From: Pelagibacteraceae bacterium AG-390-O04
GTDB taxonomy: Bacteria > Pseudomonadota > Alphaproteobacteria > Pelagibacterales > Pelagibacteraceae
Reading direction: 5' to 3'
DNA length: 64,000 bases
Assembly (NCBI GenBank): GCA_003278065.1
Contig: QCHE01000003.1
Location: forward strand, 19,412 to 83,411
The notes under the pieces were generated by a model. The model did not search any database, had not been told where the DNA came from, and was given only the letters and a program-made list of their open reading frames with translations. The position numbers and the translations under genes were made by a program. Of the stretch, positions 1-64,000 are shown one piece after another (position 1 is the stretch's first letter; each line of letters starts with the position of its first letter).

Positions 1-70
1 ACCACAAACAGTAGAAGCATTAATGAAATTAGATTTGGCTTCTGGTGTAGATGTGGAAATAAAGATTTAA
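1..70 (+). CDS. rpsJ: 30S ribosomal protein S10, C-terminal fragment (5' truncated by window)
   Basis: Translation ...PQTVEALMKLDLASGVDVEIKI* directly upstream of rplC, matching the S10 C-terminus and S10 operon order. Confidence 0.9.
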   Translation, partial: PQTVEALMKLDLASGVDVEIKI

Positions 71-73
71 TTT

Positions 74-784
74 ATGAGTGAGATAGCTTTAATTGGTAAG
101 AAAATTGGTATGACAAGAGAGTTCTATAAAAATGGTCAATTGGTACCAGTTACAGTTCTAAAAATGGAAAAAGCTAGAGTGATACAAGTAATTGATCAAG
201 AGAAAAGAGGTTATAAAGCCGTACAATTAGGATATGGAAAAGTAAAAAATTCAAAATTAACAAAAGCTATGAAAGGCTTTTTTGCAAAAAAAAACACTGA
301 AGCAAAAAAGAAGCTAAAAGAATTTAGAATTGAAAATACTGAAAATTATAAAGAAGGTAATGAATTTGGTTTAGAAATATTTAAAGATATTAAGTTTGTT
401 GATACCCGTTCAAAAACAATTGGTAAAGGGTTTGCCGGTGCTATGAAAAGACATAATTTTGGTGGTTTAAGAGCTTCTCATGGAGTATCTGTTTCTCATA
501 GATCTCATGGATCAACAGGTCAAAGACAAGATCCTGGAAAGGTTTTTAAAGGAAAAAAAATGGCTGGTCATATGGGAGATAAACTTAGAACTATGCAAAA
601 TATCGAAATAATTAAAACAGACATTGAAAACGAACTTCTTTATTTAAAGGGGTCAATTCCTGGAAGCAAAAATTCTGAAATATTGGTTAAAAAATCTGTA
701 AAAAATATTAGTAAACTAACAATAGAAGAAAAAATAAAAGTAGCAGAAGAAGCTAAAAAAACACCAGATAAAAAGAAAAAATAA
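74..784 (+). CDS. rplC: 50S ribosomal protein L3
   Basis: L3 motifs (IGKKIGMTREF, SHGVSVSHRSHGSTGQRQDPGKVFKGKKMAGHMG); operon order. Confidence 0.97.
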   Translation: MSEIALIGKKIGMTREFYKNGQLVPVTVLKMEKARVIQVIDQEKRGYKAVQLGYGKVKNSKLTKAMKGFFAKKNTEAKKKLKEFRIENTENYKEGNEFGLEIFKDIKFVDTRSKTIGKGFAGAMKRHNFGGLRASHGVSVSHRSHGSTGQRQDPGKVFKGKKMAGHMGDKLRTMQNIEIIKTDIENELLYLKGSIPGSKNSEILVKKSVKNISKLTIEEKIKVAEEAKKTPDKKKK

Positions 785-1407
785 TGAAAATAGATAAATT
801 AAATTTAGATGGAAAAAAAGATACTATCGAAGTGTTAGATAAAATTTTTTCAGCAAAAATTAACAAGAAATTAGTTAATAATGTTTTATATAAAACAAAT
901 GCAAATTACAAAGGAAGACACGCAAAAACAAAGCAACAAAATGAAGTTTCAGGACCAACTTCTAAAATTTATGCACAAAAAGGAACAGGTAATGCTAGAC
1001 ACGCAAGTAGAAAAGCACCAATATTTGTAGGAGGTGGTGTAGCCCATGGACCTAAAGGAGAACTTGCTTACAAAAAAAGAAAATTAAATAAAAGTGAAAA
1101 AAAACAAAGTGTAGCATCTTTAATAACTGAAAAAAATAAAAATAAAGAACTATTAGTATTTAGTGATTTTAATAATGAAATTAAAAAAACAAAAGAGATG
1201 AGTATGATTATTAAAAAATTTGAAATTTCAAATTCTTTAATAATTTTAGATAAAGTATCTAAAGATAAAATTGAAAAATCTACTAGAAATATCCCTAATG
1301 TAAAAGTGACAGATATAAATCATTTTAGTGCATTTGACATCGTAAAATATAAAAAAGTTGTTTTTACAGAAAGTTCTATAAAAGAACTAGAAAAGAGATA
1401 TTCATAA
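784..1407 (+). CDS. rplD: 50S ribosomal protein L4
   Basis: L4 motif KIYAQKGTGNARHASRKAPIFVGGGVAHGP; order. Confidence 0.97.
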   Translation: MKIDKLNLDGKKDTIEVLDKIFSAKINKKLVNNVLYKTNANYKGRHAKTKQQNEVSGPTSKIYAQKGTGNARHASRKAPIFVGGGVAHGPKGELAYKKRKLNKSEKKQSVASLITEKNKNKELLVFSDFNNEIKKTKEMSMIIKKFEISNSLIILDKVSKDKIEKSTRNIPNVKVTDINHFSAFDIVKYKKVVFTESSIKELEKRYS

Positions 1408-1700
1408 TGAGTAAATTACATTTATACGATAAAATTTTATCTCCACTAGTGACAGAAAAATCAACAAATCTTTCTGAACAAAATAAGATAGTGTTTAAAG
1501 TACCAAATAAAGCAAATAAGAAAAATTTAAAAAACAATATTGAGAAAATTTTTAAAGTAAACGTTACTAAAATAAATATAATTAACAAACAAAGTAGAAC
1601 AAAATTTACTAGAGGAAAAAAAGTAAAAGTTTTAGGATTTAAAAAAGCTATTATAACATTAAAAAAAGGTCAAAGCATTGATCTAACAACAGGAATATAA
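1407..1700 (+). CDS. rplW: 50S ribosomal protein L23
   Basis: L23-like (SPLVTEKST...VFKVPNKANK); order. Confidence 0.95.
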   Translation: MSKLHLYDKILSPLVTEKSTNLSEQNKIVFKVPNKANKKNLKNNIEKIFKVNVTKINIINKQSRTKFTRGKKVKVLGFKKAIITLKKGQSIDLTTGI

Positions 1701-1704
1701 TCAA

Positions 1705-2538
1705 ATGGGACTAAAAACTTTTAAACCTTATACTAAATCTACTAGAGGCACTATCTTAGTCGATAGAACTGGTTTATGGAAAGGTAAACCTTTTAAATCC
1801 TTGGTATCTCCAAAAAATTCAATGAAAGGAAGAAACAATAATGGTCATATAACGTCAATAAACAGAGCGGGTGGTCATAAAAAAATGTATCGTCATGTTG
1901 ATTTTTATCGAAAAAAATTTGATATGCCAGCCTCTGTAGAAAGAATTGAATACGACCCAAATAGATCTTGTTATATAATGTTAGTAAAATTTAAAGACAA
2001 TAGCCATGCGTATTATTTAGCACCACAAAAAATTAAAGTCGGTGACTTAATAGAAAGCGGTTCAAAAAAAGAGATTAAAATTGGAAATTGTATGCCTCTT
2101 CAAGATATTCCAGTCGGAATTGATATTCATAATGTTGAAATCCAACCTGGTGGTGGTGGAAAAATTGCTAGATCTGCTGGTACTTCAGTAACGATAAGTG
2201 GGTTAGATGGAAATTATACATTAATTAAACTTTCCTCAGGTGAAGTAAGAAGAATTGATTCTAGATCTTTAGCCACAATAGGTGTTTTAAGCAATCCAGA
2301 TCAAAAAAATATTAAGATAGGTAAGGCGGGTAGATCTAGATGGTTAGGCAGAAAACCTCATACTAGAGGTGTTGTTAAAAACCCAGTAGATCACCCACAC
2401 GGGGGTGGTGAAGGTAAAACTGCTGGTGGTAGACACCCAGTTTCACCAACAGGACAATCTGCTAAAGGATTAAAAACTAGAGATAATAAAAGAACTGATA
2501 AATATATTGTTCGTAGAAGGAAGAAAAGGAAGGATTAA
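1705..2538 (+). CDS. rplB: 50S ribosomal protein L2
   Basis: L2 motif VDHPHGGGEGKTAGGRHPVSPTG. Confidence 0.98.
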   Translation: MGLKTFKPYTKSTRGTILVDRTGLWKGKPFKSLVSPKNSMKGRNNNGHITSINRAGGHKKMYRHVDFYRKKFDMPASVERIEYDPNRSCYIMLVKFKDNSHAYYLAPQKIKVGDLIESGSKKEIKIGNCMPLQDIPVGIDIHNVEIQPGGGGKIARSAGTSVTISGLDGNYTLIKLSSGEVRRIDSRSLATIGVLSNPDQKNIKIGKAGRSRWLGRKPHTRGVVKNPVDHPHGGGEGKTAGGRHPVSPTGQSAKGLKTRDNKRTDKYIVRRRKKRKD

Positions 2539-2541
2539 TTA

Positions 2542-2841
2542 ATGTCTAGAGCTGTTTGGAAAGGACCATTTGTTGAAGAAAGCTTGATGAAAAAAGTTGA
2601 TAAATACAAGGTTGATGCAAAAAAGATTCCAATAAAAACATGGTCAAGAAAATCGACTATAATTCCAGATTTTGTTGGAGTGAGTTTTTTAATTTATAAT
2701 GGTAAAAAATTTATACCAATAACAGTATCTGAAGACATGGTAGGCCATAAATTAGGTGAGTTTGCTCCAACCAGAACTTTTTTTGGTCATACTCCAGCTG
2801 ATAAAAAAGCTAAACCTGCAGAAGAAGGTGACAAGAAATAA
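2542..2841 (+). CDS. rpsS: 30S ribosomal protein S19
   Basis: [15 protein letters not shown]...[16 protein letters not shown]. Confidence 0.97.
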
Positions 2842-2843
2842 AT

Positions 2844-3242
2844 ATGAGTAAAAAAAAAAAAATTGATAAAAATAAGGGAAAAACAGTGAGATCTGTTAAC
2901 AATAATATTAGATCTAGCGTAAGAAAGCTTAATCCAATTTTGAGAGGAATAGTTGGAAAAAAAGTAGATATAGCCATCAGAGACTTACAATTTTCTGAAA
3001 AAAGAATTACTAAAGATATAAGAAAAACAATTAGTTCTGCTGTAGCAAATGCAGAAAATAATTTCCAATATGACATTGACAGTTTAATTGTAAAAGAAGC
3101 TTACTGTGGAAAAAAAATTACGATGAAAAGATTTAGGCCTAGAGCAAAAGGTAGAGCAGCACCAATATTAAAACCTTATTCAAGCGTTACAATAATTTTA
3201 TCTGAGTCAAAAAAAATGGAGAGTCATGGGACAAAAAGTTAA
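2844..3242 (+). CDS. rplV: 50S ribosomal protein L22
   Basis: L22 C-terminal motif [26 protein letters not shown]; order. Confidence 0.95.
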
Positions 3243-3903
3243 TCCAGTTGGTTTTCGTTTAGGTGTCAACAGAGGCTGGGACTCTGTATGGTATGCAAAG
3301 AAAAAAGATTTTGGAAATTATCTAATCGAAGATTTTAAGATTAGAGAATATATTAAAAAGAACGTTATAAATTCTGGAGTTTCTAAAGTCATGATAGAAA
3401 GAACTTCTAATAAATGTTATGTTACGATTTACACTTCAAGACCTGGGTTTGTTATTGGTAAAAAAGGTAGTGATATTGATAAGATTAAAAATAATCTTTC
3501 AAAGTTTACAAAAAATGAAGTAACACTAAACATTAAAGAAGTTAAAAAACCTGAAACAAATGCTTATTTGGTTGCAGAAAATATTGCACAACAATTAGTA
3601 AAAAGAATTTCTTACAGAAGAGCAATGAAGAGGGCTATGCAATCATGTTTAAGATTAGGTGCCAAAGGTATTAAGGTGTCATGTAGCGGTAGACTCGGAG
3701 GAAATGAAATTGCTAGAACTGAATGGCTAAGAGATGGAAGTATACCATCACATACTTTAAGAGCAGATATAGATTATGCTGAAGCAGAGGCTTTAACAAC
3801 TTATGGAATTATAGGAATTAAAGTCTGGATATATAAAGGTGAAGTTTTTGCTAAAGAGTTCAGTCAAGAAACAAATAAAATAACACCAAAAGAGGTTAAA
3901 TAA
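3226..3903 (+). CDS. rpsC: 30S ribosomal protein S3
   Basis: [26 protein letters not shown] domain [12 protein letters not shown]. Confidence 0.98.
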
Positions 3904-3907
3904 AGAT

Positions 3908-4318
3908 ATGCTGCAGCCGGTAAGAACAAAGTGGAGAAAAGCTCATAAAGGTAGAATTCATGGTAATGCTCCAAGGGCCAATTTTATAAATTATGGTGCT
4001 TACGCATTAAAGGCCATGTCACCTGATCGAGTTACAGGAAAACAAATTGAAGCTGCTAGAGTTGCTCTAACAAGACACATGAAAAGACAAGGTAGGGTGT
4101 GGACTAGAGTTTTTCCAAATATACCAGTATCAAAAAAACCAATTGAAGTTCGTATGGGTAAAGGAAAGGGGTCACCTGAGTATTATGCATGCCGTGTAAA
4201 ACCAGGAAGAATATTATTTGAAGTAGATGGAGTATCTGAACAAATTGCTAAAGAAGCTCTCTATAAAGCATCTGCCAAATTACCTATTAAAACAAAAACA
4301 ATTAAGAGATTTTCATAA
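3908..4318 (+). CDS. rplP: 50S ribosomal protein L16
   Basis: [16 protein letters not shown]...[24 protein letters not shown]. Confidence 0.98.
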
Positions 4319-4509
4319 TGAAAAAACAGGAAATAAAAAAATTATCTAAAGACGAAATTGTGAAAAATATTGATAAATTAAAAAAAGACTTATTTAACTT
4401 TAGATTTCAAAAAATTAATTCTCAAATTACAAATCCAGCAAAAATAGGAGAAATAAAAAAAACTATAGCTAGATTAAAAACAACATTAAAGGATAAAATA
4501 AATGCCTAA
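4318..4509 (+). CDS. rpmC: 50S ribosomal protein L29
   Basis: Small L29-like protein ([13 protein letters not shown]); order. Confidence 0.93.
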
Positions 4510-4738
4510 GAAAATTTTAACAGGAGTTGTGGTAAGCGATAAACCGAATAAAACTATCACAGTAATGGTTGAGAGAAAATTTTCTCATCCTGTATTAAAA
4601 AAAGTTATTAAAGTTAAAAAAAAATATAACGCACATGATGAAAATAATACTTTCAAAACAGGAGATAAAGTTTCTATTATTGAAAGTAAACCTTTTTCAA
4701 AAAATAAAAAATTTCAAGTAATGGAGAATAATAAATAG
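4502..4738 (+). CDS. rpsQ: 30S ribosomal protein S17
   Basis: [31 protein letters not shown]; order. Confidence 0.96.
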
Positions 4739-4740
4739 TA

Positions 4741-5109
4741 ATGATACAAGTTCAAACAGAATTACAGGTTGCTGATAACACTGGAGCTAAAAAAATTGAA
4801 TGTATAAAAGTACTTGGAGGCTCTAAAAGAAGGTATGCTAGTATAGGTGATACGATAGTGATAGCTGTAAAAGAAGCAATTCCAAAAGGAAAAGTAAAAA
4901 AAGGATCAGTACATAAAGCAGTTGTTGTTAGAGTAAAAAAGGGAATTCATAGAGATGATGGATCAAAAGTAAAGTTTGATAATAATGCAGCAGTATTAGT
5001 AGATGACAAAGGTGAACCAGTGGGTACTAGAATTTTTGGTCCAGTAACAAGAGAATTAAGAAATAGAGGTCAAATGAAAATAATATCACTAGCACCAGAG
5101 GTACTTTAA
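4741..5109 (+). CDS. rplN: 50S ribosomal protein L14
   Basis: [37 protein letters not shown]. Confidence 0.98.
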
Positions 5110-5357
5110 TGATTAAAAAAGGTTTAAAAGTAAAAGTTTTAGCTGGTAAAGATAAAAAAAAAGAAGGTGAAGTAATAGAAATTGACAGAGAAAGCAATAG
5201 AGCAAAAGTAAAAGATATAAATATGGTGAAGAAACACATTAAAACTACAAAAGAAAAAAAAGGCGGAATTTTTTCTAAAGAGAGTTTTATTGATATTTCA
5301 AATTTAAAATTAGTTGTTAATAAACCAGATAAAAAAAAAAAAGAGATTAAAAAATAA
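5109..5357 (+). CDS. rplX: 50S ribosomal protein L24
   Basis: KOW motif [20 protein letters not shown]; order. Confidence 0.95.
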
Positions 5358-5911
5358 TGACTCCTAGATTAAAAGAATTATTTCTAAAAGAAATCCAACC
5401 TTCATTAAAAGATCAATTTGGTTTTAAAAATTTATATATGGGGCCAAAAATAGAGAAGATTATTTTAAATATGGGTTTAGGACTCGACGGAAATGATTCA
5501 AAGATACTTAAATCCTGCGAAGAAGATATGGCTAAAATAACAGGTCAAAAACCTGTAGTGACAAAATTTAAAAAATCCGTTGCCAACTTTAAAACAAGAA
5601 AAGGAACAAATGCTGGTCTAAAAGTAACTTTAAGAAAAAATAGAATGTATGAATTTTTAGATCGATTAGTTAATATTGCATTACCTAGAATCAAAGATTT
5701 TAGAGGACTATCATCAAAAGGTTTTGATAAATTTGGAAACTATACTTTTGGCATTAAAGAACATATTATTTTTCCAGAAGTAAGTTTTGATAGGGCTGAT
5801 AAAGTTAGAGGATTAGATATAATAATTGTGATTTCATCAAAAAGTAGAGATCATAGTTTTGCTTTATTAGAAAAATTGAATTTTCCATTCATAAAAAAAG
5901 GAGACAACTAA
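5357..5911 (+). CDS. rplE: 50S ribosomal protein L5
   Basis: IILNMGLG...[15 protein letters not shown]. Confidence 0.97.
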
Positions 5912-5912
5912 G

Positions 5913-6218
5913 ATGGCTAAATTAAGCTCCATTAATAAAAATAATAGAAGAATAAAACTTTCTAATAAGTTTTATCAAAAAAGATCAAAATTAAAAAAAA
6001 TAGTAATGGATAAGAAACTCACATTAGAAGAAAGATTTAAAGCCCAACAAAAATTAGCAAAATTACCAAGAAATTCTGCAAAAAATAGAATTATGAATAG
6101 ATGTCAAATAACAGGAAGACCACATGGCGTTTATAGAAAATTAAAAATTTCAAGAATTGCTTTAAGACAATTAGGTTTACAAGGAAAAATACCAGGTTTG
6201 GTTAAATCAAGTTGGTAG
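5913..6218 (+). CDS. rpsN: 30S ribosomal protein S14 (zinc-independent form)
   Basis: [40 protein letters not shown]; 101 aa, lacks the CxxC pairs. Confidence 0.97.
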
Positions 6219-6228
6219 AAAGGAATAT

Positions 6229-6624
6229 ATGAGTTTAAGTGATCCAATAGGTGATATGATAGCGAGAGTAAAAAATGCTCAGGCTAGAAGTCATAAAAAA
6301 GTAGAATTACCATCATCAAATTTTAAAACAAAGATTGCAGATATTTTAAAAAATGAGGGGTTTATAAAAGATTTTAAAGTTTCAAGTAATGAAAAAAAAC
6401 CTACATTATCTTTAGAATTGAAATATCATTCAGGTAATCCTGTGATTAATAATTTTGAAAGGGTTTCGAAACCAGGCAGACGTATTTTTTCAAGTGCAGA
6501 CAGTTTGCCAAAGATAAACAACGGTCTAGGAATAGCAATCATATCAACTCCCAAAGGAGTAATGACCGACATGGATGCAAGAAAACAAAAAGTAGGTGGA
6601 GAGATAATTTGTAAGGTATTTTAA
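6229..6624 (+). CDS. rpsH: 30S ribosomal protein S8
   Basis: MSLSDPIGDMIARVKNAQ...GLGIAIISTPKGVMTD. Confidence 0.97.
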   Translation: MSLSDPIGDMIARVKNAQARSHKKVELPSSNFKTKIADILKNEGFIKDFKVSSNEKKPTLSLELKYHSGNPVINNFERVSKPGRRIFSSADSLPKINNGLGIAIISTPKGVMTDMDARKQKVGGEIICKVF

Positions 6625-6626
6625 CT

Positions 6627-7166
6627 ATGTCTAAAATTGGTAAAATTAATATAACTATTCCAGAAAAAGTAAAAGTGGCTTTAGCTGGTAATATTTTAAA
6701 TATTGAAGGTCCACTTGGAAAAAAATCTATAGGAATAGATCTTGAAATGTTTAATCTTGATATTAAAGATGGGAAAGAAATTTCAATTAATCCAAAAAAG
6801 ATAGATCAAAATACAAAAAGACTATGGGGAATGAATAGAAGTTTGATAAATAATGCTGTAATTGGATCAAGCAAAGGATATGAAAAAACGCTTGAGTTAG
6901 TTGGTGTTGGTTATAGAGCTGCATTAAAAGGCAACCAACTAAACCTACAACTTGGTTATAGTCATGATATAAATTTTGATATTCCTGAAGGAATAAAAAT
7001 TGCAGTGGAAAAACAGACAACTTTAAAAATTTCAGGTTCTGATAAACAATTAGTTGGTGTTATTGCATCAAAATTAAAAACTTTGAGAAAAATTGAACCT
7101 TATAAAGGCAAAGGTGTTAGAGAAAAGGGTCAACATATATTAAAAAAAGAGGGAAAGAAAAAATAA
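6627..7166 (+). CDS. rplF: 50S ribosomal protein L6
   Basis: L6 motif [25 protein letters not shown]; order. Confidence 0.97.
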
Positions 7167-7522
7167 TGAAATTAACAACTAGTATAAGAAAAAGATTTAG
7201 AGTTAGCAATAAATTAAAGAAAGTAGCATCCAAGGATAGATTTAGATTAAGTATTACCAGATCTGCTAAAAATATTTCAGCTCAAATTATAGATGATAAT
7301 AAAAATATTACTTTATTATCAGCATCTTCTATCGAAAAAGATATAAAATCAGGTTCTAGAGTCAATAAATCAGAATTATCAAAGATTGTTGCAGAAAAAC
7401 TTGCAAAAAAAGCACAAGAAAAAAAAATAACAAAAATTTTTTTTGATAGAGGTATTTACAAATATCATGGTCGTATAAAGATTTTTGCTGAAACACTTCG
7501 TAAGAATGGAATGGATTTTTAA
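7166..7522 (+). CDS. rplR: 50S ribosomal protein L18
   Basis: [29 protein letters not shown]. Confidence 0.97.
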
Positions 7523-7524
7523 TT

Positions 7525-8040
7525 ATGGATAATAATAAAGATAAAAAAAAGGATGATATTTTAGAAAAATTGGTCCACATCAATAGAATCACTAAAGTTG
7601 TTAAGGGGGGAAGAAGATTTGGTTTTTCAGCTTTAGTTGTAGTAGGAAATCAAGCTGGAAGAATTGGAATAGCTCATGCAAAAGCCAAACAAGTACCTGA
7701 TGCTATTAAAAAAGCTAATGAGATGGCTAGAAGAAAACTAATCCATATTCCATTAAGAGAAGGAAGAACAATACATCATGATGTTAAAGCAAAAGACGGT
7801 TCTGGCAAAATTATTTTAAGAGCAGCATCTAAAGGTACTGGTATAATAGCTGGTGGTCCAGTTAGAGCAGTATGTGAAGTATTAGGTGTAAAAGATATCG
7901 TTGCTAAATCAATGGGTACATCAAACGCACATAATGTTATAAGAGCAACTATAAAAGCTTTAATGCAGCAAAATTCACCAAAACATATTTCAGCAGTAAG
8001 AAATAAAAAAATATCAGAAATTATTGAAAAAAGAGGCTAA
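7525..8040 (+). CDS. rpsE: 30S ribosomal protein S5
   Basis: [18 protein letters not shown]...[24 protein letters not shown]. Confidence 0.98.
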
Positions 8041-8492
8041 TGACAAAATTAAATAATAGAGAAAAAATGAATAAAACCAAAATAAGAGTTGGTAGAGGTA
8101 TCGGTTCTGGAAAAGGTAAAACTTCAGGAAGAGGTGTAAAGGGTCAAAAATCTCGATCTGGTGTTTCAATAAAAAGTTTTGAGGGTGGTCAAATGCCGTT
8201 ATATAGACGTTTGCCCAAAAGAGGTTTTAATTCAATTTCTAACGAACATATAGCGATCTTAAACCTAGAAAAAATTCAATTTTATATTGATAAAAAAACA
8301 TTAAAAATTAATGATGTTATTAACTCTAGTATTCTTAAAAAACTAAAATTAATTAACAAAAATTCTACTAAATTAAAGATATTAGGTACAGGTGAAATTA
8401 AAGACAAGATTAATATTGAAGCAAATTTAGCTTCTAAGTCTGCAGTAGAAAAACTTGAGAAAATTGGTGGATCAATACAATTAAAAAAATAA
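8040..8492 (+). CDS. rplO: 50S ribosomal protein L15
   Basis: [27 protein letters not shown]...[17 protein letters not shown]. Confidence 0.97.
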
Positions 8493-8506
8493 TTTATTTT
8501 TAAAAA

Positions 8507-9787
8507 ATGAGTGCCTCTTCTTCAACAAATGATTTAAGAAACAGAATATTATTTACCATCGGTATCTTAGCAGTATACAGATTTGGTACATTTGTACCTC
8601 TTCCAGGTATTGATCCAGAACAACTTAAAATTTTAATGGCTGGAAATCAAAAAGGTTTACTTGGCATGTTTAATGTTTTTGCAGGTGGGGCAGTAAGTAG
8701 AATGGCAATTTTTGCTTTAGGTATTATGCCTTATATTTCATCATCAATCATTGTTCAATTATTAACAGGTGTTTCCGATTATTTTAAAAATTTAAAATCG
8801 CAGGGAGAGACTGGTAGAGCAAAAATAACTCAAATTACAAGATATGGAACTGTTTTATTAGCAACTGTTCAAGGATATGGACTTGCTGTTGGTTTGGAGT
8901 CTTCTGCAAATCTTGTAATAAATCCAGGTCTTTTTTTTAAAATCTCTACCGTAACTACAATTGTAGCTGGGACAATATTCTTAATGTGGCTTGGAGAACA
9001 GATCACACAAAGAGGTATAGGTAATGGAATATCTCTAATTATTTTTGCTGGAATAGTCGCTGAAATTCCAAGAGCTTTAGTGACTACATTTGAATTAGGT
9101 AGAACTGGTGCAGTTTCAACTTTGATGATTCTAACAATATTTATACTTTTAATTTTAACAATATTATTTATTGTATTTATGGAACGAGCTTTAAGAAAAA
9201 TTTTGATTAATTATCCAAAAAGACAAATGGGTAATAAAATGTATGGTGGAGAGTCATCTCACTTACCTTTAAAAATAAATCAAGCAGGAGTAATACCTGC
9301 TATTTTTGCTTCAGCACTGCTGTTACTACCAGTAACTTTTTCAAATTTTAACTTTTCTGATAATGAAACTTTTTTAAATTTTAGTTCGTACTTTACTCAA
9401 GGACAACCACTCTATATGCTTTTATATGCATCAGGAATAATTTTTTTTACTTTTTTTTATACATCTATTACTTTTAATCCAACTGAAACAGCTGATAATC
9501 TTAGGAAATATGGTGGATTTATTCCTGGTATAAGACCTGGAGAGAGTACCGCGTTATATATAGAAAATATTCTAACTAAATTAACAACTATCGGAGCACT
9601 TTATTTAACATTGGTATGTTTGATGCCAGAATTTCTAATTGCAAATTATCCTATTCCATTTTATTTAGGTGGTACATCTATATTGATTGTAGTAGTTGTT
9701 GCTATAGATACAGTAACACAAATCCAAACAAGACTTATGAGCGCACAATATGAACAGCTTATTAAGAAAACTAAATTTGGCAGATAA
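8507..9787 (+). CDS. secY: Sec translocon subunit SecY
   Basis: LGIMPYISSSIIVQLL; RQMGNKMYGGESSHLPLKINQAGVIPAIFA; 426 aa polytopic. Confidence 0.98.
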   Translation: MSASSSTNDLRNRILFTIGILAVYRFGTFVPLPGIDPEQLKILMAGNQKGLLGMFNVFAGGAVSRMAIFALGIMPYISSSIIVQLLTGVSDYFKNLKSQGETGRAKITQITRYGTVLLATVQGYGLAVGLESSANLVINPGLFFKISTVTTIVAGTIFLMWLGEQITQRGIGNGISLIIFAGIVAEIPRALVTTFELGRTGAVSTLMILTIFILLILTILFIVFMERALRKILINYPKRQMGNKMYGGESSHLPLKINQAGVIPAIFASALLLLPVTFSNFNFSDNETFLNFSSYFTQGQPLYMLLYASGIIFFTFFYTSITFNPTETADNLRKYGGFIPGIRPGESTALYIENILTKLTTIGALYLTLVCLMPEFLIANYPIPFYLGGTSILIVVVVAIDTVTQIQTRLMSAQYEQLIKKTKFGR

Positions 9788-9790
9788 TAA

Positions 9791-10354
9791 GTGAATATTA
9801 TTTTATTCGGACCTCCTGGTGCTGGCAAAGGTACACAGGCAAAATTTTTAATGAATAAATTAAAATGTTTTCAAATTTCTACTGGTGAAATATTAAGAAA
9901 TGAAATTAAAAGCGACACAAACATTGGAAAAAAAATAATTAACGATATGAATGATGGAAAATTTGTAAGTGACGAAATAGTTAACAACTTGATCAAGAAA
10001 ATAGTATTTGATCCTAAAAAAAAAGGTAAATTAATATTTGATGGATACCCAAGATCACTTTCTCAAGCTAAAAATTTAGATTTATTATTAGATGACTCAA
10101 AACAAGTAATAAATCTTATTTTTTTTCTAAATGTGAATAAAGAAACAATAATAAAAAGAATTGAAAAAAGAAAAGTTTTAGAAAAAAGATCAGATGATAG
10201 TTTAAATACTATTTTAAAAAGATATGATACATATATGGAAACAACTAAACCTGTTCTAGATTACTATTCTAAAAACCTTAATTTTCATGAGATTGATGGA
10301 ACGCAAGAAATTGACGAAATTACAAGGAAAATCGAGACTTTTATTAATGTATAA
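9791..10354 (+). CDS. adk: Adenylate kinase
   Basis: GPPGAGKGTQAKFL; FDGYPRSLSQA. Confidence 0.96.
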   Translation: MNIILFGPPGAGKGTQAKFLMNKLKCFQISTGEILRNEIKSDTNIGKKIINDMNDGKFVSDEIVNNLIKKIVFDPKKKGKLIFDGYPRSLSQAKNLDLLLDDSKQVINLIFFLNVNKETIIKRIEKRKVLEKRSDDSLNTILKRYDTYMETTKPVLDYYSKNLNFHEIDGTQEIDEITRKIETFINV

Positions 10355-10358
10355 GACG

Positions 10359-10386
10359 TTGACTTTAAAAGAACTTCTTATATAAA
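10359..10386 (+). promoter_or_regulatory. Candidate sigma70-type promoter for the rpsM-rpsK-rpoA-rplQ (alpha) operon
   Basis: TTGACT (10359-10364), 16-nt spacer, TATAAA (10381-10386) in the 55-bp adk/rpsM gap, one of the few gaps in an otherwise tightly packed cluster. Confidence 0.5.
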
Positions 10387-10409
10387 AGGCTCAAATTATC
10401 TCAAAATTT

Positions 10410-10793
10410 ATGGCTCGTATCGCAGGTATCAATATTCCACAAAATAAACTTGTTCATATAGGCTTAACCTATATCTATGGGATTGGTGATAAATTTTCTA
10501 AACAAATTTGCTCTGAATTAAAATTTCCAAAAGAAAAGAGAGTAAATGAATTAACTGATGATGAAATTTTAAAAATTAGAGAATATATAGATCAAAATTT
10601 TAAAGTTGAAGGAGATTTAAGAAGAGATTACTCTTTGAGCATAAAGAGACTAATAGATCTTGCTTGTTATAGAGGTACAAGACATAGAAAAAAATTACCA
10701 GTTAGGGGTCAAAGAACTAGATGTAATGCTAGAACTAGAAAAGGTAAAGCCATTGCTATTGCTGGAAAAAAATTAACACCACTTAAAAAATAA
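10410..10793 (+). CDS. rpsM: 30S ribosomal protein S13
   Basis: [13 protein letters not shown]...[25 protein letters not shown]. Confidence 0.98.
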
Positions 10794-10799
10794 TTATAT

Positions 10800-11249
10800 A
10801 TGGCAAAAAATGATAAAGTAGATGTTAAAGATCAAAAGTCTGATGAGTCTTCTAAAAAAATAAAAAAAAGTTCATATTCAAAAAAAAAGAAAACTAAAAA
10901 AAACATTTTAAATGGTATTGCTTACGTTCAGTCAACTTTTAATAATACTATAATTTCAATAGCTGATACTAATGGAAATGTAATTTCATGGGCTTCAGCT
11001 GGACAAAAAGGTTTTAAAGGATCAAGAAAATCAACTCCTTACGCAGCACAAATAGCTGCTGATGCAGCTGCCTCTAAAGCTTTAGATTATGGAATGAAAA
11101 CTTTATCTGTTGAAGTAAAAGGCCCAGGATCAGGAAGAGAAACTGCTCTAAGAGCATTACAAGCAAGAGGTTTTAAAATTTTGTCTATTAAAGATACAAC
11201 ACCAATGCCTCATAATGGCACAAGACCACCAAAAAAAAGGAGAGTTTAA
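10800..11249 (+). CDS. rpsK: 30S ribosomal protein S11 with Lys-rich N-terminal extension
   Basis: [46 protein letters not shown]. Confidence 0.97.
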
Positions 11250-12277
11250 TGGAAACAGAAAATGTAAACGTCAAAAATTGGAAATCACTAATAAAACCTA
11301 CAAAACTTGATGTGAAAATGAGTGATGATTTGACAAATGCAAAAATTATTGCTGAACCATTGGAAAAAGGTTATGGCCTTACTTTAGGAAATTCTTTAAG
11401 AAGAATTTTACTTTCTTCGATAAGAGGTGCTGCTGTAACGTCTATACAAATTGATGGAGTTTTACATGAATTTACATCTATAAAAGGTGTTAGAGAAGAT
11501 GTGACGGATATTGTTTTGAATGTAAAATCTTTAGCATTAAAATGTTCTTCTGAAGGAACTAAAAAACTAGTTTTAGACGCTAAAGGCCCTGGTGAAATTA
11601 AAGCATCTGATATTTCAGCAGTTGCTGATGTTGAAATTTTAAACCCAGATCTTGTTATTTGTAATCTTGATGAAAATACAAATTTTCATATGGAAATGAA
11701 TGTTAATACCGGAAAAGGTTATGTTCCAGCTGATTTAAATAAACCAGAAGAACCACCATTAGGACTTATTGCTATAGACTCTTTATATAGTCCAGTTAAA
11801 AAAGTTTCTTATTCTGTAAGTACAGCAAGAGAAGGTAAAGCTCTTGACTATGACAAACTTACAATGGAAGTAGAAACAAATGGATCAATATCAGCTGAAG
11901 ATGCCATTGCTTATTCTGCTAGAATTTTCCAAGATCAATTAAAAATGTTTATTAATTTTGATGAACCAGTTGAAGCCCCTGTAAAAGAAGTTTCTTCTGA
12001 GCCAGAGTTTAATAAAAATCTTCTTAGAAAAGTTGATGAACTTGAATTATCTGTGAGATCAATGAACTGTCTAAAAAATGATAATATAATTTATATAGGT
12101 GATTTAGTTCAAAAATCTGAAGGTGAAATGTTAAGAACACCAAATTTTGGAAGAAAATCTTTAAATGAAATCAAAGAGGTTTTAACAGGTATGTCTCTAT
12201 ATCTAGGTATGGAAATTCCAAATTGGCCTCCTGATAATATTGCTGAAATGTCTAAAAAACTAGAGGAAGCTATATAA
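11249..12277 (+). CDS. rpoA: RNA polymerase alpha subunit
   Basis: [21 protein letters not shown]-terminal domain [14 protein letters not shown]. Confidence 0.98.
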
Positions 12278-12726
12278 TGAGACACGGCATGGCAAATAAG
12301 AAGTTAAATCGTACTTCTGAACATAGAAAAGCATTACTTAAAAACATGTTAAATTCGTTAATTAAATATGAACAGATTAAAACTACTTTGCCAAAAGCAA
12401 AATTTTTGAAACCTCAGGCTGATAAAATTATCACATTGGGTAAGAAAAATAATTTACAAACATCTAAGTTATTAGTTTCAAAATTACAAGATACAACATC
12501 AGCAAATAAAGTAAAAAAAACTCTTTCAAAAAGATATGAAAAAAGAAATGGTGGTTATACGAGGATTATAAAAGCAGGTTTTAGATATGGTGACAATGCA
12601 CCTATGGCAATTATAGAATTTGTTGACAGAGATGTTGAGGCAAAAAGATTAGATAAAAAGAAAAAAGAAACTCCTAAAATTAAGGAAGATTCTAAAAAAG
12701 AAGATAAAAAATTAGCTACAGCTTAA
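12277..12726 (+). CDS. rplQ: 50S ribosomal protein L17
   Basis: [50 protein letters not shown]. Confidence 0.97.
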   Translation: MRHGMANKKLNRTSEHRKALLKNMLNSLIKYEQIKTTLPKAKFLKPQADKIITLGKKNNLQTSKLLVSKLQDTTSANKVKKTLSKRYEKRNGGYTRIIKAGFRYGDNAPMAIIEFVDRDVEAKRLDKKKKETPKIKEDSKKEDKKLATA

Positions 12727-12739
12727 TATACCAATTTAA

Positions 12740-13651
12740 ATGCCTAAAAGTTATATCGTTGATACAACGTTTAATAACATGCGTATTGATAGATGGTTAA
12801 GAAATAAATTAGGTAAAATTCCACAAAGTCTCATAGAAAAATCATTAAGAGCTGGAAAAATAAAAATTAATAAAAAAAAAATTAAAAGTTCTTATAAAAT
12901 AAAAACTAATGATAAAGTTGAAATATTTAATTTTAAATTTGAGGAAAAAATATACCAAAAAAAAATTAATTATATTCCATCAGATGAAGTAATTAAAGCT
13001 AATGAAAATTTAATCATAGATGATAATGAAGATTTTATTGTTTTGAATAAAAGTTCTGGCATTTCAGTTCAAGGTGGTACAAAATCAAAAAAAAATTTAG
13101 TTGATATTTTTGCAAAAAGTGAAATTTTTCGAGAAACAAAACCATTTTCTGTTCATAGATTAGATAAAGATACATCTGGGGTTTTTATTATTGCAAAAAA
13201 TAGAGAGACAGCTCAATTATTAACATCTTTATTTAGATTAAGAAAAGTTCATAAAACATATTTAGCAATATGCCACGGTGAAATTGAAAAAAATTATGGT
13301 GAATGGAATGATGATTTGTTACGTTATGATAAAAAAAAACGAATTTTTGAAAAAGCAAAAACAATTTTTAAGATCATTGATAAAAATTCTAATTCAAGTT
13401 TAGTAGAGATGCGACCAATAACAGGAAGAAAACATCAACTTAGAAAACAATTATTTAACATCGGCCATTCAATTTATGGTGATCAAAAATATAGATCATC
13501 AAATTCAACAAGAGGTATTAACAAAAATTTAATGCTTCATTCTTATCAAATAAAATTTATGATCAAAAATAAAAAATATACTTACAAAGCTTTATTACCC
13601 GATTATTTTAAAAATCTTTTAAAGACTAAAAGACTTAATTTCTTAGATTAA
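12740..13651 (+). CDS. rluC: RluA-family pseudouridine synthase (RluC-like), N-terminal S4 domain
   Basis: [20 protein letters not shown] catalytic motif; S4-like N-terminus. Confidence 0.85.
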
Positions 13652-14255
13652 TTAAAAAATTGTCAATTAATTTATTTTGTAGATTGCTGTAGTCTTGATC
13701 GACAATCTTTTTCAGATTTGTTATCCCTTTGTCTCTTATTCCACATGGAACTATAGATTGATATTTTGTTAAATTATTATTTATATTAATTGAAAAACCA
13801 TGATAGGCAATCCATCTACTTATTCTAACACCAATAGCAGCAATTTTTTTTGTTTCAAATTTATCATTATACCAAATACCAATATTTTTTTTATCAGCAA
13901 AAGTATTTATATTGTATGATTTTATAGTATTAATTATTGTTCTTTCAATTGAGGAAATAAATTTTCTAATATCTTTATTTCTTTTTTTTAAATCAATTAC
14001 AAAATAACAAATAAGTTGTCCTGGACCATGGTGAGTAATCTTACCCCCTCTATTTGTTTTTAAAATTTTGATAGATTTATCTATTATTTCATTTTCTTTA
14101 TAACTGGTCCCAGCAGTATAAATATCCTCATGCTCTAAAATCCATATTAATTCATTTGATTTATTATTATGAATTTCCAACAGTCTTGTTTCCATGAACT
14201 TTAAGGCAGTTTCGTATTTTACTGGTTTTTTTGACTTTTTGATCTCTATATTCAT
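13635..14255 (-). CDS. lipB: Lipoyl(octanoyl) transferase LipB
   Basis: [47 protein letters not shown]. Confidence 0.94.
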
Positions 14256-14315
14256 TTAAAAATTGTATTCTTTATATTTTGTATTAAAAGTTCCGACTAA
14301 ATAATAGGTATATTT

Positions 14316-15689
14316 ATGACTTTAATAAAAAAAATAAAAGATAAAAAAGTCAATTTTGAATTTAACAAAGAATACATAAAAGTAGTTACAGATAAAATTG
14401 CTTCTAGCGATGCGTTATTTATTACCAACTCATTTAAAGAAATGCACCCTGCTGATGCAGCTGATATTATTGAACATTTAAGTCAAAATGATAGAGAAAA
14501 TTTAATAAAATTAAACAATTTCAAGATTGATCCTGAGGTATTTGTTGAATTGAATGAGTCGGTACAATCAGAGATAATTAAATATCTTTCGTCTGAAGCT
14601 ATAGTTAGAATACTTAAAAATCTAGAATCAGATGATGCTATAGCTATTTTAGAAAATGTTGATGAAAAAGATAAGAATTCAATTTTAAGTTCATTACCAC
14701 CTAAAGATCGTTTTGCATTATTAGAGGGTCTTAGTTATCCAGAAGACAGTGCAGCGAGGATTATGCAGAGAGAATTTACTGCAATACCTAGTAATTGGTC
14801 AGTAGGTCAAACTATTGATTATTTAAGGGAAAACAAAGACTTACCAGAACAATTTTTAGAAATTTATATTGTAGACGAAAATTTTAAACCAATTGGAACT
14901 GTCCCCTCATCTAAAGTTTTAAGAACACCGAGAGAGTCAAAGATGTCATCTATAATGGAAGATTCATCATTCTTAATTCCAGTTGATATGGACAGAGAAG
15001 AAGTTGGAAATTTATTCGAAAATTACAATTTAAATTCAGCTTGTGTAGTTGATAAAACTAATAAACTAGTTGGCATGATAACTTCAGATGATGTTTTAAC
15101 TGTATTAAAAGAAGAGGCAGAAGAAGATGCACTTAGATTAGCAGGAGTAGGTGACGAAGAAATTACAGATGGTGTATTAACTAAAACTAAGAGAAGATTT
15201 AATTGGTTATTATTAAATCTTTTTACAGCTTTTTTAGCAACTTATTGTATTAGTTTATTTGGTGCTACAATTGAACAAATGGTTGTACTAGCATTTTTAA
15301 TGCCTATTGTTGCTTCAATGGGTGGTAATGCAGGTATGCAAACTTTAGCTGTAACGGTAAGGACTCTTGCTACAAATGATTTAACACGAAATAATTTTAA
15401 CCAAAATATTTTAAAAGAGTTTAATATTGGGATTTTAAATGGAATTATTTTTGCAATAATAAGTTCTTTCATAGTTCAATTATGGTTCCAAGATATTCAA
15501 TTATCATTAATCATTTCAATATCTATGGTATTAACAATGATAGTTGCTGGATTATTTGGAATTTTAGTTCCAGTAACTTTAAAAAAAATGAATATTGATC
15601 CTGCTATTGCTTCAAGTGTTTTTGTAACCACAATTACTGATGTGATTGGTTTTGTTTCATTTTTAGGAGTCGGTGCTTATTTTTTATAG
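14316..15689 (+). CDS. mgtE: Magnesium transporter MgtE
   Basis: MgtE N-terminal and CBS domains; MPIVASMGGNAGMQTLAVTVR. Confidence 0.95.
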   Translation: MTLIKKIKDKKVNFEFNKEYIKVVTDKIASSDALFITNSFKEMHPADAADIIEHLSQNDRENLIKLNNFKIDPEVFVELNESVQSEIIKYLSSEAIVRILKNLESDDAIAILENVDEKDKNSILSSLPPKDRFALLEGLSYPEDSAARIMQREFTAIPSNWSVGQTIDYLRENKDLPEQFLEIYIVDENFKPIGTVPSSKVLRTPRESKMSSIMEDSSFLIPVDMDREEVGNLFENYNLNSACVVDKTNKLVGMITSDDVLTVLKEEAEEDALRLAGVGDEEITDGVLTKTKRRFNWLLLNLFTAFLATYCISLFGATIEQMVVLAFLMPIVASMGGNAGMQTLAVTVRTLATNDLTRNNFNQNILKEFNIGILNGIIFAIISSFIVQLWFQDIQLSLIISISMVLTMIVAGLFGILVPVTLKKMNIDPAIASSVFVTTITDVIGFVSFLGVGAYFL

Positions 15690-15692
15690 AAA

Positions 15693-16535
15693 CTAAAAAT
15701 TATCAATTAATCTTATCTTATTAATATAATAAGCGATAAATATTTTTGAATTTTTAATTTTATTTGATAAATTCAAATTAAATTTATTTCTTAACTCAAA
15801 ATACTCAATATTAATTCTGTATGATTTAATTAATTCATTTTTTTTAATTTTAATTAATTTTTTAATATTTTTTTTATTTTTAATTGTTTTCTTAAAATTA
15901 ATAATATTTCTAGCAACTTTACCTGCTTTGTTTAACTCTCTGCTATCTAATAGTTTGTTTCGAGAAGAAAGTGCCAATTTCTCTGAATTTCTGATGGTTC
16001 TACAAGAAATTATTTTGATTTTATATTTCTTTTCAATATATTTTTTTACTAAAAATAATTGTTGAAAATCTTTTTCACCCATAAAAATTTTTTTTGGTCT
16101 AATGATTTTTGTTAAACATTCCATTACATCAATGACACCTTCAAAATGTCCCTTTCTATATTTTGCACATAATATTCTTTCTTTTTTATTAAGTTTGAAT
16201 TGAGTTTTTCTTTTAGAAGAATAGACATCTTTTTTATTTGGCAAAAATACATAATCAACTTTCAACTTTCTTAAAATTGATAAGTCTTTTTTATAATTTC
16301 TAGGATATTTATTAAAATCTCTTTTATTATTAAATTGTCTTGGATTGATAAAGACACTAACTATAGTTTTATTACAATCTTTTAATGATTTTTTAATTAA
16401 TGAAATATGACCCTTATGTAAGCTCCCCATAGTTGGCACAAATCCTAATTTTGAGGTTCTAAATAGTGCCTCATTTAAATCATCTTTATTTAATAAAATT
16501 TTCATTTGTATAAAACATTTTAATAAGTAAAACAT
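15693..16535 (-). CDS. panC: Pantoate-beta-alanine ligase; likely start is the internal ATG at 16505 (MKILLNK...)
   Basis: LGFVPTMGSLHKGHISLIKKS; VSVFINPRQF; MGEKDFQQL. Confidence 0.93.
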   Translation of the reverse strand: MFYLLKCFIQMKILLNKDDLNEALFRTSKLGFVPTMGSLHKGHISLIKKSLKDCNKTIVSVFINPRQFNNKRDFNKYPRNYKKDLSILRKLKVDYVFLPNKKDVYSSKRKTQFKLNKKERILCAKYRKGHFEGVIDVMECLTKIIRPKKIFMGEKDFQQLFLVKKYIEKKYKIKIISCRTIRNSEKLALSSRNKLLDSRELNKAGKVARNIINFKKTIKNKKNIKKLIKIKKNELIKSYRINIEYFELRNKFNLNLSNKIKNSKIFIAYYINKIRLIDNF

Positions 16536-16539
16536 TTAA

Positions 16540-17355
16540 ATGATTAAACAAGCAATTATTCCATTAGCGGGTTTGGGAACACGTTTACTTCCATTAACTA
16601 GCGTATTTGCAAAGGAACTTTTACCAATTAATGGAAAACCAGGAATTGAATATATTTTAGACGAATGTATAGAAGCCGGGATTAAAGAAATTATTTTCAT
16701 AATTTCTAAAAAAAAACAAATGATAAAAAGTTATTTTTATAATGATATTTTTTATAAAAAAATAATTAAAAAAAAAAAAGATCCTAGAATTATTAAAGAA
16801 TACAAAAAAATATTGAAATATAAGAAGATGATAAGATTTGTTTATCAAAATAAACCATTAGGAACTGGTGATGCAGTTCTTAAAACTAAAAAATATATAA
16901 CAGATAAATATTTTTTAATGTTATTGCCTGATGATCTTATTATTAAAAAAAATTGCTCTAAATCAATGATCAATATACATAAAAAATTAAAATCTTCGGT
17001 AATTGCGAGCATGAAAGTAAATAGAAAGTCTGTTAATAGATGGGGAATTTATAAACTAGGAAAAAAAATAGATAAAAATAACTTTCTTATTAAAGATGTT
17101 GTTGAAAAACCATCGATTAAAAAAGCACCATCAAACCAAGCTGTTATCGGTAGATATATCCTACCAAAAATTATATTTTCAAAATTATTAAAACAAAAAC
17201 CAGGAAAAGGTGGTGAGATACATATTACTGACGCAATACAATTGTTGATAAATCAGAATAAAAAATTTGTAGCACATAATTTTTCAGGAAAATATTTAGA
17301 CTGTGGAAGTATGCAGGGATATATTAACTCAACTTTGGAAATATCTAAGATATGA
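16540..17355 (+). CDS. galU: UTP-glucose-1-phosphate uridylyltransferase
   Basis: AIIPLAGLGTRLLPLTSVFAKELLPINGKPGIEYI; GEIHITDAIQ. Confidence 0.93.
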   Translation: MIKQAIIPLAGLGTRLLPLTSVFAKELLPINGKPGIEYILDECIEAGIKEIIFIISKKKQMIKSYFYNDIFYKKIIKKKKDPRIIKEYKKILKYKKMIRFVYQNKPLGTGDAVLKTKKYITDKYFLMLLPDDLIIKKNCSKSMINIHKKLKSSVIASMKVNRKSVNRWGIYKLGKKIDKNNFLIKDVVEKPSIKKAPSNQAVIGRYILPKIIFSKLLKQKPGKGGEIHITDAIQLLINQNKKFVAHNFSGKYLDCGSMQGYINSTLEISKI

Positions 17356-18650
17356 AATTGTGTATGATAGGAACCGGGTATGTCGGGTTGGTAAGTGGTG
17401 TCTGTTTTTCTGATCTAGGTAATGATGTAATTTGTGTAGATAAAGATATTAAAAAAATAGAAAAATTAAAAAAAGGAAAAGTTCCAATTTATGAACCAGG
17501 ATTATCTGAATTGGTAAACAAGAATTATAAAAACAAAAGATTAAGTTTTTCTAGTGATCTTAAAAAATCAGTTAAGGAGTCTGATATCATTTTTATTTGT
17601 GTTGGAACCCCAACCAAAAAAGGTAGCAGTAAAGCTGATTTAAGCCAAATTTTTAATGTAGCAAAAGAAATTAGTTCATCAATTAATAAATTTAAGATAA
17701 TAATCACAAAATCTACAGTACCAGTAACTACAGGTGATGAAATTGAAAAGATCTTTTTAAAAAAAAATAATAAAAAAAAATTTTCAATTATATCAAATCC
17801 AGAATTTTTAAGAGAAGGTGAAGCAATCAGAGATTTTATATATCCTGATAGAATAGTAATTGGAACAAATGATAAAAAATCAAATAAAATTTTAAAAAAC
17901 CTTTACAGCCCCTTAATTTCAAAAGGTGCCTCATACTTAACAACATCAAGAAGAGCAGCAGAATTAATCAAATATGCTTCTAATGCTTTCTTGGCTACAA
18001 AAATTACTTTTATAAATGAAATAGCAAATTTATGTGAAAAAACTGGAATTAATATTGAGGATATATCTATTGGTATGGGCTTAGATAAGAGAATTGGTAG
18101 CAGGTTCCTAAGAGCGGGACCAGCTTATGGTGGATCATGTTTCCCAAAAGATACTAAAGCTATAACCTCAACAGCTGATAAATTTGCAATAAATTTATCC
18201 GTAATCAAATCAGTAATTAAATCAAATAAAAATAGATCAAATCTTTTACTTAATAAAGTATACGAAATTTTAAATAAAAAAATTAAAAATAGAAAGATAA
18301 CTTTCTTAGGTGTAACTTTTAAAGCCAACACTGATGACATGAGAGACTCATCTAGTCTTACAATGATACCAGCACTTTCTAAAAAAGGAGCTATAATTAA
18401 ATATTATGATCCTACTGGTTTTAAAAAAGAATTTTCTAAAATTAAAAATGTTTATAATTCGAATTCAATAAAACAATCACTAGAAGGGAGTGATCTTGTT
18501 ATTATTCATACAGAGTGGAATGATTTTAAATCGATAAATTTTAAAAATTTATTAAAAGGTAAAAAATGTATAATTTATGATATGAGAAATATTTACTCTC
18601 CAAAAAAGATCATAGATCAAGGTTTTAAATATTATAGTATTGGTAGATAA
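17352..18650 (+). CDS. ugd: UDP-glucose 6-dehydrogenase
   Basis: CMIGTGYVGLVSGVCFSDLGNDVICVD; GPAYGGSCFPKDT. Confidence 0.94.
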   Translation: MKLCMIGTGYVGLVSGVCFSDLGNDVICVDKDIKKIEKLKKGKVPIYEPGLSELVNKNYKNKRLSFSSDLKKSVKESDIIFICVGTPTKKGSSKADLSQIFNVAKEISSSINKFKIIITKSTVPVTTGDEIEKIFLKKNNKKKFSIISNPEFLREGEAIRDFIYPDRIVIGTNDKKSNKILKNLYSPLISKGASYLTTSRRAAELIKYASNAFLATKITFINEIANLCEKTGINIEDISIGMGLDKRIGSRFLRAGPAYGGSCFPKDTKAITSTADKFAINLSVIKSVIKSNKNRSNLLLNKVYEILNKKIKNRKITFLGVTFKANTDDMRDSSSLTMIPALSKKGAIIKYYDPTGFKKEFSKIKNVYNSNSIKQSLEGSDLVIIHTEWNDFKSINFKNLLKGKKCIIYDMRNIYSPKKIIDQGFKYYSIGR

Positions 18651-18652
18651 AT

Positions 18653-19114
18653 TTAATTTAGTTCAAAAATTGCATCAACTTCAACAGAGACACCTAAGGG
18701 TAAACTATTTGTACTTACAGCTGCTCTGGTATGCATTCCTGCTTCACCAAAAATTGAGGCTATTAAATCAGAAGCACCATTAATTACCTTTGGTTGCTCA
18801 GTATAGTTTTCAGTAGAATTTACAAATCCAGTTAATTTTACACATGATTTGATTTTTGATAAATCATCTGCACAAGCTTTTTTAACTTGTGCAATAATAC
18901 TCATAGCACATCTTTTAGCTGCATTGTATCCGGCCTCTGTATTTAAATCTTTTCCAACTTTACCCTTTATTAATTGTCCATTTTCATCAATTGATATTTG
19001 TCCTGATATAAATAACATTTTACCAGATATTTTTGTTGCCACATAATTTCCAACTGGTGCTTTAGCTTCAGGCAAAATTATATTAAGTTCTTTTAATTTA
19101 TCTTCATAATTCAT
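18653..19114 (-). CDS. RidA/YjgF family protein
   Basis: GNYVATKISGKMLFISGQIS; MHTRAAVSTNSLPLGVSVEVDAIFEL. Confidence 0.88.
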   Translation of the reverse strand: MNYEDKLKELNIILPEAKAPVGNYVATKISGKMLFISGQISIDENGQLIKGKVGKDLNTEAGYNAAKRCAMSIIAQVKKACADDLSKIKSCVKLTGFVNSTENYTEQPKVINGASDLIASIFGEAGMHTRAAVSTNSLPLGVSVEVDAIFELN

Positions 19115-21696
19115 TTTGATTTCCTTTTTTTTGATTTCTTATTTTTATCGTATTCCTTTCTTTTCTCAATCAATATTAATGCTTCTTCCATAGTCAGTTC
19201 AGCAGGATCTTTTTCTTCAGGTATTGTTGCATTAAGAGATTTATATTTAATATAAGGACCATATTGTCCTTTCATTATTCTTACAGGCTTTTTATCTTCA
19301 GGATGTTCTCCTAAATCTTTGATCATTGAGGAAGACATTCTACCAGGTTTAGCTTCTGCTATTAATGTGATTGCTCTATTTAAACCAATTGAAAAAATTT
19401 CCTCAACATTTTCTATTCGTGCTGATTTATTTTCACACTTTAAGTAAGGACCGAATCTTCCAGTATTTAACGTAATTTCTTTTTGATTATCAGGATTTAT
19501 TCCTAAAGATTTAGGCAAGGAACATAAAAATTGAGCTTTTTCTAAATCAATATTTTCCAATTTTAAGCCTTTGGGTATTGAAACATTTTTTAATAGTTCA
19601 TTGACTTCTGATTTAGCTTTTTTGTTCTTTTTCTTTTTCTTTGAAGCTTTTTCGTTCTCTACTTCAGTAGGGATTTTTTCATACTGAAGATAGGGTCCAA
19701 ATCTTCCATTTTTCAAATATATATCATTACCATTTTCATGTTTCCCAAGAAACTTTGGTTCAGCCAATTGTGCTTGCGCAGCAGCTTTTGCTTTAGATAA
19801 TGGTCTTGTAAATTTACATTCTGGATAATTTGAACAACCTATAAAAGCACCACCTCTAAAGCTATTTTTTAAACTAAGAGTTCCATTATTACATAATTGG
19901 CATTTTCTTACTATATTTCCTTCTTTATCTTTATCGAAAACTAAACTTCCTAAACTTTCATTGAGCAAATCTAAGACTTCTCTAGTTCTTTTTTCTTTAA
20001 CCTCTGAAACGTTGTTATTAAAATCTTTCCAAAAGAGCTCTAAAACTTTTATCCAGCTTTCTTTTCCTGTGGTTATTTCGTCTAGTTGATCTTCCAATCC
20101 AGCTGTAAAATTATAGTCAACATATTTTGCAAATAATTTTTCTAAAAAAGCTGAAATTAATTTACCTCTATCAGTAGGAAAAAAACGCTTATTTAGTATT
20201 TCAGCATATCCTCTATTAGCAATTGTAGAAATAATGCTTGCATAGGTAGATGGTCTTCCAATACCCAGTTCTTCCAGTTTTTTAACCAAACTAGCCTCAG
20301 AAAATCTTGGTGGTGGTTGTGTATAATGTTGTTCATCTATCAATGCCTCGATATTAACAGGCCCTTTAGACACAGATGGTAAAATATTTTCATCATCGTC
20401 TTTAGACTGATTGTTATAAATCCTTAAAAATCCATCAAATACAAGGACTGATCCACTAGCTTTACAAATAGTATCATTATTATCTGATGTTATGGTTATG
20501 GTGTTTCTATCAAACTTAGCTGACTCCATTTGAGAAGATAAAGCTCTACTCCAGATCAGGTCATATAATTTATTTTGATCTGTGCTTAAATATTTTTTAA
20601 CACTTTGAGGAGTTCTAATAATATCTGTAGGTCTGATCGCTTCATGAGCTTCTTGTGCATTTTTAGCTTTTTTTCCTGAATAATTTAAAGCCTCATTAGG
20701 TAAATACTCATTACCAATTTCTTTTTTAATATAATCTCTGAAAGCTGATACTGCATCTTTGGATAAGTTAGTTCCATCAGTTCTCATATAAGTAATCAAA
20801 CCAATTGTCTCCCCCTCAATCTCTATACCTTGATAAAGTTTTTGTGCAATTTGCATAGTTCTAGATGCGCCAAAACCCAATCTACTTGAGGCTGTTTGTT
20901 GAAGAGTAGATGTAGTAAATGGTCCTGATGGATTACGATTTACTATTTTACTAGAAATATCAGTAATACTAAATTTTTTTTTGTTAATAGTTGAAATAGC
21001 TTTATTAATTTCTTCCTTATTTTTAAACGAAAATTTTTCAATTTTTGTGTTATCGAGCTGATTGATACTAGCTGTTATACTTTGATTTTTTTGATCAAGA
21101 AATTTTACACTCAATGTCCAAAATTCTTCAGGTTTAAAAGATTCAATTTCATGTTCTCTTTCAGTGATTAATTTTAATGCTACAGATTGAACTCTACCAG
21201 CAGATTTTGAACCAGGTAATTTAGTCCAAAGTATTGGTGAAATATTAAATCCAACTAAATAATCTAAAGCTCTTCTAGCCATATAAGCATCAACTAGAAG
21301 TGGTTCAATTTGTCTTGGGTTTTCTATTCCATGAATTACAGCTTTTTTGGTTATTTCGTTAAAGACTACTCGTTCGATCTCTTTGTCTTTTAAAAGTTTT
21401 TTTTCATTTAAATATTCCTTTACGTGCCAGGCAATTGCTTCACCTTCACGATCTGGGTCAGTAGCTAATATAATCTTAGAGGAGTCTTTTGCGGCATCTG
21501 TTATTTCTTTGAGATATTTTTTTGAAAAACTGTCAACCTCCCATTCCATTTTAAAATCTTGATCTGGATCAACAGAACCGTTTTTGGATGGTAAGTCTCT
21601 AATATGCCCATAACTTGCTAAAACTTTATAATTGTCACCCAAATATTTATTTATTGTTTTAGCTTTAGCTGGGCTTTCTACAATTACCAAATTCAT
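19111..21696 (-). CDS. topA: DNA topoisomerase I
   Basis: MNLVIVESPAKAKTINKYLG; GLITYMRTDGTNLS; one CxxC zinc ribbon and alphaproteobacterial-type C-terminal repeats. Confidence 0.97.
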   Translation of the reverse strand: MNLVIVESPAKAKTINKYLGDNYKVLASYGHIRDLPSKNGSVDPDQDFKMEWEVDSFSKKYLKEITDAAKDSSKIILATDPDREGEAIAWHVKEYLNEKKLLKDKEIERVVFNEITKKAVIHGIENPRQIEPLLVDAYMARRALDYLVGFNISPILWTKLPGSKSAGRVQSVALKLITEREHEIESFKPEEFWTLSVKFLDQKNQSITASINQLDNTKIEKFSFKNKEEINKAISTINKKKFSITDISSKIVNRNPSGPFTTSTLQQTASSRLGFGASRTMQIAQKLYQGIEIEGETIGLITYMRTDGTNLSKDAVSAFRDYIKKEIGNEYLPNEALNYSGKKAKNAQEAHEAIRPTDIIRTPQSVKKYLSTDQNKLYDLIWSRALSSQMESAKFDRNTITITSDNNDTICKASGSVLVFDGFLRIYNNQSKDDDENILPSVSKGPVNIEALIDEQHYTQPPPRFSEASLVKKLEELGIGRPSTYASIISTIANRGYAEILNKRFFPTDRGKLISAFLEKLFAKYVDYNFTAGLEDQLDEITTGKESWIKVLELFWKDFNNNVSEVKEKRTREVLDLLNESLGSLVFDKDKEGNIVRKCQLCNNGTLSLKNSFRGGAFIGCSNYPECKFTRPLSKAKAAAQAQLAEPKFLGKHENGNDIYLKNGRFGPYLQYEKIPTEVENEKASKKKKKNKKAKSEVNELLKNVSIPKGLKLENIDLEKAQFLCSLPKSLGINPDNQKEITLNTGRFGPYLKCENKSARIENVEEIFSIGLNRAITLIAEAKPGRMSSSMIKDLGEHPEDKKPVRIMKGQYGPYIKYKSLNATIPEEKDPAELTMEEALILIEKRKEYDKNKKSKKRKSK

Positions 21697-21732
21697 AAGC
21701 TACAAACTACTCAAAAGACTTAGATAGTCAAT

Positions 21733-22311
21733 TTAATAAATTTTTGTCTTGGTTTCTTCTTTGTTTTTCAATCTTTTAATATTTTCTCTATGGGTAAAAA
21801 ATATCAAAACAAACATAATTGTAAAAAAAATTACCTTATCAAATTGAGCTAAAATTAATAAATAAATTGGTATAGATGCTGCACCTACTAAAGATGACAG
21901 AGAAGAGTATTTAGAAATAAAAAAAGTTATAAACCAAGAAATAGTAAAGATAATTCCAAAATAAACATTTAAAGCAAATAAAATTCCAACATAAGCAGCA
22001 ACACCTTTGCCACCTTTAAACTTTAACCAAATTGGAAATACATGACCTAAAAAAGCACATAAAGAAGCAACATATAGAAAATCTAGGTAAAAAATTTTTA
22101 CATAAATTACTGGCACCACAGCTTTTAAAATATCTAAAAATAATGTTCCATACCCAATACTTTTATTTCCTGTTCTTAAAGCATTAGTTGCTCCAATATT
22201 TCCTGATCCAATTTCTCTAATATCTTTTTTTAAAAAAATCTTTGTTAGTATAAAACCAAACGGTATTGAGCCCATAAGGTAAGAAATCATACCTATTAAA
22301 AAAATATCCAT
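21733..22311 (-). CDS. plsY: Glycerol-3-phosphate acyltransferase PlsY
   Basis: GSIPFGFILTK; REIGSGNIGATNALRTG; FKGGKGVAAYVG. Confidence 0.95.
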   Translation of the reverse strand: MDIFLIGMISYLMGSIPFGFILTKIFLKKDIREIGSGNIGATNALRTGNKSIGYGTLFLDILKAVVPVIYVKIFYLDFLYVASLCAFLGHVFPIWLKFKGGKGVAAYVGILFALNVYFGIIFTISWFITFFISKYSSLSSLVGAASIPIYLLILAQFDKVIFFTIMFVLIFFTHRENIKRLKNKEETKTKIY

Positions 22312-22312
22312 A

Positions 22313-23599
22313 TTATAGCTTAAATAATTCTTTACCTTTTACAAATGTATTTACAACTTTACCTTGCAGTTTTTTATCTTCAATCGATGTATTTTTTGAT
22401 TTTGAAATTAAATTTTCTTTTTTTACAATCCATGGTTTATCTATATCGACGATACATAAATCTGCCTCATTCCCGATTGAAAGATTTCCTTTATCTATTT
22501 TAAGTATTTTTGCAGGGTTAGATGTGAGAGCTTTTATTATAGTTTCTAATTTTAGAGAGCCATTATGATAAAGTTCTAAACTTAAAGATAGTAATGTCTC
22601 TATGCCAGATGCTCCAGTAGCCGCTTGAGAAAAAGTTAGTCTTTTAGACTCCTCATCTTCTGGTTTGTGATCAGAAACAATAACATCAATTAACCCATCT
22701 TTTATTCCTTGAACTAAAGCTACTCTGTCTTCTTCTCTTCTTAGAGGTGGAGATAATTTTAAAAAAGTTCTAAAGTCACCGATATCATTTTCGTTTAATG
22801 AGAGATTGTTAATAGAGACACCTGAAGTAAATTTTACTATTTCTTTTCTTTGCTTGATTACTTCTATAGATTTCTGAGAAGATAATTGTGATATATGATA
22901 TCTACATTTAACTTTTTCCAATAGAGTTAAATCTCTTTCTATCAAAATTCTCTCAGCAATTTCTGGTATACCGGATAGACCTAGTTTTGAAGCAATAATA
23001 CCAGAGTTAATCATACCATTTTTTGCAAGCTCATAATCTTCAGCATGCTGCATTATTAAACACCCAAGATCTTTTGCAGAATTCATTATTCTCGACATTA
23101 ATCTTGGATTTTGAATTGTTTTAGTGCCATCTGTAAAAGCGATTATTCCTTTTTTTTGTAATAGACCAAACTCTATCATGTTTGTGCCTTCAATATTTTT
23201 AGTTAGTGAAGCGCAAGGAAAGATGTTTATTTTAGATTTATCTCTTCCTCTTCTTTTTAAAAAATCAACAATTGATACATTGTCTATAATTGGATCAGTA
23301 TTTGGCATTGTAACAACTGATGTTACACCACCTGCTAAAGCTGCATTACTTAGAGTTCTAAAATTTTCTTTATATTCATAACCAGGTTCACCAACAAAAA
23401 CTCGCATATCAACAAGTCCTGGAAATATGTATTTTCCTTTTAAATCTATTGGTTTTTCTCTTGTAGGAAGATTATTAGTATTAACTTTTTTTCCAATAGC
23501 TTCAATTTTACCATCTTCTCCAATAATTAATCCACCAAATTCGTTTAAAGAATTATGTGGGTCAATTATATTAGCGTTGATAAAGTATTGTTTTTTCAT
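22313..23599 (-). CDS. Dihydroorotase-like protein, probably non-catalytic (PyrX/PyrC' type)
   Basis: Amidohydrolase fold motifs next to pyrB; PGLVDMRVFVGEPG lacks the DxHxH metal motif. Confidence 0.85.
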   Translation of the reverse strand: MKKQYFINANIIDPHNSLNEFGGLIIGEDGKIEAIGKKVNTNNLPTREKPIDLKGKYIFPGLVDMRVFVGEPGYEYKENFRTLSNAALAGGVTSVVTMPNTDPIIDNVSIVDFLKRRGRDKSKINIFPCASLTKNIEGTNMIEFGLLQKKGIIAFTDGTKTIQNPRLMSRIMNSAKDLGCLIMQHAEDYELAKNGMINSGIIASKLGLSGIPEIAERILIERDLTLLEKVKCRYHISQLSSQKSIEVIKQRKEIVKFTSGVSINNLSLNENDIGDFRTFLKLSPPLRREEDRVALVQGIKDGLIDVIVSDHKPEDEESKRLTFSQAATGASGIETLLSLSLELYHNGSLKLETIIKALTSNPAKILKIDKGNLSIGNEADLCIVDIDKPWIVKKENLISKSKNTSIEDKKLQGKVVNTFVKGKELFKL

Positions 23600-24550
23600 T
23601 TATGTACAAAATATTTTTAAACAAGCCATACGCACTGCTACACCAAGTTCTACTTGCTCTTTGATTACACTTTTATTAATATCATCAGCCAAGATGGTAT
23701 CGATTTCAATACCTCTATTCATAGGTCCTGGATGCATTATTAATGCATCTGGTTTTGCATGTTCTAATTTATCAGGAGTAAGACCGTAATATTCATAATA
23801 TTCTCGATTTGAAGAAAGATAAGAACTTGTCATTCTTTCACTTTGTAATCTTAACATCATAACTATGTCACAATTTTTCAAACCTTTTTTCATATCTGTA
23901 AAAGTATTAACACCAAACTTATTGATTTCTTTTGGCATCAAATTTGTTGGAGCAATTATATTTACTTCAGCACCCAACATATTAAGTAGATAGATATTGG
24001 ATCTCGCTACACGTGAATGAAGTATGTCACCACAGATTGCAATTTTTAGTCCTTCAACTTTTTTTTTTCGATTAATAATTGTTAATGCATCTAGTAATGC
24101 TTGGGTAGGGTGTTCTCTTCTCCCATCACCAGCATTTAAGACTGCACAATTTACTTTTTGAGAAAGTAAATTACACGCACCAGAATCTTGATGTCTAATA
24201 ACAATAATATCAGGATGCATTGCATTTAAAGTCATCGCTGTATCTATTAAAGTTTCTCCTTTTTTGATTGCAGAGTTACTAATATTCATTGACATAACAT
24301 CTGCACCAAGTCTTTTTCCAGCTAATTCAAATGAACTTTGTGTTCTTGTAGATGGTTCAAAAAATAAATTTATCTGTGTTTTTCCTCTTAGCGCGTCTAT
24401 TTTTTTATTTTTACTTTGATTAACTTTAATGAATGCATGTGCTTCATCTAATATTAAATTTACATCGTTAATTGATAAATCTTGAATACCTAACAAATGT
24501 TTTTGGGAAATTTTAACAGCTTTATTAGTTGGGATTGCCATTAAAACCAA
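23600..24550 (-). CDS. pyrB: Aspartate carbamoyltransferase catalytic chain
   Basis: [52 protein letters not shown]. Confidence 0.96.
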
Positions 24551-24583
24551 CTCTATAACTATAAAGCTCTATAATAGCAAGCA

Positions 24584-25039
24584 TTAATTATTAAGAAAAT
24601 CTATTGCACCTTGTAAAATGAAGGCAGCAGCATTTTCATCAATTTTCTTTTCTCTTTTACTCACATTAACATCTAATTGGCTAGAAATATTAAAAACACC
24701 AATAGTTGATAATCTTTCATCCCATAGACAAATAGGTAAATTGATATTTTTCTCTAAATTATCAGAGGTATCTTTTACAGATTGAGCAGAACTGCCTGAG
24801 GAACCGTCCATATTAAGAGGATTTCCAATAATAATACCTTTAATATTATTTTCTTTAATAATACTTTTAAGCTCTTCTATAAGCTTTTTAGAAGTAGATC
24901 TGTTAATAGTTTTAAAAGGTGTAGCAATTAATTGTTTTTCATCGCATATAGATACTCCGATTCTTTTAGAACCCAGGTCTAAACCTATTAACCTACATTT
25001 ATCTAACTGTTTTTTTTTAAATTCTTCTAATGTGATCAT
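24584..25039 (-). CDS. ruvX: Holliday junction resolvase-like RuvX/YqgF
   Basis: LIGLDLGSKRIGVSICDE; DERLSTI; DENAAAFILQGAIDFL. Confidence 0.94.
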   Translation of the reverse strand: MITLEEFKKKQLDKCRLIGLDLGSKRIGVSICDEKQLIATPFKTINRSTSKKLIEELKSIIKENNIKGIIIGNPLNMDGSSGSSAQSVKDTSDNLEKNINLPICLWDERLSTIGVFNISSQLDVNVSKREKKIDENAAAFILQGAIDFLNN

Positions 25040-25089
25040 ATTGTATATTTTAAACTTAAGTGATAGTTTGCGTCATATTTAAATAGCAT

Positions 25090-25377
25090 ATGAGCATAGA
25101 TCTTAAAACAATAAAGCATATATCAAAATTATCAAGAATATCGGTTAATGAGAAAAAAGCTGATAAATTAGCTGATGATTTAAATTCTATTTTTAAATTT
25201 ATTGAGAAACTTAATGAATTAAAAACAGATAATGTCGAACCCCTGACGTCAGTGGCTGAAACTACTCTTAAGTTAAGACCTGATGAAGTAAAAAGTAAGG
25301 ACATTCGAGAACAAATAATTAAAAATTCACCTCAAGATAATGAAGATTATTTTGTTGTACCAAAGGTTATTGAGTAA
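25090..25377 (+). CDS. gatC: Asp/Glu-tRNA amidotransferase subunit C
   Basis: [16 protein letters not shown]...[10 protein letters not shown]; upstream of gatA. Confidence 0.94.
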
Positions 25378-26834
25378 TGTCTGATATTACAAAACAATCA
25401 CTTTCAGAATTAGTCAAAAATATTAAAGATAAAAAACTATCTTCAGAGGAAGTTACTAAAGCATTCATCAATAGATCTGAAAAATCAAAAAAATTAAATG
25501 CATATATCACTGAAAATTATTCCTCTGCATTACAAAAAGCTAAAGAATTTGATCAAAAACCAAATTTAGATCTGAAATTACCAGGCATACCAATGGCAGT
25601 TAAAGATTTATTTTGTACCCAGAATATTCGTACAACAGCAGGAAGTAAAATATTAAATAATTTTGTACCTAGTTATGAGTCTACTGTTACAAAAAATATC
25701 TGGAACGAAGGAGCTATACTTTTAGGAAAATTAAATTGTGATGAATTTGCAATGGGATCTTCTAATGAAACTAGTTTCTTTGGTAATGTTCAAAATCCGA
25801 TTGATAAAGATTTAGTTCCAGGAGGATCTTCAGGTGGATCAGCTTCAGCTGTAGCAGGTCAATTAACTCCAATAACTATTGGTACTGACACTGGTGGATC
25901 TATAAGACAACCAGCTTCATTTACTGGAACAGTAGGTTTAAAACCAACTTATGGAAGTTGCTCACGATATGGAATAGTTGCTTTTGCATCATCTTTGGAT
26001 CAAGCTGGCCCTATGGCACAAAATGTAAAAGATTGTGCGTTGCTTCAAGAAGTAATTAGTACTTATGATCCAAAAGATTCTACATCCATTGATTTTAAAA
26101 GAAATAATTATAGTAAAGAATTAACATATAATATTAAAGGAAAAAAAATTGGTATACCAAAGGAGTATAGAGTTGATGGAATGCCACATGAAATTGAAGA
26201 ACTTTGGCAAAAAGGTATTCAGTATGTAAAAGATTGTGGGGCTGAAATTGTTGATATATCACTTCCTCATACAAGCTATGCATTACCGACTTATTATATA
26301 GTGGCACCAGCAGAAGCTTCATCTAACTTAGCTAGATATGATGGTGTTAAGTATGGATTTAGAGCCAAAGGTGAAAACTTAATAGATATGTACGAAAAAA
26401 CAAGATCAGAAGGTTTTGGTGCTGAAGTTCAAAGAAGAATTATGATTGGAACTTATGTTTTGTCTTCTGGTTATTATGATGCTTATTATCTTAAAGCTCA
26501 AAAAGTTAGAAAATTAATTAAGAATGATTTCGATGAAGTGTTTAATAAAGTAGACGCAATATTAACTCCTTCAACTCCTAGTTCGGCATTTAAGATAGGG
26601 GAAAAAAAAGATGACCCAGTTTCAATGTATTTAAACGATATTTTTACTGTACCAGTTAATTTAGCAGGTTTGCCTGGGATTTCTATTCCAGCAGGTCATG
26701 ATACTAAAGGATATCCACTTGGCTTACAAATAATTGGTAAAGCTTTTGATGAACAAAATATATTAAATATTGCTTATGCAATGGAGGAAAAAATTAACTT
26801 TAAAAATAAGATAACTGATTGGTGGATTAAATGA
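25377..26834 (+). CDS. gatA: Asp/Glu-tRNA amidotransferase subunit A
   Basis: Amidase signature [34 protein letters not shown]. Confidence 0.98.
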
Positions 26835-28306
26835 ATAAAAATAAATCAGAGTATCTAATTAATAGAAAAGATAATCAATATGAAGTTGTAATTGGATTAG
26901 AAGTTCATGCGCAAGTTACCTCACAATCAAAATTATTTTCTACATCTGCAACTAAATTTGGAGCTGAACCTAATACACAAGTTAGTTTAGTTGATGCCGC
27001 ATTCCCTGGAATGTTACCAGTAATTAATGAATTTTGTGTTAAACAAGCAATTAAAACTGGTATCGGTCTTAATGCAAAAATCAATAAACGTTCTGTATTC
27101 GATAGAAAAAATTATTTTTACGCAGATTTACCTCAAGGATACCAAATTTCTCAATTTAAAGATCCAATAGTAGGAGAGGGTAAAGTTATTTTAGATATGC
27201 CTGATGGCCAAAAAGAAGTAGGAATTGAAAGATTACATTTAGAACAAGATGCTGGGAAAAGTATTCATGATCTTGACCCACAAAACACATTTGTAGATTT
27301 AAATAGATCTGGAGTAGCTCTAATGGAAATCGTGAGCAAACCAGACCTTAGATCTCCAGATGAAGTAAGTGTATATATTAAAAAATTAAGATCGATAATG
27401 AGATATTTAGGAACATGTGATGGAAATATGCAAGAGGGATCATTGAGAGCAGATGTTAATGTTTCTGTAAGATCAAAAGGTTCAAAAGAATTTGGAACTA
27501 GATGTGAAATCAAAAATGTTAACTCAATTAAATTTATGCAAATGGCAATTGAATACGAAGCTAATAGACAAGTTGATTTGTTAGAAGAAGGTAAGTTGGT
27601 CGATCAAGAAACTAGATTATTTGACACAAAGAAAAATGAAACAAGATCTATGAGATCAAAAGAAGATGCTCATGATTATAGATATTTTCCAGATCCAGAT
27701 TTATTACCATTAGAAGTTTCTGATGATTTTGTTAATAAAATAAAAACTGACATTCCAGAATTACCAGATGATAAAAAGAAAAGATTTATTGATGAGTTTA
27801 AACTGAAGCCTTATGAAGCTAATATCTTAGTTTCAGATATTGATACAGCAAAATATTTTGAAGAAGTTGTGGCCAAGATGGGAAAGAATAAAGATATAAA
27901 ATTAGCAGTTAATTGGATTACAGGTGAATTATTCGCCATTCTAAACAATAAAAACTTAGAAATTTCTCAAAGTCCAATAAGTGCAAAAAATCTAGCGATA
28001 TTGGTGAATTTAATTAAGAATGGAACAATCTCAGGAAAGATAGCTAAAACAGTATTTGAATTAATGATGGATGGAGATAAGGATCCACAAAAAATTGTTG
28101 AAGAAAAAGGATTGAAACAACAGAGTGATCCTAAAGCACTAGAAGCATTAATAGATAAAATTATTAATGACAACAGAGACAAAGCTGTTGAATATAAACA
28201 AGGCAAGGAAAAATTATTTGGATTCTTTGTTGGACAGGCAATGAAAGCTTCTGGTGGTAAAGCTAATCCTCAATTAATAAACGAGATATTAAAGAAAAAG
28301 CTTTAA
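26831..28306 (+). CDS. gatB: Asp/Glu-tRNA amidotransferase subunit B
   Basis: [41 protein letters not shown]. Confidence 0.98.
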
Positions 28307-28310
28307 CATA

Positions 28311-28961
28311 ATGGGTGTAAACCTTGATATCACAGAGAAATTACAAAATTATATTAGTGATTTTGGTTTAAAGTTAAATCCCATTCAGCAAGAAATAATT
28401 GAATATAATAAAACCTTAGGTGATATCAAAAGGATGCAGATAGATCCTACGCAATGTCATTTTCTTCATTTGATAATAAAAGTCTCAAATATTAAAAATG
28501 TACTTGAGATTGGTACTTTTACAGGACTAAGTGCACTTTCAATTTCACTTGCTTTACCTGATGACGGAAAATTAATCGCTCTTGATAAAAATGAAGAGAC
28601 TAACAAAGTAGCTCTAGGTTTTTTTAAAAAAGCTAACCAGGATCATAAAATTAAAACAATAATAAATCCTGCACTTGATACTTTAGAAGAACTAAAAAAT
28701 CAAAAATTTGATATGATTTTTATAGATGCAGATAAAATGAATTATAAAGAATATTATGAAAAATCTTTAGGACTAATTAATCAAGGTGGATTAATTATTA
28801 TTGATAATGTTTTATGGCATGGTGAGGTTATTGATGAAAAAAATGATGATAAATTCACAATTAATATTAGAGAATTTAATAAATTTGTATCTGAGGATAA
28901 AAGGGTAGAACAAATTATCATACCATTGGGTGATGGAATGACTGTATGTAGAGTTTTATAA
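28311..28961 (+). CDS. Class I SAM-dependent O-methyltransferase (CCoAOMT-like)
   Basis: VLEIGTFTGLSALSISLALP; FDMIFIDADKMNYKEYYE; LIIIDNVLWHGEV. Confidence 0.88.
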   Translation: MGVNLDITEKLQNYISDFGLKLNPIQQEIIEYNKTLGDIKRMQIDPTQCHFLHLIIKVSNIKNVLEIGTFTGLSALSISLALPDDGKLIALDKNEETNKVALGFFKKANQDHKIKTIINPALDTLEELKNQKFDMIFIDADKMNYKEYYEKSLGLINQGGLIIIDNVLWHGEVIDEKNDDKFTINIREFNKFVSEDKRVEQIIIPLGDGMTVCRVL

Positions 28962-29869
28962 TGTTTAAAGTTTTTGGCTTTTATAAATTTATTAAGATTA
29001 AATCTTTAAAAAAAAATAAAGTTCTTCTACAAAAATTTCTTACATTAAATAATATAAGGGGAACAATAATTATTGCAAAAGAAGGATTAAATGGGACCAT
29101 ATCTGGTCGTATCAAAAATATAGATAAAACAATTAAAAAAATTAAATTTTTATTTTCATTTAAACGTTTCGATAACAACAACGAGTCTAAATCTAAATTT
29201 CAACCATTTCATAAACCTAAAGTAAAAATTAAAAAGGAAGTTGTCCCAATGAATTTGACATTAAATTCCAGAGAAAGAAATATTAAATATCATTTAGACC
29301 CAAAAGAATGGAATAAACTAATTAAAGATAAAGACACACACATTATTGATACTAGAAAACCATTTGAATACAAAGTTGGAACATTTAAAAAGTCAGTAAA
29401 CCCAAATGTTGATAATTTTAGAGATTTTCCAAAATACTTAAATAAACTTAAAAAGAATAAACCTGTAGCAATGTTTTGTACTGGAGGAATACGTTGTGAA
29501 AAAACTTCAGTTTATCTTAAAAAGAAGGGTTTTAAAAATATCTATCAATTAAATGGTGGGATCTTAAACTATCTCAATAAAATTAAGAAAAAAGATAGTT
29601 TATGGAAAGGTGAGTGCTTTGTTTTTGATAATAGAATTAGTCTAAAGCATGGTTTAAAGATTGGCTCATATTCAATGTGTAGCGGATGTAGAATGCCTAT
29701 TTCTTCAAAAGATAAAAAATCTAAAAAGTTTGAAGAAGGCGTTTCTTGTGTAAATTGTTATGACAAGCTAACCGAAACTCAAAAATCACGTTTTAGAATG
29801 AGACAAAGTCAGATATACAAAGCAAAACTATCTGGGAAAAAACATATTTTTCAAAAAGAATTTAAATAA
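28961..29869 (+). CDS. trhO: tRNA uridine(34) hydroxylase TrhO-like rhodanese (YceA family)
   Basis: Rhodanese active site AMFCTGGIRCEKTSVYLKKKGF; C-terminal Cys cluster CSGCRMPISSKDK...CVNCYD. Confidence 0.9.
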   Translation: MFKVFGFYKFIKIKSLKKNKVLLQKFLTLNNIRGTIIIAKEGLNGTISGRIKNIDKTIKKIKFLFSFKRFDNNNESKSKFQPFHKPKVKIKKEVVPMNLTLNSRERNIKYHLDPKEWNKLIKDKDTHIIDTRKPFEYKVGTFKKSVNPNVDNFRDFPKYLNKLKKNKPVAMFCTGGIRCEKTSVYLKKKGFKNIYQLNGGILNYLNKIKKKDSLWKGECFVFDNRISLKHGLKIGSYSMCSGCRMPISSKDKKSKKFEEGVSCVNCYDKLTETQKSRFRMRQSQIYKAKLSGKKHIFQKEFK

Positions 29870-29877
29870 GGATAACT

Positions 29878-31248
29878 TTGTCTAAAACAATAAAATTAAC
29901 TAAAGATCCAATTTGGTCATTACTTAGAAAAGTTACCATTCCAGCTAGTGTTGGATCATTGTTTCAAACTTTTTATAATTTAGTCGATACTTGGTTTGCT
30001 GGAAGAATTTCAGCCGAAGCTATAAGTGCAATTGCAAAATCTTTTCCAATTTATTTTACTATTATTGCTGTTGGTGTTGGGTTAGGAGCAGCTACTAATG
30101 CTTTGATTGGTAATTCTATTGGTGAAAAAAAAGAAAGAGTTGCATCGATGTATGTTGCACAATCCCTAATTTTTGCATTAACAGTTTCAATATTTGTGAC
30201 TCTGTTTGGTCTAAATGCATCAAATTATCTTCTAGGTATTATGGGATCAGACGCAGATGGTATAGCACTAACTAGAGAATATTTAGATATCATATTTTAT
30301 GGTACTTTTATTGTATTGATTCAGATTTCTTTAAATGGAACTTTAAACGCTCAGGGGGATACAAAAAGTTATAGAAATGTTTTAATATTTAGTTTTTTCT
30401 TAAATATTTTTTTAAATCCTTTGTTCATATGGGGATATGGTTTTATTCCAGGTTTTGGTATTGCTGGACTTGCAATAGCTACTGTAATTTCACAATCAAT
30501 TGGAACAATCTATCTAGCTTACAAAGTAAATAATTGTAAGATTAGAGAATATCTTAAAGCTAAATGTTTTATTCCTAAATTTGAATACTTAAAACCACTT
30601 ACAGAACAAGCAGTGCCTGTAATGTTTAGTATGTTATTTATTGGAGTAGGTATATTTAATATTCTATATTTCATTGGTCAGTTTGGTGATTTAGCAACAG
30701 CTGGTTATGGAGCAGCGTTAAGAGTGGAACAAGTATTTTTACTTCCAGTTATTGGATTGAATACAGCAGTTCTTTCTATTGGTGGCCAAAACTTTGGAGC
30801 TAAAGCTTATGATAGAATTAGAGAACTGTACACTAAAGCTCTATTATTTGGTTCTTCATTTATGGCTATTGCTGGAATAATAATTTTTTTTGGTGCAGAA
30901 TTTTTTGTTTCTTTATTTACTGATAATCAAGAGGCAGTAAATAGTGGAGCTATATATTTAAAAGTCGCAGCTTTAATTGGACCAATTTATCCAGTGTTCT
31001 TTATTACTACAGCTGTATTTCAAGCTGTTAAAAAACCTCTATATAGTCTTTATTTAAGTATATTGAGATTAACTGCGTTTCCTTTTTTAAGTTTGTGGTA
31101 TGTAATTAATATCAGAGGTGGTGACTACGAGGATATTTTTTATACAATTATGGCAACTAATTGGTTAATGGGAGTTGTTGTTTTAATATTTATTGGTTAT
31201 TTTTTAAATAATGTATTTAAACAAAATAAACCTCTTTTTAGTTATTAG
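29878..31248 (+). CDS. MATE family efflux transporter (TTG start)
   Basis: 12-TM MATE-like protein: PASVGSLFQTFYNLVDTWFAGRIS; GALRVEQVFLLPVIGLNTAVLSIGGQNFGA (from ORF track). Confidence 0.92.
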   Translation: MSKTIKLTKDPIWSLLRKVTIPASVGSLFQTFYNLVDTWFAGRISAEAISAIAKSFPIYFTIIAVGVGLGAATNALIGNSIGEKKERVASMYVAQSLIFALTVSIFVTLFGLNASNYLLGIMGSDADGIALTREYLDIIFYGTFIVLIQISLNGTLNAQGDTKSYRNVLIFSFFLNIFLNPLFIWGYGFIPGFGIAGLAIATVISQSIGTIYLAYKVNNCKIREYLKAKCFIPKFEYLKPLTEQAVPVMFSMLFIGVGIFNILYFIGQFGDLATAGYGAALRVEQVFLLPVIGLNTAVLSIGGQNFGAKAYDRIRELYTKALLFGSSFMAIAGIIIFFGAEFFVSLFTDNQEAVNSGAIYLKVAALIGPIYPVFFITTAVFQAVKKPLYSLYLSILRLTAFPFLSLWYVINIRGGDYEDIFYTIMATNWLMGVVVLIFIGYFLNNVFKQNKPLFSY

Positions 31249-31690
31249 CATTTGTCTAATATTTTTTTTTCTTACTTATAACGATGTTAAGTCTGTAGAA
31301 GTTAAAGTTATTGATGGTGATACTATTCATCTAAATGGAGAAAAAATACGATTTACTGGTATAGATACTCCAGAACTTAAACAAACCTGTAATAAAGATA
31401 ATAAAGTCATCCCTTGTGGAATTGAAGCTAGACAATTGTTAATTGATAAAATTGGCAAAAGTAAAATAAGCTGCATAAGAGAAGGCAAAGATCAGTACAA
31501 AAGAACTTTAGCTGAATGTTTTATAAATAATCTTAGTTTGTCATCTTATTTAGTAAGAAAAGGTTATGCTTTTGCTTATAGAAAATATTCTAAAAAGTTT
31601 ATAGATGATGAAAATTATGCAAGAGAAAACAATCTAGGTATGTGGTCTATGAATTTTGAATATCCATGGGATTATAGAAAAAAAAATTAA
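31211..31690 (+). CDS. Thermonuclease (SNase)-family protein with N-terminal signal/anchor
   Basis: VKVIDGDTIHLNGEKIRFTGIDTPELKQTC...EARQLLIDKIG; hydrophobic N-terminus. Confidence 0.88.
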   Translation: MYLNKINLFLVISICLIFFFLTYNDVKSVEVKVIDGDTIHLNGEKIRFTGIDTPELKQTCNKDNKVIPCGIEARQLLIDKIGKSKISCIREGKDQYKRTLAECFINNLSLSSYLVRKGYAFAYRKYSKKFIDDENYARENNLGMWSMNFEYPWDYRKKN

Positions 31691-32418
31691 TCTTTTTTTA
31701 ACTTCTTCTCAAGTTTTCTTACAAAATAGGAAACTATTAATATCAAGATTAGATATTCAAGTATCAAAAAAGTATAGATTTCTAATGGTCTATAAGTTGT
31801 AACTACCAATTCATTTGCTTTTCTTGTTAAATCTCCAATACCTATTATTGATACCAGTGATGACATCTTTAATACGTAAACAAATTGATTTCCAATTGCT
31901 GGTAAAATATTTTTAATAGCTTGAGGTAAAATAACTAGTCTCAATTTTCTAAAAAAATTTAAACCTAATGAACTCCCTGCTTCCCATTGAGCTTTTTTAA
32001 TTGAGTTTATTCCAGCTCTAAATATTTCTGCTTGAAATGCACTTTCGCTTATTGATAAAGCAATAATTCCTGAAACAAATGGGCTAAAGCTTACTCCAGT
32101 CATTATGGGCAAACCATAATAAATCCACAGGATTAAAACTAGTAGAGGAATAGCTCTTACTATTTCAACATATCCAATATTCAAATAAGTTAAAAATTTA
32201 TTTTTTGCTAAAGATGGGACTGCAACGATAAAACCAAAAATCATTGAAATAACAATTGATACCACTGAAATATAAATAGTTGTAGTAATCCCACTTAATA
32301 AAAATTTAAGATTAGTTAATCCCTCAATATTGTTTGGAGATAAAATCAACCAATTAAGTTCACTTTTACCACATGAGGTTAAAGGTAGTATCAGAAGTAA
32401 AAAAAATAAATTTCTCAC
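31687..32418 (-). CDS. Polar amino-acid ABC transporter permease
   Basis: His/Glu-type permease motif QWEAGSSLGLNFFRKLRLVILPQAIKNILPAIGNQFV. Confidence 0.92.
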   Translation of the reverse strand: MRNLFFLLLILPLTSCGKSELNWLILSPNNIEGLTNLKFLLSGITTTIYISVVSIVISMIFGFIVAVPSLAKNKFLTYLNIGYVEIVRAIPLLVLILWIYYGLPIMTGVSFSPFVSGIIALSISESAFQAEIFRAGINSIKKAQWEAGSSLGLNFFRKLRLVILPQAIKNILPAIGNQFVYVLKMSSLVSIIGIGDLTRKANELVVTTYRPLEIYTFLILEYLILILIVSYFVRKLEKKLKKD

Positions 32419-32458
32419 ATTCTGATTTATAAAGAATTAAATATTAATTACTAATTGA

Positions 32459-33226
32459 TTATAAACTTTTTAAATTATATTTCCCTAATAACTTAGTAAA
32501 GAAACCTGATGATTTTTTCTTTTTTATCCAATCGTTAACATAACTGTTCCATTTATCATCACCTTTAGGAACCATCATTGCTAAGAAAGCTGGATTTTTT
32601 TCTCCGTCAGGAACAATAGCTAATTGTGGATATTTAATTACTAGTTTATTTGCTTCAGTTGAACTTGTAATATTCCCATCCGCTCTACCAGCCAAAACTT
32701 CTTGAAAGTCTCTAGCAGGCGCTTCAACTGAGTTTAGTTTTGATTTAGGAAAAAATTCTTTTGCTTTTTCTTCTTGCGAAGTACCAAGTGTGGTTGCAAT
32801 TGTAACATTAGAATTATTTAATGAATCCCATGTTGAAAATTTCTTTAAATTCTTTTTAAGAACTAACGGAACAGTTCCATATTTGTAATAAGTATCTGTA
32901 AAACCAGCTACTTCAGCTCTTTTAGGAGTTTTTGTTACACTTGTAGAAATATCATATCTCTCAGAAGTAATGCCTGAAACAATCGTTTTCCATTCAGCAG
33001 GAACAAATTCAATTTTAACACCCATATCTTTTGCAAGTTCGTTCATTACATCGATATCAAATCCCTTATACTTATTAGTAGCTGGATCTTTCATTGTCAT
33101 AGGGTCCCAATCACCAGTTGTTCCAACTTTTAAAACACCTGAGGATAAAATTTTATCTAAGTTTGATTCTGCGCTCAAAGAAAAGGGTAAAAAAGCAAAA
33201 ATTGCTATTAAAAATAATTTTTTCAT
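32459..33226 (-). CDS. Periplasmic family-3 amino-acid-binding protein (PheC/cyclohexadienyl dehydratase-like)
   Basis: Signal peptide; [35 protein letters not shown]. Confidence 0.85.
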
Positions 33227-33260
33227 ATTATTTAATAACTTATTTAAAATTTAAATGAGA

Positions 33261-33824
33261 CTATAATCTTGACGCACTATCATTCATCCATGAGAACAAA
33301 TGTTGAGAAAAAGACCTTCTAACAAAAAGATTTACCTCGCTTTTATCCTGATTATGAATAATTACATCAATTTTAGCTAAAATTGTTTGTGTAACTGAAC
33401 CTTTTTTATTTTTAAATTCATTAAAATTAAATGGAGACCCAGTTTCAAACAAATCATAGATTTTATCACCCTTAAGGTTAATCATTACAAATTGATCAGT
33501 TACATCAGTAACAGCACCAAGATTTGTTTTTGATATATTTTTATCTAAAAGTTTTTCTGTTTCATAATTGTTTGTATTTTTATCTATTTTTTCATTTGAA
33601 AAAATCATCCACTCATCAGGACTTAACCATAATGAGGTATATTTTTCACTTTGCGACGAAGTGTTAGATTCTGTTGGTAATAAAATATTTAATGATTTAC
33701 CTACAGCAGAAATAAATTCTCTTTTTTTACCTCTTATAATTAATTTCATAATAGGTTTAATTTCCTTCATTTGAAGATCTTGATATGATTTATCTTCACT
33801 AAGTGCAGAATTATAATTAAGCAT
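33261..33824 (-). CDS. soxG: Sarcosine oxidase gamma subunit
   Basis: SoxG-like (SLWLSPDEWMIFSNE; VTDVTDQFVMINLKG); last gene of soxBDAG. Confidence 0.88.
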   Translation of the reverse strand: MLNYNSALSEDKSYQDLQMKEIKPIMKLIIRGKKREFISAVGKSLNILLPTESNTSSQSEKYTSLWLSPDEWMIFSNEKIDKNTNNYETEKLLDKNISKTNLGAVTDVTDQFVMINLKGDKIYDLFETGSPFNFNEFKNKKGSVTQTILAKIDVIIHNQDKSEVNLFVRRSFSQHLFSWMNDSASRL

Positions 33825-36800
33825 TTAATCTTTTATTCTCCTTATCTAAAAAAACTGGATCAGCTACAGTTACATTGATATTTTTTTTTTCCATTGGGAT
33901 AATTAATTTTTGTCCCATCATATTTTTTCCACCTTTAACAACACCAAGTGCTATAGATTTTTTGAGATTAGGACTATAATAACTTGATGTAACATGTCCT
34001 AACATTTCAACAGGTGATTTATTAATATTGGCTACTATTTGAGCTCCTTCTTCTAAAACTTCATTAGGATTATCAGTTAATAATCCAACAAGTTGTTTTC
34101 TGTCTTCTCTAATAGTATCTGATCTATATAAAGATCTTTTTCCTATAAAATCATATTTCTTTTTACTTACTATCCAATCCATTTGTAGATCTATTGGGGT
34201 CATTGTTGCATCAGTATCTTGACCAACAATTATGAATCCTTTTTCAGCTCGAAGTAAATGCATTGTTTCAGTACCATAAGGCGTAATATTGTAATTCTTT
34301 CCAGCTTCCATGCATTTTTCCCAAACTGATTTTCCATAATTAGCTTGGATATTAATTTCATAACTATGCTCTCCTGTGAAACTAATTCTCATAACTCTAC
34401 AACTAATTTTACCAATTTTAGCATTCATAAATGACATATGAGGAAAACTTTCATCTGAAAAATCTAAATCCGGAATAACCTCTGAAACAATTTTTTTACT
34501 GTTTGGACCACAAACACTTACAGTAGCAAAATGATCTGTGACTGAAGTTAAATAAACATCTAATTCTGGCCACTCTGTTTGAAGGTAATCTTCTAATTTA
34601 CCCATAACATTTGCTGCTCCACCAGTTGTTGTTGTCATTATGTAATGATTTTCACCTAATCGTGTAGTCACTCCGTCGTCATACACCATACCATCTTCAT
34701 TGAGCATTAAACCATATCGACATTTACCAATTGCTAGTTTTGACCAAGCATTTGTATACACGCGATTTAAAAATTCGGAAGCATCTGTTCCTTGAATATC
34801 AATTTTACCAAGTGTAGAGGCATCTAATATACCAGCACTTTCTCTTGCTGCTTTACTTTCTCTTTGAACAGCGTCATGCATATTCTCATTTTCTATTGGA
34901 TAAAACCAAGCTCTCTTCCATTGACCTACATTTTCAAATTCAGCATTATGTTTTTCATGCCAATCGTGAATTGGAGTTTTTCTAAATGTATCAAAATATT
35001 CTCCAACATTTCTTCCAACTATAGTTCCAAAAGTTAAAGGAGTGTAGGGAGGTCTAAAAGTTGTAGTACCAAGTTCTCCCATTTTAGCACCAGCAGTTTC
35101 AGAAATTATTCCAAGTGCATGCATATTACCTAGTTTACCTTGATCAGTTCCCATACCAGTAGTAGTGTATCTTTTTACGTGTTCAATTGATCTAAAACCT
35201 TCTCTAAGGGCTAGTTTTATATCTTTAGCAGTAGCATCATTTTGATAATCAACAAAAGATTTTGTTTTTCCTAAAATTTTATTAGACGGTAATAGCCATA
35301 TATTTCTTTTAAATTTATTTGTTGAGGACACAACCTCAAGATTTTCATATTCGGTATTTTTTATATTTAAAAATTTTTTTAAAGAATTAGATGTGTTTGA
35401 AAGTATTTCATCTAAAGTTAAATCTCCATTACAAGCACCTATACTTAGTTGATCTGATGGATAAACATTTGGAATAAAAACTTGATCTACATCTCTAAAT
35501 TTCAATTTTCCACCAGATTGTGTAAATAGATGAACAGCTGGTGTCCATCCTCCAGATAGGCCTAAACAATCACAGGATAAATTTATTTTAGAACCCACAA
35601 CTTTTTGTCCATCTTTAGATAATTTCATAATAGAAACTTTATTTATCTTTTTATAACCTGATGTATCTATTACAGTATAGCCTTTGAAAATTTTGATATT
35701 ATTCTTTTCCACTTCGTAAATTAATTTAGAATCAACTTCTTCACGGTTATCAATTATTGCCTCAATATTAATCCCTTTTTGAATTAAACTAATAGCCGTT
35801 TCATAAGCGCTATCGTTATTTGTTAAAAGAATAATTTTTTCTCCACAAGCTACTCCGAAAAAGTCAGTGTATCTTTTAATTGCTGACGAAAGTAAAATTC
35901 CTGGTCGATCGTTATTATCAAATATCATTGGTCTTTCTATTGATCCTGTAGCTGAGATTACTTTTTTTGCTCTTATTTTTAATAATTTATGTCTTGTTTT
36001 TTCTTTTCTTTGTTCAACAGGTAAATGATCAGTAAGATTTTCTCGAGCTAATAAAAAATTATAACCATGAAAAGCTGCAACGCTTGTTCTAGTTTTAATC
36101 TCTAAATTTTGAATTTTCTTTATTTCATTTATCTCTTTCTCTAACCACGAATTTGAATTTTGATTATTAATTTTAAAATGATCAGAATTTTGATAAATAG
36201 TGGATCCACCAAGATTTGGCTTTTCTTCTATTAACAATGTCTTTAATCCATTTTTAGCTGATGTTTTGGCAGCCATTATCCCAGATATACCAGCACCAAT
36301 CACTAAAACATCACAATGAATATACCTGTGTTCATAAATATCTGGGTCTGGCTTAGTAGGAGATTTCCCCAAACCAGCTGATTTTCTTATAAAATATTCA
36401 TACTTCTCCCAAAAACTTGCTGGCCACATAAATGTTTTATAATAAAAACCAGCTGGTAGGAGAGGTGATAATAAATTGTTTATACCACCAATATCAAAAT
36501 TTACACTCGGCCAACAATTTTGACTTGAAGCTTTTAATCCTTCATAAATTTCTATTTCTGTTGCTCTTGCATTAGGCTCTGTTAAAGCTGTTCCATCATT
36601 GATTTGAACGATAGCATTCGGCTCTTCAGAACCAGCTGTCATTATTCCACGTGGTCTATGATATTTAAAACTTCTACCAACTAAATGAACATTATTAGCC
36701 AAAAGGGCAGAGGCTAAAGTATCACCTTTAAACCCATAATAAGTTTTATTATTAAATTTAAATGAAATTCGTGTAGTTTCATCGATAAATTTACTAGTTT

Positions 36801-36846
36801 TTACCCTTAAGTTTTTTGACATGTTAAATCGAAGGTGGCTTTTCAC
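33817..36846 (-). CDS. soxA: Sarcosine oxidase alpha subunit
   Basis: 1009 aa; FKFNNKTYYGFKGDTLASALLANNVHLVGRSFKYHRPRGIMTAG; FAD motif VLVIGAGISGIMAAK; GcvT-like C-terminus. Confidence 0.96.
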   Translation of the reverse strand: MKSHLRFNMSKNLRVKTSKFIDETTRISFKFNNKTYYGFKGDTLASALLANNVHLVGRSFKYHRPRGIMTAGSEEPNAIVQINDGTALTEPNARATEIEIYEGLKASSQNCWPSVNFDIGGINNLLSPLLPAGFYYKTFMWPASFWEKYEYFIRKSAGLGKSPTKPDPDIYEHRYIHCDVLVIGAGISGIMAAKTSAKNGLKTLLIEEKPNLGGSTIYQNSDHFKINNQNSNSWLEKEINEIKKIQNLEIKTRTSVAAFHGYNFLLARENLTDHLPVEQRKEKTRHKLLKIRAKKVISATGSIERPMIFDNNDRPGILLSSAIKRYTDFFGVACGEKIILLTNNDSAYETAISLIQKGINIEAIIDNREEVDSKLIYEVEKNNIKIFKGYTVIDTSGYKKINKVSIMKLSKDGQKVVGSKINLSCDCLGLSGGWTPAVHLFTQSGGKLKFRDVDQVFIPNVYPSDQLSIGACNGDLTLDEILSNTSNSLKKFLNIKNTEYENLEVVSSTNKFKRNIWLLPSNKILGKTKSFVDYQNDATAKDIKLALREGFRSIEHVKRYTTTGMGTDQGKLGNMHALGIISETAGAKMGELGTTTFRPPYTPLTFGTIVGRNVGEYFDTFRKTPIHDWHEKHNAEFENVGQWKRAWFYPIENENMHDAVQRESKAARESAGILDASTLGKIDIQGTDASEFLNRVYTNAWSKLAIGKCRYGLMLNEDGMVYDDGVTTRLGENHYIMTTTTGGAANVMGKLEDYLQTEWPELDVYLTSVTDHFATVSVCGPNSKKIVSEVIPDLDFSDESFPHMSFMNAKIGKISCRVMRISFTGEHSYEINIQANYGKSVWEKCMEAGKNYNITPYGTETMHLLRAEKGFIIVGQDTDATMTPIDLQMDWIVSKKKYDFIGKRSLYRSDTIREDRKQLVGLLTDNPNEVLEEGAQIVANINKSPVEMLGHVTSSYYSPNLKKSIALGVVKGGKNMMGQKLIIPMEKKNINVTVADPVFLDKENKRLNA

Positions 36847-37099
36847 CCATTTTATAAACTGATTTTATTTCATCGTTAGATGTGTCCCGAACTAAATTAA
36901 ACCATTTTCTACATCCATGAATATGATTCCATCTTTCGTATTGAATTCCTTTAATATTTTTTCTCATAAAAAGATACTCAGCCCATTCATCATCACTTAG
37001 CTCGGTAGGTTGTTTAGGTCTCACGATGTGAGCTTCACCACCAGCTTTAAACTCGCTTTGTTCTCTCTCACCACAATAAGGACAACTAATTATAAACAT
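36824..37099 (-). CDS. soxD: Sarcosine oxidase delta subunit
   Basis: CPYCGEREQSEFKAGGEAHIVRP; HIHGCRKWFNLVRDT. Confidence 0.96.
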   Translation of the reverse strand: MFIISCPYCGEREQSEFKAGGEAHIVRPKQPTELSDDEWAEYLFMRKNIKGIQYERWNHIHGCRKWFNLVRDTSNDEIKSVYKMGEKPPSI

Positions 37100-38353
37100 T
37101 TAATGCGCAACCGCTGCAGCACCGTGCTCATCTACTAGGTCGCCACTTACAAATCTATTAATATTAAATGCTGCGTTAAGTTTGTGGGGTTCATCATTTG
37201 CTATAGTATGTGCGAATAAATCTCCAGAGCCTGGTGTTGCTTTAAACCCTCCAGTACCCCATCCACAATTAAAGTACAAACCCTTAATAGAAGTTTTGCT
37301 AATTATTGGGCTCGCATCAGGACATATGTCAACTATACCACCCCATTGTCGTAGCATTCTCATTCTACTAAATATAGGATATAATTCTAAGATAGCATTC
37401 AATGTTCCTTCTACAATGTCATGACTTCCTTTTTGAGAATAAGATACATAGTCATCTGTTCCAGCTCCAATAACCAACTCACCTTTATCTGATTGACTAA
37501 CATAAGCATGAACAGCATTTGACATTACTACTGTGTCTATAATTGGTTTTACAGGTTCAGATACCAAAGCTTGTAAGGGTTTACTTTCAAGAGGTAATTT
37601 TAGTCCTGCCATATTAGCAATTACACTTGAATGTCCTGCTGCCACGACACCAATTTTATTTGTTTTAATAAATCCTCTTGTAGTTTCAATACCTTCTACA
37701 GTATCTCCATTTCTTTTTATACTTTTAACCTCACAGTTTTGAATAATATCAACACCCATTTTATCTGCACCTCTTGCATATCCCCATGCAACTGCATCGT
37801 GTCTGGCAGTTCCTGCTCTACGTTGAAGGGTACCTCCTAACACAGGATAACGTATACTCTGGGAGGTATTAATAATCGGACAAAATTTTTTAACTTGATC
37901 TGTATTTAGATAGACAGCATCTATACCATTCAATCTATTAGCATGAGTTCTTCTTTTTAAATCTCTTACATCTTGTAAGTTATGAGCTAGGTTCATTACA
38001 CCTCTTTGACTAAACATAACATTGTAATTTAATTCTTGAGATAAACCTTCCCAAATTTTTAAAGCATGATCATATAGTCCAGCACTTGCGTCCCATAAAT
38101 AATTAGACCTTATTATAGTGGTGTTTCTTCCTGTATTACCTCCTCCTATCCAACCTTTTTCAACTACAGCAATATTATTCATTTGATGTTTTTTTGCTAA
38201 ATAATATGCTGTTGCTAAGCCATGTCCACCACCACCAATTATTATGGCATCATATTCCTTTTTTGGTTGAGGATCTTTCCATGCTTTCTCCCAGTTTTCA
38301 TGGTAAGAAAATGCATTTTTAATTAAACTAAAAATAGAGTACTTTTTATTCAT
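37100..38353 (-). CDS. soxB: Sarcosine oxidase beta subunit
   Basis: [43 protein letters not shown]. Confidence 0.96.
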
Positions 38354-38428
38354 TATAACTTATAAAAATGTTACTAATTAAACATTCAGATAATAATAAA
38401 CAAGCTAAAAAATTCAATAACTAGATCA

Positions 38429-40453
38429 GTGGATACAATAAATAGCAAATTAGACGCAGGTTCATCATACTATAAATTGTTAATTTTTTTACTTTCTTTT
38501 TTTATTATTTCACCACCAGTCAATACTTGGACCAAACTGGTACTATTGAGTTTATCAATAATAATAATTTTTTGGTCAAACTTGAGGAAGAATCAATTTA
38601 ATAATTATTTTTTTATAATACTATTTTTTCTATTATTCATTCCTAAGTCCCTTATTTCAAATTACTCAATAAACATAAATCATATTATTTTACCAACTGT
38701 ATCAAAAGGAAAATATAATTATGTACAGGATAATTTTGATGCTGGGATGAGCATTATATTAAAAAGAGAGTTAAGTGAAATTTTGAAAAAGGAAAAATTA
38801 TTTAAAGGTATTCATCAACCAGGATCAACGTATACTTCAACTTTATATAAAGATTTTGCATTCCAATCTGAAAATATCTGGACAGATTTAGAAGAAGGAA
38901 AAAAAATTATAATAAATAAGAAATTTAATTTTTGGGATTTAGGACCTTCAGCTCTTAATGATCGTAATCTAAATTTTGGAGATACTAAGAAAAAAAATTA
39001 TGGTACGAATCTTATATTTCCTGTGCTCTTTAAATTAGATCTGCCAAAATCGAGTAAAGGGTCTAATTTATGTTTTAAAGGAAATATTATTTATAAAGAT
39101 AAAAAAGAATATAAGATTTCAAAAAATTTTGAAAAAAAATGTTTATTAGTTGAGGAAAATATAACTTTCTACTTTCTTGATTATGATAGAAAGCTTGAAT
39201 TAGAAATTAAAAAAAATTTTCTATATGATAATATTAAGATTATTTTTTATACAATAATTTTAATACAGTTATCGATTATATTTTATATATTCATTGATTT
39301 AAGATCTATAAATAGATTTTATATTTTTTTAAATTTAGCATTTTATTTAGTATTAATACTTTATTTTAAATATGGTCTTAATGCAGTCTCTGGATACTCA
39401 GAAACTATTTACTTTAAACGAGGTTTAGACGGTATGGCTCACTACGGCTATGCAAGAATAATTCTAACAAATTTTTTTACGGGAAATTTTTGGGAAGCTT
39501 TTAAAGGTGTAGAAAATACTTTTTATTATATGCCTCTATTAAGATATACAAACTCTGTTTCGATGATTTTTTTTGGCGAAACAATTTTAGGCTCTATTTT
39601 AATAATTTCTTTATTTAGTATTTTGATTTATAAGTTTTTAAATTTAATAATTGATAAAAAATTATCTAAGATACTTTCCATAGTATTTCTATTAATTCCA
39701 ATATTTGAAGCATTAGGTTTTACCATAATTAACTATATAGGTTTTACGGTAGATGGTTATGGAGAAGGATTGGCTTATTTTTTTCTTTTATTATCTGTTT
39801 ATTTATTTTTACTTAATAATAAAACAAATTTACATTATTTTATAATTGGATTTTCTTCTTTTCTTATAATTGGCTTAAGACCTAATTATTTAGTTTTTTC
39901 ATTTTCTTTAATGTTTTTTTATTCAATTTATTTGATTTATTTGCATAATTTTCATCAAAGGATCTATGACTTAAAATTAAAATTATTTTTAATGCTTTTT
40001 GGGTCTTCTTTTTTCTTTTTATTTTTAATTCATAATTTTATTTATTCGAATGAATTTGTTTTTTTAGTGGAGAGAGGAAATATAGATAATTCTCAAAAAA
40101 TAAAAATTTCTGATTATTTACTACTTTTTAAATCCATTTTTAGTGAAAATTTTCAATTAGATCTTCTAAAAAAAATTTATCACCATTTTAGAAATTATAT
40201 AAAACTTTACGAGTTTTGGTTTATTTTGACATTAATTAATCTGATAGTAGTTTTGTTTTCTAAATTTGATATTAAATTTAGAATCTTGTCTTTATCTTTA
40301 TTGTTAATGCATGGTACTTTTTTATTATTTTTAGGAACTCCAAGATACTCAATGGGAACATGGCTTATTTCTTTTCTTGTTTTTATTTATGCGTTTAATA
40401 CTTTTTACCTTCCTTATTTAAAAGCAAAATTTTTTCTGAAAAACAATAAATAA
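38429..40453 (+). CDS. Large polytopic membrane protein with ~190-aa extracytoplasmic domain; GT-C glycosyltransferase-like (GTG start)
   Basis: 674 aa, many hydrophobic helices; soluble block around residues 90-270; motif FKRGLDGMAHYGYARIILTNFFTGNFWEAFKGVENTFYYMPLLRYTNSVSMIFFGET suggests GT-C type. Confidence 0.55.
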   Translation: MDTINSKLDAGSSYYKLLIFLLSFFIISPPVNTWTKLVLLSLSIIIIFWSNLRKNQFNNYFFIILFFLLFIPKSLISNYSININHIILPTVSKGKYNYVQDNFDAGMSIILKRELSEILKKEKLFKGIHQPGSTYTSTLYKDFAFQSENIWTDLEEGKKIIINKKFNFWDLGPSALNDRNLNFGDTKKKNYGTNLIFPVLFKLDLPKSSKGSNLCFKGNIIYKDKKEYKISKNFEKKCLLVEENITFYFLDYDRKLELEIKKNFLYDNIKIIFYTIILIQLSIIFYIFIDLRSINRFYIFLNLAFYLVLILYFKYGLNAVSGYSETIYFKRGLDGMAHYGYARIILTNFFTGNFWEAFKGVENTFYYMPLLRYTNSVSMIFFGETILGSILIISLFSILIYKFLNLIIDKKLSKILSIVFLLIPIFEALGFTIINYIGFTVDGYGEGLAYFFLLLSVYLFLLNNKTNLHYFIIGFSSFLIIGLRPNYLVFSFSLMFFYSIYLIYLHNFHQRIYDLKLKLFLMLFGSSFFFLFLIHNFIYSNEFVFLVERGNIDNSQKIKISDYLLLFKSIFSENFQLDLLKKIYHHFRNYIKLYEFWFILTLINLIVVLFSKFDIKFRILSLSLLLMHGTFLLFLGTPRYSMGTWLISFLVFIYAFNTFYLPYLKAKFFLKNNK

Positions 40454-41120
40454 GAGTAAAAATATATTTAGATCTAAGCTCGTTAATCTTAAAATTTGAA
40501 ACTCCATATTTTCGTCCATACCAATTAATAGGTATAACCTTGTATTTAAAATTTCTATTTATAATTTTCAAAGGAAGTTCTAAAAAAACATTAAAACTTT
40601 CAGATATTATTGGTTCTAAATCAGTTAGGATATCTCTTTTGTAAATTTTAAAAGCATTAGTAAAGTCATTGTATTTATTCAAATATAGTAAGCTTACAAA
40701 ATAATTAAAAACTCTATTCAATATCATTTTAATTTTTGGATATCCATTTATTTTGGAGTCTTTAGTGAATCTTGATCCAAACACTGCATCAAGATTTTCA
40801 TTATAAATTGTATCGAAATAAATTTTAAGATCATTTAAATCATCAGCGCCATCACACATTAAAATAGTTAAAAATTTACCTTTGGCGTTCTTAATTCCAT
40901 TTCTTACTGTTTCCCCTAAGCCTTGTTTTTGATTATCAAAGACTCTTATTTTACTATTAGATAATTCTTTTTTTTTAAGTAATTCTAAACTTCCATCTTT
41001 ACTAAAATCATTAACAAATAGAATTTCATAATTGATTTTAATCACATCATCTATTTTTTGAATAATAGACTCGATATTATTTATTTCATTTTTGACTGGA
41101 ATTAATATTGTTAAATCCAT
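40395..41120 (-). CDS. Family 2 glycosyltransferase, DPM1/polyprenyl-phosphate sugar transferase-like
   Basis: LTILIPVKNEINNIESIIQKI; FVNDFSKDGSLELLKKK; QKQGLGETVRNGIKNAKGKFLTILMCDGADD. Confidence 0.87.
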   Translation of the reverse strand: MDLTILIPVKNEINNIESIIQKIDDVIKINYEILFVNDFSKDGSLELLKKKELSNSKIRVFDNQKQGLGETVRNGIKNAKGKFLTILMCDGADDLNDLKIYFDTIYNENLDAVFGSRFTKDSKINGYPKIKMILNRVFNYFVSLLYLNKYNDFTNAFKIYKRDILTDLEPIISESFNVFLELPLKIINRNFKYKVIPINWYGRKYGVSNFKINELRSKYIFTLIYCFSEKILLLNKEGKKY

Positions 41121-41133
41121 ATAATCTTTATTT

Positions 41134-42171
41134 ATGCATATATTAATACCTGGTGGATGCGGTTTTATTGGTTCTTCTATAGCTATCTACCTAAAGCAAA
41201 ATATTAAAAATTGTACTGTAACATCAATAGATAATTTATCAAGAAATACATCTTATTTAAATCAAAAAAGACTTAAAAAACATAAAATTAAAAATATTAA
41301 TTTAAATCTTTCATCATCAGATTGTCTTACTAAATTAAATCTAAAAAAAAAGATTGATTTAATTATTGATTGTTGTGCTGAACCTTCTGTTGAATTATCA
41401 AAAACTAGACCTAATTTAGTTTTTAATTCTAATTTAAAATCTACTTTAAATTTATTAGAAATTGCTAAAAAAAAAAAATCTAAAATTATCTATCTTTCTA
41501 CATCTAGAGTTTATTCTATAAGACAAATTAATAGTTTATTTAAAAAAATTAATTTTAATAAAAAATTACCAAGAAAAGTTAAAATTAATGAAAATTTTTC
41601 AGTCGAGTCTCCAATATCACTTTATGGATTTACAAAATTGAGTTCAGAAATATTGATTAAAGAATATTCTTTTTTATATGGTATTAAATATATAATTAAT
41701 AGATGTGGTGTTATTTCTGGTTATGGGCAATTTGGCAAACAAGATCAAGGTTTTTTAAGTATGTGGTTATGGAGACATTTGAATAAAATAAAAATAGATT
41801 ACCAGGGATTTGGAGGATTTGGTCATCAAATAAGAGATGTATTAGATATAAAGGATTTATGTTATTTGATTAAAGAGCAAATATCAAAAATTAATAAAAT
41901 TAATAATCAAACTTTTAATGTAGGTGGTAGCACTAATAATTCGATCTCTTTAGTTGAGTTAACAAATTATTCAATATTTGCAACATCAAATAAAACAAAG
42001 ATAAAAAAAAATTTAAAAACGTCAAACTATGACTTACGTTATTATATCACGGACAATAAAAAAGTTTATTCTAAATATAAATGGCGTGTTAAAAAAGGGA
42101 TTAATTTGATAATAAAAGAAACACTCCAAAGTTTGATAGAAAACAAAAAATATTTATATAAAATTTTATAA
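41134..42171 (+). CDS. NAD-dependent epimerase/dehydratase, CDP-paratose 2-epimerase-like
   Basis: GGCGFIGSSIAIYL; YLSTSRVYS; SLYGFTKLSSEILIKEYSFLYGIKYIINRCGVISGYGQFGKQDQGFLSMWLWRH. Confidence 0.82.
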   Translation: MHILIPGGCGFIGSSIAIYLKQNIKNCTVTSIDNLSRNTSYLNQKRLKKHKIKNINLNLSSSDCLTKLNLKKKIDLIIDCCAEPSVELSKTRPNLVFNSNLKSTLNLLEIAKKKKSKIIYLSTSRVYSIRQINSLFKKINFNKKLPRKVKINENFSVESPISLYGFTKLSSEILIKEYSFLYGIKYIINRCGVISGYGQFGKQDQGFLSMWLWRHLNKIKIDYQGFGGFGHQIRDVLDIKDLCYLIKEQISKINKINNQTFNVGGSTNNSISLVELTNYSIFATSNKTKIKKNLKTSNYDLRYYITDNKKVYSKYKWRVKKGINLIIKETLQSLIENKKYLYKIL

Positions 42172-42209
42172 ATTAATATACTATTAAAAATATAAACATT
42201 TTTTTACTT

Positions 42210-42301
42210 GGAAGAGTGGGTGAGAGGCTTAAACCAGTCGTTTGCTAAATGACCGTGCGAGGAAACTTGTACCGAGGGTTCGAATCCCTCCTCTTCCGCC
42301 A
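42210..42301 (+). tRNA. tRNA-Ser (anticodon GCT), 3' CCA encoded
   Basis: Acceptor GGAAGAG/CTCTTCC; anticodon stem GTCGT/ATGAC with loop TTGCTAA; long variable arm; T-loop GGTTCGAATCC; ends GCCA. Confidence 0.96.
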
Positions 42302-42305
42302 TTAT

Positions 42306-44513
42306 TTAATATAATGGATTATTTTTGAAAAAATCTCTCATTGGAATAGGCTTTTGCTCTAATATATATCTATAAACATTATAATTTTCTAAAACTCTTT
42401 GTACATAATTTCGAGTTTCTTTAAATTTTATTAATTCAATCCAATCTATATAATCTATTTGTTTCTTTTGAGGGTTTTTATTTATTTTTTTCCAATATTT
42501 AACTCTCTTAGGTCCAGCATTGTATGCTGCTATTGCAAATGGGTAGGCACCTTCGTATTCAAGAATTAATCCAGCAATATAATGAGAACCTAAATTTATA
42601 TTATATTCAGGATCAGTTGTTAATCTTGACTTGGAATAAGGAAGTTTTGCTTGCTTAGCTACGAGTTTAGCCGTGTAAGGCATTAGTTGCATTAGACCTT
42701 TAGCACCCGCGTGACTATTGGCACTTAAATCAAATTCACTCTCTTGTCTGATAATCGATAAAATAAATGCGCTCTCAGGTATTTTTCTTCCATTAATATA
42801 TTTGGGAGTACTAATAATTGGATAATTATATTTATTATGAAATCTTTTTTGATATGAAGCAATTTTAGAAATCTGAATAGCAAAATCAAATCTTTCTATG
42901 TTTGATGCAAGTTCAGCAGCTAACATTTCACTACCATTACTAATATTATCGTTCGCTAAATGTCTTAATATGTGTTTGGTATATTTATCTTCATCAAGTT
43001 CATCTAATAAATAAATTAATTTCACAATCTCTTTTTTAAAAAAATAATTACGATACTCTTTTGTAATATCCATATCTTTTGTAAGCTCAAAATTTCCATT
43101 TTGATTTAATTCCATAAAAGCTAATTGCCCATAATAAGTTGTTAGGTATTTAGAAGCTTTCTTAAACCATTCGTTTGCTAATTCTTGATCGTTTAACTTT
43201 TTATATGATCTTCCTAACCAATAAGCACCACGTGCAACACTTATAGGATAGCCAACATTATTATAAAATTTTTCAAAATGATCTTTTGCTAATAAAGGAT
43301 CATTTAAAAAACTTAAAGCAATCCAACCACTCATCCATTCAGCTGCAGCAAATTCAGGACCATCAGTCATCCCATGATTACTTGATATTTTATAAGCTAA
43401 CTCATATTTTTTTTTATATATTAGTGATCTAGATATAATTTCTCTTTCAACCCACCATTTGTCTGGTCTAACTAAATAATCTTTTGTATTTTTAATTTTT
43501 AATAAAATTTCTACAGAGCTATCGACTCTTCCTCTCTTTCGTCTCCATTTTAATCTATCATAATTTAAACCAGCATCATTTTTAAATTTTGCAGGAACTT
43601 TCGATATTGCATTATCAACCCCATAGGATTTGCTCATTAACAACTGTCTTGCTGTATATAAAAGTTCGTAATCTTTAGGTAAATATCTCAGTAATCTCTT
43701 TAAATCCCAATATTTATTATTCCATGCAAGATAATCGGCTCTTTTTATATAATCATCAATTTTAAGAAATTTCTTATATTTTTTTCTATAAAATTTTAAC
43801 TCACTTTTTGATAACTCAGCAGTTATCCAACCTTCTTTAATTAATTTAATACCTTTCTCATTATTTCCATTCAAGATATAACTTTCACCAAGAATCATTT
43901 TTCCATAACCACTTAAAGGCTCTGATGGACCAAACCAACTTATAATTTTTTTTGGTGAAATATCATTAGTTGAAAGTTTATGTTCTGCTAAATATTTAAT
44001 TCTGTTTATTCTTGGGTAGTTTTCATTTTTATCTATAAATATTTTGTAATCATAATAAGAAGCTTTATTTCCTTTAGTTAAGAGGTGCCTCCATTGTATA
44101 AAATTATATATTGATTTGTCCTTAGCTTTTTTAGCAGTTTTAATTGCACCTTGCCAATTAGCCTTTTTCATTTCTGAAATCGCTTTCTTTGCAAGATTAA
44201 AATCTTTTTTATTATAATATCGTGAAATTTTGATTTCAGATTTTTTTTCAGTTCCAGCTATATATGGTTTTTTCTTAGGCAATATTAATCCACCATTCTT
44301 TTTTTTCTTGGTGATACTTTTTTCTTGAATTTCTTTTATTTCAGTTTTTTTAATTGGTTTTGGAAGTGGTTTTAAAACATCTTTTAGTAATTTTTTTTCA
44401 GTTTCCTCTGCTGTTTGACCAGGTTTTTTAAGTGGAATTATATCAGCAAAAGCAAATCCAAAAAAAACTGATAAGTTTAATAAAAGTATAAAAAATAAGA
44501 TTTTTTTAATCAT
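42306..44513 (-). CDS. slt: Soluble lytic murein transglycosylase (Slt70-like)
   Basis: SLT motif RQESEFDLSANSHAGAKGLMQLMPYTAKLVA; AIAAYNAGPKRVKYW. Confidence 0.93.
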   Translation of the reverse strand: MIKKILFFILLLNLSVFFGFAFADIIPLKKPGQTAEETEKKLLKDVLKPLPKPIKKTEIKEIQEKSITKKKKNGGLILPKKKPYIAGTEKKSEIKISRYYNKKDFNLAKKAISEMKKANWQGAIKTAKKAKDKSIYNFIQWRHLLTKGNKASYYDYKIFIDKNENYPRINRIKYLAEHKLSTNDISPKKIISWFGPSEPLSGYGKMILGESYILNGNNEKGIKLIKEGWITAELSKSELKFYRKKYKKFLKIDDYIKRADYLAWNNKYWDLKRLLRYLPKDYELLYTARQLLMSKSYGVDNAISKVPAKFKNDAGLNYDRLKWRRKRGRVDSSVEILLKIKNTKDYLVRPDKWWVEREIISRSLIYKKKYELAYKISSNHGMTDGPEFAAAEWMSGWIALSFLNDPLLAKDHFEKFYNNVGYPISVARGAYWLGRSYKKLNDQELANEWFKKASKYLTTYYGQLAFMELNQNGNFELTKDMDITKEYRNYFFKKEIVKLIYLLDELDEDKYTKHILRHLANDNISNGSEMLAAELASNIERFDFAIQISKIASYQKRFHNKYNYPIISTPKYINGRKIPESAFILSIIRQESEFDLSANSHAGAKGLMQLMPYTAKLVAKQAKLPYSKSRLTTDPEYNINLGSHYIAGLILEYEGAYPFAIAAYNAGPKRVKYWKKINKNPQKKQIDYIDWIELIKFKETRNYVQRVLENYNVYRYILEQKPIPMRDFFKNNPLY

Positions 44514-44555
44514 AATCTTTGCTATATGAATCTTTAAACTATGTTATAAGTATTT

Positions 44556-45437
44556 ATGTTTAAAGGATCAAATGTTGCTTTAGTCACCCCATTTAAAAAT
44601 GATAAACTTGATGATGAAACTTATATCAAGTTAATTCATTTTCATATTAAAAATGGTACTAATGGTCTTGTTCCAGCCGGAACAACTGGAGAATCCCCAA
44701 CTTTAAGTCACAATGAACACGAAAGGGTAATTGATTTGTGCGTAAAAGAAAGCAATGGAAAATTACCTGTATTTGCTGGTACAGGCTCAAATTCAACAGT
44801 AGAGGCTATTTCTTTAACTAAACATGCTGAAAAAATTGGAGCAGATGGTGCTCTTATAGTTACTCCATATTATAATAAGCCTACACAAGAGGGATTGTAT
44901 CAGCACTATAAAGCTATTAATGATAAATGTGGAATTCCAATTATTATTTATAACATACCTGGTAGATCAGTTATTGATATGTCAGTAGATACAATGTCAA
45001 GATTGTATGAATTAAAAAATATAATTGGTGTTAAGGATGCCACTGGCGACTTAGACAGAGTGGATCTGACATTGAAAAAATTAGGAAAAGATTTTTTACA
45101 ATTAACCGGAAATGATGACAATGCACTTGAGTTTAACAAAAGAGGTGGGGAAGGGGCTATAAGTGTTACTGCTAATATTGCACCAAAACTTTGTTCTGAT
45201 TTTCAAAAATTGTCAAAATCTAAAAAAGATATTGATATAAAGGAGGCTGATAAGCTAAATGATATTTTACAGCCACTTCATCATGCAATGTTTGTGGAGA
45301 GCAATCCAAGTCCAGTCAAATATGCTGCAAAATTATTAAATTTATGTGATGATGATGTTAGATTACCTTTAGTAAAAGTAACTGAAAAAACTAAAGAAAT
45401 TGTTAAAAAAGCTATTATTTCTGCAAAATTAATTTAA
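44556..45437 (+). CDS. dapA: 4-hydroxy-tetrahydrodipicolinate synthase
   Basis: [52 protein letters not shown]. Confidence 0.97.
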
Positions 45438-45907
45438 TGAATAAAAAAACCAATAATGGTTTAAAAATAATTTGTATAAACAGAAAAGCTAGTTTTAATT
45501 ATTTTTTTGAAGATCTACTTGAGGCAGGCATAGTGCTCAAAGGTTCTGAAATAAAATCAATAAGAGACGGAAAAGTAAACATTGCTGATTCATATGCAGT
45601 AGAAAAAAACGGAGAAATAATCTTAATTAATTCTCATATTGCTGCATATAAACAAGCTAGTTATTCTAATCATAAACCTATGGATGAAAGAAAACTTTTA
45701 TTAAATAAAAGAGAAATAAATAAACTTATAGGAAGAATGCAACGTGATGGTTTTACTATTGTTCCTACTAAGATGTATTTTAAAAAAGGAAAAGCTAAGA
45801 TTGAACTTGCTGTAGCAAAAGGAAAGAAAAAATTTGATAAAAGAGCAGCTAAAAAACAAAGAGATTGGAATCGTGATAAAGCAAGATATATTAGAAAATC
45901 AAGTTAA
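45437..45907 (+). CDS. smpB: SsrA-binding protein SmpB
   Basis: [43 protein letters not shown]. Confidence 0.97.
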
Positions 45908-46385
45908 ATCAGTTTATCTTGGTGTTGGTTCAAATTTAGGTAACAAAAGAAATAATATTGAAAAAGCGAAATTTAAGTTAATCCAAAATAATATTAAAAT
46001 AATAAAATCTTCAAGTTATTTTGAAAGTTTATCATGGCCTAATAAACAAAATCCAAAATTTTACAACATAGTTTTAGAAATATTTACTAACCTAGAGCCA
46101 AATTCATTACTTATGCTATGTAAAAAAATAGAGATCGATATTGGAAGAAAAAAAAGGTTAAAAAACTCTCCTCGTGAATGTGATATTGATATTTTGGACT
46201 ATAATTGCAAAAAATCAAATGGTAGAATTATCTTACCTCATCCAAGATTACATAAACGAAATTTTGTTCTTTTGCCACTTTTTGAGATAAATAAAGCCTG
46301 GAAACATCCTATATTAAAACAAGATATAAAAACGCTTATATTATCATTATCAAATAGAGACATTAGATCTATTAAACAAATTTAA
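45834..46385 (+). CDS. folK: 2-amino-4-hydroxy-6-hydroxymethyldihydropteridine pyrophosphokinase; start more likely the GTG near 45873 than the TTG at 45834
   Basis: [47 protein letters not shown]. Confidence 0.93.
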
Positions 46386-46405
46386 TTTAGTGATATAATA
46401 ATACA

Positions 46406-48151
46406 ATGTTAAATTCTGAAGATTTAATAAATAAAGTAAAAATTTATAATAAGTTTCTGAATCCAGAGAAATTGAATAAAGCTTATGATTTTGCTGTAAA
46501 GGCACACAGTAATCAAAAAAGAGCATCTGGAGATCCTTATTCAGTACACCCTATTGAAGTCGCAAATATTCTCACAGATTTAAAATTAGATAGTGCAACG
46601 ATAACCACAGGATTATTACACGACACTATTGAAGATACTTTTGCTACTTACGAAACAATTAAAGGAGAGTTTGGTGATGAAGTTGCAGATCTAGTTGATG
46701 GAGTAACTAAAATTTCAGTTTTAGAAAACACAGCATCCTCTAATTCAAAGGCTGAAAATTTCAGAAAATTAATTTTGGCAACTTCAAAAGATATAAGAGT
46801 TTTATTAGTTAAAATTGCAGATCGATTACATAATATGAGAACAATCAAAGCAATTACAAAAGAGGAAAAAAGAAAAAGAATAGCACAAGAAACAATGGAA
46901 ATTTATGCACCTCTTGCAGATAGGATGGGTATGCATAGAATTAGAGATGAATTAGAGGATTTATCTTTTGAAGTTCTTAATACAGAAGCTAGATCATTAA
47001 TTCAAAAAAGATTAGATGAAATTAAATTAGATAAAAAGGACATTTTTGAAACCCATTCAAATGAAATAAATTTATTTTTAAAACAAAATAATATTGATTC
47101 AGAAATTTATGGAAGAGAGAAAACTCCCTTTTCCATATGGAGAAAAGTTCAAAAAAAAAGAGTTTCATTAGAGCAAATTACGGACATTATCGGATTTAGA
47201 ATTATTTTAGAAAATATAGATGATTGTTATAAAACCCTTGGAGTTTTACATAAACAGTGGAATTGCATACCTGGTAAATTTAAAGATTATATATCATCAC
47301 CTAAAATAAATGGTTATAAATCAATCCATACTTCTGTAATAGGCTCATATAAAAAACCTATAGAAATTCAAATTAGAACAAAAAAAATGCATGATTTTGC
47401 TGAGAGAGGTATTGCTTCACACTGGCAATATAAATCATCAGAAAAAATTAACTCTTTAACCTGGAAAGAATATGACTGGCTAAAAGATCTAGTTGAAATT
47501 ATAGAAAAAAATGAAAATCCTGAACATTCATATGAATATACGAAATTACAGATGTTTCAAGAAAACGTATTTTGTTTTACACCCAAAGGATCTGTTATAA
47601 AATTACCAAAGGATGCAACACCAATTGATTTTGCATACGCTGTACACACAAAAATTGGTAATACTGCTATTGGATGTGAAATTAATGGAAATAAAAGTGA
47701 GCTGCAAAATATTTTAAGAAATGGTGACACTGTTAAAATTATTACATCTAGAAATAATTCTCCTTCACTTCACTGGATACCGATTACAAAAACGGGAAAA
47801 GCAAGATCTGCTATCAGGAGATATTGGCATGATAAAGGAGAAAAAAAAGAAGAAAGAATCAAAAAATATAACACAACATTATGGATTTCATTACCAGATA
47901 AACCAGGACAATTAGGGAATGTGAGTTCGTTAATAGGTGAGCACAAATTGAATATTTCTAATCTAGAAATGGCAGGTAAAAACCCTAATTATATTAATTT
48001 CAAGTTTCAATTAATTATAAGAGATCTTAAAAATTTTACTAATTTTATTGCAGAGCTGAAACAAAAAGGTATAAAATTTAAGATAATTAGACACGAAGAT
48101 AAAAGAAATGCTTTCACACAAAAAATCCTTAGATATTTTAAGAAAGACTAA
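46406..48151 (+). CDS. spoT: Bifunctional (p)ppGpp synthetase/hydrolase of the RelA/SpoT family, shortened regulatory region
   Basis: HD motif GLLHDTIEDT; synthetase ISSPKINGYKSIHTSVIG; TGS FCFTPKGSVIKLPKDATPIDFAYAVHTKIG; ACT-like C-terminus. Confidence 0.94.
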   Translation: MLNSEDLINKVKIYNKFLNPEKLNKAYDFAVKAHSNQKRASGDPYSVHPIEVANILTDLKLDSATITTGLLHDTIEDTFATYETIKGEFGDEVADLVDGVTKISVLENTASSNSKAENFRKLILATSKDIRVLLVKIADRLHNMRTIKAITKEEKRKRIAQETMEIYAPLADRMGMHRIRDELEDLSFEVLNTEARSLIQKRLDEIKLDKKDIFETHSNEINLFLKQNNIDSEIYGREKTPFSIWRKVQKKRVSLEQITDIIGFRIILENIDDCYKTLGVLHKQWNCIPGKFKDYISSPKINGYKSIHTSVIGSYKKPIEIQIRTKKMHDFAERGIASHWQYKSSEKINSLTWKEYDWLKDLVEIIEKNENPEHSYEYTKLQMFQENVFCFTPKGSVIKLPKDATPIDFAYAVHTKIGNTAIGCEINGNKSELQNILRNGDTVKIITSRNNSPSLHWIPITKTGKARSAIRRYWHDKGEKKEERIKKYNTTLWISLPDKPGQLGNVSSLIGEHKLNISNLEMAGKNPNYINFKFQLIIRDLKNFTNFIAELKQKGIKFKIIRHEDKRNAFTQKILRYFKKD

Positions 48152-48695
48152 TGCATTATTAGAAGGGCATTTCATTTTATCTTCTGGTTTACATTCTTCT
48201 AAATATATACAGTGTGCTAAGCTTCTGAGTTATCCATCAAAAGCAGAAAAATTATGTAAATCTTTAGCAAATAAAATAAAAAATAATTTCAATAAAATAG
48301 ATTTGATTTTATCTCCAGCCATGGGTGGAATAATTATTGGTTATGAGATCGGTAAACTTTTAAAAAAAGAGACTATTTTTTGCGAGAGAGTTAATGGTAA
48401 ATTTATCTTAAGAAGAGGTTTTAAAATTGAAAAAGGATCAAAAGTTTTAATTGTAGAAGACGTTATTACTACGGGAAAATCAAGTATAGAGTGTGTTAAG
48501 CTTATTAAAAGAGCAAAAGCATCTCTAGTTGGATTTGCTGCTATAATAGATAGATCTTCAAAAAAGACATTAAGAATAAAAAAAAAAATTATTTCTCATC
48601 TAAAAATCGAAGTGCCGACATATAAATCTAATCAGTTGCCAATTAATCTTAAAAAAATACCAATTACAAAACCAGGAAGTAGATTTATTAAGTGA
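48108..48695 (+). CDS. pyrE: Orotate phosphoribosyltransferase
   Basis: ALLEGHFILSSGLHSSKYIQCAKL; PRPP motif VLIVEDVITTGKS. Confidence 0.95.
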   Translation: MLSHKKSLDILRKTNALLEGHFILSSGLHSSKYIQCAKLLSYPSKAEKLCKSLANKIKNNFNKIDLILSPAMGGIIIGYEIGKLLKKETIFCERVNGKFILRRGFKIEKGSKVLIVEDVITTGKSSIECVKLIKRAKASLVGFAAIIDRSSKKTLRIKKKIISHLKIEVPTYKSNQLPINLKKIPITKPGSRFIK

Positions 48696-49408
48696 AACGT
48701 TTGGGTGTAAACATAGACCATATTGCAACTGTAAGAAATGCCAGAGGTGAGTTTCATCCAGATCCTTTTTTTGCAGCAAACTATGTTAAAAAAAAAGGAG
48801 CGGACTCAGTAACAATACATTTAAGAGAAGATAGACGTCATATAAAAGATCTTGATGCAAAAAAAATTTGTTCAATAAAAAAACTTCGTGTAAATCTAGA
48901 AATTTCAATTAGAGATGAAATAGTTAAAAATGCAATTAAAATAAAACCAGATTTTATATGTATTGTTCCAGAAAATAGAAAAGAAATCACAACAGAAGGT
49001 GGATTAAATTTAATAAAAAATAAAAAAAAATTAAAAAAAATTATTAATATGTTTAAAAAAAAAGGAATAAGGACAAGTTTATTTATAAATCCTTCCTTAA
49101 AAGATGTTAAAATTTCAAAGGATATTGATGTTGATTGTATTGAAATTCATACTGGGTCATTTTCATCTAAAGTAAAATTAAAAAAAAATTATTTAGATGA
49201 ATTTATTAGAATAAAAAAATGTTCAATTCTAGCTAATGAAATAGGATTAGAAGTTCATGCAGGTCATGGATTAGATTATAGATCTACAAAAATTTTATCT
49301 AAAATTAATGAAATTAAAGAATTTAACATTGGTCATTTTATAATTGGTGAATCTATTTTTTTTGGTTTGGAAAAGGTTATTAAAAAATTTAAGAGTATAA
49401 TTAAATAA
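48692..49408 (+). CDS. pdxJ: Pyridoxine 5'-phosphate synthase
   Basis: LGVNIDHIATVRNARGEFHPDPFFAA; VHAGHGLDYRS. Confidence 0.96.
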   Translation: MKRLGVNIDHIATVRNARGEFHPDPFFAANYVKKKGADSVTIHLREDRRHIKDLDAKKICSIKKLRVNLEISIRDEIVKNAIKIKPDFICIVPENRKEITTEGGLNLIKNKKKLKKIINMFKKKGIRTSLFINPSLKDVKISKDIDVDCIEIHTGSFSSKVKLKKNYLDEFIRIKKCSILANEIGLEVHAGHGLDYRSTKILSKINEIKEFNIGHFIIGESIFFGLEKVIKKFKSIIK

Positions 49409-49794
49409 TGAAAATAGTTGGTATTGGTGTAGATATTATACAGAATAAAAGAATCAAAAAATCAATTAAAAATAATAATTTTATAAACCGTGTTTTTTCT
49501 AAGAAAGAAATTTTGATTTCAAAAAATGTTTCTAATAAATCTAATTTTTTTGCAAAAAGATTTGCTGCGAAAGAATCCTTGTCTAAAGCGATTGGATCTG
49601 GAATTAGAAATAAACTTAATTTTAAAGATATAGAAATTTTAAATGATAAACTTGGTAAACCATTTTATAATCTTAATAAAAAATTAAGATATTTAATCTC
49701 TCAAAAAAAAAAAATAAAAAAATTTGATTTGTTTCTTTCAATTTCAGACGAAAAAGAATATTCAATTGCATTTACCATTATACAAAAAAAATGA
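49408..49794 (+). CDS. acpS: Holo-[acyl-carrier-protein] synthase
   Basis: IVGIGVDIIQNKRI; FFAKRFAAKESLSKAIGSG. Confidence 0.95.
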   Translation: MKIVGIGVDIIQNKRIKKSIKNNNFINRVFSKKEILISKNVSNKSNFFAKRFAAKESLSKAIGSGIRNKLNFKDIEILNDKLGKPFYNLNKKLRYLISQKKKIKKFDLFLSISDEKEYSIAFTIIQKK

Positions 49795-50525
49795 TTAATA
49801 AAAAATTTATTGTAGAAAATACTAAAACTTTATTTTATGCTTTAATTATAGCAATTATAATAAGATCATTCTTAGTACAGCCTTTTTATATACCTTCATC
49901 ATCTATGGAACCAACATTATTGGTTGGAGACAGATTATTTGTTACTAAATATTCTTATGGTTTTAGCAAACATTCTTTTCCATTTAGCCCACCTATATTA
50001 AAAAAAAGAATTTTTTTTACTGAGCCTAAAAGAGGTGATGTTGTGGTTTTTAAAACTCCAATCGATAATCGCACAGATTATATTAAAAGATTAATAGGAC
50101 TTCCTGGTGATAAAATTCAATTCATAGATGAAAATTTATTCTTGAACAATTCAGAAATATTAAAATCTAGAATTTCGAAAAATGATAAAATTTATTGTGG
50201 AAGTAAAACAATCGAAGTTTTTACATTTGAAGAAAGACTTCCAAATGATAAAAAATTCAAAACTGTTTATCTAAAAAACTCTTCTTTTCAAAGTACTGAC
50301 ATATTTGAAGTACCTAAAAATCATTATTTTTTCTTAGGTGATAACAGAGATTGTTCTAAAGATAGTAGATATTTATCTAGCGTTGGATATGTTCATAAAG
50401 ATAATTTAGTAGGAAAAGCTCAATTTATTTTTTTTTCATCTGATAGGTCTATAGGTAGTTTTTTTGCTTTTTGGAAATGGCATAAATCAATAAGATACAA
50501 TAGATTTTTTAAAAAGATTATTTAA
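49791..50525 (+). CDS. lepB: Signal peptidase I
   Basis: PSSSMEPTLLVGDRLFVTKYSYG; DYIKRLIGLPGDKIQ; FFLGDNRDCSKDSRY. Confidence 0.96.
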   Translation: MINKKFIVENTKTLFYALIIAIIIRSFLVQPFYIPSSSMEPTLLVGDRLFVTKYSYGFSKHSFPFSPPILKKRIFFTEPKRGDVVVFKTPIDNRTDYIKRLIGLPGDKIQFIDENLFLNNSEILKSRISKNDKIYCGSKTIEVFTFEERLPNDKKFKTVYLKNSSFQSTDIFEVPKNHYFFLGDNRDCSKDSRYLSSVGYVHKDNLVGKAQFIFFSSDRSIGSFFAFWKWHKSIRYNRFFKKII

Positions 50526-51187
50526 TGAAAATTAATTATTCAAATTTAGAAAAAAGAATTAATATTAAATTTAAAGACAAAGGTTTGTTAATTAAAAGTC
50601 TTACTCATAAAAGTTTTAATATATTGGATAATAATGAAAAAATTGAATTTTTAGGCGATCGTGTTCTTGGACTTGTAATTGCGAAAAAATTATTAGAAAT
50701 TTACCCCAAAGAAAAGGAAGGAGTGTTAGATAAAAAATTTTCATCACTAGTAAATAAAAAAACGTGTTTACAAATAGCAAAGAATATAAATTTAGAAAAA
50801 TATATTTTAACTTTCAATTCAAAAAATAAATCTGTCAAAATAGAAGACAAGGTAGTCTCAGACAGTTGTGAGGCTTTAATTGGAGCTATATATTTAGATA
50901 GAGGATTTTTAATGGTAGAAAATTTTATTTTAGAACATTGGAAAAAAAATATTAAAGAAAGTATAATCACTCAAATTGATGCTAAAACTAAACTACAAGA
51001 ATTTTCTCTTAAGAAATATAAAAAGTTACCAACTTACAAAGTCTTCTCAAATACTGGCCCAAGACATAAACCAATTTTTAAAATTGGAGTTAAACTTCCG
51101 AATTCAAAATTTTTTATAGCGGAAGGAGCTTCTAAAAAAGATGCTCAACAAAATGCAGCAATTTTGTGTTTAAAAGATAATACTTAA
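50525..51187 (+). CDS. rnc: Ribonuclease III
   Basis: NNEKIEFLGDRVLGLVIAKKL; dsRBD C-terminus. Confidence 0.95.
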   Translation: MKINYSNLEKRINIKFKDKGLLIKSLTHKSFNILDNNEKIEFLGDRVLGLVIAKKLLEIYPKEKEGVLDKKFSSLVNKKTCLQIAKNINLEKYILTFNSKNKSVKIEDKVVSDSCEALIGAIYLDRGFLMVENFILEHWKKNIKESIITQIDAKTKLQEFSLKKYKKLPTYKVFSNTGPRHKPIFKIGVKLPNSKFFIAEGASKKDAQQNAAILCLKDNT

Positions 51188-51189
51188 TT

Positions 51190-51870
51190 ATGATTTGGGA
51201 TGACTCAGGATTTTTATTATCTAAAAATAAATATAGTGAAAATTCTTTAATAGTAGAAATTTTTACAAAAAATTATGGCAAGAATTCGGGAATTATTTAT
51301 GGTGGAACTTCAAAAAAAATTAAAAATTATTTACAAGTTGGAAACGAGTTATATGTTAATTATAATTCAAAATCAATTAGTAGGCTAGGATATTTTAAAA
51401 TTGAAATTTACAAAGCTTTTTCTCCTGTTTATTTTGAAAATTCTCAAAAATTACATTGCATTACTTCTGCAATGAATTTAATTAAATTATTAACAGCAGA
51501 GTCTCAATCAAATCAGAAAATTTATAATCTTATCTATGAATTTTATGAAATTATTTCATTAAATAATTGGCTTAAAAAATATATTTTTTGGGAGCTTAAA
51601 CTTTTAAAAACTCTTGGTTATGACTTAGAACTAGATACTTTAGTTAATAAAACAATTATAAATAATAAAACTCAGTATATAGTTAAATCTTCAAATGAGG
51701 AAAGAATTGTCCCAAATTTTTTAATAGATAAAGAGGATTCTTCAGAAGATATACAAACCTTATTAAATGGACTTAAATTAGTTAGTGATTTTATGGAAAA
51801 AACAATTTTAAAGCCAAATAATCTTAATTATCCACTGAGTAGGATCCAATTTGTTAGTTCACTTAAATAA
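51190..51870 (+). CDS. recO: DNA repair protein RecO
   Basis: RecO-like N-terminus (DDSGFLLSKNKYSENSLIVEIFTKNYGKNSGIIYGG); position after rnc. Confidence 0.85.
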   Translation: MIWDDSGFLLSKNKYSENSLIVEIFTKNYGKNSGIIYGGTSKKIKNYLQVGNELYVNYNSKSISRLGYFKIEIYKAFSPVYFENSQKLHCITSAMNLIKLLTAESQSNQKIYNLIYEFYEIISLNNWLKKYIFWELKLLKTLGYDLELDTLVNKTIINNKTQYIVKSSNEERIVPNFLIDKEDSSEDIQTLLNGLKLVSDFMEKTILKPNNLNYPLSRIQFVSSLK

Positions 51871-52860
51871 CTAAGATATAATATTATTTATCCTATCTGC
51901 ATAATAAGTGATAATTGCGTTAGCTCCAGCTCTTTTGAATGATATCAAGTTTTCTAAAATTACATCTTTATTTACAAGGCCTTTATTTATCCCATTAGAT
52001 AATAAGCTATATTCACCTGATACCTGGTAAGCTATTACAGGTATTTTGAAATTTTCCTTTACCGATTTTATTATATCTAAATATGGTAGACCAGGTTTAA
52101 CCATTACCATATCAGCACCTTCTTTGATATCGAGCGTAACTTCTCTCAAAGCCTCATCATTATTTCTAAAGTCCATTTGATAGTTTTTTTTGTCACCTTT
52201 AAGCAATTTTTTCGAACCAACAGCATCTCTGAATGGTCCATAGAAATTTGAGGCATATTTAACAGCATAAGATAGAATTTGAGTCATATTATATCCATTT
52301 GAGTCTAAGTTTTTTCTTATTTCTCCTATTCTACCATCCATCATGTCAGAAGGTGCTAGTACATCACAACCCATTTGAGCCTGTAGTAAAGATTGATCAA
52401 TTAAGACTTTAATTGTTTCATCATTTAATACATAATTAGATTTAATCAATCCATCGTGACCATGTGAAGTATAAGGATCAAGAGCAACGTCACACATTAT
52501 TCCAATTTCATTTTTAAATCTTTTTTTTATAATCTGTATTGCTTTACAAACTAGATTATTTTCATTCAATGCTTCTGTACCAAGTAAATTTTTCTTCTTT
52601 TTCTCAGTATGGGGAAATAACGCAACCATAGGTAATTTATTTTTAATGGCTTTATCAATTACAAAGCTAATTTTGTCTAAAGAATAACGAAAGACATCAG
52701 GCATTGATTTTATACTTTGTTTTTTATTATTTCCATCAATTAAAAATATAGGTAATATGAAATCATTAGGTGTAAGGTTATTTTCTTCAACTAACCGTCT
52801 AGACCAATCATTTTTTCGACTGCGTCTAAGTCTCAAACTTGGATATTTACCTGTAATCAT
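51871..52860 (-). CDS. hemB: Delta-aminolevulinic acid dehydratase (porphobilinogen synthase)
   Basis: MCDVALDPYTSHGHDGLI; MVMVKPGLPYLDII; APSDMMDGRI. Confidence 0.96.
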   Translation of the reverse strand: MITGKYPSLRLRRSRKNDWSRRLVEENNLTPNDFILPIFLIDGNNKKQSIKSMPDVFRYSLDKISFVIDKAIKNKLPMVALFPHTEKKKKNLLGTEALNENNLVCKAIQIIKKRFKNEIGIMCDVALDPYTSHGHDGLIKSNYVLNDETIKVLIDQSLLQAQMGCDVLAPSDMMDGRIGEIRKNLDSNGYNMTQILSYAVKYASNFYGPFRDAVGSKKLLKGDKKNYQMDFRNNDEALREVTLDIKEGADMVMVKPGLPYLDIIKSVKENFKIPVIAYQVSGEYSLLSNGINKGLVNKDVILENLISFKRAGANAIITYYADRINNIIS

Positions 52861-52866
52861 CTTTAA

Positions 52867-52938
52867 ATATATTTGTAATATGCGACAAATGTTATATACA
52901 AATATATCTTAAAAAAGATATTAAACAATATCAGGAGA
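52867..52938. promoter_or_regulatory. Inverted-repeat-rich divergent regulatory region between hemB and the hydroxylase-like gene
   Basis: Perfect 11-bp inverted repeat ATATATTTGTA/TACAAATATAT (52867-52877/52897-52907); ATTTGT-N8-ACAAAT (52871-52890); two overlapping small hairpins (52904-52921, 52917-52932) next to AGGAG at 52933. Confidence 0.4.
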
Positions 52939-52951
52939 CAAATAATTACAT

Positions 52952-53542
52952 ATGAGTTTAAATTTTGATGATTTTCAGAAACAAGATATCAAATTTGATA
53001 TCAATAAACTTCAAGAAGCTTATAAACAGCTGTTAACCATTAAAGGATTTACTGGTGTTGATGGTATTTCAAACTTTGGAGCCATATCATTAACTCAAAT
53101 ACCAGGTGATCCTGACTCTATAAAAGGTAATAAAGCGAGAGGTGTATTTTGGACTAAACCAGACTCCTCTGGAAAAGAAGCTATAAGAGATCAAATGATA
53201 GATGAAGCCGCTTATTCCGAATTTATTGAAGATTATAAAAATACTTACTTTAAAGAAGTTTTTGATGTTTTATCTTCGAAGTATAAATTAGGTAGAGTAA
53301 GAATTTTATTAAAAGAACCAAGATCAACTTTAAGCTGGCACAGAGATCCAGAACCAAGACTTCATATCCCAATAATTACTAACCCAGGTTCAATAATGGT
53401 TATAGACAATGTTGCAAAACATATGCCTGCTGACGGATCAGTCTGGATTACAAATAATACAAAATACCATAATGCATTTAATGGTGGAGAAGAAAATAGA
53501 ATACATTTAGTGGCGTGTGTTCTAAATCATAAATTTAATTAA
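52952..53542 (+). CDS. Aspartyl/asparaginyl beta-hydroxylase-like Fe(II)/2-oxoglutarate oxygenase
   Basis: HxD...H pattern: LSWHRDPEPRLHIPIITNPG ... HNAFNGGEENRIHLVACVL. Confidence 0.75.
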   Translation: MSLNFDDFQKQDIKFDINKLQEAYKQLLTIKGFTGVDGISNFGAISLTQIPGDPDSIKGNKARGVFWTKPDSSGKEAIRDQMIDEAAYSEFIEDYKNTYFKEVFDVLSSKYKLGRVRILLKEPRSTLSWHRDPEPRLHIPIITNPGSIMVIDNVAKHMPADGSVWITNNTKYHNAFNGGEENRIHLVACVLNHKFN

Positions 53543-53543
53543 T

Positions 53544-53969
53544 TTGAAAAAGTTATTTATATCATCTGATCATGCTGGATATAATCTCAAAGAACAAATA
53601 AAAAAAAAATTTAGAAATAAATATATTTTTCAAGATCTTGGAACGAATAACTCAGAACAATCTGTTAATTATCCTGATTATGCACATAAACTTTGTAAAA
53701 AGGTGTCTAATAATAGTAAAAATATAGGAATTTTGGTTTGTGGCTCAGGAATGGGAATGTCAATGGCAGCAAATAGACATAAAAAGATAAGAGCTGCCGT
53801 ATGTTATTCATTGAAAAACACAAAATTATCTAGATTGCATAACAATGCAAATATTATTACATTAGGTTCTAGGTTGATAAAAAAAAATACTGCTTTTAAA
53901 TGCATAGAAGTATTTGTAAATACTAAATTTGAGGGTGGTAGACATAAAAAGAGAGTAAAAAAAATTTAG
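53544..53969 (+). CDS. rpiB: Ribose-5-phosphate isomerase B
   Basis: FISSDHAGYNLKEQIKKK; LVCGSGMGMSMAANRHKKIRAAVCY. Confidence 0.95.
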   Translation: MKKLFISSDHAGYNLKEQIKKKFRNKYIFQDLGTNNSEQSVNYPDYAHKLCKKVSNNSKNIGILVCGSGMGMSMAANRHKKIRAAVCYSLKNTKLSRLHNNANIITLGSRLIKKNTAFKCIEVFVNTKFEGGRHKKRVKKI

Positions 53970-53975
53970 TTAGTT

Positions 53976-55289
53976 ATGTCCAGTGAAAAAAAATATTTGA
54001 ATTCAAGTTATCAGGATTTTTTTGAAAAAAGTCTTTCAAAAACAGATCCAGATTTATTTAAAGCCATCAATGATGAGCTTGTAAGACAACAAAATCATAT
54101 AGAGCTTATAGCATCTGAAAATATAGTTTCTCAAGCTGTATTAGAAGCTCAAGGATCAGTATTAACAAATAAATATGCTGAGGGTTATCCAGGCAAAAGA
54201 TATTACAATGGTTGTGAACATGTGGATGTTGCTGAGCAATTAGCTTTGGAAAGAATTAAAAAACTTTTTAATTGTAAATATGCAAATGTACAACCACATT
54301 CAGGAGCTCAAGCAAATGGTGCGGTATTTTTAGCATTATTAAAACCTAATGATACATTTATGGGAATGAGTTTAAATTCTGGCGGACATATTACTCATGG
54401 ATTAAAAATTTCTATGTCTGGAAAATGGTTTAATGCAATTAGCTACGATGTTGATAAAAAATCAGAACTTATCGATTATGATAATGTTGAAAAACTAGCT
54501 TTAGAACATAAACCTAAGCTAATTATAGCTGGTGGTAGCGCTTATTCTAGAGTTATTGATTTTAAAAGATTTCGTGAGATAGCAGATAAAGTTGGAGCTT
54601 ATCTAATGGTTGATATGGCACATTTTTCAGGTCTAGTTGCAGGAAAAGGGTATCCAAACCCATGTGATCATGCCCATGTAGTAACTTCTACTACACATAA
54701 AGTTTTTAGAAGTGCAAGAGGTGGTATTATTTTATCTAATGATATAGATTTAGGTAAAAAGTTTGATACCGCTGTTTTTCCTGGATATCAAGGTGGACCG
54801 TTGATGCATATTATAGCCGCTAAGGCCGCAGGTTTTTTTGAAGCTCTAAAACCTGAATTTCAAACGTATATCAAGAACGTTTTAGCGAATGCAAAAATAT
54901 TAGCTGAAACTCTAAAAAACAATGGGTTTAAAATTTATTCTGGGGGAACTGATACTCATTTAATGTTAGTAGATCTTAGACCTTTTAATGTCAAAGGAAA
55001 TTTAGCTGCTGAAAGTTTATGTAGAGCAAACATAACATGTAATAAAAATGGAATACCATTTGATACAGAAAAACCAATGATTACATCAGGTATAAGATTA
55101 GGCTCTCAAGCTGCAACTACACGAGGATTTGGTTTAAAAGAATTTGAAAAAGTTGGCGAACTAATAACAAAAGTGATTAAAGGTTTATCTGAGAACCCAA
55201 ATGATAATAGTATAATTGAGAACGAGGTAAGGAATGAAGTTGTTGATTTATGTTCTTCATTTCCAATATATAAAAATTTAAATAGATGA
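53976..55289 (+). CDS. glyA: Serine hydroxymethyltransferase
   Basis: [59 protein letters not shown]. Confidence 0.98.
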
Positions 55290-55744
55290 TTTGCTCCATA
55301 TGCAAAAAGGGTGAGACTTCAGTAGTAGACTCTCGTCCAACTGAAGATGGTACCGCTATTCGTAGAAGAAGATTATGCGTTTGTGGTGCTAGATTCACGA
55401 CATTTGAAAGAGTTCAATATAGAGAAATAATGGTTATAAAAAAAAATGGAAGAAAATCTACTTTTGATAGAGATAAATTAGCTAAATCAATTTTTATTGC
55501 TTTAAAAAAAAGACCTTTGGATACTGAAACTACCGAAAAATTTATTAGTCGAATATCAAGATCACTAGAGGAACTTGGGCAAAGTGAAATATCTACCAAT
55601 ACTATTGGAACAATGGTTATGGAGGGATTAAAAGAACTTGATCCAGTTGCCTATGTTAGATTTGCCTCAGTTTATCGAAACTTTAGAGAAGAAAAAGATT
55701 TTGTACAATTTGTGGACAAACTAGATGTCTACAAAAAAAGATAA
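55286..55744 (+). CDS. nrdR: Transcriptional regulator NrdR
   Basis: [47 protein letters not shown]-cone. Confidence 0.95.
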
Positions 55745-56831
55745 ATTTTCCTTAAAAGATAAGAATTATATGAGACTTGCTATAAACTTAGCAAGAGCAC
55801 GATTAGGTTTAACTGGTGAAAATCCATCTGTCGGTTGCGTAATAGTTAAGGATAATAAGATTATATCCATAGGACAAACAAATTACAATGGAAGACCACA
55901 TGCTGAATATAATGCTATAAAAAATTCTTCTGAAAATTTAAAAGGCTCTAAAATGTATGTAACTTTAGAACCTTGCAATCACTACGGAAAAACACCACCC
56001 TGTACAAATCAAATCATAAGCAAAGGTATATCTGAGGTTTTTTACTCAATTGATGATATTGATAAAAAAGTTAAAGGAAAAAGTTTTAATATATTATCAA
56101 AAAAAAAGATAAAAGTTCATAAAGGGTTATTAAAAGAAGATGCAAAAGATTTATATTATTCTTATTTCACAAATAGAATAAAAAAAATGCCTTTTGTAAC
56201 TGGTAAAATTGCAATATCAAAAAATAAACTCATCTATAGCAAGGACAATCAAAAAATTACTAATAAATTTTCAGATAAAATAACTCACTTTTTAAGATAT
56301 AAAAATGATGGAATTATGATTTCAAGCAAAACACTTAATATTGATAATCCAAAATTAAATTGTCGTTTAAAAGGTTATGAAAAATTTTCGCCTGTGAGAA
56401 TTATATTGGATAAAAATTTAAAAATGAAATTAGATAGTTATATATTTAAATCTGTAAAGAAAAATAATACAATAATTTTTTATAATCTATTAAATAAATC
56501 TAAAATTAAATTATTAAAAAAAAAAGGATTTTCTTTGATAAAATCAAGATTAGACAACAATCAAAATATAAACTTAAGATTAGTATTAAGAAAACTATAT
56601 ACGCTTGGCATTCAAACACTATTAGTTGAAGGAGGAAATAAATTAACCAATAATTTCTTAAAAAGCAGATTATTTGATCAATTTTATCTTTTTGAAAGTA
56701 CAAAAAACCTATCTAAAAGAAAAGATCATATAATTTTTTCTTCTATTGATACTCTTAAGAATAAATATAATAAAAAATCCAAGATAATTACTGGGCTGGT
56801 CAAAAACAATATTACCATTTATAAAAGATAA
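55725..56831 (+). CDS. ribD: Bifunctional riboflavin deaminase/reductase RibD
   Basis: [53 protein letters not shown]. Confidence 0.96.
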
Positions 56832-56832
56832 A

Positions 56833-57426
56833 ATGTTTAACGGAATTATTTTCAATAAAGGTTTGGTAAAAAAAATATCTAAAAGACCAAAAGGAATTAA
56901 TATTTTTCTATCATCAGATCTTAAATTAAAAAAAAAAGATATTGGTATTTCAATATCCTGTGATGGGGTTTGTTTGACACTTATTTCTATCAAAAAAAAA
57001 TTAATGGAGTTTTATCTTTCAAATGAAACAATAGTTAGATCTAAATTTAGATTTATTGAGAAAAATGATTTAATTAATTTAGAATTACCATTAAAATATG
57101 GTCAAAAAATTTCAGGTCACATATGCCAAGGACATGTAGATACTGTTGGAGAAATATTAAGTATAAAAAAGATAGATAAGTCTTATCTTTTTGATTTTAA
57201 AGTAAATATAAAAGAAAAAAAAAATCTTATAGAAAAAGCTTCTATCTTGATAAATGGTATATCGTTGACAATATCAAAAATTACTTCAAAAGGTTTTCAA
57301 ATTTGGGTCATACCACATACTTTTAAATTAACAAATTTATCAAAACTTAAAAAGGGAAGTTTTGTAAATATAGAGATAGATATACTTTCCAAATATATTA
57401 AAAATTTTATTAATGAAAAAAAGTAA
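56833..57426 (+). CDS. ribE: Riboflavin synthase alpha subunit
   Basis: MFNGIIFNKGLVKKI; SCDGVCLTLISI; GHICQGHVDTVGEI. Confidence 0.95.
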   Translation: MFNGIIFNKGLVKKISKRPKGINIFLSSDLKLKKKDIGISISCDGVCLTLISIKKKLMEFYLSNETIVRSKFRFIEKNDLINLELPLKYGQKISGHICQGHVDTVGEILSIKKIDKSYLFDFKVNIKEKKNLIEKASILINGISLTISKITSKGFQIWVIPHTFKLTNLSKLKKGSFVNIEIDILSKYIKNFINEKK

Positions 57427-58513
57427 TTACTCATCAATTGAAACTATTATACAAACTGCAAAAAAAGGCGGTATGTTCATTTTAGTTGATGATGAAAAAA
57501 GAGAAAATGAAGGTGATTTGGTTATTTCAAGCTCAGATTCTTCAGCTACAAATATAAATTTTATGGCAAAATACGGTAGAGGTTTAATTTGTCTAGCTCT
57601 AGACAGTGTACAGGCAAAAAAACTTAATTTATCATTAATGTCTCCAGTGAACCAATCAAGAAATAAAACAGCTTTTACAATTTCTATAGAGGCCAAAAAA
57701 GGTATTACGACCGGTATATCAGCAAAAGATAGAGATAGAACTATCAAAATAGCCTCTAAAAAAAATGTCAAAAGAAATGATATAGTTTCACCAGGTCATG
57801 TATTTCCAATTATTGCAAAAGATGGTGGTGTACTTGTTAGAGCCGGACATACTGAAGCATCTGTTGATATTTCAAAATTAGCAAAGAAAAATAATTCTGC
57901 TGTTATTTGTGAAATTATGAATGAAGATGGTAGTATGGCTAAAGGCCAAGATCTTTTTAATTTTGCTAAAAAGCATAAGTTAAAAATTGGAAAAATTGAA
58001 GATTTAATTTCTTACAGATTAAAAAAAGAAAAACTTATTAAATTAAAAAAAACATCGGATATTGAATTTAAAAATCAGAAATATAGAATAAAGATTTATG
58101 AGAATTTATTAGATGGATCTGAACATTTTGCTCTTACTAAAGGAAGTATAAAAAAAGGAATTATACCTAGAGTGAGAGTAATTTCATCAAATGTAGTTCA
58201 AAACTATTTAATAAATCAACAATTACCAAATTCATTTAATAAAACTCTAAATTATTTTAAAAGATTTAATAATTGTGTATTAGTTTTTATTAAAGATACA
58301 AACTTAAAATCTGTTACTCAAACACTTAAAGATTATAAAAATAGAGACTTTTATAAAAAAGGTAATGATAAACTTATAAGAAATTATGGTATTGGCGCAC
58401 AGATTATTAAAGATCTTAATATTAAAAAAATGATCTTGATTACAAAATCACCAAAAAAGGTTATTGGTTTGGAAGGTTATGATATAAAGATAACTAAACA
58501 AGAATTAATTTAA
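57413..58513 (+). CDS. ribB: DHBP synthase RibB fused to a degenerate GTP cyclohydrolase II-like domain (RibBX-type)
   Basis: N-term FILVDDEKRENEGDLVISS, GHVFPIIAKDGGVLVRAGHTEASVD; C-term RibA-like RNYGIGAQIIKDLNIKKMILITKSPKKVIGLEGY without Cys/catalytic motifs. Confidence 0.94.
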   Translation: MKKSNYSSIETIIQTAKKGGMFILVDDEKRENEGDLVISSSDSSATNINFMAKYGRGLICLALDSVQAKKLNLSLMSPVNQSRNKTAFTISIEAKKGITTGISAKDRDRTIKIASKKNVKRNDIVSPGHVFPIIAKDGGVLVRAGHTEASVDISKLAKKNNSAVICEIMNEDGSMAKGQDLFNFAKKHKLKIGKIEDLISYRLKKEKLIKLKKTSDIEFKNQKYRIKIYENLLDGSEHFALTKGSIKKGIIPRVRVISSNVVQNYLINQQLPNSFNKTLNYFKRFNNCVLVFIKDTNLKSVTQTLKDYKNRDFYKKGNDKLIRNYGIGAQIIKDLNIKKMILITKSPKKVIGLEGYDIKITKQELI

Positions 58514-58902
58514 TGAAAAAAAATATTTTAATAGTCATTGCTAATTATTATAAAGATATATCATCGGATTTGCTGAGAAGTGCAAAAAAGAAATTACCAA
58601 AAGAATTTAAAATAAAGATTATTGAAGTATCTGGAGTTTTTGAAATACCAGTGACTATATCTAAGAATTTAAATAAATTTGATGCATTTATAGCTTTAGG
58701 ATGTGTCATAAAAGGTCAAACACCTCATTTTAATTTCATATCCCAAGCATCAACTAATGCAATCATGGAAATTTCAATTAATTCTAAAAAACCAGTTGGA
58801 AATGGAATTATTACTTGTTTAAATATGAAACAAGCTAAAGCACGAAAGAATAAAGGTGCAGAAGCGGCGAAAGCGATTTTATCTGTTTTATCTCAAAAAT
58901 GA
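58513..58902 (+). CDS. ribH: 6,7-dimethyl-8-ribityllumazine synthase
   Basis: VSGVFEIPVTISKNL; ALGCVIKGQTPHFNFIS; NKGAEAAKAILS. Confidence 0.95.
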   Translation: MKKNILIVIANYYKDISSDLLRSAKKKLPKEFKIKIIEVSGVFEIPVTISKNLNKFDAFIALGCVIKGQTPHFNFISQASTNAIMEISINSKKPVGNGIITCLNMKQAKARKNKGAEAAKAILSVLSQK

Positions 58903-59303
58903 GAACTTATTTTAGTCCTAAAAACAATCCAAGAGTAATAATTATTCAAAAACTTTATGGAAGTTTTTATAATAATGAAGAAGAATTAACTTATCCAAAA
59001 CATAGATTTAGAAAATTTATAAAAGATATAGTTTCCGGAACAATAGAACGTAATGAAATTATACTTGAAGAATTAAATAAAAATTTTGGTGAAAAATTAA
59101 AAATCAATAACTTAGATAAAGTATTTTTGATAATATTAAAATCAGCAATATATGAATTTCTATATAAACCCAACCTTTCAATTAATATAATTATTAAAGA
59201 ATATCTGAACGCATCAAATTTTTTTTTAGATAGCTCAAAAACAAAATATTTAAATGCTTTATTAGATGATATTGCAAAAAAACTAAGATCTTCAAATGCA
59301 TGA
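58899..59303 (+). CDS. nusB: Transcription antitermination factor NusB
   Basis: Length, C-terminal pattern (ILKSAIYEFLYKPNLSINIIIKEYLNASNFF...YLNALLDDIAKKL), position after ribH. Confidence 0.88.
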   Translation: MRTYFSPKNNPRVIIIQKLYGSFYNNEEELTYPKHRFRKFIKDIVSGTIERNEIILEELNKNFGEKLKINNLDKVFLIILKSAIYEFLYKPNLSINIIIKEYLNASNFFLDSSKTKYLNALLDDIAKKLRSSNA

Positions 59304-60255
59304 ATTTGAAATAATAAAAAAATATTTTTCACTATTATCAGCTAGAAACAAGGCTTCCCTAAATTTAAATGATGATGTTTTTTTTGATAAAACAAAAAAA
59401 TTAGTAGTTTCTGTAGATACCTATATAGAAGGTGTCCATTTTATTAATTTTAAAAAACCAAATTTAGTAATAAAAAAAATTTTGCGTTCTTCAATTTCGG
59501 ATTTGATTTGTAAAGGTGTAAATCCTAAGTATTATTTTGTTTCAGGAGCTGGTAATAAAAATTCATTTTCAAAAGTAAATCTTCAAAAAATCTCCAATTC
59601 TTTAAAACAAGAACAAAAAAAATATAAAATTAATTTGTGTGGTGGAGACACAGTATTTTCTAATAAGTGTAGTTTTACAATTGTATCAATTGGTTTTTCA
59701 AAAAAAATAATTTATAGGAATAAAGCAAAGTTAAATGATGATGTTTATGTTACTGGAAATTTAGGAGATAGCTTTGTTGGATTAAAAGTTCTAAAAAATC
59801 AATTTAAACTTAATAAAAGATTAAGAGACTATTTTATAAAAAAATATTTTCTCCCAGAATTACATTTAAAATTTACTAATAGATTATTAAATTTTGCTAA
59901 TACATCTATCGATATTTCCGATGGTCTAATTGCAGATCTTGAAAAATTGATAAATCAACAAAAATTAAATTATACTTTATATTTGGAGAATATTCCTATT
60001 TCTAATAATTTAAATGGTTTGATAAAATCTAGAAGATTAAAAAAGATTTCTTGTGTTTCTAAAGGTGACGATTATCAAATTTTGTTTACTGCAAGTCCAT
60101 CAAAGTTTAGAATCATTAATAATACTGCAAAATCGTTAGGCATCAAAGTTTCTAAAATTGGCAAAATCAGTAAGCAATCTGATAAATCACAAATTATTGA
60201 TAAAAAAGGGAATAAAATTGCCACTAATGTGAAAGGTTATTATCATAAATTTTAA
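59296..60255 (+). CDS. thiL: Thiamine-monophosphate kinase
   Basis: LVVSVDTYIEGVHF; NLCGGDTVFSNKCSFTIVSIG; IDISDGLIADLEKL; SKGDDYQILFTAS. Confidence 0.94.
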   Translation: MHEFEIIKKYFSLLSARNKASLNLNDDVFFDKTKKLVVSVDTYIEGVHFINFKKPNLVIKKILRSSISDLICKGVNPKYYFVSGAGNKNSFSKVNLQKISNSLKQEQKKYKINLCGGDTVFSNKCSFTIVSIGFSKKIIYRNKAKLNDDVYVTGNLGDSFVGLKVLKNQFKLNKRLRDYFIKKYFLPELHLKFTNRLLNFANTSIDISDGLIADLEKLINQQKLNYTLYLENIPISNNLNGLIKSRRLKKISCVSKGDDYQILFTASPSKFRIINNTAKSLGIKVSKIGKISKQSDKSQIIDKKGNKIATNVKGYYHKF

Positions 60256-60266
60256 TAAGTTAATTA

Positions 60267-60294
60267 TTGCCTTTTATAGCTTTTTTTGTATTGT
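60267..60294 (+). promoter_or_regulatory. Candidate promoter upstream of hppA
   Basis: TTGCCT (60267-60272), 16-nt spacer, TATTGT (60289-60294) in the 83-bp thiL/hppA gap; not compared with other sites. Confidence 0.3.
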
Positions 60295-60338
60295 GCGCAT
60301 TTTAATAACTATCAACCAACAACATAATTAAGGTTTAT

Positions 60339-62444
60339 ATGAATACAACTGTCGAAACTATACTTTTATACACTATTGCTGCAGGTTTTTTATCAATTGT
60401 TTACGGATACTTCACTGGAAAGAATATTTTAAACTCAAGTGCAGGAAATTCAAAAATGCAAGAAATTGCATCAGCTATCCAAATTGGTGCTAAAGCATAT
60501 TTAGCTAGACAGTATAAAACAATAGCTATTGTTGGTGTTGTAGTTTTAGTAATTGTTAGTTTAGCTTTTAGTCCACTTGTTGGTTTGGGATACTTAATTG
60601 GAGCTACCTTATCAGGAATTGCGGGTTATGTTGGAATGTTAGTATCTGTTCAAGCAAACGTTAGAACAGCTGAAGCTTCAAGAAAAGGTTTAGCGAGTGG
60701 TCTTTCAGTAGCATTTAAATCAGGCGCTGTTACAGGTATGTTAGTTGCAGGATTAGCCTTACTGGCAATTGCAGTATATTATTATTTATTATTAAAATTT
60801 AATGTAGACGAGAGAGAGATTGTAAATGCATTAGTTGCTCTAGGTTTTGGAGCCTCTTTGATATCTATTTTTGCAAGATTAGGTGGTGGTATTTTTACAA
60901 AAGGTGCTGATGTTGGGGCAGATTTAGTCGGAAAAGTTGAGGCTGGTATTCCTGAAGACGATCCAAGAAATCCAGCTGTCATAGCTGATAATGTTGGAGA
61001 TAATGTTGGAGACTGTGCCGGGATGGCTGCAGATTTGTTTGAAACTTATGCAGTTACTATTGTTGCTACAATGGTTCTATCATCAATCTTTTTTCCTGGT
61101 GATATGTCAATGATGATATATCCTTTAACGATAGGGGGAGCATGCATACTTACATCAATTATAGGTACTTTTTTTGTAAAACTTGGTAAAAGTAAAAATG
61201 TGATGAATGCCTTATATAAAGGTTTTGTTGTTTCAGCACTTACATCTTTGGCTATACTATATCCAGTAACTGATTACGTTTTAGGATTAGAAAATTCATA
61301 CGATTTAGATAACATTTCATTTTCAGGTTTAAGTTTATATTATTGTGGTGTAATTGGATTAATTATAACAGGTTTATTAATTTGGGTGACAGAATACTAT
61401 ACTGGTACAAACTATAGACCAGTAAGAAGTGTAGCAAGCTCATCTACAACAGGACATGGAACTAATGTAATTCAAGGTTTAGCAATTTCTTTAGAGGCAA
61501 CAGCAATCCCAGCATTAATAATTGTTGCAGGTATTTTATTAACAAATCATATTGCTGGACTTTACGGTATAGCTATTGCTGTAACAACAATGTTGGCGTT
61601 AGCTGGCATGGTTGTAGCTTTAGATGCTTATGGACCTGTCACTGACAATGCAGGTGGTATAGCTGAAATGTCTAAATTACCAAATAATGTTAGAAAAACT
61701 ACAGATGCTTTAGATGCGGTTGGTAACACCACAAAAGCAGTAACTAAGGGTTATGCTATTGGTTCAGCAGGATTAGGAGCTTTAGTTTTATTTGCTGCTT
61801 ATACTGAGGATATTAAACATTTTTCAAAAGTAGCGGGTTCAAAACTAGAAGGTATAGTTGTGACTTTTGATTTATCAAATCCCTATGTTGTTGTTGGTTT
61901 ATTAATTGGTGGAATGTTACCTTATTTATTTGGATCAATGGGTATGCAAGCGGTTGGGAGAGCAGGAGGTGCAGTAGTTATTGAAGTAAGAAGACAATTT
62001 AAAAAATTTCCAGGTATAATGAAAAGAAAGCAAAAACCTGATTATGCTAAGTTAGTTGACTTGTTAACAGTAGCAGCTATCAAAGAAATGATAATACCAT
62101 CATTACTACCAGTATTATCACCAATAGTATTATATTTTATTATCTATGCTATAGGTGGACAAGTTGCAGCTTTAGCTTCAGTAGGTGCAATGTTGTTAGG
62201 AGTAATTATAACAGGTTTATTTGTTGCTGTTTCAATGACTGCAGGTGGAGGAGCTTGGGATAACGCCAAAAAGTATATCGAAGACGGTAACCATGGTGGA
62301 AAAGGTTCTGAAGCGCATAAAGCTGCTGTTACGGGAGACACTGTGGGTGATCCTTATAAAGATACAGCTGGTCCAGCAGTTAATCCAATGATAAAAATTA
62401 CAAATATTGTAGCATTATTGTTGTTGGCTGTTATCGCTGGTTAA
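60339..62444 (+). CDS. hppA: Membrane-bound proton-translocating pyrophosphatase (K+-independent signature)
   Basis: [74 protein letters not shown]. Confidence 0.98.
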
Positions 62445-62916
62445 TATCTTTTCTTTTTTTAGCTCTTGTACCTAATGGGTCATTAAGCTTTTGTCTCATA
62501 CTGGACAAAAACGAATATATAAAAGAATTTTTTTTAAAGTTCGCAGCTGTAGTTTCTTTAGCAATTTTTATATCTTTCATATCATCTTTATTATAAAAAG
62601 ATTTTTTTTTTAAAATTCCATATTTATCTATCTCTAAAACTAAAACATCATTTTTGAATATTTTCATTCTTCCTAAATTTTTAAGTTGAGATTGAGTTTG
62701 TTTTCTTTCTATATATATCCATACATCATTATCAAATTTACTTGTAGTAGATGGATTACCAAGAACTTTTCTAATATCATTCTTATTAGATGTATTTACA
62801 ATTAAAGATGCTTGTTTCTTTTCAAGAAACGGTACCCCGTGATGTTTTACTACTTCTTTAAATGAACAATTTGTAAATAATAAAAAAATCAATAATATGT
62901 AATTATATTTTATCAT
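62431..62916 (-). CDS. bamE: Outer membrane assembly lipoprotein BamE (SmpA/OmlA)
   Basis: Lipobox [35 protein letters not shown]. Confidence 0.85.
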
Positions 62917-63382
62917 GAAAAAAAATTATATTAATATTTATAACAATTTAATCAATTTAACTAGGAATAAAAAGTTATATTCTTCAATTAATAGAAATGA
63001 TGATTTTTCGGATCGTTTGATATTTTTTCTTTTACATTTCTCTTTTTTTTTGAAAAATTTTAAAAAAAAAGAAGATAAAAAAACTCTTCAGGAAATATAT
63101 GATTTTAATTTTAAGCAATTAGAATTAAGTATTAGAGAAATTGGTTATGGGGATCAATCCATTAATAAAAAAATGAAGACATATATTAATTTATTTCATA
63201 GCATGTTGTCTGAAATCCATTATTGGGACACTTCTGAAAAATCAAAAAAAGTTAAAATTTTTCAATCTTTCTTGAGTGATTATACTGATATATCTACTTT
63301 AATTGAATATTTTGACAATTTTAACAATAATTTATCAAAAAATACTTTGAATTATTTTTTAAAAAGTGTAATTAAAGAATAA
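62915..63382 (+). CDS. Ubiquinol-cytochrome c chaperone family protein (Cbp3-like)
   Basis: [49 protein letters not shown] pattern; position between bamE and rpmF. Confidence 0.75.
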
Positions 63383-63384
63383 TT

Positions 63385-63567
63385 ATGGCAGTACCTAAAC
63401 GTAAACAGACACCATCTAGAACTGGAATGAGGAGAGCTCAAAACATGAAGTTTTCTTCAAAGAATATTGTTGAAGATAAAAAATCAGGTGAATATAGACT
63501 TTCTCATCATTTAGATTTAAAAACAGGTATGTACAAAGGTAGACAAGTTTTAGATCCAAAAGAATAA
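63385..63567 (+). CDS. rpmF: 50S ribosomal protein L32 (Cys-free)
   Basis: [23 protein letters not shown]; upstream of plsX. Confidence 0.96.
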
Positions 63568-63582
63568 CTCTAATATCAAAAA

Positions 63583-64000
63583 ATGTCAGAATTTATAAAA
63601 ATTGCAGTAGATGCAATGGGTGGTGATGGCTCACCAAAAAAAGTTATTGATGGGATCGTTTTTAATCACAAATCTAATCAGAAAAATTTTTTTAAAATCT
63701 TTGGTGATGGTAATCAAATAGCAGATCTTATTAAAAATAAAATCAGTAAAGAATTTTTTGAAATATTTCACACAGAAAAAAAAATTAAAAGTACCGATAG
63801 TCCTCTAGAAGGCGCTAAAAGAGGTAAAGACACAAGTATGTGGCTTGCAGTACAAAGTGTTAAAGAAAAAAAAGCTGACATAGTAATTTCAGCAGGAAAC
63901 ACAGGAGCGCTACTTGTTGTATCAAAATTGAATTTAAAGATGTTAGAGAATATAGATAAACCAGCACTTTCTGCTTTATGGCCTAATAAAAAAGGAATGA
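63583..64000 (+). CDS. plsX: Phosphate acyltransferase PlsX, N-terminal part (truncated by window end)
   Basis: MSEFIKIAVDAMGGDGSPKKVIDGI...SPLEGAKRGKDTSMWLAVQSVKEKKADIVISAGNTGALL. Confidence 0.95.
   Translation, partial: MSEFIKIAVDAMGGDGSPKKVIDGIVFNHKSNQKNFFKIFGDGNQIADLIKNKISKEFFEIFHTEKKIKSTDSPLEGAKRGKDTSMWLAVQSVKEKKADIVISAGNTGALLVVSKLNLKMLENIDKPALSALWPNKKGM

Follow-up and report, generated by a model that had tools for sequence, protein, structure and literature searches.

What do three genes that stand between sarcosine oxidase genes and tRNA-Ser(GCT) in a marine bacterium do, and do they belong together? Few cells in the ocean are as abundant as SAR11 bacteria, and the sugars at their surface likely decide which phages infect them. 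A preliminary description of a stretch of DNA from Pelagibacteraceae bacterium AG-390-O04 (64,000 nucleotides in full; hereafter the window) proposed that these genes form a lipid-linked-sugar glycosylation block, in which a short-chain dehydrogenase/reductase (SDR) makes a nucleotide sugar, a family-2 glycosyltransferase (GT2) loads it onto polyprenyl phosphate and a polytopic GT-C enzyme (P1) transfers it outside the cytoplasmic membrane. Here we compare the site among related genomes, describe the predicted properties of the encoded proteins and the gene neighbourhoods of P1, and weigh the alternatives. On the evidence of the genes observed, of their joint conservation, of the sites left empty in relatives, and of the P1 family with its gene neighbours, we argue, at a probability of roughly 0.7, that the block encodes a three-component-like module for periplasmic glycosylation, horizontally variable, in which P1 represents an undescribed GT-C family.

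Layout and composition of the block

All three genes are intact, and they and the tRNA gene lie where the preliminary description had placed them, in alternating orientation (Table 1). The name "sox" here denotes sarcosine oxidase (soxBDA) and not sulfur oxidation. P1 and GT2 are convergent, overlapping by 59 bp, while 13 bp separate the start codons of GT2 and SDR1; the assigned start codon of P1, a GTG, is uncertain. The G+C content of the block is 21.9%, against 27.7% for the window, and is the lowest among all 3.7-kb stretches of the window. No promoter or terminator signal within the block exceeded the background from shuffled sequences. Full-length orthologues occur in AG-905-P17, with identities of 49% (P1), 66% (GT2) and 73% (SDR1); these, together with dN/dS ratios of 0.29, 0.12 and 0.12, respectively, at synonymous sites near saturation, argue that all three are real genes under purifying selection.

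Table 1. Features of the insertion site, in window coordinates
Feature	Position	Strand	Basis
soxB (sarcosine oxidase beta subunit), conserved gene bordering the site on the left	37100..38353	-	tblastn and synteny in relatives
Left junction, without the conserved soxB-tRNA spacer element (TCAATACAATC type)	38354..38428	.	site comparison
P1, 674-aa polytopic GT-C-like protein	38429..40453	+	profile-found family, AF2, Foldseek, invariant residues
GT2, 241 aa, DPM1-like candidate polyprenyl-phosphate-sugar synthase	40395..41120	-	PF00535, 5mlz match, hydropathy
SDR1, 345 aa, CDP-tyvelose (paratose) 2-epimerase-like SDR	41134..42171	+	Pfam, PDB match, motifs
tRNA-Ser(GCT), intact	42210..42301	+	ARAGORN, site survey
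Lytic transglycosylase-like gene, conserved and bordering the site on the right	42306..44513	-	synteny in relatives

Empty and filled sites in related genomes

The gap between soxB and the tRNA gene is empty (~65 bp) in 104 of 110 genomes of the same genus and filled in six. A spacer element of the TCAATACAATC type is kept at all 104 empty sites and lost at all six filled ones, as it is here. With so many relatives empty at the gap, the suggestion that the block is accessory or horizontally variable is borne out, and synteny showed no uniform conservation of the three genes among relatives. In AG-905-P17 the same gap holds P1, GT2 and SDR1 in the same order and orientations, plus a second SDR (SDR2); in AG-426-K09 (G103) it holds P1 alone, without GT2 or SDR, and the three GT2 matches in that genome include none of P0002 size. 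CDP-sugar or Galf-type modules, which include an ArnC/PgfS-like GT2 and PMT-like or GT-C-like proteins, occupy the same gap or lie beyond the tRNA gene in three further genomes (G229, G331, G150). Insertions are found on either side of tRNA-Ser(GCT) in different relatives, and the surroundings of this gene in Pelagibacteraceae would constitute a hotspot that carries different surface-sugar genes from genome to genome.

Such a patchy distribution of insertions, on either side of a tRNA gene, would also suit a classical mobile island, borne by an integrase and targeted to tRNA-Ser, an explanation that concerns the arrival of the block and not its function. We regard this as very improbable, and rejected an integrase/att origin, in that no integrase was found among the block ORFs and no tRNA word of at least 12 nt is shared as a duplicated fragment. 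Moreover, the cargo here lies 5' of the tRNA gene and the conserved spacer is replaced at six of six filled sites, on account of which allele replacement by recombination through the flanks fits better than an integrase-borne island.

The site resembles HVR2 of SAR11, which spans 48 kb between the 23S and 5S rRNA genes, in holding variable surface-sugar cargo between conserved flanking genes (PMC2217521), but it is small (0.8-6.7 kb), mostly empty, and located around tRNA-Ser beside sarcosine oxidase genes. Being empty in most genomes and carrying alternative sugar-attachment modules in others, it would, in contrast to HVR2, offer a unit of surface variation that is both compact and testable.

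Family, predicted fold and gene neighbours of P1

P1 had no match in Pfam, NCBIfam or the PDB (zero Pfam or NCBIfam families at E<=1), nor did its AG-426-K09 homologue in Pfam. Initial searches of genome, viral, phage and plasmid collections with single proteins and peptide patterns found no homologue. Relatives were recovered by a core-fragment search of 200 relatives followed by profile searches, which revealed homologues in eight other alphaproteobacterial families; a phylum-wide profile search returned no members beyond those known. P1 appears to be a member of a glycosyltransferase family, as yet uncurated, that occurs in several alphaproteobacterial lineages.

The predicted layout of P1 comprises N-terminal transmembrane (TM) helices, a soluble beta domain (residues ~199-261) and then a GT-C-like module. 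An AlphaFold model built from two sequences reached a pLDDT of only 39.8; repeated with ten sequences (AF2), it reached a pLDDT of 76.9 and a pTM of 0.81. Among the best Foldseek matches to this model, all polytopic ones were GT-C enzymes (AglB, ArnT, STT3, PglB, AftB, PMT), with probabilities of 0.95-1.00, E-values of 0.02-0.3 and TM-scores of 0.2-0.4; no match fell at E<0.001. AlphaFold and Foldseek lend moderate support to a GT-C-like fold for P1, as originally proposed, the polytopic matches being unanimous but their E-values weak and TM-scores low. Asp334 (codon 39428-39430) is invariant in 10 of 10 P1 homologues and lies, in the model, at the N-terminus of the helix following TM 296-315. 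Judged by the model and by analogy, from which its sidedness is also taken, Asp334 occupies the position of the GT-C catalytic Asp, in the predicted first extracytoplasmic loop of the GT-C core. Profile-profile comparison gave no support for direct homology between P1 and the PMT-like GT-C proteins of SAR11 (13%, not significant), and an apparent kinship with polytopic proteins of G003, G022 and G043, seen by BLAST with composition correction off, was dismissed as hydrophobic noise on profile comparison (hhalign 0.3%).

Seven of the eight distant P1 homologues adjoin makers or flippases of polyprenyl-phosphate sugars, these neighbours being of the decaprenyl-phosphate phosphoribosyltransferase type (four), GT2 (two) or ArnF-like (one). 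Those of the first type are UbiA proteins (G661, G780, G530, G597), accompanied by PRPP synthase in G780 and occurring as a HAD-UbiA fusion in G597. An SDR and an ArnF-like flippase subunit adjoin P1 in G642, a GT2-WecB-P1 run occurs in G685, and G612, an unrelated alphaproteobacterium, has an adjacent GT2-SDR-P1 run. In AG-905-P17, G612 and G685, as in the window, a GT2 gene accordingly neighbours P1, and polyprenyl-phosphate-sugar genes adjoin P1 at 9 of its 11 known loci, a pattern in keeping with the use of a lipid-linked sugar donor.

These neighbourhoods also bear on whether P1 might be another polytopic surface-polysaccharide protein (a Wzy-like polymerase, ligase or flippase) acting on a lipid-linked oligosaccharide and not on a polyprenyl-phosphate monosaccharide. 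The absence of a sequence family match, the weak Foldseek E-values and the presence of oligosaccharyltransferases (AglB, STT3, PglB) among the best matches would accommodate such a role, but the genes beside the seven distant homologues serve single-sugar polyprenyl-phosphate donors or their flipping, and no Wzy or ligase structure outranked the GT-C matches. We consider such a role quite unlikely.

GT2, SDR1 and SDR2

GT2 contains PF00535 (E=5e-21), and its best solved relative is the dolichol-phosphate mannose synthase 5mlz (E=1.5e-12, residues 2-211), in agreement with its earlier assignment as a DPM1-like family-2 glycosyltransferase. Hydropathy predicted no TM helix. The protein lacks a canonical DxD, having CDGADD at residues 89-94 against the archaeal DAD motif; CDLSDD occurs at the same motif in the GT2 of G003, G022 and G043.

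SDR1 contains PF01370 (E=4e-30), and its best solved relative is CDP-tyvelose 2-epimerase, synonymous with CDP-paratose 2-epimerase (9rl0/1orr, E ~1e-27), matching the designation first given to it. Its motifs are GGCGFIG (GxxGxxG, residues 7-13), STSR (122-125) and YGFTK (YxxxK, 164-168), so that the NAD motif and the catalytic Tyr, Lys and Ser/Thr of TaTyvE (9RL0) and 1ORR are kept (PMC13098431). Two substrate segments that vary little among TyvE-like enzymes, TNK and VAM (PMC13098431), are replaced in SDR1-type proteins by TSR or SSR and by PSV or AAV, respectively; the substrate should not be assumed.

SDR1 further differs from TyvE in standing beside SDR2 in most genomes: the two are adjacent in every other SDR1-bearing genome, while here SDR2 is encoded in trans, elsewhere in the genome. 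SDR2 retains TNK, but every copy examined carries Phe where SDR1 has Tyr164. An obligate SDR1-SDR2 heteromer, suggested by these complementary active-site motifs, is only a possibility, because SDR2-type genes also occur in G025, G046 and G058, where no SDR1 was found. In G003, G022 and G043, relatives of GT2 and SDR1 (49-56%) are grouped with SDR2, and a different polytopic protein lies beside them.

A proposed glycosylation module

A candidate polyprenyl-phosphate-sugar synthase is thus encoded with a GT-C-like protein, as in three-component systems, whose framework joins a polyprenyl-phosphate-sugar synthase, a flippase and a GT-C enzyme, with an auxiliary SDR epimerase (PMC11127046). In the pathway that we infer, in its catalytic steps, direction of transfer, donor and acceptor alike, SDR1 with SDR2 would make an unusual sugar, the probable reaction being C-2-type epimerisation of a nucleotide sugar (a nucleotide sugar or a lipid-linked sugar being the candidate substrates of SDR1). 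GT2 would load this sugar onto polyprenyl phosphate at the cytoplasmic face, some flippase would turn the lipid-linked sugar over, and P1 would pass the sugar to a glycan or protein at the surface, its catalytic residue being Asp334 in the periplasmic loop that comes first in the GT-C core. No flippase was found among the block ORFs, nor one of the GtrA type in any of six genomes searched, including the present assembly. The SDR-to-GT2-to-GT-C order first proposed is largely upheld and extended, with two amendments: SDR2 would join SDR1 as a maker of the sugar, and the trio is not obligate, because P1 occurs without the other two genes in AG-426-K09. Linkage of the three functions is otherwise favoured by AG-905-P17 and by G612.

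The AG-426-K09 site could also mean that a cargo hotspot has gathered three unrelated passenger genes, P1 using other donors and GT2 and SDR1 deriving from a different sugar pathway. Such an account would accommodate the alternating orientation, by reason of which the genes form no operon, and the carriage of GT2, SDR1 and SDR2 elsewhere in G003, G022 and G043 with a polytopic protein unlike P1. Yet the identical architecture persists in AG-905-P17 at 49-73% identity, the GT2-SDR-P1 run of G612 is independent, and even the G003, G022 and G043 cassettes pair GT2/SDR with a polytopic protein. We judge chance company unlikely, and retain the periplasmic glycosylation module.

More tentatively, and at slightly less than even odds, P1 may found a new GT-C family in which a jelly-roll-like periplasmic domain precedes the GT-C core, and which swaps UbiA-type polyprenyl-phosphate-pentose and GT2/SDR donor systems across Alphaproteobacteria; the soxB/tRNA-Ser/transglycosylase site of Pelagibacteraceae would then be a small "serotype" locus exchanging whole periplasmic-glycosylation modules, possibly under phage pressure. 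A single biochemical assay could be enough to give a new enzyme family its name and many hypothetical proteins an annotation.

Among known systems, GtrA-GtrB-Gtr O-antigen glucosylation shares the logic of a GT2 polyprenyl-phosphate-hexose synthase and a GT-C transferase, but the present genome has no GtrA, its GT2 has no predicted membrane anchor, and an SDR is added. The pentofuranose side chains of Citrobacter youngae O1/O2 involve PPPRS, a MATE flippase, a GT136 GT-C enzyme and the SDR epimerase ORF13 (PMC11127046). Our block differs in its candidate lipid-loading enzyme, a DPM1-like GT2 and not a UbiA-type phosphoribosyltransferase, in having no flippase, and in the CDP-tyvelose-epimerase-like character of its SDR. 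It similarly unites, within a single variable block, a putative lipid-sugar maker, a polytopic GT-C-like enzyme and an auxiliary SDR, and several P1 homologues adjoin UbiA-type phosphoribosyltransferases like that of the Citrobacter pathway.

The block and its insertion site

A preliminary description had placed a block of three genes, encoding a polytopic protein (P1), a DPM1-like glycosyltransferase (GT2) and an SDR (SDR1), between the sox operon and tRNA-Ser(GCT); re-reading the ORFs confirmed positions and strands (see table). The block has the lowest GC of any 3.7 kb in the window. The window comes from contig 3 of a fragmented assembly (88.6% complete), and the relatives found for it in the named genome collection belong to uncultured Pelagibacteraceae (SAR11).

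The block had also been proposed to be accessory or variable, and synteny provides good evidence for this. The site was read in 110 distinct same-genus genomes, anchored on soxB and the lytic transglycosylase-like gene beyond the tRNA. Of these, 104 have an empty soxB-tRNA gap (about 65 bp) and six a filled one, a filled fraction that pertains to one genus and is possibly too low because sites cut by contig ends were left out; the tRNA-transglycosylase gap was filled in nine genomes of this survey. A spacer element present with at most one mismatch in all 104 empty sites occurs in none of the six filled ones, and filling therefore replaces the spacer. No integrase was found among the ORFs of the block, nor was a tRNA duplication found when sought. 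In a transglycosylase tree, the window falls inside a 16-genome clade whose other members are empty, and G060, sister of AG-905-P17, is empty on the soxB-tRNA side; from this scatter of filled sites, gain, loss or exchange at the soxB-tRNA gap is recurrent. The transglycosylase gene beside the P1-only site is in two frames, through mutation or assembly error.

Features of the window and occupants of the site in compared genomes (G, genome; L, locus)
Genome	Feature	Position or size	Strand	Content
Window	soxB, sarcosine oxidase operon	37100-38353	-
Window	P1, in soxB-tRNA gap	674 aa	+
Window	GT2, in soxB-tRNA gap	241 aa	-
Window	SDR1, in soxB-tRNA gap	345 aa	+
Window	tRNA-Ser(GCT)	42210-42301	+
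AG-905-P17	filled soxB-tRNA gap			P1, GT2, SDR1, SDR2
AG-426-K09 (G103)	filled soxB-tRNA gap			P1 only
AG-426-K09 (G103)	transglycosylase gene	L149:7083-9279		499 + 169 aa
G056	filled soxB-tRNA gap			PMT-like protein
G029	filled soxB-tRNA gap			methyltransferase
G229	filled soxB-tRNA gap	L203:1320-7935		CDP-sugar module, 6.7 kb: glucose-1-phosphate cytidylyltransferase, CDP-glucose 4,6-dehydratase, ArnC/PgfS-like GT2, C-methyltransferase, SDR, small protein, GT-C-like polytopic protein
G331	CDP-sugar module	L235		as G229
G150	tRNA-Ser to transglycosylase	L230:1206-5638		UDP-galactopyranose mutase, GalE-like SDR, polyprenyl-phosphate-type GT2, PMT-like GT-C
G019	3' of tRNA-Ser	L110:6343-9981		asparagine-synthase-like, NTP-transferase, TPP-enzyme (phosphonopyruvate-decarboxylase-like)

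Assignment of P1

P1 matched no curated family in Pfam or NCBIfam and no sequence in the PDB. When 399 genomes of the genus were searched with a single sequence, just two yielded it; a profile search added AG-905-P17. Among 337 genomes, a three-sequence profile then recovered homologues in eight other alphaproteobacterial families (E-values 2e-70 to 2e-11). Annotation of their neighbours with Pfam and NCBIfam revealed UbiA proteins in four genomes (G661, G780, G530, G597), whose best model was decaprenyl-phosphate phosphoribosyltransferase or a related UbiA family, with scores mostly near yet under the equivalog cut-off and a HAD-UbiA fusion in G597 passing NF006088; G780 has PRPP synthase too. 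Neighbours elsewhere were GT2 and SDR (G612), GT2 and WecB (G685), or SDR and an ArnF-like subunit (G642), those in G578 being uninformative.

An AlphaFold model built from ten sequences reached pLDDT 76.9 and pTM 0.81 (pLDDT 39.8 from two sequences). Foldseek found no PDB match to it at E<0.001; within the top 50 matches, every polytopic enzyme was a GT-C, and the modelled soluble domain is similar to cupin-type beta barrels. Residues invariant among homologues are Asp334, Arg372-Tyr373, Arg484, His535-Asn536 and Arg639. From these fold matches (moderate evidence) and the polyprenyl-phosphate-sugar neighbours (strong evidence), P1 is probably a GT-C enzyme acting on polyprenyl-phosphate sugars; the GT-C character originally proposed for it thus has moderate support from the fold.

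The trio and its possible pathway

AG-905-P17 and the window share the order and orientations of the trio, with near-identical spacing, identities of 49% (P1), 66% (GT2) and 73% (SDR1), and dN/dS of 0.29, 0.12 and 0.12, respectively, synonymous sites being near saturation, as in the flanks. Every other genome in which SDR1 was seen (G003, G022, G033, G043, G049 and AG-905-P17) has a second SDR (SDR2) adjoining it, and in AG-905-P17 SDR2 directly follows the trio's SDR1; in the window's genome SDR2 lies on another contig (C5), 52-56% identical. GT2-SDR1-SDR2 are co-directional in G003 and G022 and rearranged in G043, whose GT2 is truncated at a contig end, and a polytopic protein other than P1 lies divergent from or beside them. 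That protein (L118, L119, L121) represents a second uncurated family (about 600 aa, motif D-x-YH-x-GQR), accompanied in two of the three by an Ldh2-type dehydrogenase.

By sequence, GT2 resembles DPM synthase and SDR1 CDP-tyvelose 2-epimerase. Relative to the latter enzyme TaTyvE (9RL0; residue roles from PMC13098431), SDR1 keeps the catalytic residues but not the TNK and VAM segments, whereas SDR2 has TNK intact but Phe at the catalytic Tyr164 position in all ten copies examined (L157, L118-L122, L133, L123, L124, L016); the sugar is therefore not to be read from likeness to TaTyvE.

Known three-component systems proceed from a polyprenyl-phosphate-sugar synthase through a flippase to a GT-C enzyme, the sugar being diversified by an SDR epimerase (PMC11127046). 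By analogy, the sugar would be a product of SDR1 together with SDR2; GT2 would attach it to lipid, some flippase would invert the product, and P1 would transfer the sugar; GtrA is absent from the genome assembly. The kind of pathway is already known; the gene combination and the uncurated protein family are new. Knowledge of variable surface-sugar regions in SAR11 mainly concerns HVR2 (PMC2217521, PMC7318151), and the literature searched, incomplete in coverage, yielded no account of the soxB/tRNA-Ser site or the P1 family.

Other cargo at the site

The other occupants of both gaps are likewise surface-sugar genes. G229 and G331 carry the same CDP-sugar module, 5' of tRNA-Ser in one and 3' in the other, and the G150 set is a candidate galactofuranose side-chain module. 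Through this cargo, a predicted polyprenyl-phosphate GT2 and a GT-C-like polytopic protein recur as a pair at the site, in unrelated sequences. A further gene set lies 3' of the same tRNA-Ser in G019.
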